Of a stretch of 42,488 nucleotides of DNA, positions 1 to 42,488 are shown one piece after another. The notes under the pieces were generated by a model. It ran no database searches. It worked only from the letters and a program-made list of their open reading frames with translations, and was not told where the DNA came from. How positions within the stretch are numbered: position 1 is the stretch's first letter; the number at the start of each line of letters is the position of its first letter. A program made the translations under genes and the position numbers. The DNA is from Candidatus Nealsoniibacteriota bacterium (GTDB lineage Bacteria > Patescibacteriota > Minisyncoccia > Minisyncoccales > PWPS01): contig PWKK01000026.1 of the NCBI GenBank assembly GCA_003560665.1, forward strand, positions 1-42,488, in the 5' to 3' direction.

Positions 1-720
1 AATTCTAGTGTTTCCCCTAAAAAGAGACACATTGGATCCATCGGTAAAACTATAGCTTAATCTGATAGAGTCCTCTGTGGAGCTGTAACAGCTCAAGTTT
101 CCGTAAGGATCGTCATCTTCTACATCTATTAATGTAGCATTAAAAAGAACAAATCCCGACCACTCCCAGCATCCTTTTATATCACCGATATCAACTTCTA
201 CTTTACAGTTAACGGAATCATGCTTCACCGAAACATATTTCTTTCCAGGAGGATTGTCAAAACCTTGATCAGCATAATGAAGGGCTTTATCGTCAAATTT
301 TAACTTTTGTTTAGTAGATCCACTTATATTAATGGTTCCCGTATCAGAAGCAGTAACAGCATTATCTGCTGAGATGTAGGCATTAGAAACTATCTTGTTT
401 CTCGGATCACAAGGATAGCTTAGTGTTATTTTCGTATTTTTTGCCACACTTCCTTCAACGTTGTTGTGATAATAAACATTAAAGGAAACATCATCTCCTG
501 CGTTGGCAGAAATGGGATCCGTCCACGCAGTATCACCTTGAGTTCTGTTTGCCAATCTCAAAGTTTCTTTATCCTTGCTGTGGGTATTAAACTCCGGAGT
601 AGCGGTAGATTCCGCCATTCCCGGGAAAAAACCAACTAAAAGACCTGCGAGGACGAAGAATATAACACCCGAATTTATTTTTTGATAGTTATTTATTTTA
701 AACATATTTTTATCGCTCAT
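1..720 (-). CDS. Secreted/surface protein, N-terminal part only (C-terminus beyond left edge)
   Basis: Minus-strand frame open from ATG at 720 to base 1: MSDKNMFKINNYQKINSGVIFFVLAGLLVGFFPGMAEST...; hydrophobic N-terminal signal segment. The distal part (LSCYSSTEDSIRLSYSFTDGSNVSLFRGNTRI) matches a module in the 30455-32023 ORF. Confidence 0.8.
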   Translation of the reverse strand, partial: MSDKNMFKINNYQKINSGVIFFVLAGLLVGFFPGMAESTATPEFNTHSKDKETLRLANRTQGDTAWTDPISANAGDDVSFNVYYHNNVEGSVAKNTKITLSYPCDPRNKIVSNAYISADNAVTASDTGTINISGSTKQKLKFDDKALHYADQGFDNPPGKKYVSVKHDSVNCKVEVDIGDIKGCWEWSGFVLFNATLIDVEDDDPYGNLSCYSSTEDSIRLSYSFTDGSNVSLFRGNTRI

Positions 721-778
721 TTATTTTTTATTAAACCCCTTTTAATAAAAGCTTTTACAAAACTTTCATTAAAAGAGA

Positions 779-818
779 GAGGTACCTGACACTGTGCACT
801 GCACAGATCAAGTACCTC
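779..818. repeat. Two-tier palindrome, REP-like or terminator hairpin
   Basis: GAGGTAC (779-785) pairs with GTACCTC (812-818); inner CTGTGC-ACT-GCACAG (792-806). Confidence 0.6.
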
Positions 819-832
819 TTTCGAGAGAGAAA

Positions 833-1711
833 TCAATTCGGAACTGGAGGATCATCCGGTGGCTCCCCTGGTTTTTCCTTCGTTGGGGGTGGCACGGGAG
901 GATCGTCCGGTGGCTCCCCTGGTTTTTCCTTCGTTGGGGGTGGCACGGGAGGATCATCCGGTGGCTCCCCTGGTTTTTCCGGAGGCGGCGGCGGAGGAGG
1001 CGGCGGCGGAGGCGGAGGTGGTGGTTTTGGTGGTTCCGTTGGTGGTGGTTTTGGTGGTTCCGTTGGTGGTGGTTTTGGTGGTTCCGTTGGTGGTGGTTTT
1101 GGGAGTTCCGGTTCGGGTTCGGGTAATACCTTAATCGGATTCCCGCAAGTGACTAATATTGCAGGCTCTCCTTTCTTGTTAACCAACACAAACCGATCCC
1201 AGGGAGATTTTTCAGCATAGAAGCTGACTATCCCCTCTTCCTTCATATAACCCACCTTTATCCGCGTACCCTTTTCGAGGATCTCATATTGAGGATTACC
1301 TCTTCCTGGCTCTGCGTCAGCCAGGGAAACAATATCCTCATATGTAGGGACCACCCCCAGAGTTGCCATTGCTTCCATAAAATATTCTCTATGATGCGCT
1401 TTGCTGGCAACCTCCTTCCAATAGAGTAAGCCGTCAAACACAACAGCATACTCTCTTGGGGGGTCAAGTCCCTTAAGTTCCTCCATCTTTGCCGTTCTAT
1501 CGCAAGGAATAAATTCTTCCCGCTCTTCTTCAAACGGCTCCTCTTCTTTTTTTTCTACTTCTTCTGCTTCTTCAACCGGTTCTTTTTCTACTTTTTCAAC
1601 CAGTTGCTCTTTTCTTGCTTCTAGTAAAAGGTTGGAGCCAAGGAGACCGAGAAATACTCCTGCTATGCTTACTATTATAATGAAGGCAACCACCTTCATT
1701 ATCTTCATCAT
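833..1711 (-). CDS. Membrane-anchored protein with proline-rich C-terminal repeats
   Basis: 292-aa ORF; N-terminal TM helix, acidic linker, globular middle, then PPKPPPTE repeats, a poly-Pro run and PPDDPPVPPPTKEKPGE repeats. Confidence 0.75.
   Translation of the reverse strand: MMKIMKVVAFIIIVSIAGVFLGLLGSNLLLEARKEQLVEKVEKEPVEEAEEVEKKEEEPFEEEREEFIPCDRTAKMEELKGLDPPREYAVVFDGLLYWKEVASKAHHREYFMEAMATLGVVPTYEDIVSLADAEPGRGNPQYEILEKGTRIKVGYMKEEGIVSFYAEKSPWDRFVLVNKKGEPAILVTCGNPIKVLPEPEPELPKPPPTEPPKPPPTEPPKPPPTEPPKPPPPPPPPPPPPPPPEKPGEPPDDPPVPPPTKEKPGEPPDDPPVPPPTKEKPGEPPDDPPVPN
846..1100. repeat. In-frame tandem repeats: 51-bp unit (3 copies), poly-Pro tract, 24-bp unit (about 3 copies)
   Basis: Repeated 'ggaggatcatccggtggctcccctggtttttccttcgttgggggtggcac' at 846, 897 and 948; repeated 'ggtggttttggtggttccgttggt' from ~1018. 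Confidence 0.9.
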
Positions 1712-1839
1712 TATCTCTCCTTTCTCTTCTCTCTCTATTTAAAATAAAAAGAACAATTTCCCTCTCGTTTCTAATTTATAGTATATTTTTGAAAATAAGT
1801 CAAGAGCAAAAAATAGTGGGGGTTTAAGCCCTCCACTAT

Positions 1840-2532
1840 TTACTCTACAATCCCCCTAACTCCTATTCTACTATCCCTACTTCCCGGAGGCCAACAACTC
1901 ATTAGCACAACCTCTTTTTTTTCTTCTCCCGGGTAAAGTGGAGGAACATCTTCTCCTACTTCATAGATTCTTTTTCCTTCTTCATCGTCGGTTACATAAT
2001 AGGTTGTTAATCTGTTGTTATAACAAACCTCAATCTCGTCTCCTTCCTCCAGGTCGTTTATATTAGTGAAAACCCAGTCATGCTTTATCTTCGGCCATCC
2101 GGGAGGAGCGGAGTGCCCAAGCAAAACAGAAAGACCTTTTTCTCCCGGATAAGAAGAACCGGGAAAGTGTGTTACTCCTCTGTCTAAGGATTCTCTGTAC
2201 TCTTCTTCGGTAGTTCCCCCAGTTTCAACGACCGGAGCGGTAATATCAATTGCAGGAATAGTTATTCTGTCCTCCTCGCAGTAAATTACAGGAGCAGTTT
2301 CTTCTTCCTTTTCGTCTTCTTCATCAATAAAATCCTCTTCACTTGCCTCTCTCCTCTCCGGGAGCAAATTAGATATTTTTTGTCCTATGAGGTAAGGAGC
2401 TGTCCTTAAATTTAAAAACCCGGAAACATCTTTCCAGTTTATAACCAGAACAGAGGCAAAAAAGACCAGCAAAAAAAGCTTGAAAAGGGTCTTGTCTCTT
2501 TCTGTAAAAAATTTTTGCTTTTTCTCTTCCAT
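1840..2532 (-). CDS. Sortase (class D/E-like transpeptidase)
   Basis: TM N-terminus; ITIPAIDI..., catalytic-region motifs VLLGHSAPP (His), VVLMSCWPPGS (Cys) and RIGVRG (Arg). The upstream ORF start at 2571 is less likely than MEEKKQKFF at 2532. Confidence 0.9.
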   Translation of the reverse strand: MEEKKQKFFTERDKTLFKLFLLVFFASVLVINWKDVSGFLNLRTAPYLIGQKISNLLPERREASEEDFIDEEDEKEEETAPVIYCEEDRITIPAIDITAPVVETGGTTEEEYRESLDRGVTHFPGSSYPGEKGLSVLLGHSAPPGWPKIKHDWVFTNINDLEEGDEIEVCYNNRLTTYYVTDDEEGKRIYEVGEDVPPLYPGEEKKEVVLMSCWPPGSRDSRIGVRGIVE

Positions 2533-2538
2533 TTTTTT

Positions 2539-2544
2539 ATTATA
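2539..2544 (-). promoter_or_regulatory. -10 element (extended, TGGTATAAT) of sortase gene
   Basis: TGGTATAAT followed by 6 nt and ATG at 2532. Confidence 0.55.
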
Positions 2545-2601
2545 CCACAAAAATCCTAATTTTAAAACCATCTTTAGTATAGGGTTAACTCTATACTATA
2601 T

Positions 2602-3684
2602 TTATATTCTTTCTGTCTTCCTCGGAACGCCTTTTTCTTGAAAGATGTAAAAGTTTTTTCTTCCGATTGTTTGTCCCCTTTCAGTCTTTACATTCACTCT
2701 CCAGTATCCCGGAGAAACATTATAATAAGTGTACCACCTGTAGCCGATATCCCTTCCTCCGACAACGGTAAACGGAATATTTGCAGCTGTCTCCCACCTT
2801 TTTTTCTCGTCATCAAACCTTTGCCACTGGTGGGAAACTTTCAGCTCCATCCTTTCCGGTGCAAAAACAGCACTGTAAAGATAAACGATTTGTCGAGAAG
2901 AAGAGATATGTCTCTTTTCATGGTAAAGAAAACACCTAATCCAGCTGCCACAATCCTCGGTCACCACTTGATAGTCATTGTTCACCCTGCTTATCTCGTG
3001 ATAAACACCGATTTCTTGAATTGAAAGCGGGATCGGAGGAATGAGGTTTAGAAAATAAAAAACGTTCATCGCTAAAAAAATGTTCCCAATAGAAAGAAAA
3101 AGAACTCTTCTTTTTTCATCAACTCGGAAAGAGTGACGGGAAAGGATTTTGATAAAGAAAAAAACCACCACCAAGCTTGCCAATCCACTTCCAAGAAAGA
3201 TGAGAATGCTGAGATTGTTAAGCAAGTTTGGAAGAAGAAGATTTAAATAGGAAAAAAGGGCAAAAAAGTAAACACTTATCTGGATAGCCGGGCGCACATT
3301 GTACTTTCTAAAGATCTCGTTGCCAATCATCAAAAATATTATCATAATGATAAACGGCCAGCTTGCGGAAAAAGACCCGCTGTGGGAGTAAAAAATCAAA
3401 AACGCACTAAAAAGGTTACCAAACGAGTACTGCAGAAAAAGAGGTGCCAAAACACGCCAGTAGGAAAAAAACTTTCCGGCAACCTTTTTCGCTTCATACA
3501 AATTAATAACACTGATATTCGCTTTAATGAAAATCAAGTGCCCGGCCAAGAGCAACATCGCCATTGTAAAGTTAATAAAGCGGAAAGTAAGAACGTCGGT
3601 AACAAAACCGAAAACCAAAGCACCGGGAATAAGATACCTTTCGTAGCGGTTATAAAATTTTTTTAATTTTCTAAGTTTTTCCAT
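2602..3684 (-). CDS. Polytopic membrane protein with C-terminal DUF2914-like domain
   Basis: Multiple TM helices; C-terminal region VVTEDCGSWIRCFLYHEKRH...VSHQWQRFDDEKKRWETA...GGRDIGYRWYTYYNVSPGYWRVNVKTERGQTIGRKNF typical of DUF2914. Confidence 0.8.
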   Translation of the reverse strand: MEKLRKLKKFYNRYERYLIPGALVFGFVTDVLTFRFINFTMAMLLLAGHLIFIKANISVINLYEAKKVAGKFFSYWRVLAPLFLQYSFGNLFSAFLIFYSHSGSFSASWPFIIMIIFLMIGNEIFRKYNVRPAIQISVYFFALFSYLNLLLPNLLNNLSILIFLGSGLASLVVVFFFIKILSRHSFRVDEKRRVLFLSIGNIFLAMNVFYFLNLIPPIPLSIQEIGVYHEISRVNNDYQVVTEDCGSWIRCFLYHEKRHISSSRQIVYLYSAVFAPERMELKVSHQWQRFDDEKKRWETAANIPFTVVGGRDIGYRWYTYYNVSPGYWRVNVKTERGQTIGRKNFYIFQEKGVPRKTERI

Positions 3685-4945
3685 TTTTTAATGTTTTTTT
3701 TGCAGCGCTTTCCCCCGCCAGATAGCCAGTACTCCAACACATCTGCAGGTTAAATCCACCAGTCGGTCCGTCAACATCAATGACTTCTCCGGCAAAAAAA
3801 AGATTTTCTATTTTTTTTGACTGCATCGTCTTTTCATCAATCTCCGCCACCGAAACTCCCCCGGAAGTAGTTACCGCCAAATCAAAGCCCATTAAGCTTT
3901 CTACCGTCATCTCCAGTCCCTTAAGCAATCCAACCAGTACCTTCCTCTCTTCTCTCCCTATCTGATTAACATTCTTTTCTGGATTTATCCCGGATAAAGC
4001 CACTATCACCGAAATCATTTTTGCCGGAAGGAGATCTCCTAAGCTGTTTTTAAACTTCTTGTTGGCGTACTTTTTAAAATCCCGTTGAACCCTCTCATCA
4101 AGCTTTTTAAAGTCCAGTGCCGGTTTCAAATCCAGAAATAATTTTACACTTCCTTCTTTTAAAAACTCTCCCACTTCTTTACTTATATCCAAAACAATCG
4201 GTCCGCTTACCCCGTAGTGGGTGAAAACACACTCTCCAAATCTCACTGCTTTTTTTTTGTTTCTCTTTGCTGTTACCTGAACATTCTTCAAACTGAGCCC
4301 TTGTAATTCTTTCACCCACGGCTCTTTAACTTTCAAAGGGACAAGTACCGGTTTCAACTCTCGAGTGCCGTGACCTAAAGAATTTGCCCACCTCACACCG
4401 TCGCCAGTAGATCCCGTTACCGGGTATGCCGATCCTCCCGTACACAGAATATAGCTTTCCGCAAAAACTTCTTTCTTGTTTTGCAGGATTATTTTTTTAA
4501 TCCTGTTCTTGTTAACGGAAAACCGGTGAACTTTTGCACTGCAAACCAAAGTAGCTCCTCTTTTTTTGAGGCATCTTACAAGAGTCGTGCGTACCGTTTC
4601 CGCCCGATTGCTTTTTGGGAACACTCTTCCTCCTCTTTCAATTTTTGTTTTAACTTTCTCTTCATTAAAAAAGCGAATAACATCTTCCGGTCCGAATTTA
4701 CCGAAAGCAGAAAAAAGAAACTTACCCCTTTTCCCATAACGAGAAACAAGATTTTTGATATCAAACTCCGCGTTCGTTATGTTGCACCTCTCGTGACCCG
4801 TTAAAAGAAGTTTTTTGCCAAACTCTTTATTTTTTTCCAGGACAACAACACTGGCACCACTCTCTGCTGCCTTTATCGCTGCCATCATTCCTGCCGGTCC
4901 GCCTCCAATTACGGCAACATCAAAAATATTTTTTTCGTTTCTCAT
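3671..4945 (-). CDS. NAD(P)/FAD-dependent oxidoreductase, HI0933/YhiN family
   Basis: FDVAVIGGGPAGMMAAIKAAESGASVVVLEK dinucleotide motif; GHERCNITN; C-terminal FFAGEVIDVDGPTGGFNLQMCWSTGYLAG. Confidence 0.93.
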   Translation of the reverse strand: MRNEKNIFDVAVIGGGPAGMMAAIKAAESGASVVVLEKNKEFGKKLLLTGHERCNITNAEFDIKNLVSRYGKRGKFLFSAFGKFGPEDVIRFFNEEKVKTKIERGGRVFPKSNRAETVRTTLVRCLKKRGATLVCSAKVHRFSVNKNRIKKIILQNKKEVFAESYILCTGGSAYPVTGSTGDGVRWANSLGHGTRELKPVLVPLKVKEPWVKELQGLSLKNVQVTAKRNKKKAVRFGECVFTHYGVSGPIVLDISKEVGEFLKEGSVKLFLDLKPALDFKKLDERVQRDFKKYANKKFKNSLGDLLPAKMISVIVALSGINPEKNVNQIGREERKVLVGLLKGLEMTVESLMGFDLAVTTSGGVSVAEIDEKTMQSKKIENLFFAGEVIDVDGPTGGFNLQMCWSTGYLAGESAAKKTLKNGKT

Positions 4946-4974
4946 AAACCTATTCTATCAAAAAAAGAAGAAAT

Positions 4975-5018
4975 AAAAAAATGAAGCCGGAAAACCAACT
5001 CCAGCTTCTTCTTTTTTT
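4975..5018 (-). terminator. Intrinsic terminator
   Basis: Minus-strand GAAGCUGG-AGUUGGUUUU-CCGGCUUC (4983-5008) with U-G wobble, followed by AUUUUUUU. Confidence 0.7.
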
Positions 5019-5037
5019 TGAGAAATTCAGAGAAAAT

Positions 5038-5193
5038 TTACCTACAATCAGAAATGTCTTTACTCTTCTTCTCAGTCTCTCTCTTGCGTCGCAAGTATTT
5101 TTCTTTTTGTTCACTATACTGCGTATAAATTCCAAGGCCTAAAAAAAGGTAGCAAGATATAAAAAACGAATAAAAAAGAATTATACTTGTCAC
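5038..5193 (-). CDS. Small (51 aa) single-TM membrane protein
   Basis: GTG start at 5193 preceded by AAAAGGAGGGTTTTCA (strong SD). Product MTSIILFYSFFISCYLFLGLGIYTQYSEQKEKYLRRKRETEKKSKDISDCR. Upstream TTGCTT-17-TATAAT promoter and downstream terminator. Confidence 0.65.
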   Translation of the reverse strand: MTSIILFYSFFISCYLFLGLGIYTQYSEQKEKYLRRKRETEKKSKDISDCR

Positions 5194-5226
5194 TGAAAAC
5201 CCTCCTTTTTGCTTTAAATATGCTAT

Positions 5227-5255
5227 ATTATAACCCGAAGATAAAAACAAAGCAA
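5227..5255 (-). promoter_or_regulatory. Putative sigma70-type promoter for the 51-aa ORF
   Basis: Minus strand TTGCTT (5255-5250), 17-nt spacer, TATAAT (5232-5227). Confidence 0.55.
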
Positions 5256-5282
5256 ATTGGGGCTCGGCCTCATTTAAAAATT

Positions 5283-5843
5283 ATGCTAAAACACAACGAA
5301 ATAAGAAAAGGAAAAATTATTCTTTTTGGAGAAGATCCTTACGAGGTGATAAAACACTCGCACGTGGTAAAAGGAAGAGGAAAGTCTGTCGTTCAAACAA
5401 GAATGAAAAACTTACGCACCGGAAACATTTTGCAGAAAACCTTCCATCCCGGAGAAAGTGCAAAAGAAGCAGAGCTAGAAAAACTAGGTGCGGTTTTTGT
5501 TTATTCTCATCGTGGCAAATACGTTTTTCACAAGGAAAACGATCCCTCTTCTCGTTTCGAGCTTACAGAAGAGCAAATTGGAGAAAAGGTTGATTATTTA
5601 AAAGAAAAAACAACCATCACGGCCATTTTGTTAAACGAAAAGATTATCGACATCTCTCTCCCGATAAAAATGAACTTTCGGGTCAAAGAAGCCCCTCCGG
5701 GAGTAAAAGGAAACAGAGCAGAAGGAGGAACAAAGACCGTAATGACGGAAACCGGAAAAAAAATTAACGCTCCTCTGTTTGTCAACGAAGGAGATGTAAT
5801 AGAGGTAAATACAGAGACAGGAGAGTATCTTCGAAGAATTTAA
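5283..5843 (+). CDS. efp: Elongation factor P
   Basis: MLKHNEIRKGKIILFGEDPYEVIKHSHVVKGRGKSVVQTRMKNLRTGNILQKTF...EAPPGVKGNRAEGGTKTVMTETGKKINAPLFVNEGDVIEVNTETGEYLRRI. Domain start fits ATG at 5283 rather than 5187. Confidence 0.93.
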   Translation: MLKHNEIRKGKIILFGEDPYEVIKHSHVVKGRGKSVVQTRMKNLRTGNILQKTFHPGESAKEAELEKLGAVFVYSHRGKYVFHKENDPSSRFELTEEQIGEKVDYLKEKTTITAILLNEKIIDISLPIKMNFRVKEAPPGVKGNRAEGGTKTVMTETGKKINAPLFVNEGDVIEVNTETGEYLRRI

Positions 5844-6283
5844 AAAAGCTTGGGTGCTTTCTTTTCTCCGTCAAGTACTTCGTTAACCATCCTGTCAGCA
5901 TCTTTATTTTTGTTTCGAGAAACAGATTTAATTTTTACTTTTTTGAAATCAAGGCACAAATTCCAAAGTTTTAGGAACAAGGGTTGAAGTTTTTCATTTT
6001 CAATCTTGTACTTTCCTTGCATCTGCTTTACAAGAAGCTCAGAGTCAGAACACAGTGTTACCTCAACCTCTTTTGCAAGGCGTTTTCCAAAATGAGCCTT
6101 AAACTTTTCTAGTCCAAAAATAGCAGCTTTATACTCCGCTTCATTGTTAGTTAATTCGTCACCAAGATATAATCCGTACTCTTTTACATTCTCTCCTTTT
6201 TCGTTACAAAAAACAACTCCAGCAGCCGCTTTTCCCGGGTTTCCTCTTGCGCCACCATCAGTGTAAATACTTATTTTCTTCAT
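5840..6283 (-). CDS. RNase H-like protein (RNase HI family)
   Basis: ISIYTDGGARGNPGKAAAGVVF...NNEAEYKAAIFGLE...CSDSELLVKQMQGKYKI...VSRNKNKDADRMVNEVLD. Confidence 0.92.
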   Translation of the reverse strand: MKKISIYTDGGARGNPGKAAAGVVFCNEKGENVKEYGLYLGDELTNNEAEYKAAIFGLEKFKAHFGKRLAKEVEVTLCSDSELLVKQMQGKYKIENEKLQPLFLKLWNLCLDFKKVKIKSVSRNKNKDADRMVNEVLDGEKKAPKLF

Positions 6284-6297
6284 AGATATAATAAATG

Positions 6298-7407
6298 TTA
6301 TTTTTTCGAAAAGTAATCAACAAGACATTTTTTTAACTTTGTGAGATTTTTGACTTCTAATACAAACCCGGCCGCAACAGGATGCCCACCAAAAGATTGA
6401 AGGTAATCAGCACAACAACTCATCGCCTCTACCGCGTCCTGTCCGGAAACCGCCCGTACAGAACCACATGCAAGATCTCCTTCCTTAACATAAATAAAAA
6501 CAGGTTTTTTATGCTCTTTAATCACCCTTGAAGCAATCGATCCCGCCAGATAGGAGGGAAAATTTCCTTCTTCAAAAATAATCTTCTCTTTTCCGGTAAT
6601 TTTTTCTAGTATTCTTTTCTCTTCAATTTCAATTTCTTTTTTACGTTTCTTTTGCCTTTCTTTGAGGTGTTCAATCATCTCTCGTGCAGCATCCTCTCTT
6701 TCTTCCGTAAGAAAAAGATAGGCAACGTTTACACCACCCTCCGGTTCGGTTACGTTCAATAGAGAAACGGTTTTTTCAACAAAATTTTCTGTAGGCTCTT
6801 CCTTTAAGGCCTTTAGAGACGTAATGCTCGGGTTCTCCAGAAACTTTAATCCTTCATCGAGTATCTCTTTGTTGTCGGATTCTCTCGGAACCATATCGGC
6901 AACAGTAGCAATAGCGGCAAGCTCTAAAAATCTCTTTTTCTTTTTAGAAAAATCATCCCCAAGCATCTCTTGCACAAGCCTGTAAACAACCCCTGCATTA
7001 GCAAACTTTTTAAACGGATAATTGTCTTCCTCCTGCATCGGGTCAAGTATTAGCGAGACATCAGGTATTTTAGAAAGAACTTTATGGTGATCGATTATTA
7101 TAAACTCAAACCCTACTTTTTTCGCTTCTTTTGCGCCTTCGAAATTACTTATTCCACAATCAAGGGAAACAAGTAATGCCGGCGCTTCTTTCTTTATGTC
7201 AGATATTGCTTCTCGACTTAGTCCGTAACCCCACTTCTCACGATTAGAAATGTACGGCAGATACTTTCCTCCAATCTCTTCGATAGCTTCTCCTAAAATT
7301 ATTACCGATGTTACACCATCCAAATCGGCATCACCAAAAAGAACAATTTTCTCGTTGTTTTTTATTGCCTCTTTTATTCTGTTAGATACTTTTTTTAAAT
7401 TTTTCAT
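6298..7407 (-). CDS. DHH-family phosphoesterase, RecJ-like
   Basis: KIVLFGDADLDGVTSVIIL, SLDCGIS, IIDHHKV, DHHA1-like C-terminus CGSVRAVSGQDAVEAM...FGGHPVAAGF. Confidence 0.9.
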   Translation of the reverse strand: MKNLKKVSNRIKEAIKNNEKIVLFGDADLDGVTSVIILGEAIEEIGGKYLPYISNREKWGYGLSREAISDIKKEAPALLVSLDCGISNFEGAKEAKKVGFEFIIIDHHKVLSKIPDVSLILDPMQEEDNYPFKKFANAGVVYRLVQEMLGDDFSKKKKRFLELAAIATVADMVPRESDNKEILDEGLKFLENPSITSLKALKEEPTENFVEKTVSLLNVTEPEGGVNVAYLFLTEEREDAAREMIEHLKERQKKRKKEIEIEEKRILEKITGKEKIIFEEGNFPSYLAGSIASRVIKEHKKPVFIYVKEGDLACGSVRAVSGQDAVEAMSCCADYLQSFGGHPVAAGFVLEVKNLTKLKKCLVDYFSKK

Positions 7408-8564
7408 TTTCCTAATGCTTCTATTCCCGGCATTTTTCCTCCACTTATATAAGTAAGCATCGCCCCTCCCCCGTAAGAGATAAGATCCATCCTGTGCAAA
7501 AGATTAAATTGTTGAAAAGCTTTTCCCGTATCCCCTCCTCCGACCACTTTCAACGCTTTTTCATTTTCAATAACATATGCTCCTACTTCTTTCGTTCCTT
7601 TTGCAAACACCTCTTTTTCGGAAAAACCCAAAGGGCCGGCCCAAATAATCGTTCCCGCTTCACTGATAATGTCCCCATACAACCTTCTTGTTTCTTGGCC
7701 GATATCAAATATATCTTCTTTTTCGCTTACTTTCGCAGGTGCGGTTTCCCTTGTTTCTCGCTCTCCAGTATTATCTACAGAAGCAATTACGTCAACCGGC
7801 AGATGGAGCTTAGGTGAAGTGTGCTCTATCTTTTCCACCGCTTTTCTGATTTTAGTATCCGGCCAAGGAAGGTTAAAGGCGATTCGGCGGACAATAAGAA
7901 CCATGTTTGCTATCTTACCCCCCAGAAGAACATGATCGGCAGTTCTTAAAAAATAATTTACAACGGATATCTTTGATTCCACTTTTGCGCCCCCAATGAT
8001 GGCAACAATCGGTCTTTTCGGATTCTTTTTTACTTTCTCTAACACCTTGATTTCTCTTTCCATAAGTATCCCCATTGCACTGGGAATAAAGCGAGGAATT
8101 TTTGTTAACGAAGCGTGGTTCCTGTGAGAGACAGAAAAGGCATCATTTATAAAAATATCGGCTAAAGAGGCTAGCTTCTTTCCAAACCAAAGAGAGTTTT
8201 CCTTTTCTTCTTTATAGATACGTACATTTTCAAGAAGAAGTATTTCTCCTTTTTCCATTTCGTCTATCTTCTTTTTAACTTTCTCACCGATGCATTCGGG
8301 AACAAAGTTCACTTTTTTTTTAAATGCGGAAGAAAGAACTTCTTTTAAAGGGGCTATACTTTTCCCGCTTGAAAAATGACTAAGCAAAACAACCTTTGCC
8401 TTTTTTTTTAAAAGATATTTAACTGTCGGAACCGCTTGGCGAATGCGTGGGTTCTCCAACATTTTTTCTTCGCTTTCAAGAGGGATGTTAAAATCACAAC
8501 GGACCAAAACACATTTTCCCATTACATCCACCTCGCTAATCTTTCTTCTTTTTTTTGAAAGCAT
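7404..8564 (-). CDS. pgk: Phosphoglycerate kinase
   Basis: KISEVDVMGKCVLVRCDFNIPL, INDAFSVSHRNHAS, IIGGAKVESKI, IIWAGPLGFSE, VVGGGDTGKAF, ISYGGGAMLTYISGGKMPGIEAL. Start probably 8564 or 8522, not 8630. Confidence 0.92.
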   Translation of the reverse strand: MLSKKRRKISEVDVMGKCVLVRCDFNIPLESEEKMLENPRIRQAVPTVKYLLKKKAKVVLLSHFSSGKSIAPLKEVLSSAFKKKVNFVPECIGEKVKKKIDEMEKGEILLLENVRIYKEEKENSLWFGKKLASLADIFINDAFSVSHRNHASLTKIPRFIPSAMGILMEREIKVLEKVKKNPKRPIVAIIGGAKVESKISVVNYFLRTADHVLLGGKIANMVLIVRRIAFNLPWPDTKIRKAVEKIEHTSPKLHLPVDVIASVDNTGERETRETAPAKVSEKEDIFDIGQETRRLYGDIISEAGTIIWAGPLGFSEKEVFAKGTKEVGAYVIENEKALKVVGGGDTGKAFQQFNLLHRMDLISYGGGAMLTYISGGKMPGIEALGK

Positions 8565-10161
8565 CGCGAAGAGCTTGCTTAAGGTTGCTGACATGATTTT
8601 CTTTTTTACTTTCTTTTTTCGCTTCTTCAAGAGCGTCTCTTAGAGAAACTTCTTTTTTAATTTTTCCTTTCTCTGAATCCGGTTCGCTGTGAGTCTTTTC
8701 GGTACGTTCTTTCGTGTTTTTTCGACAAGTCTTACAGTATGTCGGCCGTTTTTCATCCGGGAGAAAAGGAACCTTTGTCTTTTTCCCGCACTTAGAACAC
8801 TGTGCATCATAAAGATCTTGTACTTTTCCACCCCCGGAAGCTTCTTTTGTCCCTGCAACTTCATGAAACTCTCCAAGCCAGCGAGACAACTTTTCTTCTA
8901 CTTTCACCCTATCGGTACCGTAACGCTCTCCCGAGGCTCGGATAATCTTTTCTTTTATCTCTTTTTCCTCCTTTTCTGTCGGAGGAATTGTTTCTGCAGA
9001 AAAAGCCCTTCCGGAGATACCGTCTATCATCAACTTGGTATAAATATTGTATTTTGGAAGATTAATAATATCTTCGATGAAGATGTTGGGAACAAACTCT
9101 CTTTCGATAAGTTCCGCGTCTTCCGCCCCGAGGCGAAAAGTAACAATCGTTCCCACGTTACCAAAAATCGCATCTCTCATATGGTGGCCCACCTTGTCGT
9201 ACTCGTCAAGTTGTCCGATATACTGGTGACTTAAAGTTAAGGCCAGTCTGTACTTACGTGCCTCAGAAAGAATGTTGATAAAGGAGCGTGTGGCAAAGTT
9301 TTGAAATTCATCAATATAGAGAAAAAAGTCTTTTCTTTCTTCTTCCGGGATATCTACTCTCTCCATTGCAGCAAGCTGAAGCTTGGTTATAAGAAGTGCT
9401 CCCAAGAGGGTAGAGTTGTCCTCACCTACCTTACCTTTAGAGAGATTAACAATCAAAATCTTTCTGTTATCCATAATATCTCTCATATCAATTGTTGATT
9501 GCACTTGTCCAATAATGTTCCTAACAAGAGCTGCGGATGTGAACTGCCCTACCTTGTTTTGGATGGCGGCAACCGCTTCTGTTGCATACTGTTGGCTCCA
9601 AGAAGCAAACTCTTTTGTCCAAAAAGATTTTACAACCGGGTCGGTAATCTTCTCCACTACCTTTCTTCGAAACTCTTTGTCAGACATCATTCTGTTGATG
9701 CCGAGAAGTGTCGAGTTTGGATAATCTAAAAGGGCAAGAATTGTATTGTTAAGAATATACTCCATTCTTGGTGACCAGACATCGGGCCATATCTTTTTGA
9801 AAACTCCCATCAAGCCCGAGGCAACTAAATGCCGGTGCTCCTTGTTCACTTTTTCCATTACATTAAAACCGATAACTCTTTCCATATCTGCAGGGTTGAA
9901 GTAGACAACATCATTGATACGACTTTCGGGGATAAAGCTGAGAATGTCCTCTGCGGTTTCTCCGTGGGGGTCGATAAAGCCCACTCCGTCTCCTCTTTGG
10001 ATATCTTGTACCGCCATATTTTTGAGCATTTCTGATTTACCCATACCAGTTTTTCCGATCGCATAAAAGTGACGGCGTCGATCATCTCTTTTAATGCCAA
10101 ACTTTTTCTTTTCGTTGCGAAAGTTTGTGTATCCGAAAAATGTAATATCGTTATTGTCCAT
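8536..10161 (-). CDS. VirD4/TraG-like type IV coupling ATPase with C-terminal zinc ribbon
   Basis: Walker A AIGKTGMGKSEML; FIDPHGETAEDIL; Walker B-like DFFLYIDEFQNF; LSHQYIGQL; CSKCGKKTKVPF...YCKTC ribbon. Confidence 0.88.
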   Translation of the reverse strand: MDNNDITFFGYTNFRNEKKKFGIKRDDRRRHFYAIGKTGMGKSEMLKNMAVQDIQRGDGVGFIDPHGETAEDILSFIPESRINDVVYFNPADMERVIGFNVMEKVNKEHRHLVASGLMGVFKKIWPDVWSPRMEYILNNTILALLDYPNSTLLGINRMMSDKEFRRKVVEKITDPVVKSFWTKEFASWSQQYATEAVAAIQNKVGQFTSAALVRNIIGQVQSTIDMRDIMDNRKILIVNLSKGKVGEDNSTLLGALLITKLQLAAMERVDIPEEERKDFFLYIDEFQNFATRSFINILSEARKYRLALTLSHQYIGQLDEYDKVGHHMRDAIFGNVGTIVTFRLGAEDAELIEREFVPNIFIEDIINLPKYNIYTKLMIDGISGRAFSAETIPPTEKEEKEIKEKIIRASGERYGTDRVKVEEKLSRWLGEFHEVAGTKEASGGGKVQDLYDAQCSKCGKKTKVPFLPDEKRPTYCKTCRKNTKERTEKTHSEPDSEKGKIKKEVSLRDALEEAKKESKKENHVSNLKQALRDAFKKKKKD

Positions 10162-10173
10162 GAAATTTAACTA

Positions 10174-11523
10174 CTAATGATCTTCGCCTTCTACCGGCAG
10201 ATTATGTGGAGCTTCTTTCTTTCTTGACTCAACACGAGGTATAACAGAAGGGGGAGAAGATGCTCTTGAAGGAAAATGAAAAATACTAGCAAGTTCTTCT
10301 GCGTTTAAAACAAATGTCTCTTCCTCTTTGTCTTGAGGGAAAGAAAAAGGAACTCTTCTTAGATAACTGCGAAACATTTTCCTTTTTTTCAAATAAAGTC
10401 GCCTCTCTATGAGCCAGAACCAGTCGTACCAGTTTTGCTTTACCTTGGTGATGGTAGTGCCGAGCGGTATTATCTCTCCTTTTCCCGGATTGTTGAACTG
10501 ATTAAAATAACTCATCGGTATTTTAAATCTTGAGCTGGAAAACTTATCTTTTCTCGCGAGATAAACAAAACGGATAAAACAATCAAACAGGTGTTTTGAT
10601 CTTTTGTTTTCTATTCCGGCAACAAGATCCTTTTCTCCGGGAGTAAGCTTCATCTCCGGATAAACATCTCCTTCTTCTTTTACTTCTTTTTGCTTTGGAT
10701 AACCAAATAGTGTTGAGCTTATCTGCTCAATCAGTGACGGTTCGGGTGGTTTTTCTTTTCTTCCGGCAATTTTTTCGTACATCTTCTTTGATTTTTCCGG
10801 AAAGTCAGATATCTCTGCAGTAATCGGTTTTGCTTTTATCGTAATCCACATCTGCTCTCCTTCCCCCATCTTGGAGGCCCCCTCCATCAGAGCAGCCATG
10901 GGATCAATTCTTTTTTCCTCAATAGCTTCACGTTCTGTTTCAAAATCTCGGTATGTTTTCAAGGGATAAGCGTCCGAGCGAAGAAATGTGTAATCCGTCC
11001 CCCATATCTTCCACCTTTCATTGGGAATACTTTTTGAGACCATGTTTGTGTAATCTTCGACCTCAAAAACCTCTGCTTCCGGATACTGTGCATAAATGTG
11101 CTGCTCAAACATATCTCTTTGCTTTTCCGGAATACGAAGCAGAAAGTGAGGAACTCCGTCAATGATGGCAATTTCCATGGTGAAAGAGTAGTTGTACTGT
11201 CCTTTCCACCACTCCTCAAACCAGTTCGGTGGTCCGTATATCTGCCAGAATCCGGTAAGCACTGTTTCCATGGCACGAATCGGCTTCAATATTTCTCCGG
11301 GAATACGCACCTCTAAAAGCATTTTCTTGTTTTCCGTCTCGTCAAACAGATCATTTCTCCAAAAAAGCCACTGGTCTTTAACAATCGGCCACAAAAAAAA
11401 GGGCAGAACAATCCACCCCCAAGTCCAAACCAGTTGCCACAAAAGCTGCAAATTAGGCACCACGCTCTCGGACAACTCAATCTGGTATAAAAATATTTCG
11501 CTAAGCGACGGTATATTTGCCAT
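10174..11523 (-). CDS. Conserved membrane-anchored protein, probable partner of the adjacent ATPase
   Basis: 449-aa ORF, N-terminal TM (WTWGWIVLPFFLWPIV), large soluble region; immediately upstream of the TraG-like gene. Confidence 0.75.
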   Translation of the reverse strand: MANIPSLSEIFLYQIELSESVVPNLQLLWQLVWTWGWIVLPFFLWPIVKDQWLFWRNDLFDETENKKMLLEVRIPGEILKPIRAMETVLTGFWQIYGPPNWFEEWWKGQYNYSFTMEIAIIDGVPHFLLRIPEKQRDMFEQHIYAQYPEAEVFEVEDYTNMVSKSIPNERWKIWGTDYTFLRSDAYPLKTYRDFETEREAIEEKRIDPMAALMEGASKMGEGEQMWITIKAKPITAEISDFPEKSKKMYEKIAGRKEKPPEPSLIEQISSTLFGYPKQKEVKEEGDVYPEMKLTPGEKDLVAGIENKRSKHLFDCFIRFVYLARKDKFSSSRFKIPMSYFNQFNNPGKGEIIPLGTTITKVKQNWYDWFWLIERRLYLKKRKMFRSYLRRVPFSFPQDKEEETFVLNAEELASIFHFPSRASSPPSVIPRVESRKKEAPHNLPVEGEDH

Positions 11524-12469
11524 CAGGAGTCCTTATAAAATACTTTTTATTGCTGAGATTTTGCACTATTGTGTTTTTCTTTACTATCCTTTGTTCTTCA
11601 ACACGAACTATAATCTCATTTTTATGCAGGGCTCCTTCTTTTTTTAAAATATTAGCAATTATTTCCTTTACTTCCCCGGGAACATACCCCCACTCTTTAA
11701 GTGCATAAACCCCTCTTCCCACCAGAACAAAACGAGAATCTTTTATCAACTCGTTGTGTGTGGTTTGAGGATTCGCCCCTTCTCCTAACGCTTGAGCCAC
11801 TTCCCGAAAATGAAGCGGTTTTTTTGCCTTTTTCAAAACAAGATAGGCTTTATCTTTAATTCCTCTCGGGTTTATTTCCGGCCAGCTGGATATTCCGTAA
11901 AGACCGTCTTCATTTTGCAACACACGTTTGGATGTCTCTAAATAAGATAAAAATACCTCTTCCGGCAACCCTTCCTTTGTTTTTAAGTCTTCAAGGGGCA
12001 TCAACCTTCTTTTCTTTCTTAGTGTGTTAAAGGCTTCCTCTATCACTTTTTTTGCTTTCTCAATAATTTTTTTGTCTCTCACCCAGAAAGAATGAGTTTC
12101 CTCATTTTCGGGAACTCGCAAAAGATTATCACTAATATTTAAAAGAAAAACTACACAGTTTCGGCAGTCGTCATTATTGATTAGGGCATCAACAAGTAAG
12201 TCTTCTTTTTTTATCCCACCAAAGCGTTCCATTTCTTTTTCAAAAAAGGAGAAAACATCCTGATAGTCAGCCATTCTCTTTTTTACCTGTCTTGCTCCGT
12301 CCTTTTCAATCTGACGAATTCTTTCTCGAGTAATGCCATACTCCTCCCCGATAGACTCAAGAGTCTCTCTTTCGTTTCCAAAAAGCCCAAACCGCCTAAT
12401 AATGATTTTTTTTGTTCTCTCGGGTAGAGTCTCTAAAAGTTCTTCGCAAATTTTATTATATTTGAGCAT
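11501..12469 (-). CDS. Sigma-70 region 4-like HTH fused to HARE-HTH domain(s)
   Basis: N-terminal LPERTKKIIIRRFGLFGNERETLESIGEEYGITRERIRQIEKDG is sigma region 4; C-terminal PLHFREVAQALGE...LIKDSRFVLVGRGVYALKEWGY is HARE-HTH-like. Confidence 0.88.
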   Translation of the reverse strand: MLKYNKICEELLETLPERTKKIIIRRFGLFGNERETLESIGEEYGITRERIRQIEKDGARQVKKRMADYQDVFSFFEKEMERFGGIKKEDLLVDALINNDDCRNCVVFLLNISDNLLRVPENEETHSFWVRDKKIIEKAKKVIEEAFNTLRKKRRLMPLEDLKTKEGLPEEVFLSYLETSKRVLQNEDGLYGISSWPEINPRGIKDKAYLVLKKAKKPLHFREVAQALGEGANPQTTHNELIKDSRFVLVGRGVYALKEWGYVPGEVKEIIANILKKEGALHKNEIIVRVEEQRIVKKNTIVQNLSNKKYFIRTPDGKYTVA

Positions 12470-12560
12470 ACTTTTATCCTTATAAATTGCACCGCTATAG
12501 CCGGTGATTATTACGAAACAATACTTATTGTGGGTTGTTGACTACTTACTAATTTATACT

Positions 12561-13457
12561 TTATTTCTTCTTCTCGGTCAAGTTGTTCCAGTCCAAAACA
12601 AGACAACCTGCAAGAAAAATGGAAGAGTATGTTCCCAGCACAATACCCAATATCAGCGCCAAAACAAAATAATAAAGAGTTGCTCCTCCAAATAAAAGAA
12701 GAGAAAAAAGAACAAAAAGAGTTGTCAGTGATGTTCCCACCGATCTTCCGATGGTTTCGTTAAGACTATCGTTTATTACTTTTTCTAAAGTATCTCTTCC
12801 GCTTCTGTTTTTGCGTAAATTTTCACGAATACGATCGAAAATAACAACCGTATCATTGATCGAATAACCAAGTGTAGTGAGAAGGGCAACAGCAATCGGT
12901 ATTGTTACCTGCACGCCGTAAAAGTGTCCGAGAAGTGCAAAGATACCAACAACGATCAACACATCATGTAAAAAAGCTACACCGGTTGCAATTACTCCGT
13001 ACTTGGTAGAACTTACCGAAGAATCTTCTTCTTTAAAGCTTATCGCAATATAAACAATAACAAGCAGTGAAGCGACAGTGATTGCAATCAAAGACATCCT
13101 CTTCAACTCATCTCCCACTGCAGGACCGATAGATTCAAACTGTCTCTCTTTTGCACCATCCAACGCACCTATCAACATTTTGTAAGTCTCTTCATCAGAA
13201 GCCTCCGTTCTTATCAAAAATCCCCTTTCACCTAGTGGTTGAACACTTACCTCCCTCAATCCCAGCTCGCCTAATCGTCTCTCTACTTCTTCTATCGGGG
13301 GAACTTCGTCTTCGTACTCAACTTCTAGAACACTTCCTCCGGCAAATTCAATTCCCGGAACAATGCCAAAAAAAACAACCGCCACCAAACTGACAAAAAC
13401 CAGAAAGGAGGAGAGAGTATAATAAACTTTTTTGTACTTGGTAAATTGGAACTTCAT
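12561..13457 (-). CDS. secF: Protein translocase subunit SecF
   Basis: GIEFAGGSVLEVEYED; VAFLHDVLIVVGIFALLG; LLTTLGYSINDTVVIFDRIREN. Confidence 0.95.
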   Translation of the reverse strand: MKFQFTKYKKVYYTLSSFLVFVSLVAVVFFGIVPGIEFAGGSVLEVEYEDEVPPIEEVERRLGELGLREVSVQPLGERGFLIRTEASDEETYKMLIGALDGAKERQFESIGPAVGDELKRMSLIAITVASLLVIVYIAISFKEEDSSVSSTKYGVIATGVAFLHDVLIVVGIFALLGHFYGVQVTIPIAVALLTTLGYSINDTVVIFDRIRENLRKNRSGRDTLEKVINDSLNETIGRSVGTSLTTLFVLFSLLLFGGATLYYFVLALILGIVLGTYSSIFLAGCLVLDWNNLTEKKK

Positions 13458-13461
13458 ATTT

Positions 13462-14868
13462 TTATAACCACAAACCTTTTATTTTTGCCAACTTTCCTTC
13501 TTCAAAAAAAGATAAAAGAATACGATTTATAATCATCGCGGAAAAAAGACTCATTAAAATTCCCAAAATCAAAGTTATCGCAAACCCACGAACAAAACTG
13601 GTAGTAATAAAGAAGAGAATAATTGCTACCATCAAGGTAGTGATATTTCCGTCTCTAATCGAAGACCACGCTCTCCTATATCCTTCTTCCACACTCTTGC
13701 TGATGCTCTTTCCTTCCCTTATCTCTTCCCTCATTCGCGAAAGAATGAGAATGTTGGCGTCAATTGCCATCCCGATCGAAAGAATAAAGCCGGCAATTCC
13801 AGAAAGCGTCAACGTAACGGGAACAATTTTAAAAAGAAAAAGAACCATCAGGATGTAGGCGGAAAGAGAAATTATTGAAAAAAGTCCCGGGAGACGGTAA
13901 ACAAAAATCATAAAGACAACTACCAAAAGAAAACCGAAAATTCCGGCCCTGAGAGAAACATTTAAAGAATCTTCTCCGAGAGCGGGACCGATGCTTTGCT
14001 GAGAGACAAGCTCAATCGGAACCGGTAATGCCCCGATACGAAGATCCCGAGCTACACTGTACGCCTCTTCCACGGAAAAACCTCCTGTAATCTGTGCCTC
14101 TCCTCCAGATATCTTCTCTTGTACGGTCGCTTCCTGAAGAATCTCTCCGTCAAGAAAAGTTGCTAAGGGTCTCCCCACATTCCTTTCGGTAATATCAGCG
14201 AAAAGATCAGCTCCTTCTTCATTAAAATTAAGAATAATAACTGGGTCTTGAGTGACCGGGTGCATTGTTACCCTTGCATTTTCAAGGTGTCTGCCGGTAA
14301 GTTCCGTTTTGCTGTATGGTTCCTCAAGAACAATCTCCCAGCCCTCTACTTCTTCTTCTAGCCCCATTAAATCTTCAAATGTTACTTCTTCTACTCTTTT
14401 GTCTAAATAATCCGTTATCTCTTCCCATTTTTCTGCTTGTTTTTCTTCTACTTCAGGAGAAATTTCACGGAAATCAAGAAAAGGTGTTTCACCGATAATG
14501 CTTATCGCTTCATCTAAATCGTGATCTCCCGGAATTTCTACAACCAACCTCTCTCCCCTTACCTGTACCATTGACTCGCCGATTCCGTAAAGGTCAACTC
14601 TTCTTTCGATAAGATTCCGAAGACCCTCCATTCTTTGCGCCCTTTCCCCGGAAGAAACCTCTTCAAGATCTGCCTGATAAAGAAGATAGGCACCACCCTG
14701 AAGGTCCAGTCCAAACATAAAATCACGCTCCTTGAGAGTTGGCAAAGAAGAAGAAAAACTATCATTCACATAATCAATCCCCCGATTAAAAACAGCCGGA
14801 AAAGTAATAATGTAGCAGAAAAACAGAACCAGAAAAAGCAGTATTATTGTTGTATTTTTCGTTTTCAT
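13462..14868 (-). CDS. secD: Protein translocase subunit SecD
   Basis: FGLDLQGGAYLLYQ; LNFNEEGADLFADITERNVGRPLATFLDGE; SIGMAIDANILILSRMREE. Confidence 0.95.
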   Translation of the reverse strand: MKTKNTTIILLFLVLFFCYIITFPAVFNRGIDYVNDSFSSSLPTLKERDFMFGLDLQGGAYLLYQADLEEVSSGERAQRMEGLRNLIERRVDLYGIGESMVQVRGERLVVEIPGDHDLDEAISIIGETPFLDFREISPEVEEKQAEKWEEITDYLDKRVEEVTFEDLMGLEEEVEGWEIVLEEPYSKTELTGRHLENARVTMHPVTQDPVIILNFNEEGADLFADITERNVGRPLATFLDGEILQEATVQEKISGGEAQITGGFSVEEAYSVARDLRIGALPVPIELVSQQSIGPALGEDSLNVSLRAGIFGFLLVVVFMIFVYRLPGLFSIISLSAYILMVLFLFKIVPVTLTLSGIAGFILSIGMAIDANILILSRMREEIREGKSISKSVEEGYRRAWSSIRDGNITTLMVAIILFFITTSFVRGFAITLILGILMSLFSAMIINRILLSFFEEGKLAKIKGLWL

Positions 14869-14911
14869 AGTCGCTAATATGACACTTTTTTATATTTTTG
14901 TCAAACCGCCT

Positions 14912-17422
14912 TTATTTCCCGTGACACTTTTTATACTTTTTGCCGGACCCACAAGGACAAGGGTCGTTTCTTCCCACATTCTTTTCTTCCGCTTTTTTCT
15001 CTTGCGGTTCAACATTTCTTTTAATCATTATCCGCGGACTAATTGATTTCTTTTCCGATTTTTTAACTCGTAAAATTCTCTCCGCAATCTCAACCTCTAT
15101 ATTTACCATCAAATCTTGAAACGCCTTGTGTCCTTCTCTTTTATACTCAACAAGAGGGTCTTTTTGCCCGTAGGCTCGCAACCGCACCGCCTCTCTCAGC
15201 TCATCCATCATTGTTAGATGATCTTTCCAAAGAAAATCCAGTGTTCGTAGGATAACGAAACGCTCGATATTGCGCATTTCGCTTTCTTCCAACTCTTCTT
15301 CTTTTTGTAAATAATCCTCCTCGCTTTTCTCGTGTTTTTTTAAGATATCGAGAATATAGCTGCGTAAACTCTCCTGAGACTTCCTGTCTTCCACCTCCGC
15401 TCTTTCTAATATCTCGTTTCTTAGATTATAAAACTTTTCTCGATGCTTAAAGAGAACTTCGTCGTACTGCAAAACATGTTTTCGTGCGTCAAAGTGGTGC
15501 CCTTCAACTCTTTTTTGAGCTGACTCTATTATTCCGGAAACATACTTTACATCAATCGGTGTTTCGTCGGGAAGATTAAAGCGCTCCATCAAGCCCTGTA
15601 TTTTTTCTGCTCCGAATATTCTCATTAAACTATCTTCTAGGGAGATAAAGAACTGGCTTTCTCCCGGGTCACCTTGTCTTCCGCACCTCCCCCTCAACTG
15701 GTCATCAATCCTTCTTGCCTCGTGCCGCTCTGTTCCCAAAACAAAAAGTCCTCCCACTTCGCGAACCTTTTCTGCCTCTTTTTTGTCAGGAGGGGTTCCT
15801 CCCAAAATTATATCAACCCCTCTTCCCGCCATGTTTGTCGCCACCGTTACCGCACCTAGTCTTCCTGCCTGTGCAATTATTTCCGCTTCTTTTTCGTGGT
15901 TTTTGGCGTTGAGCACTTTGTGTGAAACTCCGGCACGTTTGAGCATCGCAGAAAGCACTTCGTTTTTTTCGATAGATACGGTTCCGATAAGTACTGGTTG
16001 CCCTTTTTCACTTTTTTCTTTTACCGATTCAACCACTGCGTTAAATTTTGCTTTTTCCGTTTTGTAGACCAAGTCGGGAAGTGATTTTCTGACAAGAGGC
16101 TTGTTGGTAGGAATCACCACTACCTCCATTCCGTAGACTGCGAAAAGCTCTTCTGAGGAAGTTAAAGCCGTTCCCGTCATTCCGGCTATTTTTTCGTACA
16201 TTCGAAAAAGATTCTGGAAAGTGACGTTTGCCATTGTGCTGGACTCCGGTTTAATCTCCACTCCTTCCTTCGCTTCGATCGCCTGATGAAGTCCTCCGGA
16301 CCATCTTCTTCCGGGCATCAGTCGCCCCGTAAAGTCGTCAACAATAACCACTTCTCCGTCTCGTACCACATAATTGATATCCTTCTCGTAGAGAGGTTTC
16401 TTCGTTTCCGGATGTTTTGCCTGTACATTAAGAGCTTGTTGCAAGTAGTGTACCGCGTTTTCACCCTTATCATCATAAATATTTTCTACTCCCAAAATCT
16501 TTTCTACTTTCTCTATTCCTTCCTCGGTCATCGTTACCGCCTTTTCTCTTTCGTGCACTTCATAATCAACTCCCGCCGTTAGCTGAGGAACAATACGCGA
16601 AGAAAACTCTTTATACATCGCTTTTTTACTCTCAAACTCTTCCCCTTCTTCGGGAACAGAAATAATAAGAGGAGTTCTCGCCTCGTCAATCAAAATAGAG
16701 TCAACTTCATCGATAATCGCATAGTGAAACCCCCGCTGAACACGGTTATCCATATTTAACGCCATATTATCACGCAAGTAGTCAAATCCGAACTGGTTGT
16801 TTGTTCCGTAAGTGATGTCCGCCGCATACGCTTCTTTTCTGCTACAGGGTCGAAGAAAGTCTTCTTCTACATAAAAAGATCCAAGTGTGTCACGAGCCTT
16901 GTCTTTTTCCTCGCTTCCCGATTTATATTCCGAATCATAGACAAAAGACTGCCTGTCATTTACGCAACCGACAGAAAGTCCCAAAAAATGATATATCTGC
17001 CCCATCCAAACCGTATCTCTTCTTGCCAGATAATCATTGACCGTAACCACATGAACTCCTTTTCCGGTAAGAGCATTGAGATAAGCAGGGAGCGTTGCAG
17101 AGAGAGTTTTCCCCTCTCCTGTTTTCATTTCCGCGGTTCTCCCAAGATGAAGAGCAACACCACCCAAAACCTGCACATCGTAGTGTCTTTGGTCCAGTGT
17201 TCTTTTTGCCGCTTCACGCACCAGAGAGTACGCCTCCGGCAAGAGCTCATCTAATGATTCTTCTTTTGCTCTTTTGCAAAGATTATCCGACTTCTCTCTT
17301 ATCTCTTCTTCAGATAATTTTTCAATTTCTTTTTCCAGCTCATTGACACTTGCAACAAACGGCTGAATTGATTTTAGATACTTCTCATTTGGATCACCAA
17401 ATATTTTTTTAAAAAAAGACAT
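14912..17422 (-). CDS. secA: Preprotein translocase subunit SecA
   Basis: MKTGEGKTLSATLPAYLNAL; DYLARRD; YGTNNQFGFDYLRDN; DEVDSILIDEARTPLIIS; TNMAGRGVDIILGG; GRCGRQGDPG; C-terminal SEC-C NDPCPCGSGKKYKKCHG. Confidence 0.98.
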   Translation of the reverse strand: MSFFKKIFGDPNEKYLKSIQPFVASVNELEKEIEKLSEEEIREKSDNLCKRAKEESLDELLPEAYSLVREAAKRTLDQRHYDVQVLGGVALHLGRTAEMKTGEGKTLSATLPAYLNALTGKGVHVVTVNDYLARRDTVWMGQIYHFLGLSVGCVNDRQSFVYDSEYKSGSEEKDKARDTLGSFYVEEDFLRPCSRKEAYAADITYGTNNQFGFDYLRDNMALNMDNRVQRGFHYAIIDEVDSILIDEARTPLIISVPEEGEEFESKKAMYKEFSSRIVPQLTAGVDYEVHEREKAVTMTEEGIEKVEKILGVENIYDDKGENAVHYLQQALNVQAKHPETKKPLYEKDINYVVRDGEVVIVDDFTGRLMPGRRWSGGLHQAIEAKEGVEIKPESSTMANVTFQNLFRMYEKIAGMTGTALTSSEELFAVYGMEVVVIPTNKPLVRKSLPDLVYKTEKAKFNAVVESVKEKSEKGQPVLIGTVSIEKNEVLSAMLKRAGVSHKVLNAKNHEKEAEIIAQAGRLGAVTVATNMAGRGVDIILGGTPPDKKEAEKVREVGGLFVLGTERHEARRIDDQLRGRCGRQGDPGESQFFISLEDSLMRIFGAEKIQGLMERFNLPDETPIDVKYVSGIIESAQKRVEGHHFDARKHVLQYDEVLFKHREKFYNLRNEILERAEVEDRKSQESLRSYILDILKKHEKSEEDYLQKEEELEESEMRNIERFVILRTLDFLWKDHLTMMDELREAVRLRAYGQKDPLVEYKREGHKAFQDLMVNIEVEIAERILRVKKSEKKSISPRIMIKRNVEPQEKKAEEKNVGRNDPCPCGSGKKYKKCHGK

Positions 17423-17456
17423 AATTAACAGTAGCTATCACTCAGCTGAGCACAGT

Positions 17457-17855
17457 TTACCAAACCCCTCTTTTTCTTTTTGCTTTCTGGCCCCCTTTTC
17501 TTTTTCGTGTTTCTTCCTTTTCTTTGTATTCTTTTACCTGTCTTTCCAACTCGTACTTCACTTCGTCCACCGATGCTTTCACCGTTTCAGCGACATCTTC
17601 CGCTTTAACCACTCTTCCCGGAAGAAGCATCTGCGCCTCCGTGCGAAATATCTTTCCCTTTTCTTCTCCGGTAACTTTTTCCACCTCCACCTCTAAAACA
17701 ACTCTTGCCACTTCTCTTCCAACTTGCTCCTTATCCTCGATTTCTTTTTTCAAAAGAGCAGGAATAAAACGACCAACGGATCCCAGTTTTTTTTCCGCAT
17801 AATCTTTTAAATGCGCTGTAAGCTCAATGTTTTTCGCTTTTATGATAACTTTCAT
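17457..17855 (-). CDS. hpf: Ribosome hibernation-promoting factor / RaiA-like
   Basis: MKVIIKAKNIELTAHLKDYAEKKLGSVGRFIPA... VARVVLEVEVEKVTGEEKGKIFRTEAQMLLPGRVVKAEDVAETVKASVDEVKYELERQVKEYKEK. Confidence 0.88.
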   Translation of the reverse strand: MKVIIKAKNIELTAHLKDYAEKKLGSVGRFIPALLKKEIEDKEQVGREVARVVLEVEVEKVTGEEKGKIFRTEAQMLLPGRVVKAEDVAETVKASVDEVKYELERQVKEYKEKEETRKRKGGQKAKRKRGVW

Positions 17856-17901
17856 CTGTTTTTTATTAGTTTAATAACTCTTTTATTTTATCAAAAAAAA
17901 C

Positions 17902-18840
17902 CTACTTTACAATCTCCACCTCTTCTTTCATATCAATACCGTATTTTTCTTTCACTCTTTTTTTCACTTCCCAAATAAGATTTTCAACTCCCTCTCCGGA
18001 AGCGTTGTTATTGTTAATAATAAAGTTTGGGTGTTTTTCCGATATTTTTGCCCCACAGTCCACTTTTCCTTTTAGTCCGCAAGATTCAATCAAGTATCGC
18101 GCAGGAATAAAACCAAGTTCTTTAAATTTTTTCATCTCTGGGAAAGAAGAAAAAAATCCTTCTTCAACTCTCGGATTTTCAAAAACACTTCCCGCAGAGG
18201 GTTCTTCGGGATGATTTTTTTTACGGTAATCAAGGTACTCGTTAAACTTTTTACTCTCTTTGTTTGCCAAAGGAAACTCCATTTCAACTCTCCAGATAAT
18301 GTAATCTCTATTTTTCTTGAAAAAACTGTTCCGGTAATTAAATTCACACTCCTCCGCTCTAAAAACTTTTTTTTTGTAAGTATTAATATTTAAAGCTTCC
18401 ACACTTTTTGTGTAATCTCCGACAAAGCTATCAAAAGCCCCTGCATTTCCTCTAACCGCCCCACCGATTGTTCCCGGAACTCCTCCCGCCCACTCAAAAC
18501 CTTCTCCGCCGGCTTCCGTTATTTGCTTTGCTACATCCGGAAGCCTTGCTCCGGAAAAAGCATCAACCTTTACTGAGTCTTTATTGGAGCTGTCAATTTT
18601 AAAGTCTGTTTTATCGATATAAATTACAAGACCTTGATATATTTTAGGGAGAACAACATTGCTTCCTCCTCCTAAAACAAAAAAGGGGATTTCTTTTCTT
18701 TTGGCAAACTCTATCGCACCCTTTAACTCTTCTTCATCTTCTATTTCAACAAAAAAACGTGGCCTGCAATCAATTTCCATTGTGTTGAGAGCTTTAAGGG
18801 AAGTCCCTTCTTTTATTTTTTGAAAAAAATCTTTACCCAT
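17902..18840 (-). CDS. murB: UDP-N-acetylmuramate dehydrogenase
   Basis: FFVLGGGSNVVLP; FEWAGGVPGTIGGAVRGNAGAF; FNYRNSFFKKNRDYIIWRVEMEF; EPSAGSVFENP; LIESCGLKGKVDCGAKISEKHPNFIINNNNASGEGVENLI. Confidence 0.95.
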   Translation of the reverse strand: MGKDFFQKIKEGTSLKALNTMEIDCRPRFFVEIEDEEELKGAIEFAKRKEIPFFVLGGGSNVVLPKIYQGLVIYIDKTDFKIDSSNKDSVKVDAFSGARLPDVAKQITEAGGEGFEWAGGVPGTIGGAVRGNAGAFDSFVGDYTKSVEALNINTYKKKVFRAEECEFNYRNSFFKKNRDYIIWRVEMEFPLANKESKKFNEYLDYRKKNHPEEPSAGSVFENPRVEEGFFSSFPEMKKFKELGFIPARYLIESCGLKGKVDCGAKISEKHPNFIINNNNASGEGVENLIWEVKKRVKEKYGIDMKEEVEIVK

Positions 18841-18884
18841 ATAATCGTTATAGGCCTATTCTCGAAAAGAGTGAATATATAAAA

Positions 18885-18932
18885 GGGCCGGAAGCGTTAA
18901 CTCCAATTCTGTGAGTACGTGCCTTCCGACCC
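18885..18932 (-). ncRNA. Candidate short hairpin RNA or murB 5' leader hairpin with terminator-like U tract
   Basis: Minus strand GGGUCGGAAG-GCA-CGU-ACUC-ACAGAAUUG-GAGU-UA-ACG-CUUCCGGCCC then UUUUAUAUAUU. The outer 10-bp stem is fully paired only on this strand (U-G wobble). Confidence 0.55.
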
Positions 18933-18938
18933 AAGTTC

Positions 18939-18966
18939 ATTCTAACAAAGAGGGGGCAGGTGTCAA
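18939..18966 (-). promoter_or_regulatory. Sigma70-type promoter upstream of murB leader
   Basis: TTGACA (18966-18961), 16-nt spacer, TAGAAT (18944-18939). Predicted start ~18932, the first base of the hairpin. Confidence 0.65.
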
Positions 18967-19049
18967 GTGGCCCGCACTCGGCAAAAAATTCAGGAAGGTT
19001 GTCGTATAAAAACCCGCTTATTTTTGAAACACAGCCTTTCTTTTCAAAA

Positions 19050-19112
19050 TCAAGCCTTCTTTTGGTAAAGAGAGACCGTCTTGGAGATTGGCGTTAGAGG
19101 TTTACTTCTCAC
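19050..19112 (-). CDS. Candidate 20-codon leader peptide
   Basis: GTG at 19112 preceded by GGAGGTGAAATTT; (M)RSKPLTPISKTVSLYQKKA, stop TGA 19052-19050. Confidence 0.3.
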   Translation of the reverse strand: MRSKPLTPISKTVSLYQKKA

Positions 19113-19140
19113 AAATTTCACCTCCGCTTTGTTTGTAAAC
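19100..19140 (-). promoter_or_regulatory. Stem-loop presenting a Shine-Dalgarno sequence in its loop
   Basis: GUUUAC-AA-ACAAA-gcGGAGGUGAAA-UUUGU-GAGAA-GUAAAC on the minus strand. Confidence 0.5.
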
Positions 19141-19220
19141 TTTCAAATTTCGTAAGAAGAAAATAATCTCACACTGCTGCTTTTGCTAAAAATCCGCAAC
19201 ACTCTTTTTCAATAAAAAAT

Positions 19221-19234
19221 CCTGTATTAACAGG
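19221..19234 (-). terminator. Intrinsic terminator (second of tandem pair)
   Basis: CCUGU-UAAU-ACAGG followed by AUUUUUUA on the minus strand. Confidence 0.55.
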
Positions 19235-19243
19235 AAGTGAAAA

Positions 19244-19275
19244 GCAAAAAACCTCGCTCGAGTGAGGTCTTTTGC
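19244..19275 (-). terminator. Intrinsic terminator (first of tandem pair)
   Basis: GCAAAAGACCUCACUCGAGCGAGGUUUUUUGC hairpin plus UUUU run on the minus strand. Confidence 0.65.
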
Positions 19276-19314
19276 CGAATTGGAGCAACGATTTACAACA
19301 TACTCACTACCTGC

Positions 19315-19342
19315 ATGATAGCAGAAAAAATATTTTTGTCAA
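19315..19342 (-). promoter_or_regulatory. Sigma70-type promoter overlapping the stop codon of the 19339-20361 CDS
   Basis: TTGACA (19342-19337), 16-nt spacer, TATCAT (19320-19315). Confidence 0.65.
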
Positions 19343-20361
19343 ACATCACTTCCAATCCTTTTTAGAAAACCACTAAAATTTTTGTAAAAAGATGTCAAGG
19401 AAAAACAGATAAAGAAAATTATTCCGGCAGCACAAACAACCAGATCCGCTCCACGCAGAGCAATTGCAGCCGCAACCCCCGAAACAAGACCAATTCCGAG
19501 AGCGTTGAACCCAAGGGCCAAGAAAACTTCCATCCCCCCGATAGCGGCGGGAATTGGCAGAAGCATTGAAAGAATAACGAGTCCGTAAGCAATTATCGCT
19601 ACACCAAAATCCACTGTTCCGGTAATAAAAAAGATAATTAAAAAGACTCTTAAGAGAAAAAGAAAATGGCGCAAAAAACTAAATGCCATTCCTTTTGCAA
19701 GCTCTTTTTTCTTTACCGTGAAAAAAAAGATAATTTTTTCCTCGATATCAATAATAGCTTTTCCGTTTTCACTTTCATCGAGATATTTTTTTGACAACCC
19801 TATAACATCAAAAATGAACCGCAGAAAGCTTTTCTTTCTTAAAATCTGTCCATAGAACAGAAAGAGAGCTAAAAAAATAAGTAAGATAACTGCTCCACCA
19901 AAAAGGAGAAGAGTACTACTGAGCACGGTTCCGTAAACAATAAAAAAGATCACTCCTAAAATTAAAAAGGAAAAGTGTGCCGTAACATCCATTATCTTGT
20001 CCGTTATCGATGAAAAAGCACTCTTTTTAATGCCCACTTCTTTTTCCATTAAAAAAATCCTCACCGTCTCCCCCCCGAAAAAAGAAAAAGGGGTAAGAAA
20101 ATCAACCGTAAATCCTTTTATCAGGTAACGTGTTGTCAAGAGCAAAGAAACTTCTTCTCCCTCAGACCTGAGAACCTCCCTCCATCGCAGTCCGCCAATG
20201 AAAACAACAAGAAGAGTAATCGCTAAAATTACCGCTCCTTCCCATCCGAAAAAAAGAGAAGAAGCTTCCCATATCGTTTCAATCCCCGTCTCCCTAACAA
20301 CAAAGTAAAAAAGAGAAACGCCCACAAAAAAGGCAACGAAAAGTTTCGCGATTCTCATCAT
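19339..20361 (-). CDS. Lysylphosphatidylglycerol synthase TM-region family (UPF0104-like) flippase/membrane protein
   Basis: Polytopic; GLRWREVLRSEG...TTRYLIKGFTVDFLTPFSFFGGETVRIFLM...AIIAYGLVILSMLLPIPAAIGGMEVFLALGFNALGI. Confidence 0.85.
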   Translation of the reverse strand: MMRIAKLFVAFFVGVSLFYFVVRETGIETIWEASSLFFGWEGAVILAITLLVVFIGGLRWREVLRSEGEEVSLLLTTRYLIKGFTVDFLTPFSFFGGETVRIFLMEKEVGIKKSAFSSITDKIMDVTAHFSFLILGVIFFIVYGTVLSSTLLLFGGAVILLIFLALFLFYGQILRKKSFLRFIFDVIGLSKKYLDESENGKAIIDIEEKIIFFFTVKKKELAKGMAFSFLRHFLFLLRVFLIIFFITGTVDFGVAIIAYGLVILSMLLPIPAAIGGMEVFLALGFNALGIGLVSGVAAAIALRGADLVVCAAGIIFFICFSLTSFYKNFSGFLKRIGSDV

Positions 20362-20362
20362 C

Positions 20363-22090
20363 CTATTCTTTAATTAAAGAATTTACAAATTTCCTCGTAA
20401 AGCTCCCTACATATCCCGTTCCCCGTGTAAGACCGAGAGGATCAAGGATTTCTTCCCGATGATGCTCTTGAAAACGAGTTACCGCTTGCTTTGTTAGATA
20501 ATAAAAATTTCCGGTGATTATCCCTTCCGGATAAATATCTTTCCCCCGGCTTGCCAAAAATCGTTGCAACTCTTTAACATCTTTCGAGTTTTCCATTCCG
20601 TAATAAAGGTCTTTTTCAAAAGAATACGGCTTTAATTTTTCTTTTCCCACAAAAGCATATAATCTTTCTACTTCTTTTCTGATAACAGCCAACCTTTCGC
20701 GAAGTTCTTGAAGTTCTTTTTCTCGAATTTCTTTTTCTCTTTCTCCGTCCCTTACCTCCGCCTTCCACTGAAAGTAAATACCTCTCTCTGTCCCATTAAA
20801 TCCACTTACCTTTTCCTGAAGAGAGGGAATAATTACTATCGACTCGTATCGAGAGTTAAACTCCTCTATTACAACTTCTCCCTTCCCTTTTTTGTCGATA
20901 TCAATAAATTTAACTTTGCAATCTCCACTCTTTTCACAAAGAACATAAGGAACAACAAATCTTTCTTCGGATTGAAATTCTAAATAAAGGTTTCCCGATC
21001 CTCCGACAATTCGATACCAGTTTCCCGCCCAATTTTTTGTTTGGTAATCAACCGTAAGGGGGCCTTCGTTTCTTGAGGCAAGAAAAACAGTGGCAGGAGA
21101 AACCGTTAGCTTTCCTAAATCTTCATTTTTATAACAGTAATACTCTCCGAGAGAACAGTCATTTAAATAAACAGCTACTGTCCAATCGGTGAAGATTTCC
21201 GCAAAACTTTTTTCGAATCCGTTTTTTTCAAGTGCATAGTCAATGCTAGGAATTCCAACCAATTTACTTCTTAAAGAGTCTTCAAGAACTGCTTCTCCGT
21301 AATGATCTAACAGGTACTGTCCAAAAGTGTTAACTACTCCGTAATCGGCAGCTTGTTCTGTCCACTCGGTAAGAGAGATATCCGGGTCACGAAGAAAAGA
21401 GTTTACTCTTCTTGAAAGATTACTCTTCTCATAATCTTCGTCATAGCCTAGGATAGAAATAATCATCTCTGCGCGAAGTTCGTTGAGCCATATTTCTTCG
21501 TTTACCCCAAACTCCCTGTTCTTCTCGTTAAAAGTAACAAGGTGTATATATTCGTGCGCCAAGTGTCCGGGAAGAACATCTCTTTTCAAGGAATCGGCAT
21601 TTAAATAGAGAATATTTCTTTCGTTAGACCGCGAGTACTGGTATCTCGAATACTGGTCTCCCGACCTGAAGTAGCCACCCGCACCCGGTGTCATCGGATG
21701 GAAAAGGACCGATATTCTGTCCCCTCTCCCAACCACATCGTTTCTCGAAATGTCGCCAAAGTTTTCCTTGATGTGGGGATAAATATTTTCTTTAAATTCA
21801 TCTCCGAGAGTGTCGACAGCCTTTTTTTTCTCTTCCTTTTCTTCTTCGGACAAATCTTCCCACCACTCCTTATCAATATAAAAATAGACTTGTTCCGTAG
21901 TCGCTAGTAACTTTGCATCAGAAGTGCTTTCACCACGTAAGTCATACGCGCTCTCGATAAAAAAACTTTCATCGCCTTCAGCAAAGATTACATTCGAGGA
22001 GAGCGGCGTTAAAAAAAACGCTGCAACAAAGAGAAAAATTCCGATTTTTGTTTTTACTGTCATTTTTTGTAAAAATCTATTTGTTAGCAA
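20363..22090 (-). CDS. Secreted HEYxH zinc metallopeptidase (M30-like) with C-terminal peptidoglycan-binding domain
   Basis: Signal peptide; LPGHLAHEYIHLVTFNEKNREFG..EIWLNELRAEMII; C-terminal VKELQRFLASRGKDIYPEGIITGNFYYLTKQAVTRFQEHHREEILDPLGLTRGTGYVGSFTRKFVNSL. Confidence 0.8.
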   Translation of the reverse strand: MLTNRFLQKMTVKTKIGIFLFVAAFFLTPLSSNVIFAEGDESFFIESAYDLRGESTSDAKLLATTEQVYFYIDKEWWEDLSEEEKEEKKKAVDTLGDEFKENIYPHIKENFGDISRNDVVGRGDRISVLFHPMTPGAGGYFRSGDQYSRYQYSRSNERNILYLNADSLKRDVLPGHLAHEYIHLVTFNEKNREFGVNEEIWLNELRAEMIISILGYDEDYEKSNLSRRVNSFLRDPDISLTEWTEQAADYGVVNTFGQYLLDHYGEAVLEDSLRSKLVGIPSIDYALEKNGFEKSFAEIFTDWTVAVYLNDCSLGEYYCYKNEDLGKLTVSPATVFLASRNEGPLTVDYQTKNWAGNWYRIVGGSGNLYLEFQSEERFVVPYVLCEKSGDCKVKFIDIDKKGKGEVVIEEFNSRYESIVIIPSLQEKVSGFNGTERGIYFQWKAEVRDGEREKEIREKELQELRERLAVIRKEVERLYAFVGKEKLKPYSFEKDLYYGMENSKDVKELQRFLASRGKDIYPEGIITGNFYYLTKQAVTRFQEHHREEILDPLGLTRGTGYVGSFTRKFVNSLIKE

Positions 22091-22805
22091 AAAAATAAAT
22101 CAAACGGTAATAAACCATTCCCAAGTGCTCGTGAACAGCAAGATCGGAGTTTCTCAGATTCTGCGCATTGGGAACAAAGTCAAAGGCACGATAACTAAGA
22201 ACCCTTCTTCTTCTAAAGTCGGTAGGGGCCGGTATCGGTCTCGCCCCTACTCTCCCGAACTCTGTCAGCGAGCGGTCCATGTGGTAGGCGGAAGTAACAA
22301 GAAAAAAAGGTTTTTCTTCTACTATTTTTTGAACATTGGCAACGTTTTCTCGTGTATTACTTGATTTTCCTTCAATCACGATATCATCAGGGTCAACACC
22401 TCTGTGAACAAAAAAGTTTCTTACTGCTTGCGCCTCTACGCTGGTCGGAACAAGCGGATCCGTACCGGAGATAATGATTTTCATTCGCTGCTCTGAAAGA
22501 TGCCAGATACGTAAAACTTCGCTACCTCGTAAAACATTACTCTCTCTCCCTCCTAAAAGCAGCACTACCTTTTCCGCTTCACCAACATCTTCAACGGAAA
22601 CAGGTCTGTATTTTTCTTCTAAAGCCATTAATAAAAAATCGCTTACGGGAGTAATTGAGAAAAAGAAATAAAAAAAAGCACTAAAGAGGAGAAGCGTTCG
22701 CCCTAGCTTTTTTTTCTTTTTCAGTAGGAGAAAGCCAAAGACAGCAAAAAGAAAGATAAACGCACTCGGCAGAAGAAAACCCTGAATTATTTTTAATAAC
22801 ACCAT
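22077..22805 (-). CDS. YdcF/ElyC-like DUF218 protein
   Basis: VVLLLGGRES...RMKIIISGTDPL...SSNTRENVANVQKIVEEKPFFLVTSAYHMDRSLTEF; N-terminal TM helices. Confidence 0.88.
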   Translation of the reverse strand: MVLLKIIQGFLLPSAFIFLFAVFGFLLLKKKKKLGRTLLLFSAFFYFFFSITPVSDFLLMALEEKYRPVSVEDVGEAEKVVLLLGGRESNVLRGSEVLRIWHLSEQRMKIIISGTDPLVPTSVEAQAVRNFFVHRGVDPDDIVIEGKSSNTRENVANVQKIVEEKPFFLVTSAYHMDRSLTEFGRVGARPIPAPTDFRRRRVLSYRAFDFVPNAQNLRNSDLAVHEHLGMVYYRLIYFFANK

Positions 22806-22923
22806 ATTTTTAAACTATGGTTTTGATTATAGCAAATTTTCCTTTTAAAAAACAGCGCAAATGGTTTTCAAAATAATTATAAAAGCTCCCGTCACTGTTG
22901 TAACGTCAACTATCTTTTTTTCT

Positions 22924-23406
22924 CTACTGATCAGTCGACAAGATAAGTTTTTCCCCCGGAACGATTTCTTTTTCTTTTGTCCAACCGGCAGCCGTTTCAA
23001 GAACATACTTCACCGGCTCTTTCGGACTAAATAACTCCGGGTAACTTTCAGGGTGAATTTTGGAGTGAATTTCTACTACTTCTTTTTTGCTGTTAATCCA
23101 AATAATATCAATCGGAAAGCGCATATCCTTCATCCAAAAAGATGCCTTTCTTTCTTCAGGTAAAATAAAAAGCATTCCGTCAACTTTTCTCAGTTCTTCT
23201 ACATTCGAAAGACCGGTTGTTATTTCTTTCGGGCTACGTGCTGTCCAAACAGTCAATCTTTCATTCCCCAGAGAAATTTCCATCTCCTCTCTTGCAATTT
23301 TATTGAAAAATAAAGGCGTTAAAAGAATGAGAACAACAAGAGCAACACCGATATATTTTTTAGTCTTTGACAAGAAGATATTTGTTTTGCTTGAGAGCGA
23401 GAACAC
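22924..23406 (-). CDS. DUF192 family secreted protein
   Basis: ARSPKEITTGLSNVEELRKVDGMLFILPEERKASFWMKDMRFPIDIIWINSKKEVVEI...YVLETAAGW. Confidence 0.9.
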   Translation of the reverse strand: MFSLSSKTNIFLSKTKKYIGVALVVLILLTPLFFNKIAREEMEISLGNERLTVWTARSPKEITTGLSNVEELRKVDGMLFILPEERKASFWMKDMRFPIDIIWINSKKEVVEIHSKIHPESYPELFSPKEPVKYVLETAAGWTKEKEIVPGEKLILSTDQ

Positions 23407-24367
23407 CCTCTTCTGAATTATTAATATAAACGGCTTCCGGTTGTAGAAAAAAAGTTCTTTTGTAATTTATTTTGAAAAGATCGCTGTTTTCGGGAGCCTT
23501 TTCAAGAAAAATACTCTCTCCCTTGGAAAATATCGTTCTTTTGTTATCGAGTTTTCCGAACATTTTTTTTGCACAATCAACCGGAACCCATCCGACATCC
23601 TGAAGATAAAATTCCAACCAAAAGTGAAAGTCTTGTTTTTTTTCAACCTCACCCCACGCTCCTGAAACAAGCCTTGTGGGAACCCCGACCGATCTCATCA
23701 GCGTAACACAAAGAAAGCTCATCTCTGCCGCACTGCCTTCTTTGCTTTGAAAAACTTTAATCGCTCCTCTTTTTCTATCTCCCTCCCTATAATCAATGCT
23801 CTCTATAACCCAGTTGTAAATAGCTTTTGCCATTGAAAAGTAGGTGCTTCCATTTTTTGTGATCTCTTTCGCTAGAGTCACAATATCATCTGTTTGTCCA
23901 ATCCACCGGTCACTCTTTGTATACTTTCTGTAAAGGGAAGAAGATTTGTCGTATTCTTTTGTACTCCACTCTTCTGTATTTAGTTCTACCTCATGCGCCT
24001 GAAGAGAAAAATTGATCTTTATCTGTTTTCTTCCTGAAATATTTTTGGAAAAATTAAAAAAACCAATCGTATTCCCGTTTTCTCTGTCTTCATAATTTTT
24101 CTCTGCTTCCATGTTCCAGTTTTCTTCTACCTCCTTTTGACTATCCCACTCTTTTATGTGAGAAAGCCAAACAAGAAAACTGTCTTCTCTGCCAGATGAA
24201 GGAAAGCAGAGAGCATCTTCTCCGTACTTTTTTTTCGCTCTTTCCACTATTTCTTTTTCCCCAACACCCTTCAACTCAAAATCCCTCTTCCTTGAGAGAA
24301 AGTTTACATCTGCTTCCCAAATAAAAATACCTCTTCTCTTTTGCGGGTTTTTATACTCTATTTTCAT
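23360..24367 (-). CDS. Transglutaminase-like superfamily protein, catalytic Cys apparently absent
   Basis: AKAIYNWVIESIDYREG...FQSKEGSAAEMSFLCVTLMRSVGVPTRLVSGAWGE...DFHFWLEFYLQDVGWVPVDC. Confidence 0.8.
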   Translation of the reverse strand: MKIEYKNPQKRRGIFIWEADVNFLSRKRDFELKGVGEKEIVERAKKKYGEDALCFPSSGREDSFLVWLSHIKEWDSQKEVEENWNMEAEKNYEDRENGNTIGFFNFSKNISGRKQIKINFSLQAHEVELNTEEWSTKEYDKSSSLYRKYTKSDRWIGQTDDIVTLAKEITKNGSTYFSMAKAIYNWVIESIDYREGDRKRGAIKVFQSKEGSAAEMSFLCVTLMRSVGVPTRLVSGAWGEVEKKQDFHFWLEFYLQDVGWVPVDCAKKMFGKLDNKRTIFSKGESIFLEKAPENSDLFKINYKRTFFLQPEAVYINNSEEGVLALKQNKYLLVKD

Positions 24368-24468
24368 AACTTCAATTTTAATATAATTGAGGAGAATTAC
24401 AATACAATTAAAAAAGCTTTTTTTCGCTTTTTATTGAGATTGTTTTTGATGCGTTGTAAGCGTCAACG

Positions 24469-25305
24469 TTAATCGTTAAAGTCGATATTTCCTTTCATTT
24501 CTTCAACGTAGGCGGATATCGTCTCTTTTAGATACTCCGCTTCTTCTTTGGTTATTTGAATCAATCCTCTTTTTCTTAAATCTTCCTCTGTAAGCTCTCT
24601 TTCCCTGATCTGATAATTATTATGATTTAACGAAAGATAGTCCAAATAAACGCTGAAATAGTTCGGATGCCACAAAAACATCGTCGCCAGCTCGTTTGCA
24701 TCCTCTTGTGCTCTCACAGCAATTTCCGATTCCTTGTTTAGAACACCCTCTCCTTCATGGTTATAGTTCGGCGCATTTCCCCAAACAGAAAGACCTTTTT
24801 CTGTCGTTTTCTTTCTTCCTTCTTTTTCATCTTCCTCTATCCTTTTTCGGAAACAAAACCTAAACAGTCTTCCGTAGGGTGAGTCTATTTCTCTCTCTAG
24901 GGCTTTTTGATACCACTCTTTCGCATTATCCGGACTTTCCTTGCAACAAAGATACTCTTGGTATGCGTGATTGGCTTCATGGAGAAAACGGTATTTCTCT
25001 GTCTCCAAACCGGGAGAAGGAAAAAGATTTTCTTCCGTTTTCTCGTTTCTCCCCTCCTTGAAAATACACTTCTCCCACTTCATGTGAGGCATCTCTTTTT
25101 TTGAAACAGATATCTTTCTGGTAACGCTGTGATACATAAACCCCCAATCTTCCTCTCTTTTCTCAACTCCTTTGATATAACCTTTTTCCACCAAAAAATT
25201 CCCCAACTTTCTTTCTATGCCTTCGTTCTCATCCCCTCTTAACGCTTTTGGTGGGACATCAAGACAATCTTCTATTTTCTTTTTTAACTTTTCTTTGTCG
25301 GTCAT
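24469..25305 (-). CDS. Hypothetical protein with HExxH motif (possible metallopeptidase)
   Basis: 278-aa ORF; YRFLHEANHAYQEYL and EDANELATMFLWHP. Confidence 0.6.
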   Translation of the reverse strand: MTDKEKLKKKIEDCLDVPPKALRGDENEGIERKLGNFLVEKGYIKGVEKREEDWGFMYHSVTRKISVSKKEMPHMKWEKCIFKEGRNEKTEENLFPSPGLETEKYRFLHEANHAYQEYLCCKESPDNAKEWYQKALEREIDSPYGRLFRFCFRKRIEEDEKEGRKKTTEKGLSVWGNAPNYNHEGEGVLNKESEIAVRAQEDANELATMFLWHPNYFSVYLDYLSLNHNNYQIRERELTEEDLRKRGLIQITKEEAEYLKETISAYVEEMKGNIDFND

Positions 25306-25306
25306 C

Positions 25307-25615
25307 TTATAATTTTCCGGTAGATAATTTTATAACCTCTTCAACGCTATCTTCTTTTGCTTTCTTTACCCGGTGCTTGTGTCCGCACGCTAAGCAGTTG
25401 TAATAAATAATATACTTTTCTCCTTCTTTTTTTACTCCCACAGGTTCCATCAAACCACCACAATTCGCACTCCTGTCGCCGGGATTAACATCGACATGTT
25501 TTGACCAAAGACACTTCAAACAGTGATCGGTAAAACCGTTTCCTTTTACGTCACTTCCGCAGTTTTCGCAGACAAAATCTTCTATCTTTTTTTTAAACCT
25601 CTTTCCTTTCCTCAT
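25307..25615 (-). CDS. RNHCP-domain zinc-ribbon protein
   Basis: FVCENCGSDVKGNGFTDHCLKCLWSKHVDVNPGDRSANCGGLMEPVGV...YNCLACGHKHRVKKAKED. Confidence 0.88.
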   Translation of the reverse strand: MRKGKRFKKKIEDFVCENCGSDVKGNGFTDHCLKCLWSKHVDVNPGDRSANCGGLMEPVGVKKEGEKYIIYYNCLACGHKHRVKKAKEDSVEEVIKLSTGKL

Positions 25616-26385
25616 GTTCCTTTCTTGTAATTAAAATTAATTTTCCTGAGCTTGATGTTTTTTATCCTTAAATAATTTCTAATAAGGAGTAAAGTAAAGA
25701 AATCTTCAAGGAACGAAGAAGAATCGGCTTTTGTTACCCTTTTCCATTTCTCTATTACCTCCCCCCATCTTTGGTTGCTTTTTCGAAAAAAATCAAACTC
25801 TCGTCTAATAATAACCTCTCCTTTTTCGATAACTTCTAAAAAATTTTTCTTGTTTATTCTTTCGGGAACCTTCATTACGCCCATTCCTACCTGCCCTTCA
25901 ATATGTCCGTCCGATCCCGCCGTTTCAAGAAGAGACATTTCTTTGCACTTTCTTGACACCGTTTCTCTTTCTTTTTCCGTACCCATCGCGTTCCCCGACT
26001 CCAGACCGTCAAACAATCGGAAAACACTTTCCTCCTCTCTTTTGAAAACATCTTCTTTCCGTAAAGGATGCGCCCAGAATGCGTATCCTCCTTGCCGGTG
26101 AATAGAAGAAGCTGTTTCTTTCAAACTTTTCCCTTTCTCAATATCGTTCTCGATAAAGTAGGCAAGAACGTGGTCTTTTTTTCCCGCACTAATTTCACTC
26201 CCCGGAATGATTTCAACTCCTTCAACATTTAAAGGTCCCCGGTAGAGTTTATTGTGATCCATAACAGCGATACCGTCTAAACCTCTTTTTTTTGCCATTT
26301 TCACCAAACTCTGCAGGCTTCCTACACCACAAGAGGAAGCGTTCGTGTGGCAGTGTAAATCGTAAAAATAATATCTTCTTTTCAT
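25612..26385 (-). CDS. PHP-domain metal-dependent phosphoesterase
   Basis: FYDLHCHTNASSCGVGSLQSLVKMAKKRGLDGIAVMDHNKLYRG...GYAFWAHPLRKE...AGSDGHIEGQVG. Confidence 0.9.
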   Translation of the reverse strand: MKRRYYFYDLHCHTNASSCGVGSLQSLVKMAKKRGLDGIAVMDHNKLYRGPLNVEGVEIIPGSEISAGKKDHVLAYFIENDIEKGKSLKETASSIHRQGGYAFWAHPLRKEDVFKREEESVFRLFDGLESGNAMGTEKERETVSRKCKEMSLLETAGSDGHIEGQVGMGVMKVPERINKKNFLEVIEKGEVIIRREFDFFRKSNQRWGEVIEKWKRVTKADSSSFLEDFFTLLLIRNYLRIKNIKLRKINFNYKKGT

Positions 26386-26393
26386 TTCTCAGT

Positions 26394-27359
26394 TCAAATC
26401 ATTCTCTTGAACTCCTCTACCATCGGCACACCGTTCGGATCGGTGTTATAAACTTCGGCCAAGTAATAGGAGGTCCATGCGGAAAGAAGAACGGAAGAAA
26501 AAACCTTCTCCATTCTTGAGCTTCCTCTAATTTCAATCTCAATGATGCCGAATCCTCTTTCCTCTAAAATCTTTTTTAATGCCTTCATTCTTTTTTGATT
26601 CCGCGAGTCGTCTTCTTTGTCAACTAAGAAAATAAATTTCATCTTCTCGCTTAAGCTTTCTGTCGCGAGTGTTTTGTCAAATCCGGTCATTTCGTTGTGA
26701 TTTAGTTCAGGAATCAGGTTGTAGAACGCAGGTATTTTAGAAGTCTCGTTAAAATTTATCTTCCAAACAGAAGCAACAACGCTGTTTCTGCTTGAAGCAT
26801 AAACAACAGGCACCACCTCTCTCATTTCCAGAGATATTTTCTTGCTTTCCTCTTTTATCTCTATTTGTCTTTCCTTTAAAGAATCCGCCAGCATTTCCGT
26901 TTCCCCTTCCTGCCCTTCTACTCTTATCATCTTTAAAAGAGCTTTAAAGCTGTAACCGAGAGCCACTCTCGGCTGAATACCGTTTTGCGGAAGTTCGATG
27001 TAAGGGACTTGCCTTTTTTTTGCCATCTCTAAAAGCCTTCCTCCTTTCGTAATAACAGAAAGTGGTATATTTTTCTCAAAAGCAAGATTAAACGAATCCA
27101 AAACCTCTTCCGTGTTCCCCGAGTAAGACGCGGCGATAATTCCCGTACCGCTAAAATCGACTTCCGGAAGGCCGTAATCGCGGTGCAGATAAAGTGGAAA
27201 ATCAGGAAAAACAGCTTTCAAAACATCTCCCTGCAGGTGCGAGCCACCCATTCCCAGTAAAACGTATTTTTTAAAGCTTCCCCACTTCTCCTCGTTTTTT
27301 ATTTCCGGAGAAAAACCAAACTGATCCGGAAAATTATCGATATCTTCTTTAATTGCCAT
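26394..27359 (-). CDS. SIS-domain bifunctional phosphoglucose/phosphomannose isomerase-like
   Basis: YVLLGMGGSHLQGDVLKA...IIAASYSGNTEEVLDSF...IPELNHNEMTGFD...YLAEVYNTDPNGVPMVEEFKRMI. Confidence 0.88.
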   Translation of the reverse strand: MAIKEDIDNFPDQFGFSPEIKNEEKWGSFKKYVLLGMGGSHLQGDVLKAVFPDFPLYLHRDYGLPEVDFSGTGIIAASYSGNTEEVLDSFNLAFEKNIPLSVITKGGRLLEMAKKRQVPYIELPQNGIQPRVALGYSFKALLKMIRVEGQEGETEMLADSLKERQIEIKEESKKISLEMREVVPVVYASSRNSVVASVWKINFNETSKIPAFYNLIPELNHNEMTGFDKTLATESLSEKMKFIFLVDKEDDSRNQKRMKALKKILEERGFGIIEIEIRGSSRMEKVFSSVLLSAWTSYYLAEVYNTDPNGVPMVEEFKRMI

Positions 27360-27364
27360 GTTCC

Positions 27365-28531
27365 TTACTCTTTAACAACTTTTTGAAAGACCTTTATTTG
27401 TTTTTCAATCATCGCTTTTTTAGAAAACTTTTCCTGTGTAAACTTTTTCGCTTCCCGAACCATTCTTTCTCTCTTTTCCCTGTTTCCAAGAATCTCAATG
27501 ACCGCATCCGCAAAATATTTTTCTTCTTCAAGAACTACCGCCTTCCCCTCCGGATAGACCTCTTTTTGTATTGGCGAAACAAGAGCTACTACCGGTGTTT
27601 CCGCAAGCATCGCTTCCCCAACTACCAGCCCTTGTGTTTCCGTTTGCGAAGAAAAAACAAACAAATCACAGGCCCCATAAACACTTTGTGCCTCTTCTCT
27701 TTCCAGTGGTCCAGTGCAAATAACTCTGTCGCCAACACCCATCTTTTTTGCATCTGCCTTTACCTCTTCTATGTCTCCGGGACCGACAAAAAGAAGAACG
27801 GCCGGAAAATTTTTCTCTTTTAGCTCCCGAATCATTTTTAAAAGAACACCCAAGTTTTTCTCTTTCGACATTCTCCCTAGATAAAGAAGAGTTTTCATCT
27901 TTTCCGGAATCTTAAACTTCTTCTTTAGCTCTTTTTTGGTAAATGATTTTTTTGGAGCATCTATTCCCGTTGGTATTACGGTAATGGGCGTTTTTACTCC
28001 GTACCGAACAAGCCTTCTTTTCATCATGTCACTCGGAGTCATAATAGCATCCACTTTGTTACAAAGCGACTTTGTTCTCCTTCTCATCCAGTAAGCCCCC
28101 ATCTCTCCGGCATAAAGGCGTCCGTACTCCTCAACCAGCGTGTGGTAGAAAAGCACTTTCTTTTTTCGAGACTTTAACATGTGAATTTCGAACGCGTTTG
28201 CTGCCCAGGTAACCGTATGTAGCCAATACACGTCCGGATCAAACTCTTCTGAAAGTTTTGCTATTTTTCCCCCTGAGTTTATTCTAAAAACCCTTTCTTC
28301 TTTTCCAAGTAGATTAACGGCTAAAGTGTGAAAGATAAGAGAAGAAGGAACTGTACGGTGTTCCGGTCTCGTTTTTTTCATTTTGTAGTCGGGCGCAACT
28401 ATCATTGCCTTGTGCCCCCGTTCTAAAAGACCATCAACAGCTGTGTTTAGTGATGCTGTTACACCGTTTGGCAGAGGATAGGTTAAAGAAGAAACCATTA
28501 TTCTCAGCGAATCGGTTTTTTGTTTTTTCAT
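27365..28531 (-). CDS. GT4-family glycosyltransferase
   Basis: SLTYPLPNGVTASLNTAVDGLLERGHKAMIVAPD...VIPTGIDAPKKSF...LLYLGRMSKEKNLGVLLKM...CDLFVFSSQTETQGLVVGEAMLAETPVVA. Confidence 0.93.
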   Translation of the reverse strand: MKKQKTDSLRIMVSSLTYPLPNGVTASLNTAVDGLLERGHKAMIVAPDYKMKKTRPEHRTVPSSLIFHTLAVNLLGKEERVFRINSGGKIAKLSEEFDPDVYWLHTVTWAANAFEIHMLKSRKKKVLFYHTLVEEYGRLYAGEMGAYWMRRRTKSLCNKVDAIMTPSDMMKRRLVRYGVKTPITVIPTGIDAPKKSFTKKELKKKFKIPEKMKTLLYLGRMSKEKNLGVLLKMIRELKEKNFPAVLLFVGPGDIEEVKADAKKMGVGDRVICTGPLEREEAQSVYGACDLFVFSSQTETQGLVVGEAMLAETPVVALVSPIQKEVYPEGKAVVLEEEKYFADAVIEILGNREKRERMVREAKKFTQEKFSKKAMIEKQIKVFQKVVKE

Positions 28532-28569
28532 ATTTTTTTTTGTTATAATACTGTTTCCCAGTTTACCAT

Positions 28570-28594
28570 AAAAAAAAACCGACTAAAAGCCGGT
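28570..28594 (-). terminator. Intrinsic terminator overlapping the stop codon of the 28583-29062 CDS
   Basis: ACCGGCU-UUU-AGUCGGU followed by UUUUUUUU on the minus strand. Confidence 0.65.
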
Positions 28595-29062
28595 ATACGA
28601 AAATTGTTTTCCGTTTCTCGCTATTCCTTCTGCTATTTGTGATATTTGCCGGTAATCATTTATCATTTCATCTGAAAAGATGGTCTGCCAAAAGAAACGT
28701 AAATCTTTTCTCTTCCACAGATTAAAATGAACAAGGTGCCATCCTTTGTGAAAATCAATGGGCATGGCTATCTTTATCTTTTTTTTCCCGTTTTCACTCC
28801 GTGGTGGCCAGTGATGAAATCCGTCTCTCCTTACAAGAAGAACGCTTTCTCCTCTGATATGGTAAATATCTTTTTTTGTTATCTTTTTCCCATTCTTCTT
28901 TACTGCCCACATTAATTTTCTATAACTCTCTGCTATTTCCAAAACATCACTTTTATCTCGAACGTCAAGACCAAAGACGAGAAGAAAACCTTCTTGAAAT
29001 TCAGGGTACTTTTTTTTAAAGAACGACGCTACATCGCACGGCTTCGTTTGCTCTTCTATCAA
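28583..29062 (-). CDS. Hypothetical protein
   Basis: 159-aa ORF with terminator at its 3' end; no family recognised. Confidence 0.65.
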   Translation of the reverse strand: MIEEQTKPCDVASFFKKKYPEFQEGFLLVFGLDVRDKSDVLEIAESYRKLMWAVKKNGKKITKKDIYHIRGESVLLVRRDGFHHWPPRSENGKKKIKIAMPIDFHKGWHLVHFNLWKRKDLRFFWQTIFSDEMINDYRQISQIAEGIARNGKQFSYTGF

Positions 29063-29127
29063 CTCATCTCCTCCTTTTTAAAAATTATTACAGCATCATA
29101 CCCCTTCCAGAAAAAATGTGCAACCCC

Positions 29128-29162
29128 TATAAAAATTACGGGGTCTGGCCCCGCAATTTATA
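29128..29162. repeat. REP-like palindrome, possible bidirectional terminator
   Basis: ATAAAAATTa-CGGGG-TCTGG-CCCCG-cAATTTATA; GC-rich core 29139-29153. Confidence 0.6.
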
Positions 29163-29180
29163 AAATCTTTGCACGTCTTT

Positions 29181-29681
29181 TTATTTGCTCTCTTGCGTAT
29201 CCTCTTCCTCTTTTTCTGAAGACAAACTTGTTCTATTGCCGACTTCATCTTTCCCCCAAGCTGTGATTCCAAGCAAAACATAGTAGGCTATATTGGCAAG
29301 AGGAATCACCATCAAAACACTCCACCAGCCGGGTTTTTTAAAGTACTTAAATATTTCCCACATCCAAATTACCACGTAGACCACAAGAACCAGCCCCAAC
29401 AGCTGCCCTAAAATTGGAATAGGACTTAGAACAACTAAAGTTACCGGCCACCAGTGCATTTTTGCCATCTTACTCATCAGATAAAGGTTGGCAACCGGGA
29501 TAAAGGCAAACCACGACTTGTCCACTCCCATCTTTTTTGCCAGCGTCATCAGGGCAAAAGCTACATACAAATAAAACGCCAACATTAAAATTAGATAAAC
29601 AATAATTTCTGTATTAGAAACCGTTGCCTCCACCTGACCGGCGGAAATCTCCTGCATTAATAGTTCTAATTCCTCATTCAT
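29181..29681 (-). CDS. DUF5684-like membrane protein
   Basis: KKMGVDKSWFAFIPVANLYLMSKMAKMHWWPVTLVVLSPIPILGQLLGLVLVVYVVIWMWEIFKYFKKPGWWSVLMVIPLANIAYYVLLGITAWGK. Confidence 0.8.
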   Translation of the reverse strand: MNEELELLMQEISAGQVEATVSNTEIIVYLILMLAFYLYVAFALMTLAKKMGVDKSWFAFIPVANLYLMSKMAKMHWWPVTLVVLSPIPILGQLLGLVLVVYVVIWMWEIFKYFKKPGWWSVLMVIPLANIAYYVLLGITAWGKDEVGNRTSLSSEKEEEDTQESK

Positions 29682-29733
29682 GCTTTATTTATTGAATTTT
29701 TCAACAACTTTTACGTCTCAACTCTTTTGCTAA

Positions 29734-30435
29734 CTAATCAAGTATGTTTATTTTTTCTCTTAGCTCTCTTACCATTTGCACAACCTCGTTAAATCTTTCT
29801 CTGATACTTTCCATATCTTTTTCTCCGACTTCTCTGATGGTTACTCCCCTCTGCAACACTTCGTTTAACTTAGTTCTCGTTTGCGAATCAAGAACTCCTG
29901 TTGCCGACAAGCCGTGTTTTCTTTGAAAGTTGATCAACGCTTGCTTCGTGTTCGGACCAAAGTAGTTTGTTTCGTTCCCCGGAGAGCCTCCACCGCTTGT
30001 TGCAACCCTGGTTTCCGGATCAGTGTTAAGTGCCCTTTGCAAATAACGAACGGCTTCTCCCGTTGCCCTCTCTCTTAACTCATAACTGAAAGAAAAATCT
30101 GCCGGAACTCCTTTTGTTTGAATGGTTCTTACTACTTCTTCGGGAACGGCAAGCACATCCTTGGAAATCTCCTGAAGTTTTTCCATTGCAACAGTAATCC
30201 CCTCTCTTACTTCTTTCCTCGCTACTTCTCTCTCCTTCGCATCTTCCTCGATTTCTTCTTGATGGACAACAGTGCTTACGGTGTCTCTCACTTTTTCGAT
30301 CGTCAACTCTTTTTTATTTTTCTCGTCAAGAGCTTCTCCAAAGACGGGAGCAAGGGCAGAAAAAGCAATAGCAACGGCCATCAAAACAACAATTACCACC
30401 TTTATTGTGTTGATCATCTGTTTTCTTTTTTTCAT
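29734..30435 (-). CDS. Secreted peptidoglycan-binding domain protein
   Basis: N-terminal TM/signal; GEAVRYLQRALNTDPETRVATSGGGSPGNETNYFGPNTKQALINFQRKHGLSATGVLDSQTRTKLNEVL. Confidence 0.88.
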   Translation of the reverse strand: MKKRKQMINTIKVVIVVLMAVAIAFSALAPVFGEALDEKNKKELTIEKVRDTVSTVVHQEEIEEDAKEREVARKEVREGITVAMEKLQEISKDVLAVPEEVVRTIQTKGVPADFSFSYELRERATGEAVRYLQRALNTDPETRVATSGGGSPGNETNYFGPNTKQALINFQRKHGLSATGVLDSQTRTKLNEVLQRGVTIREVGEKDMESIRERFNEVVQMVRELREKINILD

Positions 30436-30454
30436 AAGCTAAATATTTACTCTT

Positions 30455-32023
30455 TTATAAGTCGTAATCCATTTCTTCTAGAATCTTTTCTTTTTCCGGG
30501 TGCGGTTGTGTTCCTCCCTGCCAGTTGTAAAACCAGCTGTCTATATACTCTCCGCTAAAATCACTTTCATCTCCGTCTATAACCTGAGTGATTACATAGC
30601 GATAGATGGTATAGAAGCCAAGCCCTGTGTCGGTAAAAGTCTTTTCATCGCTCGAACCAATCTTTGTATACGGTCCTTCAGTTCCTTCTCCTCGATAAAT
30701 ATAATATCCTTCCACACCTGTTTGGTCGGTTTCCCACGATAGCGTTAACTCTCCGAGATCTGTCGCTTCTGCCTCTATTGCAAACGGAGTCGGAGACCAG
30801 TCCATCGTCACTTTCAGTTCTCTACTGTGTCCACTCTCCTCTCCGTCAACTGTTTGTGTGACTGTAAGATAGTAAGTTTCCATATACTCAAGTCCTCTGA
30901 CAATTCCGCTCATTTCTGTGGTATCTCCATAAACTGTGCGCGGACCTCCGGATTGATCTGCTATATAAGCAGTAAAGTAATCTGCATCTCTGTCGCTTTT
31001 CCACGTCAGTCTTACTTCTCCGTAAGCAATAATCGCTCCACGAAGATCTTTTGGTGCATCGGCAGCTCCTTCATCCTCTTCTTCCTTTTCTTCCTCTTCT
31101 TCTTTCTCTTCATCCTCTTCTTCCTCTTCTTCTTTCTCCCCCTCTTCTTTGGTGTAACAAGTTACAATATCAAGCAAGGGAGAAGAGGTAAACCTTCCAT
31201 TTCTTAGATAGTAAGTGTAAGAACTGTCAGGAGAAAGCCCTGTATCGTTGATTCTTTCCGAATGACTGGACTGAGCCCATGTTTCAATTCTCGTACTTCC
31301 TCTAAAAAGAGATACATCTGATCCGTCGATAAAGCTGTAGTTCAATCTAATAGAGTTCTCTGTAGAGCTGTAACAGCTCAAGTTTCCGTGAGAATCTTCT
31401 TCTCCTTCTTTATCTTCTTCCAACTCCTCACACTCCTCTATTTTTCTGCGTAAATCTTGAATATCTTTAATGATTTGTATTATCCTCTCTTTAATTTCTT
31501 CCTTTCTCTCGGGGTCAACTACTTCGATAATTATTTTTCCGTCTAATATCTTGTTGAGTTTCTTTTGTGTTTGTATCGCCACAATACCCGTCGGTTCGGT
31601 AATCCCCCAAGGGTGCAGTATCTCGGTCGCATACTTTTGTTGAAATTTAATAACCGCATTTAGAGTAATATTTCCAAAACGTTTAACTTCTTCTCCGGGA
31701 GAACCTACTCCGTACTCACTAAGCCTTGTATCGGGATCGGCGTTCAAAATTATCTGCATATATTTTATCTCGATTCCATAGTCTTCGTATCGATAGGAAC
31801 TAACCTCCGGGAACCTGAAGTCTTCGGGAATTCTAGGAAAGGTGGCTGCCACCTTCTCTCCTTCAAGAAGAGCTTCCATGTCTTCGGAAACCTCTTGCAC
31901 TCTATCTCTAATATCTCTTAGCTCTTCTCTAATTTCTTCTTCCGAACATCCTCCGTAAACCGGTGCAACAAAGGCAAAAAGAAGAAAAGCCGCTAATCCC
32001 CCGAGAAATATTTTTTTAATCAT
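30455..32023 (-). CDS. Secreted PG-binding protein with acidic linker and FN3-like domains
   Basis: Signal MIKKIFLGGLAAFLLFAFVAPVYG; IKYMQIILNADPDTRLSEYGVGSPGEEVKRFGNITLNAVIKFQQKYATEILHPWGITEPTG; two FN3-like repeats (APKDLRGAIIAYGEVRLTWK; PTPFAIEAEATDLGELTLSWE). Confidence 0.88.
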   Translation of the reverse strand: MIKKIFLGGLAAFLLFAFVAPVYGGCSEEEIREELRDIRDRVQEVSEDMEALLEGEKVAATFPRIPEDFRFPEVSSYRYEDYGIEIKYMQIILNADPDTRLSEYGVGSPGEEVKRFGNITLNAVIKFQQKYATEILHPWGITEPTGIVAIQTQKKLNKILDGKIIIEVVDPERKEEIKERIIQIIKDIQDLRRKIEECEELEEDKEGEEDSHGNLSCYSSTENSIRLNYSFIDGSDVSLFRGSTRIETWAQSSHSERINDTGLSPDSSYTYYLRNGRFTSSPLLDIVTCYTKEEGEKEEEEEEDEEKEEEEEKEEEDEGAADAPKDLRGAIIAYGEVRLTWKSDRDADYFTAYIADQSGGPRTVYGDTTEMSGIVRGLEYMETYYLTVTQTVDGEESGHSRELKVTMDWSPTPFAIEAEATDLGELTLSWETDQTGVEGYYIYRGEGTEGPYTKIGSSDEKTFTDTGLGFYTIYRYVITQVIDGDESDFSGEYIDSWFYNWQGGTQPHPEKEKILEEMDYDL

Positions 32024-32061
32024 TTTTCTTTCATATTTAAATTTATAATCATCTCACTTTA

Positions 32062-33246
32062 TTAATACATTTTAATACATCTTACGGAAATAGCGTTTTC
32101 TTTGGAAAGAAGAGTGCGGTTAATTCCTGTACGTCCGGAATACAAGCTTCTGCTCCAAACAGATGTCCTCAGATCGCTGGAAGTCCAAAAACTGGTTCCA
32201 TCCTCGAGACCGTTAAAAGAACCGTCCATTTCTCTTCCTCCTGCAGGAAGAGCGGAAAATCCCGATAAGTTGCTTCCGTCCCAACCCGATTGAGATTTCA
32301 ACTCATCTCCCTCTCCACTCCCTCTCCATCCACCTCCGTCCGCTTCTGTCTGACTTATTCCGAGATGCTTCTCTAACTCTTTAAAGTCAGCATCACTCGG
32401 CAGCGTCCATCTTGAAGGACAGATATCTTTTGCGGTTTCAAAACTATACAACCTTCCGTAATTGTCGCAGTTTGCCGTATTGTTTTCATAGCACCAGCTT
32501 CCATCGGTCGCATAGTTTAAATTTTCCGCCATCCAACACTGTGATCCGATCTCTATCATATTGTATCTCTGGTTGTCTCTGATATCTATAAAGCTCGTTT
32601 GTCCAGCACAAGAATCTGCAGTTGTTGAGGGGTCGGGGTCAGGCTCTGGATCAGGGTCGGGGTCTGGATCAGGGTCGGGGTCTGGATCAGGGTCGGGTTC
32701 TGGATCGGGTTCTGGTGGTGGAGGAGAAGGAAGACTAGGCGGAGAAGAAGGAACTATCGTAAACTCTCCCCTCAAAATGGCGTTGAGCTTTGCTCTCGTA
32801 GAACTTCCTACAAACCCGGTAGGATAAGAAAGTCCGACCGGTTTTAAAACTTCATTGGCGTACTTTTGTTGGAATCTTTTTGCCGCATTAAATGTCGCTG
32901 GACCGAAAAACTCTGTTTCATTCCCCGGGGATCCCGCTCCGAACTCTGACACCTTTGTCGCCGTATCCTTGTTAAACACAATCTGCAAATATTTAACATC
33001 AGACCCCCTTGAACCTCTACTGAGGTTTCGATTAAAAGTAAACCACTCCGGAATTCCTTCCGTTTTCGTTTCCGTTTCCGGTACTTCTTCTTCGTCTTCC
33101 TCTTCTAGTAAATCCAACAACTTAACAAGAGCTTTTTCCAGATCTTCAAGTTCCTCGTAGATACTGCTTTTTTGTCCTAAAGCGCCACTTACTCCGAAAA
33201 GAAAAACTCCTGCTATCAGTACTCCTAGAAATATTTTTTTAATCAT
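32062..33246 (-). CDS. Secreted PG-binding protein with (DP)n linker and C-terminal FISUMP domain
   Basis: Signal MIKKIFLGVLIAGVFLFGVSGALG; PG-binding domain; DPDPDP linker; DIRDNQRYNMIEIGSQCWMAENLNYATDGSWCYENNTANCDNYGRLYSFETAKDICPSRWTLPSDADFKEL...SVRCIK. Start 33246 favoured over 33300. Confidence 0.88.
   Translation of the reverse strand: MIKKIFLGVLIAGVFLFGVSGALGQKSSIYEELEDLEKALVKLLDLLEEEDEEEVPETETKTEGIPEWFTFNRNLSRGSRGSDVKYLQIVFNKDTATKVSEFGAGSPGNETEFFGPATFNAAKRFQQKYANEVLKPVGLSYPTGFVGSSTRAKLNAILRGEFTIVPSSPPSLPSPPPPEPDPEPDPDPDPDPDPDPDPDPEPDPDPSTTADSCAGQTSFIDIRDNQRYNMIEIGSQCWMAENLNYATDGSWCYENNTANCDNYGRLYSFETAKDICPSRWTLPSDADFKELEKHLGISQTEADGGGWRGSGEGDELKSQSGWDGSNLSGFSALPAGGREMDGSFNGLEDGTSFWTSSDLRTSVWSRSLYSGRTGINRTLLSKENAISVRCIKMY
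32628..32715. repeat. In-frame 18-bp-period tandem repeat encoding (DP)n
   Basis: Repeated 'ggatcagggtcggggtct' units. Confidence 0.85.
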
Positions 33247-33339
33247 TTTTTTGTTGATTCTATCTTCCTGCTTTTTATTATAACAAGAAAGAAAAAACAA
33301 TCAACATCCATCTGAGAAGGCCAGATCCCTCCGGTAGAG

Positions 33340-33369
33340 TGGACAACCCTATCTTTCACGTGATATACT
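33340..33369 (+). promoter_or_regulatory. Sigma70-type promoter for the plus-strand orphan gene
   Basis: TGGACA (33340-33345), 18-nt spacer, TATACT (33364-33369). Confidence 0.5.
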
Positions 33370-33423
33370 TTAAAAGGTACTTTTCACAGAACAAAAAAGG
33401 AGGATGTCAAAGGAGGGTTTTAA

Positions 33424-33810
33424 ATGAACTATCAGAAAAGAAAAGTGCACGAAAGACCCGAAAGGCGTTACATCCCTCCCCTAAAAGACATAGAAAAGGC
33501 AAGAGAAAAAATCAAAACAATTCTCTCTAAAAGCAGCCTTACCGCAAACGAAAGAAATCTACTTGAATACATAAAGGTAACTCTTCTCTTTAGAAAACAC
33601 TGTCAGGTAAAAACAAGGGGAGCGGAAAATCCTTACGAAAATGCACAGATAGAAGCCATGGGAAGAATCAATCTCAGCGAAAAAGAGATTATCGCTCTAA
33701 ACTTTTCGCTAGTGAGGGACCGAAAAAATCTTTCTCTTTTCTTGCCGGAAAAAGAGTTAGATAATTTCTGTGAAAAGATAAAAGAAAAGCTAAACAAAAG
33801 TCCTCCTTAA
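33424..33810 (+). CDS. Hypothetical 128-aa protein
   Basis: ORF with AAAGGAGGG SD 6 nt before ATG, upstream promoter-like sequence and downstream terminator; no family recognised. Confidence 0.75.
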   Translation: MNYQKRKVHERPERRYIPPLKDIEKAREKIKTILSKSSLTANERNLLEYIKVTLLFRKHCQVKTRGAENPYENAQIEAMGRINLSEKEIIALNFSLVRDRKNLSLFLPEKELDNFCEKIKEKLNKSPP

Positions 33811-33835
33811 AGGATGTGCTCGCACATCCTGACAC

Positions 33836-33865
33836 AAAAAAAGCGTGGTTTCTCACGCTTTTTTT
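33836..33865. terminator. Bidirectional intrinsic terminator
   Basis: AAAAAAAGCGTG-GTTTCT-CACGCTTTTTTT between convergent genes. Confidence 0.85.
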
Positions 33866-33918
33866 ATTACTTTGAAAAGAAACTCTCCTTGCAAGTTATA
33901 AACTGAGGGGTAAAAGGG

Positions 33919-33948
33919 AAAGACTCCCCTTCTTATTTGGGAGTCTTT
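33919..33948 (-). terminator. Intrinsic terminator of the 33975-35966 gene
   Basis: AAAGACTCCC...GGGAGTCTTT inverted repeat. Confidence 0.7.
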
Positions 33949-33974
33949 CGCGACTACCTTTTAATCTTCCTTTA

Positions 33975-35966
33975 TTACAGGGATTGCTGAGAAAGGTAAA
34001 TTCTTCCTGTCCTTAAAATCTCGATAAAGTCATACTCGGAAGCGGTCCAGGTAAAGTCGTTTCCTTCTTCGTCTTCCCACTCGATGGATTCTATTGCCAA
34101 TCTTACCCATCCGTAGTTGGTGTTATCGGCGTTATAAACACCGAGCACCTCCAGCTCCTTGGTTCTGCCCTTGGTTATCGTCGATTCGCTGGTAGTACCG
34201 ATCCATGATCCGTCATAGACATCGTTGCCACCAAGCTCTACTACTACATCCCAATGAGCGTCGGTAAAGGTAATGCCCGTAAGAGTAATATCTCCTTCGA
34301 TGGCCTTTACATCAACAACAAGGTAAGCGTTAGCTCTGGTTCTATCTTTGTCGGCTTCGATGCTGCTATCTGTCATCTTAAGCTCGGGGAAAGAAGGGTA
34401 GAGTGCCTGATAGTCTCCTTGAAGATCTCCCTTGAGGTCTATTTCTTTATCGCTGTCGTAAGCGTAAGCAATCTTCTCGTTCTCCTCGTCTAAAATCTCC
34501 GCTTTTATCTTGGCACCGATTCTATCTCCGTCAGTGTCCATATTCATTCCAAAGACGTCAATAACAACGGAAAAGACAACTTCTTTTCCCGCATCGATAT
34601 CCATCTCAACATCAAAGACTACGTAGCCTTCTTTATCTTCTGTTCCACTCTTAATGGTCACTGTCTGAACATCAATCAAGGTGTTTCCTTGGTAGAGAAG
34701 CACGTCTTCAAATATATCTTCAAGTTTGTGATCTTCTCCCTCCAGCTCAACCCTCAGTTTCTCAAGTTCAATGTCGGAATCTTTAACGGAAAGTTTAAAG
34801 TTTAAAAGTTTTACTTCCGTGTTATCATCCTCGTCAACCAGTACCACATTTTCCTTGGGGGAGTCGTTATCTTTGATAGTAAGAACTCCTGTGGTTTCAT
34901 GGTCAAGCTCAAAGCTCCTCCCGCTCACACTGCTTGCAAATACCGAAATACCCGCACCGTCAACGCCTCTTATGGCATTAGAGCCGGTAGGTCCTACGGT
35001 GTAGCTTGTGTTAGTGAAAGTGCTCTTATCGGCAGCTGTAACGGTTACGACAAAATCTTCGTATCCGTCGGCAGGAACCTCGATTTCCAGTCCGCTAAAG
35101 CGGATGTACTTGTCATCCCTTCCTACCGTGTCGCGGTTAATGGCCCTCTCACCTACCACATCTCCGTCAACTTTCAAATACATCTTATCGATATCTCCCC
35201 TGAACTCAGTCATACTTCCTCCGGTAACATAGATATCGATTCTCTGGACATCAATGTCGGAGTCTTCAGCTTCCATCCTGAACATGGCTACATCCTTATT
35301 CTCATTGGGCCTAACACTAACATTTCTGATGTCCGACCTAAGACTTACACTAAGATCCCCTTCTTCTCCGGGAGCTCTGTAAAGAGCATCAACTCTTGCG
35401 GAAAGATTCTTTACGGCATCAGCAATTTCTTTCAACGCCTCCATGATAGTGTTGTCCACCGGGGGCCTTGTTTCCGAAACTCCTTTTTGCAAGATACTGT
35501 TTAATTTAGCTCTTGTTTGTGTTCCCACGAAACCCGTAGGAGCATTAAGCCCGATAGGGTTCAATATTTCAGAAGCATACTTGCTTTGAAACTTGTTAAC
35601 AGCTTCTCTGGTAATGGGGCCGAAATACTCTGTTTCGTTTCCCGGAGATCCCGGGCCGGTCTGAGCCAATCTCGTATCCGGATTGGCGTTAAGAACAATC
35701 TGCAAATACTTTACAGCCATCCCCCTTGAGCCCTGACTGAGGTTCTGATTGAACATGAAGTTAGCGGGTATCCCCTCTATGGATACTGTTTCTCCGGGGG
35801 TCACGTCAGTTGTGGTTCCCAGCTGCTCGGCAATTTTTTGTAGCATTGCTTCCAAAGCAGCCATTTCTTCGCGTATATCGCTCTCTTCTCCTTGTACTTG
35901 TACTGCGCCAAGCGCGACAAAACAGAGAGAAAGAGCCATTATACCAACAATTATTTTCTTTTTCAT
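33975..35966 (-). CDS. Secreted PG-binding protein with long beta-rich ectodomain (S-layer/adhesin-like)
   Basis: Signal MKKKIIVGIMALSLCFVALGAVQVQG; VKYLQIVLNANPDTRLAQTGPGSPGNETEYFGPITREAVNKFQSKYASEILNPIGLNAPTGFVGTQTRAKLN; then ~450-aa beta-rich region. Confidence 0.85.
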   Translation of the reverse strand: MKKKIIVGIMALSLCFVALGAVQVQGEESDIREEMAALEAMLQKIAEQLGTTTDVTPGETVSIEGIPANFMFNQNLSQGSRGMAVKYLQIVLNANPDTRLAQTGPGSPGNETEYFGPITREAVNKFQSKYASEILNPIGLNAPTGFVGTQTRAKLNSILQKGVSETRPPVDNTIMEALKEIADAVKNLSARVDALYRAPGEEGDLSVSLRSDIRNVSVRPNENKDVAMFRMEAEDSDIDVQRIDIYVTGGSMTEFRGDIDKMYLKVDGDVVGERAINRDTVGRDDKYIRFSGLEIEVPADGYEDFVVTVTAADKSTFTNTSYTVGPTGSNAIRGVDGAGISVFASSVSGRSFELDHETTGVLTIKDNDSPKENVVLVDEDDNTEVKLLNFKLSVKDSDIELEKLRVELEGEDHKLEDIFEDVLLYQGNTLIDVQTVTIKSGTEDKEGYVVFDVEMDIDAGKEVVFSVVIDVFGMNMDTDGDRIGAKIKAEILDEENEKIAYAYDSDKEIDLKGDLQGDYQALYPSFPELKMTDSSIEADKDRTRANAYLVVDVKAIEGDITLTGITFTDAHWDVVVELGGNDVYDGSWIGTTSESTITKGRTKELEVLGVYNADNTNYGWVRLAIESIEWEDEEGNDFTWTASEYDFIEILRTGRIYLSQQSL

Positions 35967-36004
35967 ATTTTTTTCTTTTACTTAATAACTCTTAATACTG
36001 TTTT

Positions 36005-36099
36005 GCCGCTGTCGATCCTCCTTTTCCCGCAAGAAAGAAATCTTTGCGGTACTACGGATAGCGGCTCTCTTCTGTCTACCTACACAAGACATATGTAGG
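36005..36099 (-). promoter_or_regulatory. Structured 5' leader upstream of the 663-aa secreted protein
   Basis: Minus-strand nested pairing GCCGCU/AGCGGC, AUCC/GGAU, CCGCAA/UUGCGG plus a separate CCUACA/UGUAGG hairpin. Confidence 0.5.
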
Positions 36100-36195
36100 G
36101 TTCTACTTGCTTTATAATTAAGACGCTTTCTGCTCGTTTTTGTTACAGAGACTACCTTTCAGGAGAGGTATAAAAAAGATTGAGAACAGAAAAAC

Positions 36196-36213
36196 AACAC
36201 TATTGATAGTGTT
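36196..36213 (-). terminator. Intrinsic terminator (tandem pair, distal)
   Basis: AACACTAT-CA-ATAGTGTT followed by GTTTTTC on the minus strand. Confidence 0.6.
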
Positions 36214-36236
36214 TTAGAAAAATCTTTTTTATAAAA

Positions 36237-36258
36237 AAAACACACTATCGTGTGTTTT
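36237..36258 (-). terminator. Intrinsic terminator (tandem pair, proximal)
   Basis: AAAACACAC-GATA-GTGTGTTTT followed by TTTT on the minus strand. Confidence 0.7.
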
Positions 36259-36344
36259 CTTCGTCTTCGGGACTTACTCTGCTACACCTCTTTTTTATGC
36301 TCTCTTTTCCTCAATTTTAAACCAATAAATGTTTCCGGTAATTT

Positions 36345-36812
36345 TTACTCACCCTCCTTATTTCGTAAGCTTTCTTCTTGCGGACTTTTTTCTTTTACAT
36401 CTACAACAATATCGATTCCCATCTGTGTCTCTTCTCTGTAACTCCCGGCTTCTCTTTTAAAGATTTTAAAGTAGTATCTACCGGAGTCTTTGACGGGAAT
36501 CTGAGCGAGCACCAGTCTGTGCTTTAAGGTGGAAGGCTTTTCTTTCCCTTCTAACTTGTATCCCTGAGTATCAATCAAAGTATCGCCGCTCTCATCGACA
36601 AAAAGATATTTTATCTCTGTTTCTTCATTTTCTTTTGCGTCCCAAAAACTAACCAAGTTAAATCTTCCTTTGACGGAAATAATCTGGTCTTCTTTTCTTT
36701 CCGTTACGGGAACAGACAATCTGACTTTTTCTATGTGTTTAAAGAGAATCCACTGGTTTGTTTTGCCGTCCACGGTAACGTCCTCGCAAAGAAGAAGTAA
36801 TGTGTTTTTCAT
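36345..36812 (-). CDS. DUF6941-like hypothetical protein
   Basis: MKNTLLLLCEDVTVDGKTNQWILFKHIEKV...HRLVLAQIPVKDSGRYYFKIFK. Confidence 0.65.
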   Translation of the reverse strand: MKNTLLLLCEDVTVDGKTNQWILFKHIEKVRLSVPVTERKEDQIISVKGRFNLVSFWDAKENEETEIKYLFVDESGDTLIDTQGYKLEGKEKPSTLKHRLVLAQIPVKDSGRYYFKIFKREAGSYREETQMGIDIVVDVKEKSPQEESLRNKEGE

Positions 36813-36875
36813 AATTTAAAACTATTATTTTTCTTAATGATATCAGATCTGTTCTTTTTTTCCAGCACTTCTTTT

Positions 36876-37961
36876 TTAAAATATCTTCGCCAAAGAGAGT
36901 ACGTAGTGGCTTGTAAGAAGCGCGGAAAAGACAACCAGCAAGACAACCATTTCGTTGACAATCATAAATGTAAGATAAACTCGACGCATAAGCAAAAGCT
37001 TTAGGGCAAAGGAAACAAGAAAAACTGTTGCCATTATTAACAGAAGATATCCCAGCGACCTTCCCGGAGATGAAGTGACTCTACCCCAAAAGGAAATGTA
37101 CTCTAATTCTTCCTTGCTTTCCCCTATCACCTTGCTTGGCTTTCCGACAACGAGAAAAGGTTTTTCGTCTATTTTTTCGATAAGTGCAAACGACTCTTTT
37201 TTCTCGGATTGGTCTTCCTCTTCGGGTATATCTTTTTCCTCCTCCACTACTTCTTCTTTCTCCGCTACTTTTTCCGGGTCCTCTTTTTTTTCTTCTTCTC
37301 CTAAGATTCTTTCTTCTTCGTCGCTCTCTGTCTGTTGGACAACTTCAATCGGTTCTTGAATAGTAACAACGGGGCTCGTTTCCATTCTTGTTCCAAAAAG
37401 CTGCACGACAAAAATCGCTTCTCTCTCTTTGTACTCTCCTTCTGCCGTTGCAATCCCTATCTCTTCAAACTTCTCGTTTACAATATTATCCCTGTGTGTG
37501 GGAGACTCCATCCATGCTTTATCCACTTGTTCTGCCTCGGTAAAGTTAACCGCTAAGTTTTCTCCGGCATAACGGTAGTTGTAATCGACAAAATCAAACC
37601 AGTACCACGGAGTAACTCCTTCCGGAGAGGTGTGTGCAAAATATCCTTTGCTCGCCATGTCATTCGCCTTTTTTTGAGCTGCTTCTGTAAGCAAGGGGCT
37701 AACCCTCAACTCCCTTAGGTCCTCATCATCTCTTCTGATATTGGTCAGTTCTACTAAAACATCGGGAGCGATACTGGCAAAAAAGTGTTCCAAAGATATC
37801 TTTCCGACAAAGTTGGCAATAAAAAGGAACTCTATGAAAACAACCACCAGAAAAACAAGAAGCATGTTTCTTGCCTTTACAAAGCAGGGCTTCCTCTTTT
37901 TGTTACAGGCTTTCAAATACCCCTTTAAAAGCGAAAAAAGCTTTCTTATCTTTTTTTTCAT
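36876..37961 (-). CDS. CAP-domain (SCP/PR1-like) membrane protein
   Basis: LTNIRRDDEDLRELRVSPLLTEAAQKKANDMASKGYFAHTSPEGVTPWYWFDFVDYNYRYAGENLAVNFTEAEQVDKAWMESPTHRDNIVNEKFEEIGIA; N- and C-terminal TM helices. Confidence 0.9.
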   Translation of the reverse strand: MKKKIRKLFSLLKGYLKACNKKRKPCFVKARNMLLVFLVVVFIEFLFIANFVGKISLEHFFASIAPDVLVELTNIRRDDEDLRELRVSPLLTEAAQKKANDMASKGYFAHTSPEGVTPWYWFDFVDYNYRYAGENLAVNFTEAEQVDKAWMESPTHRDNIVNEKFEEIGIATAEGEYKEREAIFVVQLFGTRMETSPVVTIQEPIEVVQQTESDEEERILGEEEKKEDPEKVAEKEEVVEEEKDIPEEEDQSEKKESFALIEKIDEKPFLVVGKPSKVIGESKEELEYISFWGRVTSSPGRSLGYLLLIMATVFLVSFALKLLLMRRVYLTFMIVNEMVVLLVVFSALLTSHYVLSLAKIF

Positions 37962-37969
37962 ACAATAGA

Positions 37970-37997
37970 ATTATAGCAAAAACAAACGAATTGACAA
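37970..37997 (-). promoter_or_regulatory. Sigma70-type promoter of the CAP-domain gene
   Basis: TTGTCA (37997-37992), 16-nt spacer, TATAAT (37975-37970), extended -10 TGC. Confidence 0.6.
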
Positions 37998-38026
37998 CAA
38001 AGGCCAATTCTATGTCAAAAAACGAA

Positions 38027-38046
38027 CCCCGCCCTTTGGGGCGGGG
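38027..38046 (-). terminator. Intrinsic terminator
   Basis: CCCCGCCC-CAAA-GGGCGGGG followed by TTCGTTTTTT on the minus strand. Confidence 0.85.
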
Positions 38047-38085
38047 GCACTCTCTAAAAGAATCTGTTGTAATTTCAGATTCTTG

Positions 38086-38334
38086 TTAATTGTTAAAGCG
38101 TTCTCTGATTCGCTCTTGTATCTCTTCTGCTCTTTCTCTTACTCCCTCAAGAGTAGTTTTTGCTTCTTCTCCTGCACGCTCCATTAGTCCTTCGATGGTT
38201 TCTTTCATCCTTTCCATTCTGATATTTTGCAGCGCCAACTCTCTCATTTCTCTTGCTCTTTGAAGTCTTTCTTGCTTCTCTTCAAGTCTGTTATTTATTT
38301 TTTCCTCAACAATCCCTGCTCTTTCTTGCACCAT
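38086..38334 (-). CDS. Coiled-coil ORF (distal part of an in-frame split gene, or separate small gene)
   Basis: 82 aa; same frame as the 38362-38601 ORF, separated by TAA and 9 sense codons. Confidence 0.5.
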   Translation of the reverse strand: MVQERAGIVEEKINNRLEEKQERLQRAREMRELALQNIRMERMKETIEGLMERAGEEAKTTLEGVRERAEEIQERIRERFNN

Positions 38335-38361
38335 TAAAAGCGCTTCTCTTTGAGGAGCATC

Positions 38362-38601
38362 TTACTCTATCTCTCCGAGAAGACCGGAAATAACTTCTTT
38401 CATTCCCCTTAGTCTATTCTCTTGTTCTTTTAACTCTCCTACTTCTTCTTCAAGTTTTTCGGCATCTTCTGCTGTTTCCTCTTCATTATATTCAGAATCT
38501 TCTTCATTTGATTCTTCAGCGACTACGGAAAAACCACCCATGAGAAGAACTGTTAAAAGAAAAAGGAATGTTCCACAAAGAAATATTAGCTTTTTATTCA
38601 T
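38362..38601 (-). CDS. Secreted acidic coiled-coil ORF with signal peptide
   Basis: MNKKLIFLCGTFLFLLTVLLMGGFSVVAEESNEED...; 79 aa. Confidence 0.6.
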   Translation of the reverse strand: MNKKLIFLCGTFLFLLTVLLMGGFSVVAEESNEEDSEYNEEETAEDAEKLEEEVGELKEQENRLRGMKEVISGLLGEIE

Positions 38602-38749
38602 AATTATATTTATATCAACAATTTTTTATCGACCTTTTGATTTTTTCTTCCGATTAAAGAAGTATTTAATACAAAACAATCCACTTCTTTTTTCTCATTA
38701 CTTTTTATTATTATAGAACGATTGTAGATAAATGCAAATTATAATAACA

Positions 38750-38777
38750 AAAACCCCGCCTGGTTTGACGGGGTTTT
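38750..38777 (-). terminator. Intrinsic terminator of the adhesin gene
   Basis: AAAACCCCG...CGGGGTTTT inverted repeat. Confidence 0.85.
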
Positions 38778-38798
38778 CACTATCCGTTCTTCTTTCTT

Positions 38799-41700
38799 TT
38801 ATGCAACAGGCTTAAAGATGTAAAAGAGAGTTCCTCCGAGCATTGCAAGCGCAGTAACAAGTACCACTATAGCGGTCGTTCTGCCCTCTTCCTCTTCTTC
38901 TTCCTCTTCTTCTTCAACTACTTCCTCACCTACATCTTCATCTACAACATCTTCATCTTCTTCTTCAACGTCTTCTACAAAATCTTCTTCCGTCCAATCT
39001 CTTCTTTCGTCTTCTCCTCCCAACACTTCTCCATCCGCACTCGCGGTAACTACCTCGGGAGAGAAAAGTCTTCTCATGTGCCCACTGAGATCGGGCATCG
39101 GAATACCAAGGAGAGGACACTTAATCATATTAATCCATCTCTTGGTAGTAAGATAAACATATCCTGTCGGCTCGTCTATTCCCCACGGCTCCAAAACCTC
39201 ATCGGAGTACTCTTCTTGGAAGCGGTTAACAGCTCTTTCTGTTTCTTTTCCGAAAAATCCGTCCACCGTAAGGCTTTCTCCCATGTGTTCGTTGAGAAAT
39301 ATTTGGAGCTTTCTTACTTCATCGGGGTTGTTGTTTTGTCCGTATCGAAGATGTTCAAAGAGATACTTTTCACAATCTTCATCTACCTCTTCTTCTTCTC
39401 TTTCGTCTCCTTCACCGAGAACATCTCCTTCCGGAGCAGCCGAAGGGATGAATGCAAAACTTTGACCAGAAGAAGATCTTCCTCTTGTGCCAGAGTCTTG
39501 TTCCCATATAGCATAGACGGTAATATCACCGGTAATCTCTTTGGATGAATCAAAAGATTCGCCCTCTCCTTCCGGAGCAGTGTTCCATCCCTTAAAGTTA
39601 TATCCTTCTTTAGTGGGTTCTTTCGGCATACCATCTTCTCCTAAAGAATTACCATGACCGGCACTTTTTGTAACCACATCACCTCTGTCTTTGAATGTTA
39701 CTGTGTGCAAAACTTCTTCTAAAACATTGAACGCTACACAGATATACTCCTCGTTCGCCTCCATTTCATCGACGTATTCGTAGTTGTCGTAATTGAACCC
39801 GTCCGCATGGCAAATTAGCTCCGCGCTTTCCGAGGAAACGCCGTTTCCAGGATGATCGCTGAACGGAAGATATCCGTCTTTCAAAACTTCTCTAACCCAA
39901 ATCTTTCTACCTTCTTCCAAGTTAACCGTGGCTAGTGCAGGGTCTTTTTCCAGTGCACTATTTGCAAAGGAGTGCCAATTTTCTCCGTCAGCTAAACAGG
40001 TATGGTCACCTTTTTCTTTCTCTACCTGACCATCATATCCCCACTCAAACTGCCACTCCTCTTCTGTAAATCTACACGCTCCTTCCGAATCATTTACATA
40101 ATCGATTACACTTTGCTCTGTAAGGTATACTGTCGGTGAAGGATATTCTCTGTCCTTAACCCAGTTTGGGAGATCCCCTTCATCATTACAAATTACCTTG
40201 TGTGCTTTTATGGTCGCTGTATCCGTTTCGGGCTCTCCTATGTTTACAATGGTAAATTCTTCCTGTCCTTCAGTAACTTCAACTTCGCCCAACCCGCTTT
40301 CGTTTTCCCAGCCCATTTTGTTTTCCTCTTCTAGCAAATAATATCCATGGGGCACAGAAGAAAATGTAACACAACCGTCACTTTCTGTTATTCCTTGGTA
40401 TTCTATTGGGAAAATTTCAAAAACGAAACTGTCGTCGTTGTAGTTGTCATCATAATAATTGTCCCAAATGGAAATATTAACCTCTTCTCCGTCGTTTTCG
40501 TGGTAATAAATGGTTGTATAGGTGTGATAATCTTCATCGAGAGGACCCCAATACACCGCTTCTCCATTAATCCATGCCATTAGACCATCAGATCCGCTAG
40601 AAAGATCAAATCCGCTATACCAACAGTCACAACCATCAGGAATATTTGCCGGCCTATAAGAGTAGCCTGCATCAGCAATCATTGTGCTTGAACCGTAACG
40701 ATAAGTTCCGCTCACCTTAATTAAGTAATAACCTTCGTCTAAATTAGAAGAATCTGTTCCTTTATCGTCCATAACATTTATTGCTGTCGGGCCGTAAACG
40801 CTTTCGCTTGATACCAAAGCTACATGCCATCCCTCCAGTTTGTTTTCTTGTCCGTCTGTTTTACAGACAGTTACATCTGTTGGTTCGTAGCAAGTATCTC
40901 TTTCAATGTCTAATCTGTACAAAAGTCCTGCTGGGTTGTCTTTCCATGGACCAACTGCCTGAGGATGATTTTCTACTTTAAATTTAATAACATTCCCCGT
41001 GTCTTTTAAGCAGCTTTCAGGAACACCATAGGTTTCTTTTTCAGAATAATTATCTTCAGCTCGGCTTCCTTTTTCAAAGCAGTCATTAATCCACACCTTG
41101 TAGGAATTGTCTGCGGCCACCTGCAAAGCAGCAGAAGAGGCTGAACCGTAAACATTAAATTCTTTTTTGAATATATAGGTTGCCTCGTTTTCTGAGGTAT
41201 CATTGTCTTCAGGTTCTACTTTCCATATCCATTCTGCAATTCCATTAATAGCTGCTTTCCATGCACCATGTATTCTTTCAAGAATAGTGGCCTTTTTCAA
41301 AAACTCTCCCTCTGTATCGTATACTCTATCTTCTTCATTACTCACAACAACAATATCCTCGCACTCCTTCTCTTCTTCAGAAACATTGAATGCTACACAG
41401 TAGTAGTACTTTCCTTTTTCTGCATTTTCTACGTAATCGTAGTTATCATACTTCCATCCATCGGCATGACAGATAAGTTCTGCGCTAACCATTTTTTCTC
41501 CGGTGTCCCATCCTTCCTGTGGATAAGCGAAGGGAAGATATCCATCTTGTAAAACTTCTCTTACCCATATCTTATTGGATGGGTTTAAGTCCATAATTGT
41601 TGCTATTGCCGGATTACAACCTTCTCCAGTGACAGTGTCAAAGTCATGCCAACCGCTTTTGTCAGCATATTCCGCTTTTCCAAAATGGTCACCATCAACT

Positions 41701-42488
41701 TTTTGTGCATAGCCATCATATCCCCATTCGAATTCCCAATTAGACTCAAACCAACAACCTTCGTGATCATCAACAAATTTAACTATGTCTTCTTTTTGAA
41801 GAGGATTGCCGGAATAGTAAGGATCATCTGCATCTCTTACCCAATTCGGAAGATAATCTTCATCTTCGCAAACTACTTTGTGTGCCTTAAGAGTTACAAC
41901 CGGCACATTAAATGCTACACAGGTATACTCTTCTCCTTCTTCCGGACTGTCAACTCTGTCATAATTGTCATACTTGTATCCATCTATATGACAAAGCATT
42001 TCTGCACTCACCGAGGTATTTCCGTCCTCACTGTCACTGAAGGGCAAGTAACCCTGCTTTAGTACCTCTCTTACCCAAAAATGATTCACTCCTTCTTTAT
42101 AGGGAAGCGTTACGGTTGCTCTCCCGTCTTCATCAGTAGGCCCAAACGTCGTCCAAGTATCATCACCTTCCCCGAAGTGGTTTCCGGGCATTTTAGTAGC
42201 ATTTTCATCTCCCCATTGAAAATACCAATCCTTTACAAACTCACAACTTGTTCCTTCAATTCTATCTTTAATCTTTTCTTTTGTTAATTCGCTTCCTTCT
42301 TTGAAAGGATCATTTTCTTCTCTCGCCCAGTTAGGTAAATCGGATTCATCTTCACAAATTACTTTATAGGCGTTGATGGTAATCTCTTTCTTTTCTCTGT
42401 TTACTATAGTGAATTCATTGTTTTCTCCATCAACTGTAACATCGCCTAAACCACTAACATTTTCCCAACCATCTTGAAGTGTTTCACT
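38799..42488 (-). CDS. Large repeat-containing surface adhesin; SpaA/Cna-like, InlB-B-like and PG-binding modules; C-terminal TM (5' end beyond window)
   Basis: Frame stays open past the listed start at 42191 to the right edge (SETLQDGWENVSGLGDVTVDGENNEFTIVNREKKEITINAYKVICEDESDLPNW...). Contains KVxCxDExxLPNW repeats, VTFKDRGDVV...PTKEGYNFKGWNTAPEGEG...ITVYAIW (InlB B-repeat-like), and VRKLQIFLNEHMGESLTVDGFFGKETERAVNRFQEEYSDEVLEPWGIDEPTGYV. Confidence 0.88.
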   Translation of the reverse strand, partial: SETLQDGWENVSGLGDVTVDGENNEFTIVNREKKEITINAYKVICEDESDLPNWAREENDPFKEGSELTKEKIKDRIEGTSCEFVKDWYFQWGDENATKMPGNHFGEGDDTWTTFGPTDEDGRATVTLPYKEGVNHFWVREVLKQGYLPFSDSEDGNTSVSAEMLCHIDGYKYDNYDRVDSPEEGEEYTCVAFNVPVVTLKAHKVVCEDEDYLPNWVRDADDPYYSGNPLQKEDIVKFVDDHEGCWFESNWEFEWGYDGYAQKVDGDHFGKAEYADKSGWHDFDTVTGEGCNPAIATIMDLNPSNKIWVREVLQDGYLPFAYPQEGWDTGEKMVSAELICHADGWKYDNYDYVENAEKGKYYYCVAFNVSEEEKECEDIVVVSNEEDRVYDTEGEFLKKATILERIHGAWKAAINGIAEWIWKVEPEDNDTSENEATYIFKKEFNVYGSASSAALQVAADNSYKVWINDCFEKGSRAEDNYSEKETYGVPESCLKDTGNVIKFKVENHPQAVGPWKDNPAGLLYRLDIERDTCYEPTDVTVCKTDGQENKLEGWHVALVSSESVYGPTAINVMDDKGTDSSNLDEGYYLIKVSGTYRYGSSTMIADAGYSYRPANIPDGCDCWYSGFDLSSGSDGLMAWINGEAVYWGPLDEDYHTYTTIYYHENDGEEVNISIWDNYYDDNYNDDSFVFEIFPIEYQGITESDGCVTFSSVPHGYYLLEEENKMGWENESGLGEVEVTEGQEEFTIVNIGEPETDTATIKAHKVICNDEGDLPNWVKDREYPSPTVYLTEQSVIDYVNDSEGACRFTEEEWQFEWGYDGQVEKEKGDHTCLADGENWHSFANSALEKDPALATVNLEEGRKIWVREVLKDGYLPFSDHPGNGVSSESAELICHADGFNYDNYEYVDEMEANEEYICVAFNVLEEVLHTVTFKDRGDVVTKSAGHGNSLGEDGMPKEPTKEGYNFKGWNTAPEGEGESFDSSKEITGDITVYAIWEQDSGTRGRSSSGQSFAFIPSAAPEGDVLGEGDEREEEEVDEDCEKYLFEHLRYGQNNNPDEVRKLQIFLNEHMGESLTVDGFFGKETERAVNRFQEEYSDEVLEPWGIDEPTGYVYLTTKRWINMIKCPLLGIPMPDLSGHMRRLFSPEVVTASADGEVLGGEDERRDWTEEDFVEDVEEEDEDVVDEDVGEEVVEEEEEEEEEEGRTTAIVVLVTALAMLGGTLFYIFKPVA

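Follow-up and report, generated by a model that had tools for sequence, protein, structure and literature searches.

A single in-frame TAA most likely makes a young pseudogene of a secreted helical-repeat gene in a Candidatus Nealsoniibacteriota bacterium

Introduction

Ordinary bacterial pseudogenes made by point nonsense mutation carry a single-base lesion in an otherwise intact frame of a dispensable accessory gene. Here we describe a gene from a Candidatus Nealsoniibacteriota bacterium that resembles them in each of these respects and shows no notable difference from them. Our literature search found no papers on Patescibacteria pseudogenes with nonsense mutations or on readthrough in the CPR. 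Nealsonbacteria are reported to be symbionts of the methanogen Methanothrix (in work cited in PMC10936435), and given that report the surface proteins of the group are of some interest.

The closest counterpart of the gene lies in a congener, Candidatus Nealsonbacteria isolate B1Sed10_223R1 (genome G004, contig 14, PUMQ01000019.1), which is probably metagenome-derived. Like the gene studied here, this orthologue combines a signal peptide with a two-repeat helical domain and sits between a CAP gene on one flank and the gene for a large repeat surface protein on the other; unlike it, the orthologue contains no internal stops. More distant counterparts are the C-terminal domains of large surface proteins (G010 contig 8, G002 contig 11, G013 contig 3, G004 contig 14 and G001 contig 63). 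These share the tandem pair of helical units, but there the domain is fused to long repeat ectodomains, usually via a glycine-rich or acidic linker.

Results

The window, meaning the whole stretch of DNA that was analysed, spans 42,488 nucleotides (contig PWKK01000026.1). The features at and around the interrupted gene are as follows.

36876..37961, minus strand: CAP-domain protein (Pfam CAP, E 4e-16), syntenic anchor; its orthologue lies beside the intact gene in the sister species
38027..38046, minus strand: hairpin followed by a T tail, resembling an intrinsic terminator and lying 3' of the gene
38086..38601, minus strand: the interrupted gene, 171 codons and a final stop with one internal TAA, predicted to encode a secreted helical protein of two repeats
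38086..38334, minus strand: ORF 2, 82 aa, remainder of the long second helix and the second helical repeat
38335..38361, minus strand: nine sense codons, DAPQREALL, between the TAA and the next ATG, from translation and alignment
38362..38364, minus strand: premature TAA, in the column of a Glu codon of the sister species in the codon alignment
38362..38601, minus strand: ORF 1, 79 aa, signal peptide, acidic linker and first helix (helix from the orthologue model)
38603..38632, minus strand: promoter-like site 5' of the gene, a consensus match alone (10/12 bases) and not evidence of function
38799..42191, minus strand: syntenic anchor, a large secreted repeat protein whose domains include List_Bact_rpt and peptidoglycan-binding ones; G004 contig 14 carries its orthologue

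Read on the minus strand from 38601 to 38086, the gene translates in a single frame as MNKKLIFLCGTFLFLLTVLLMGGFSVVAEES...GLLGEIE*DAPQREALLMVQERAGIVEEKINNRLEEK...RERFNN*, where the first asterisk is the only internal stop (38364-38362). The preliminary description had placed this stop, its two ORFs of 79 and 82 aa and the translation around it correctly. Past the TAA, 91 codons hold no other stop, a property shared by only 0.11% of mononucleotide shuffles of the same stretch; because so few shuffles are stop-free and, decisively, because the whole frame aligns end to end with the intact protein of the sister species, the open frame beyond the stop is, on composition and alignment, not a product of chance. 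Between the two halves, no terminator-like hairpin was found on the same strand, and an Rfam search of the window returned no match.

ORF 1 begins with a signal peptide whose cleavage site, read by eye, is of the SVVA/EES type. It had also been claimed that the second half possesses neither a signal peptide nor a clear Shine–Dalgarno (SD) sequence. The former is the case. The latter is not diagnostic, since 22 of the 28 genes in the window have no SD-like motif within 20 nt (six have one), and such a motif is absent from ORF 1 too; we therefore rejected it as an argument against a second start.

A six-frame search of 60 related genomes recovered one full-length match, at 32574-32074 on the minus strand of G004 contig 14, with 56% identity over residues 1-171. 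This orthologue is an uninterrupted protein of 167 aa at the syntenic position, the kind of intact protein of about 170 aa that the preliminary description had proposed looking for, and it has Glu in the column of the TAA. Relative to it, the tail of the window gene differs in length at one place, in frame, where G004 has five more codons, and it shows no frameshift and no second stop; ORF 2 shares 53% identity with the C-terminal part of the orthologue. The segment DAPQREAL is identical in both species and, because it is located between the TAA and the ATG of ORF 2, belongs to neither called ORF. Two independent genes in relatives would have spoken for a different history; in G004 there is one ORF, conserved through the gap. 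This comparison gives good support to a single ancestral gene that one in-frame TAA has interrupted. The direction of the change is polarised by the one close orthologue together with distant domain homologues.

The gene is present as a single copy in its own genome, and among the related genomes searched no stand-alone full-length copy was found outside the source genome and G004. Scanning genome_contigs with the single protein yielded no relative, and the same scan with a two-sequence alignment recovered the sister species; a scan of viral_contigs found no relative.

The preliminary description had seen one continuous coiled coil. The single frame stands, and its content is rather a signal peptide followed by an acidic linker and a pair of related helical repeats. 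Searching with a two-row profile extended the matches to more distant proteins of the same taxonomic family (on G010 contig 8, G002 contig 11 and G013 contig 3), in each of which the region forms the C-terminal domain of a larger protein whose ectodomain is long. Against heptad-preserving shuffles, their local alignments score higher by 11-15 SD (standard deviations) when the query is the G004 protein and by 6-12 SD when it is the window protein; the similarity is thus more than coiled-coil composition. When each protein is aligned half against half, the score exceeds all 1000 heptad-preserving shuffles in G004, the window and G002; the signal is weaker in G010 and G013, where 7 and 9 of 1000 shuffles reach it. 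By these alignments the domain is composed of two related units. Additional two-repeat copies on G004 contig 14 and G001 contig 63 are uninterrupted, and every two-unit copy found outside the window is open across the stop position. Apparent single-unit secreted proteins, from weak profile matches, occur on G006 contig 12 and G002 contig 24.

An AlphaFold2 single-sequence model of the G004 protein (mean pLDDT 78) has helices at residues 38-68, 74-134 and 138-166. Glu71, the residue aligned to the TAA, is predicted to lie in the loop between the first two. A PDB fold search gave no match at E <= 0.001, and Pfam and NCBIfam held no model above the curated cut-off, with sub-threshold coiled-coil and spectrin-like matches only; the weak BAR and spectrin matches were rejected as a family assignment, being generic helical-bundle similarity. 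A useful by-product of this work is a helical domain of two repeats for which Pfam and NCBIfam apparently have no model. It occurs either as a stand-alone secreted protein or at the C terminus of large surface proteins, and we note both forms within one taxonomic family of the Paceibacteria.

In the pairwise comparison with G004, dN/dS is 0.25 before the stop and 0.21 after it, values that are rough given a dS of about 1.4-1.5, near saturation, and no relaxation is visible. Given similar dN/dS in the two parts, no frameshift and no second stop, either the stop is young relative to the species split or the tail is still used. The missing relaxation after the stop is as expected if the lesion is recent, and a young stop is the simpler reading of these alignments than a tail still in use. 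As no further decay is visible, the truncated product may retain function. When the genes of G004 contig 14 that have a same-strand counterpart in the window were compared with those counterparts, and interruptions were counted in the window only, an internal stop was found in 1 of 23, this gene alone.

Discussion

We consider it probable that the TAA is a real and recent nonsense mutation in a dispensable gene of a surface locus, which is also the first and best fitting of the four causes originally listed. The ancestral locus would have held one gene for an exported protein of roughly 170 aa, in which a signal peptide and an acidic linker preceded a domain with two related helical repeats, with a presumed role at the cell surface. 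In this lineage, a single-base substitution would then have created the TAA from a Glu codon located in the loop that joins helices 1 and 2. The product would stop at 79 aa and comprise the signal peptide, the linker and one helix; the second repeat would either be lost or be produced in small amounts, starting at an internal ATG and staying in the cytosol as it lacks a signal peptide. A young pseudogene in a cell-surface locus of variable content is the most likely description of the gene, and the change looks like loss of function of an ordinary kind, not a new control mechanism. Its consequence is mostly one of bookkeeping, in that automatic annotation lists two hypothetical proteins for one former gene.

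The lesion comprises one base and is accompanied by no other visible decay, which would also suit a miscalled consensus base, or an allele of a minority strain taken up by the assembler, the gene being intact in most cells. The assembly is fragmented (30 contigs) and, like that of its relative, probably metagenome-derived. Against such an origin, the other compared genes in the window (22 of 22) are uninterrupted, so the error rate is not high, and we regard this explanation as unlikely.

Less likely again is a functional split, in which an exported helix of 79 aa, a cytosolic second repeat of 82 aa produced by reinitiation at the ATG 27 nt past the stop, or both, would still be useful. Reinitiation at that ATG is possible, its product having no signal peptide, and the stop falls within a predicted inter-helix loop; the two halves appear equally constrained relative to G004, and single-repeat secreted relatives apparently exist in G006 and G002. 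Yet the constraint that was measured is mostly ancestral, the relative makes one chain, and DAPQREAL lies outside both ORFs. Moreover, the two halves would end in different compartments, ORF 2 having no signal peptide. That it has become a stable arrangement of two chains, in which an exported peptide of one helix and a second-repeat protein with its own start each play a separate role, strikes us as very improbable.

Programmed readthrough of the stop, or a suppressed or recoded TAA, would restore the full-length protein, and the 91 open codons past the stop are what such a mechanism would leave. Against it, the 41 tRNAs that ARAGORN finds in the genome have ordinary anticodons, none reading UAA, and TAA is the commonest normal stop, ending 21 of the 36 listed ORFs of the window. 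Nor is the stop conserved: G004 has a sense codon there and the domain homologues have no stop. Readthrough, among the causes first suggested, thus appears extremely unlikely. Phase-variable control, also suggested, would suit a predicted exported protein in a surface-gene locus of variable content, but we judge it barely conceivable, as the lesion is a substitution and not a slippage indel, the TAA lies in no simple repeat (the nearest tandem repeat, two copies of 21 bp, is at 38251-38289) and the genome offers no second copy of the gene for recombination.

The reading as a recent nonsense mutation is also favoured by the gene being dispensable in the genus. In G001, a different ORF of 107 aa takes its place between the genes for the surface protein and the CAP protein, and the source genome and G004 were the only ones in which a full-length copy standing alone turned up. 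Judged by the gene content of these genomes, the locus gains and loses surface genes.

Two further differences in content concern G004. Unlike the window, its locus has a gene for a matrixin-like (HExxHxxGxxH) secreted protein of 301 aa, placed between those for the helical and the large surface protein. In addition, an open frame of 1096 aa that bears the two-repeat domain separates the CAP gene of G004 from its next collinear neighbour; at that place the window has an ORF of 155 aa only.

Over a wider part of the window (20363-42191), several genes contain related segments, some of them peptidoglycan-binding-like, and their relatives in G004 cross-match each other. The sequence similarities suggest that this region is an expanded cell-surface gene cluster. 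The genes with related segments are:

20363-22090
29734-30435
30455-32023
32062-33300
33975-35966
38799-42191
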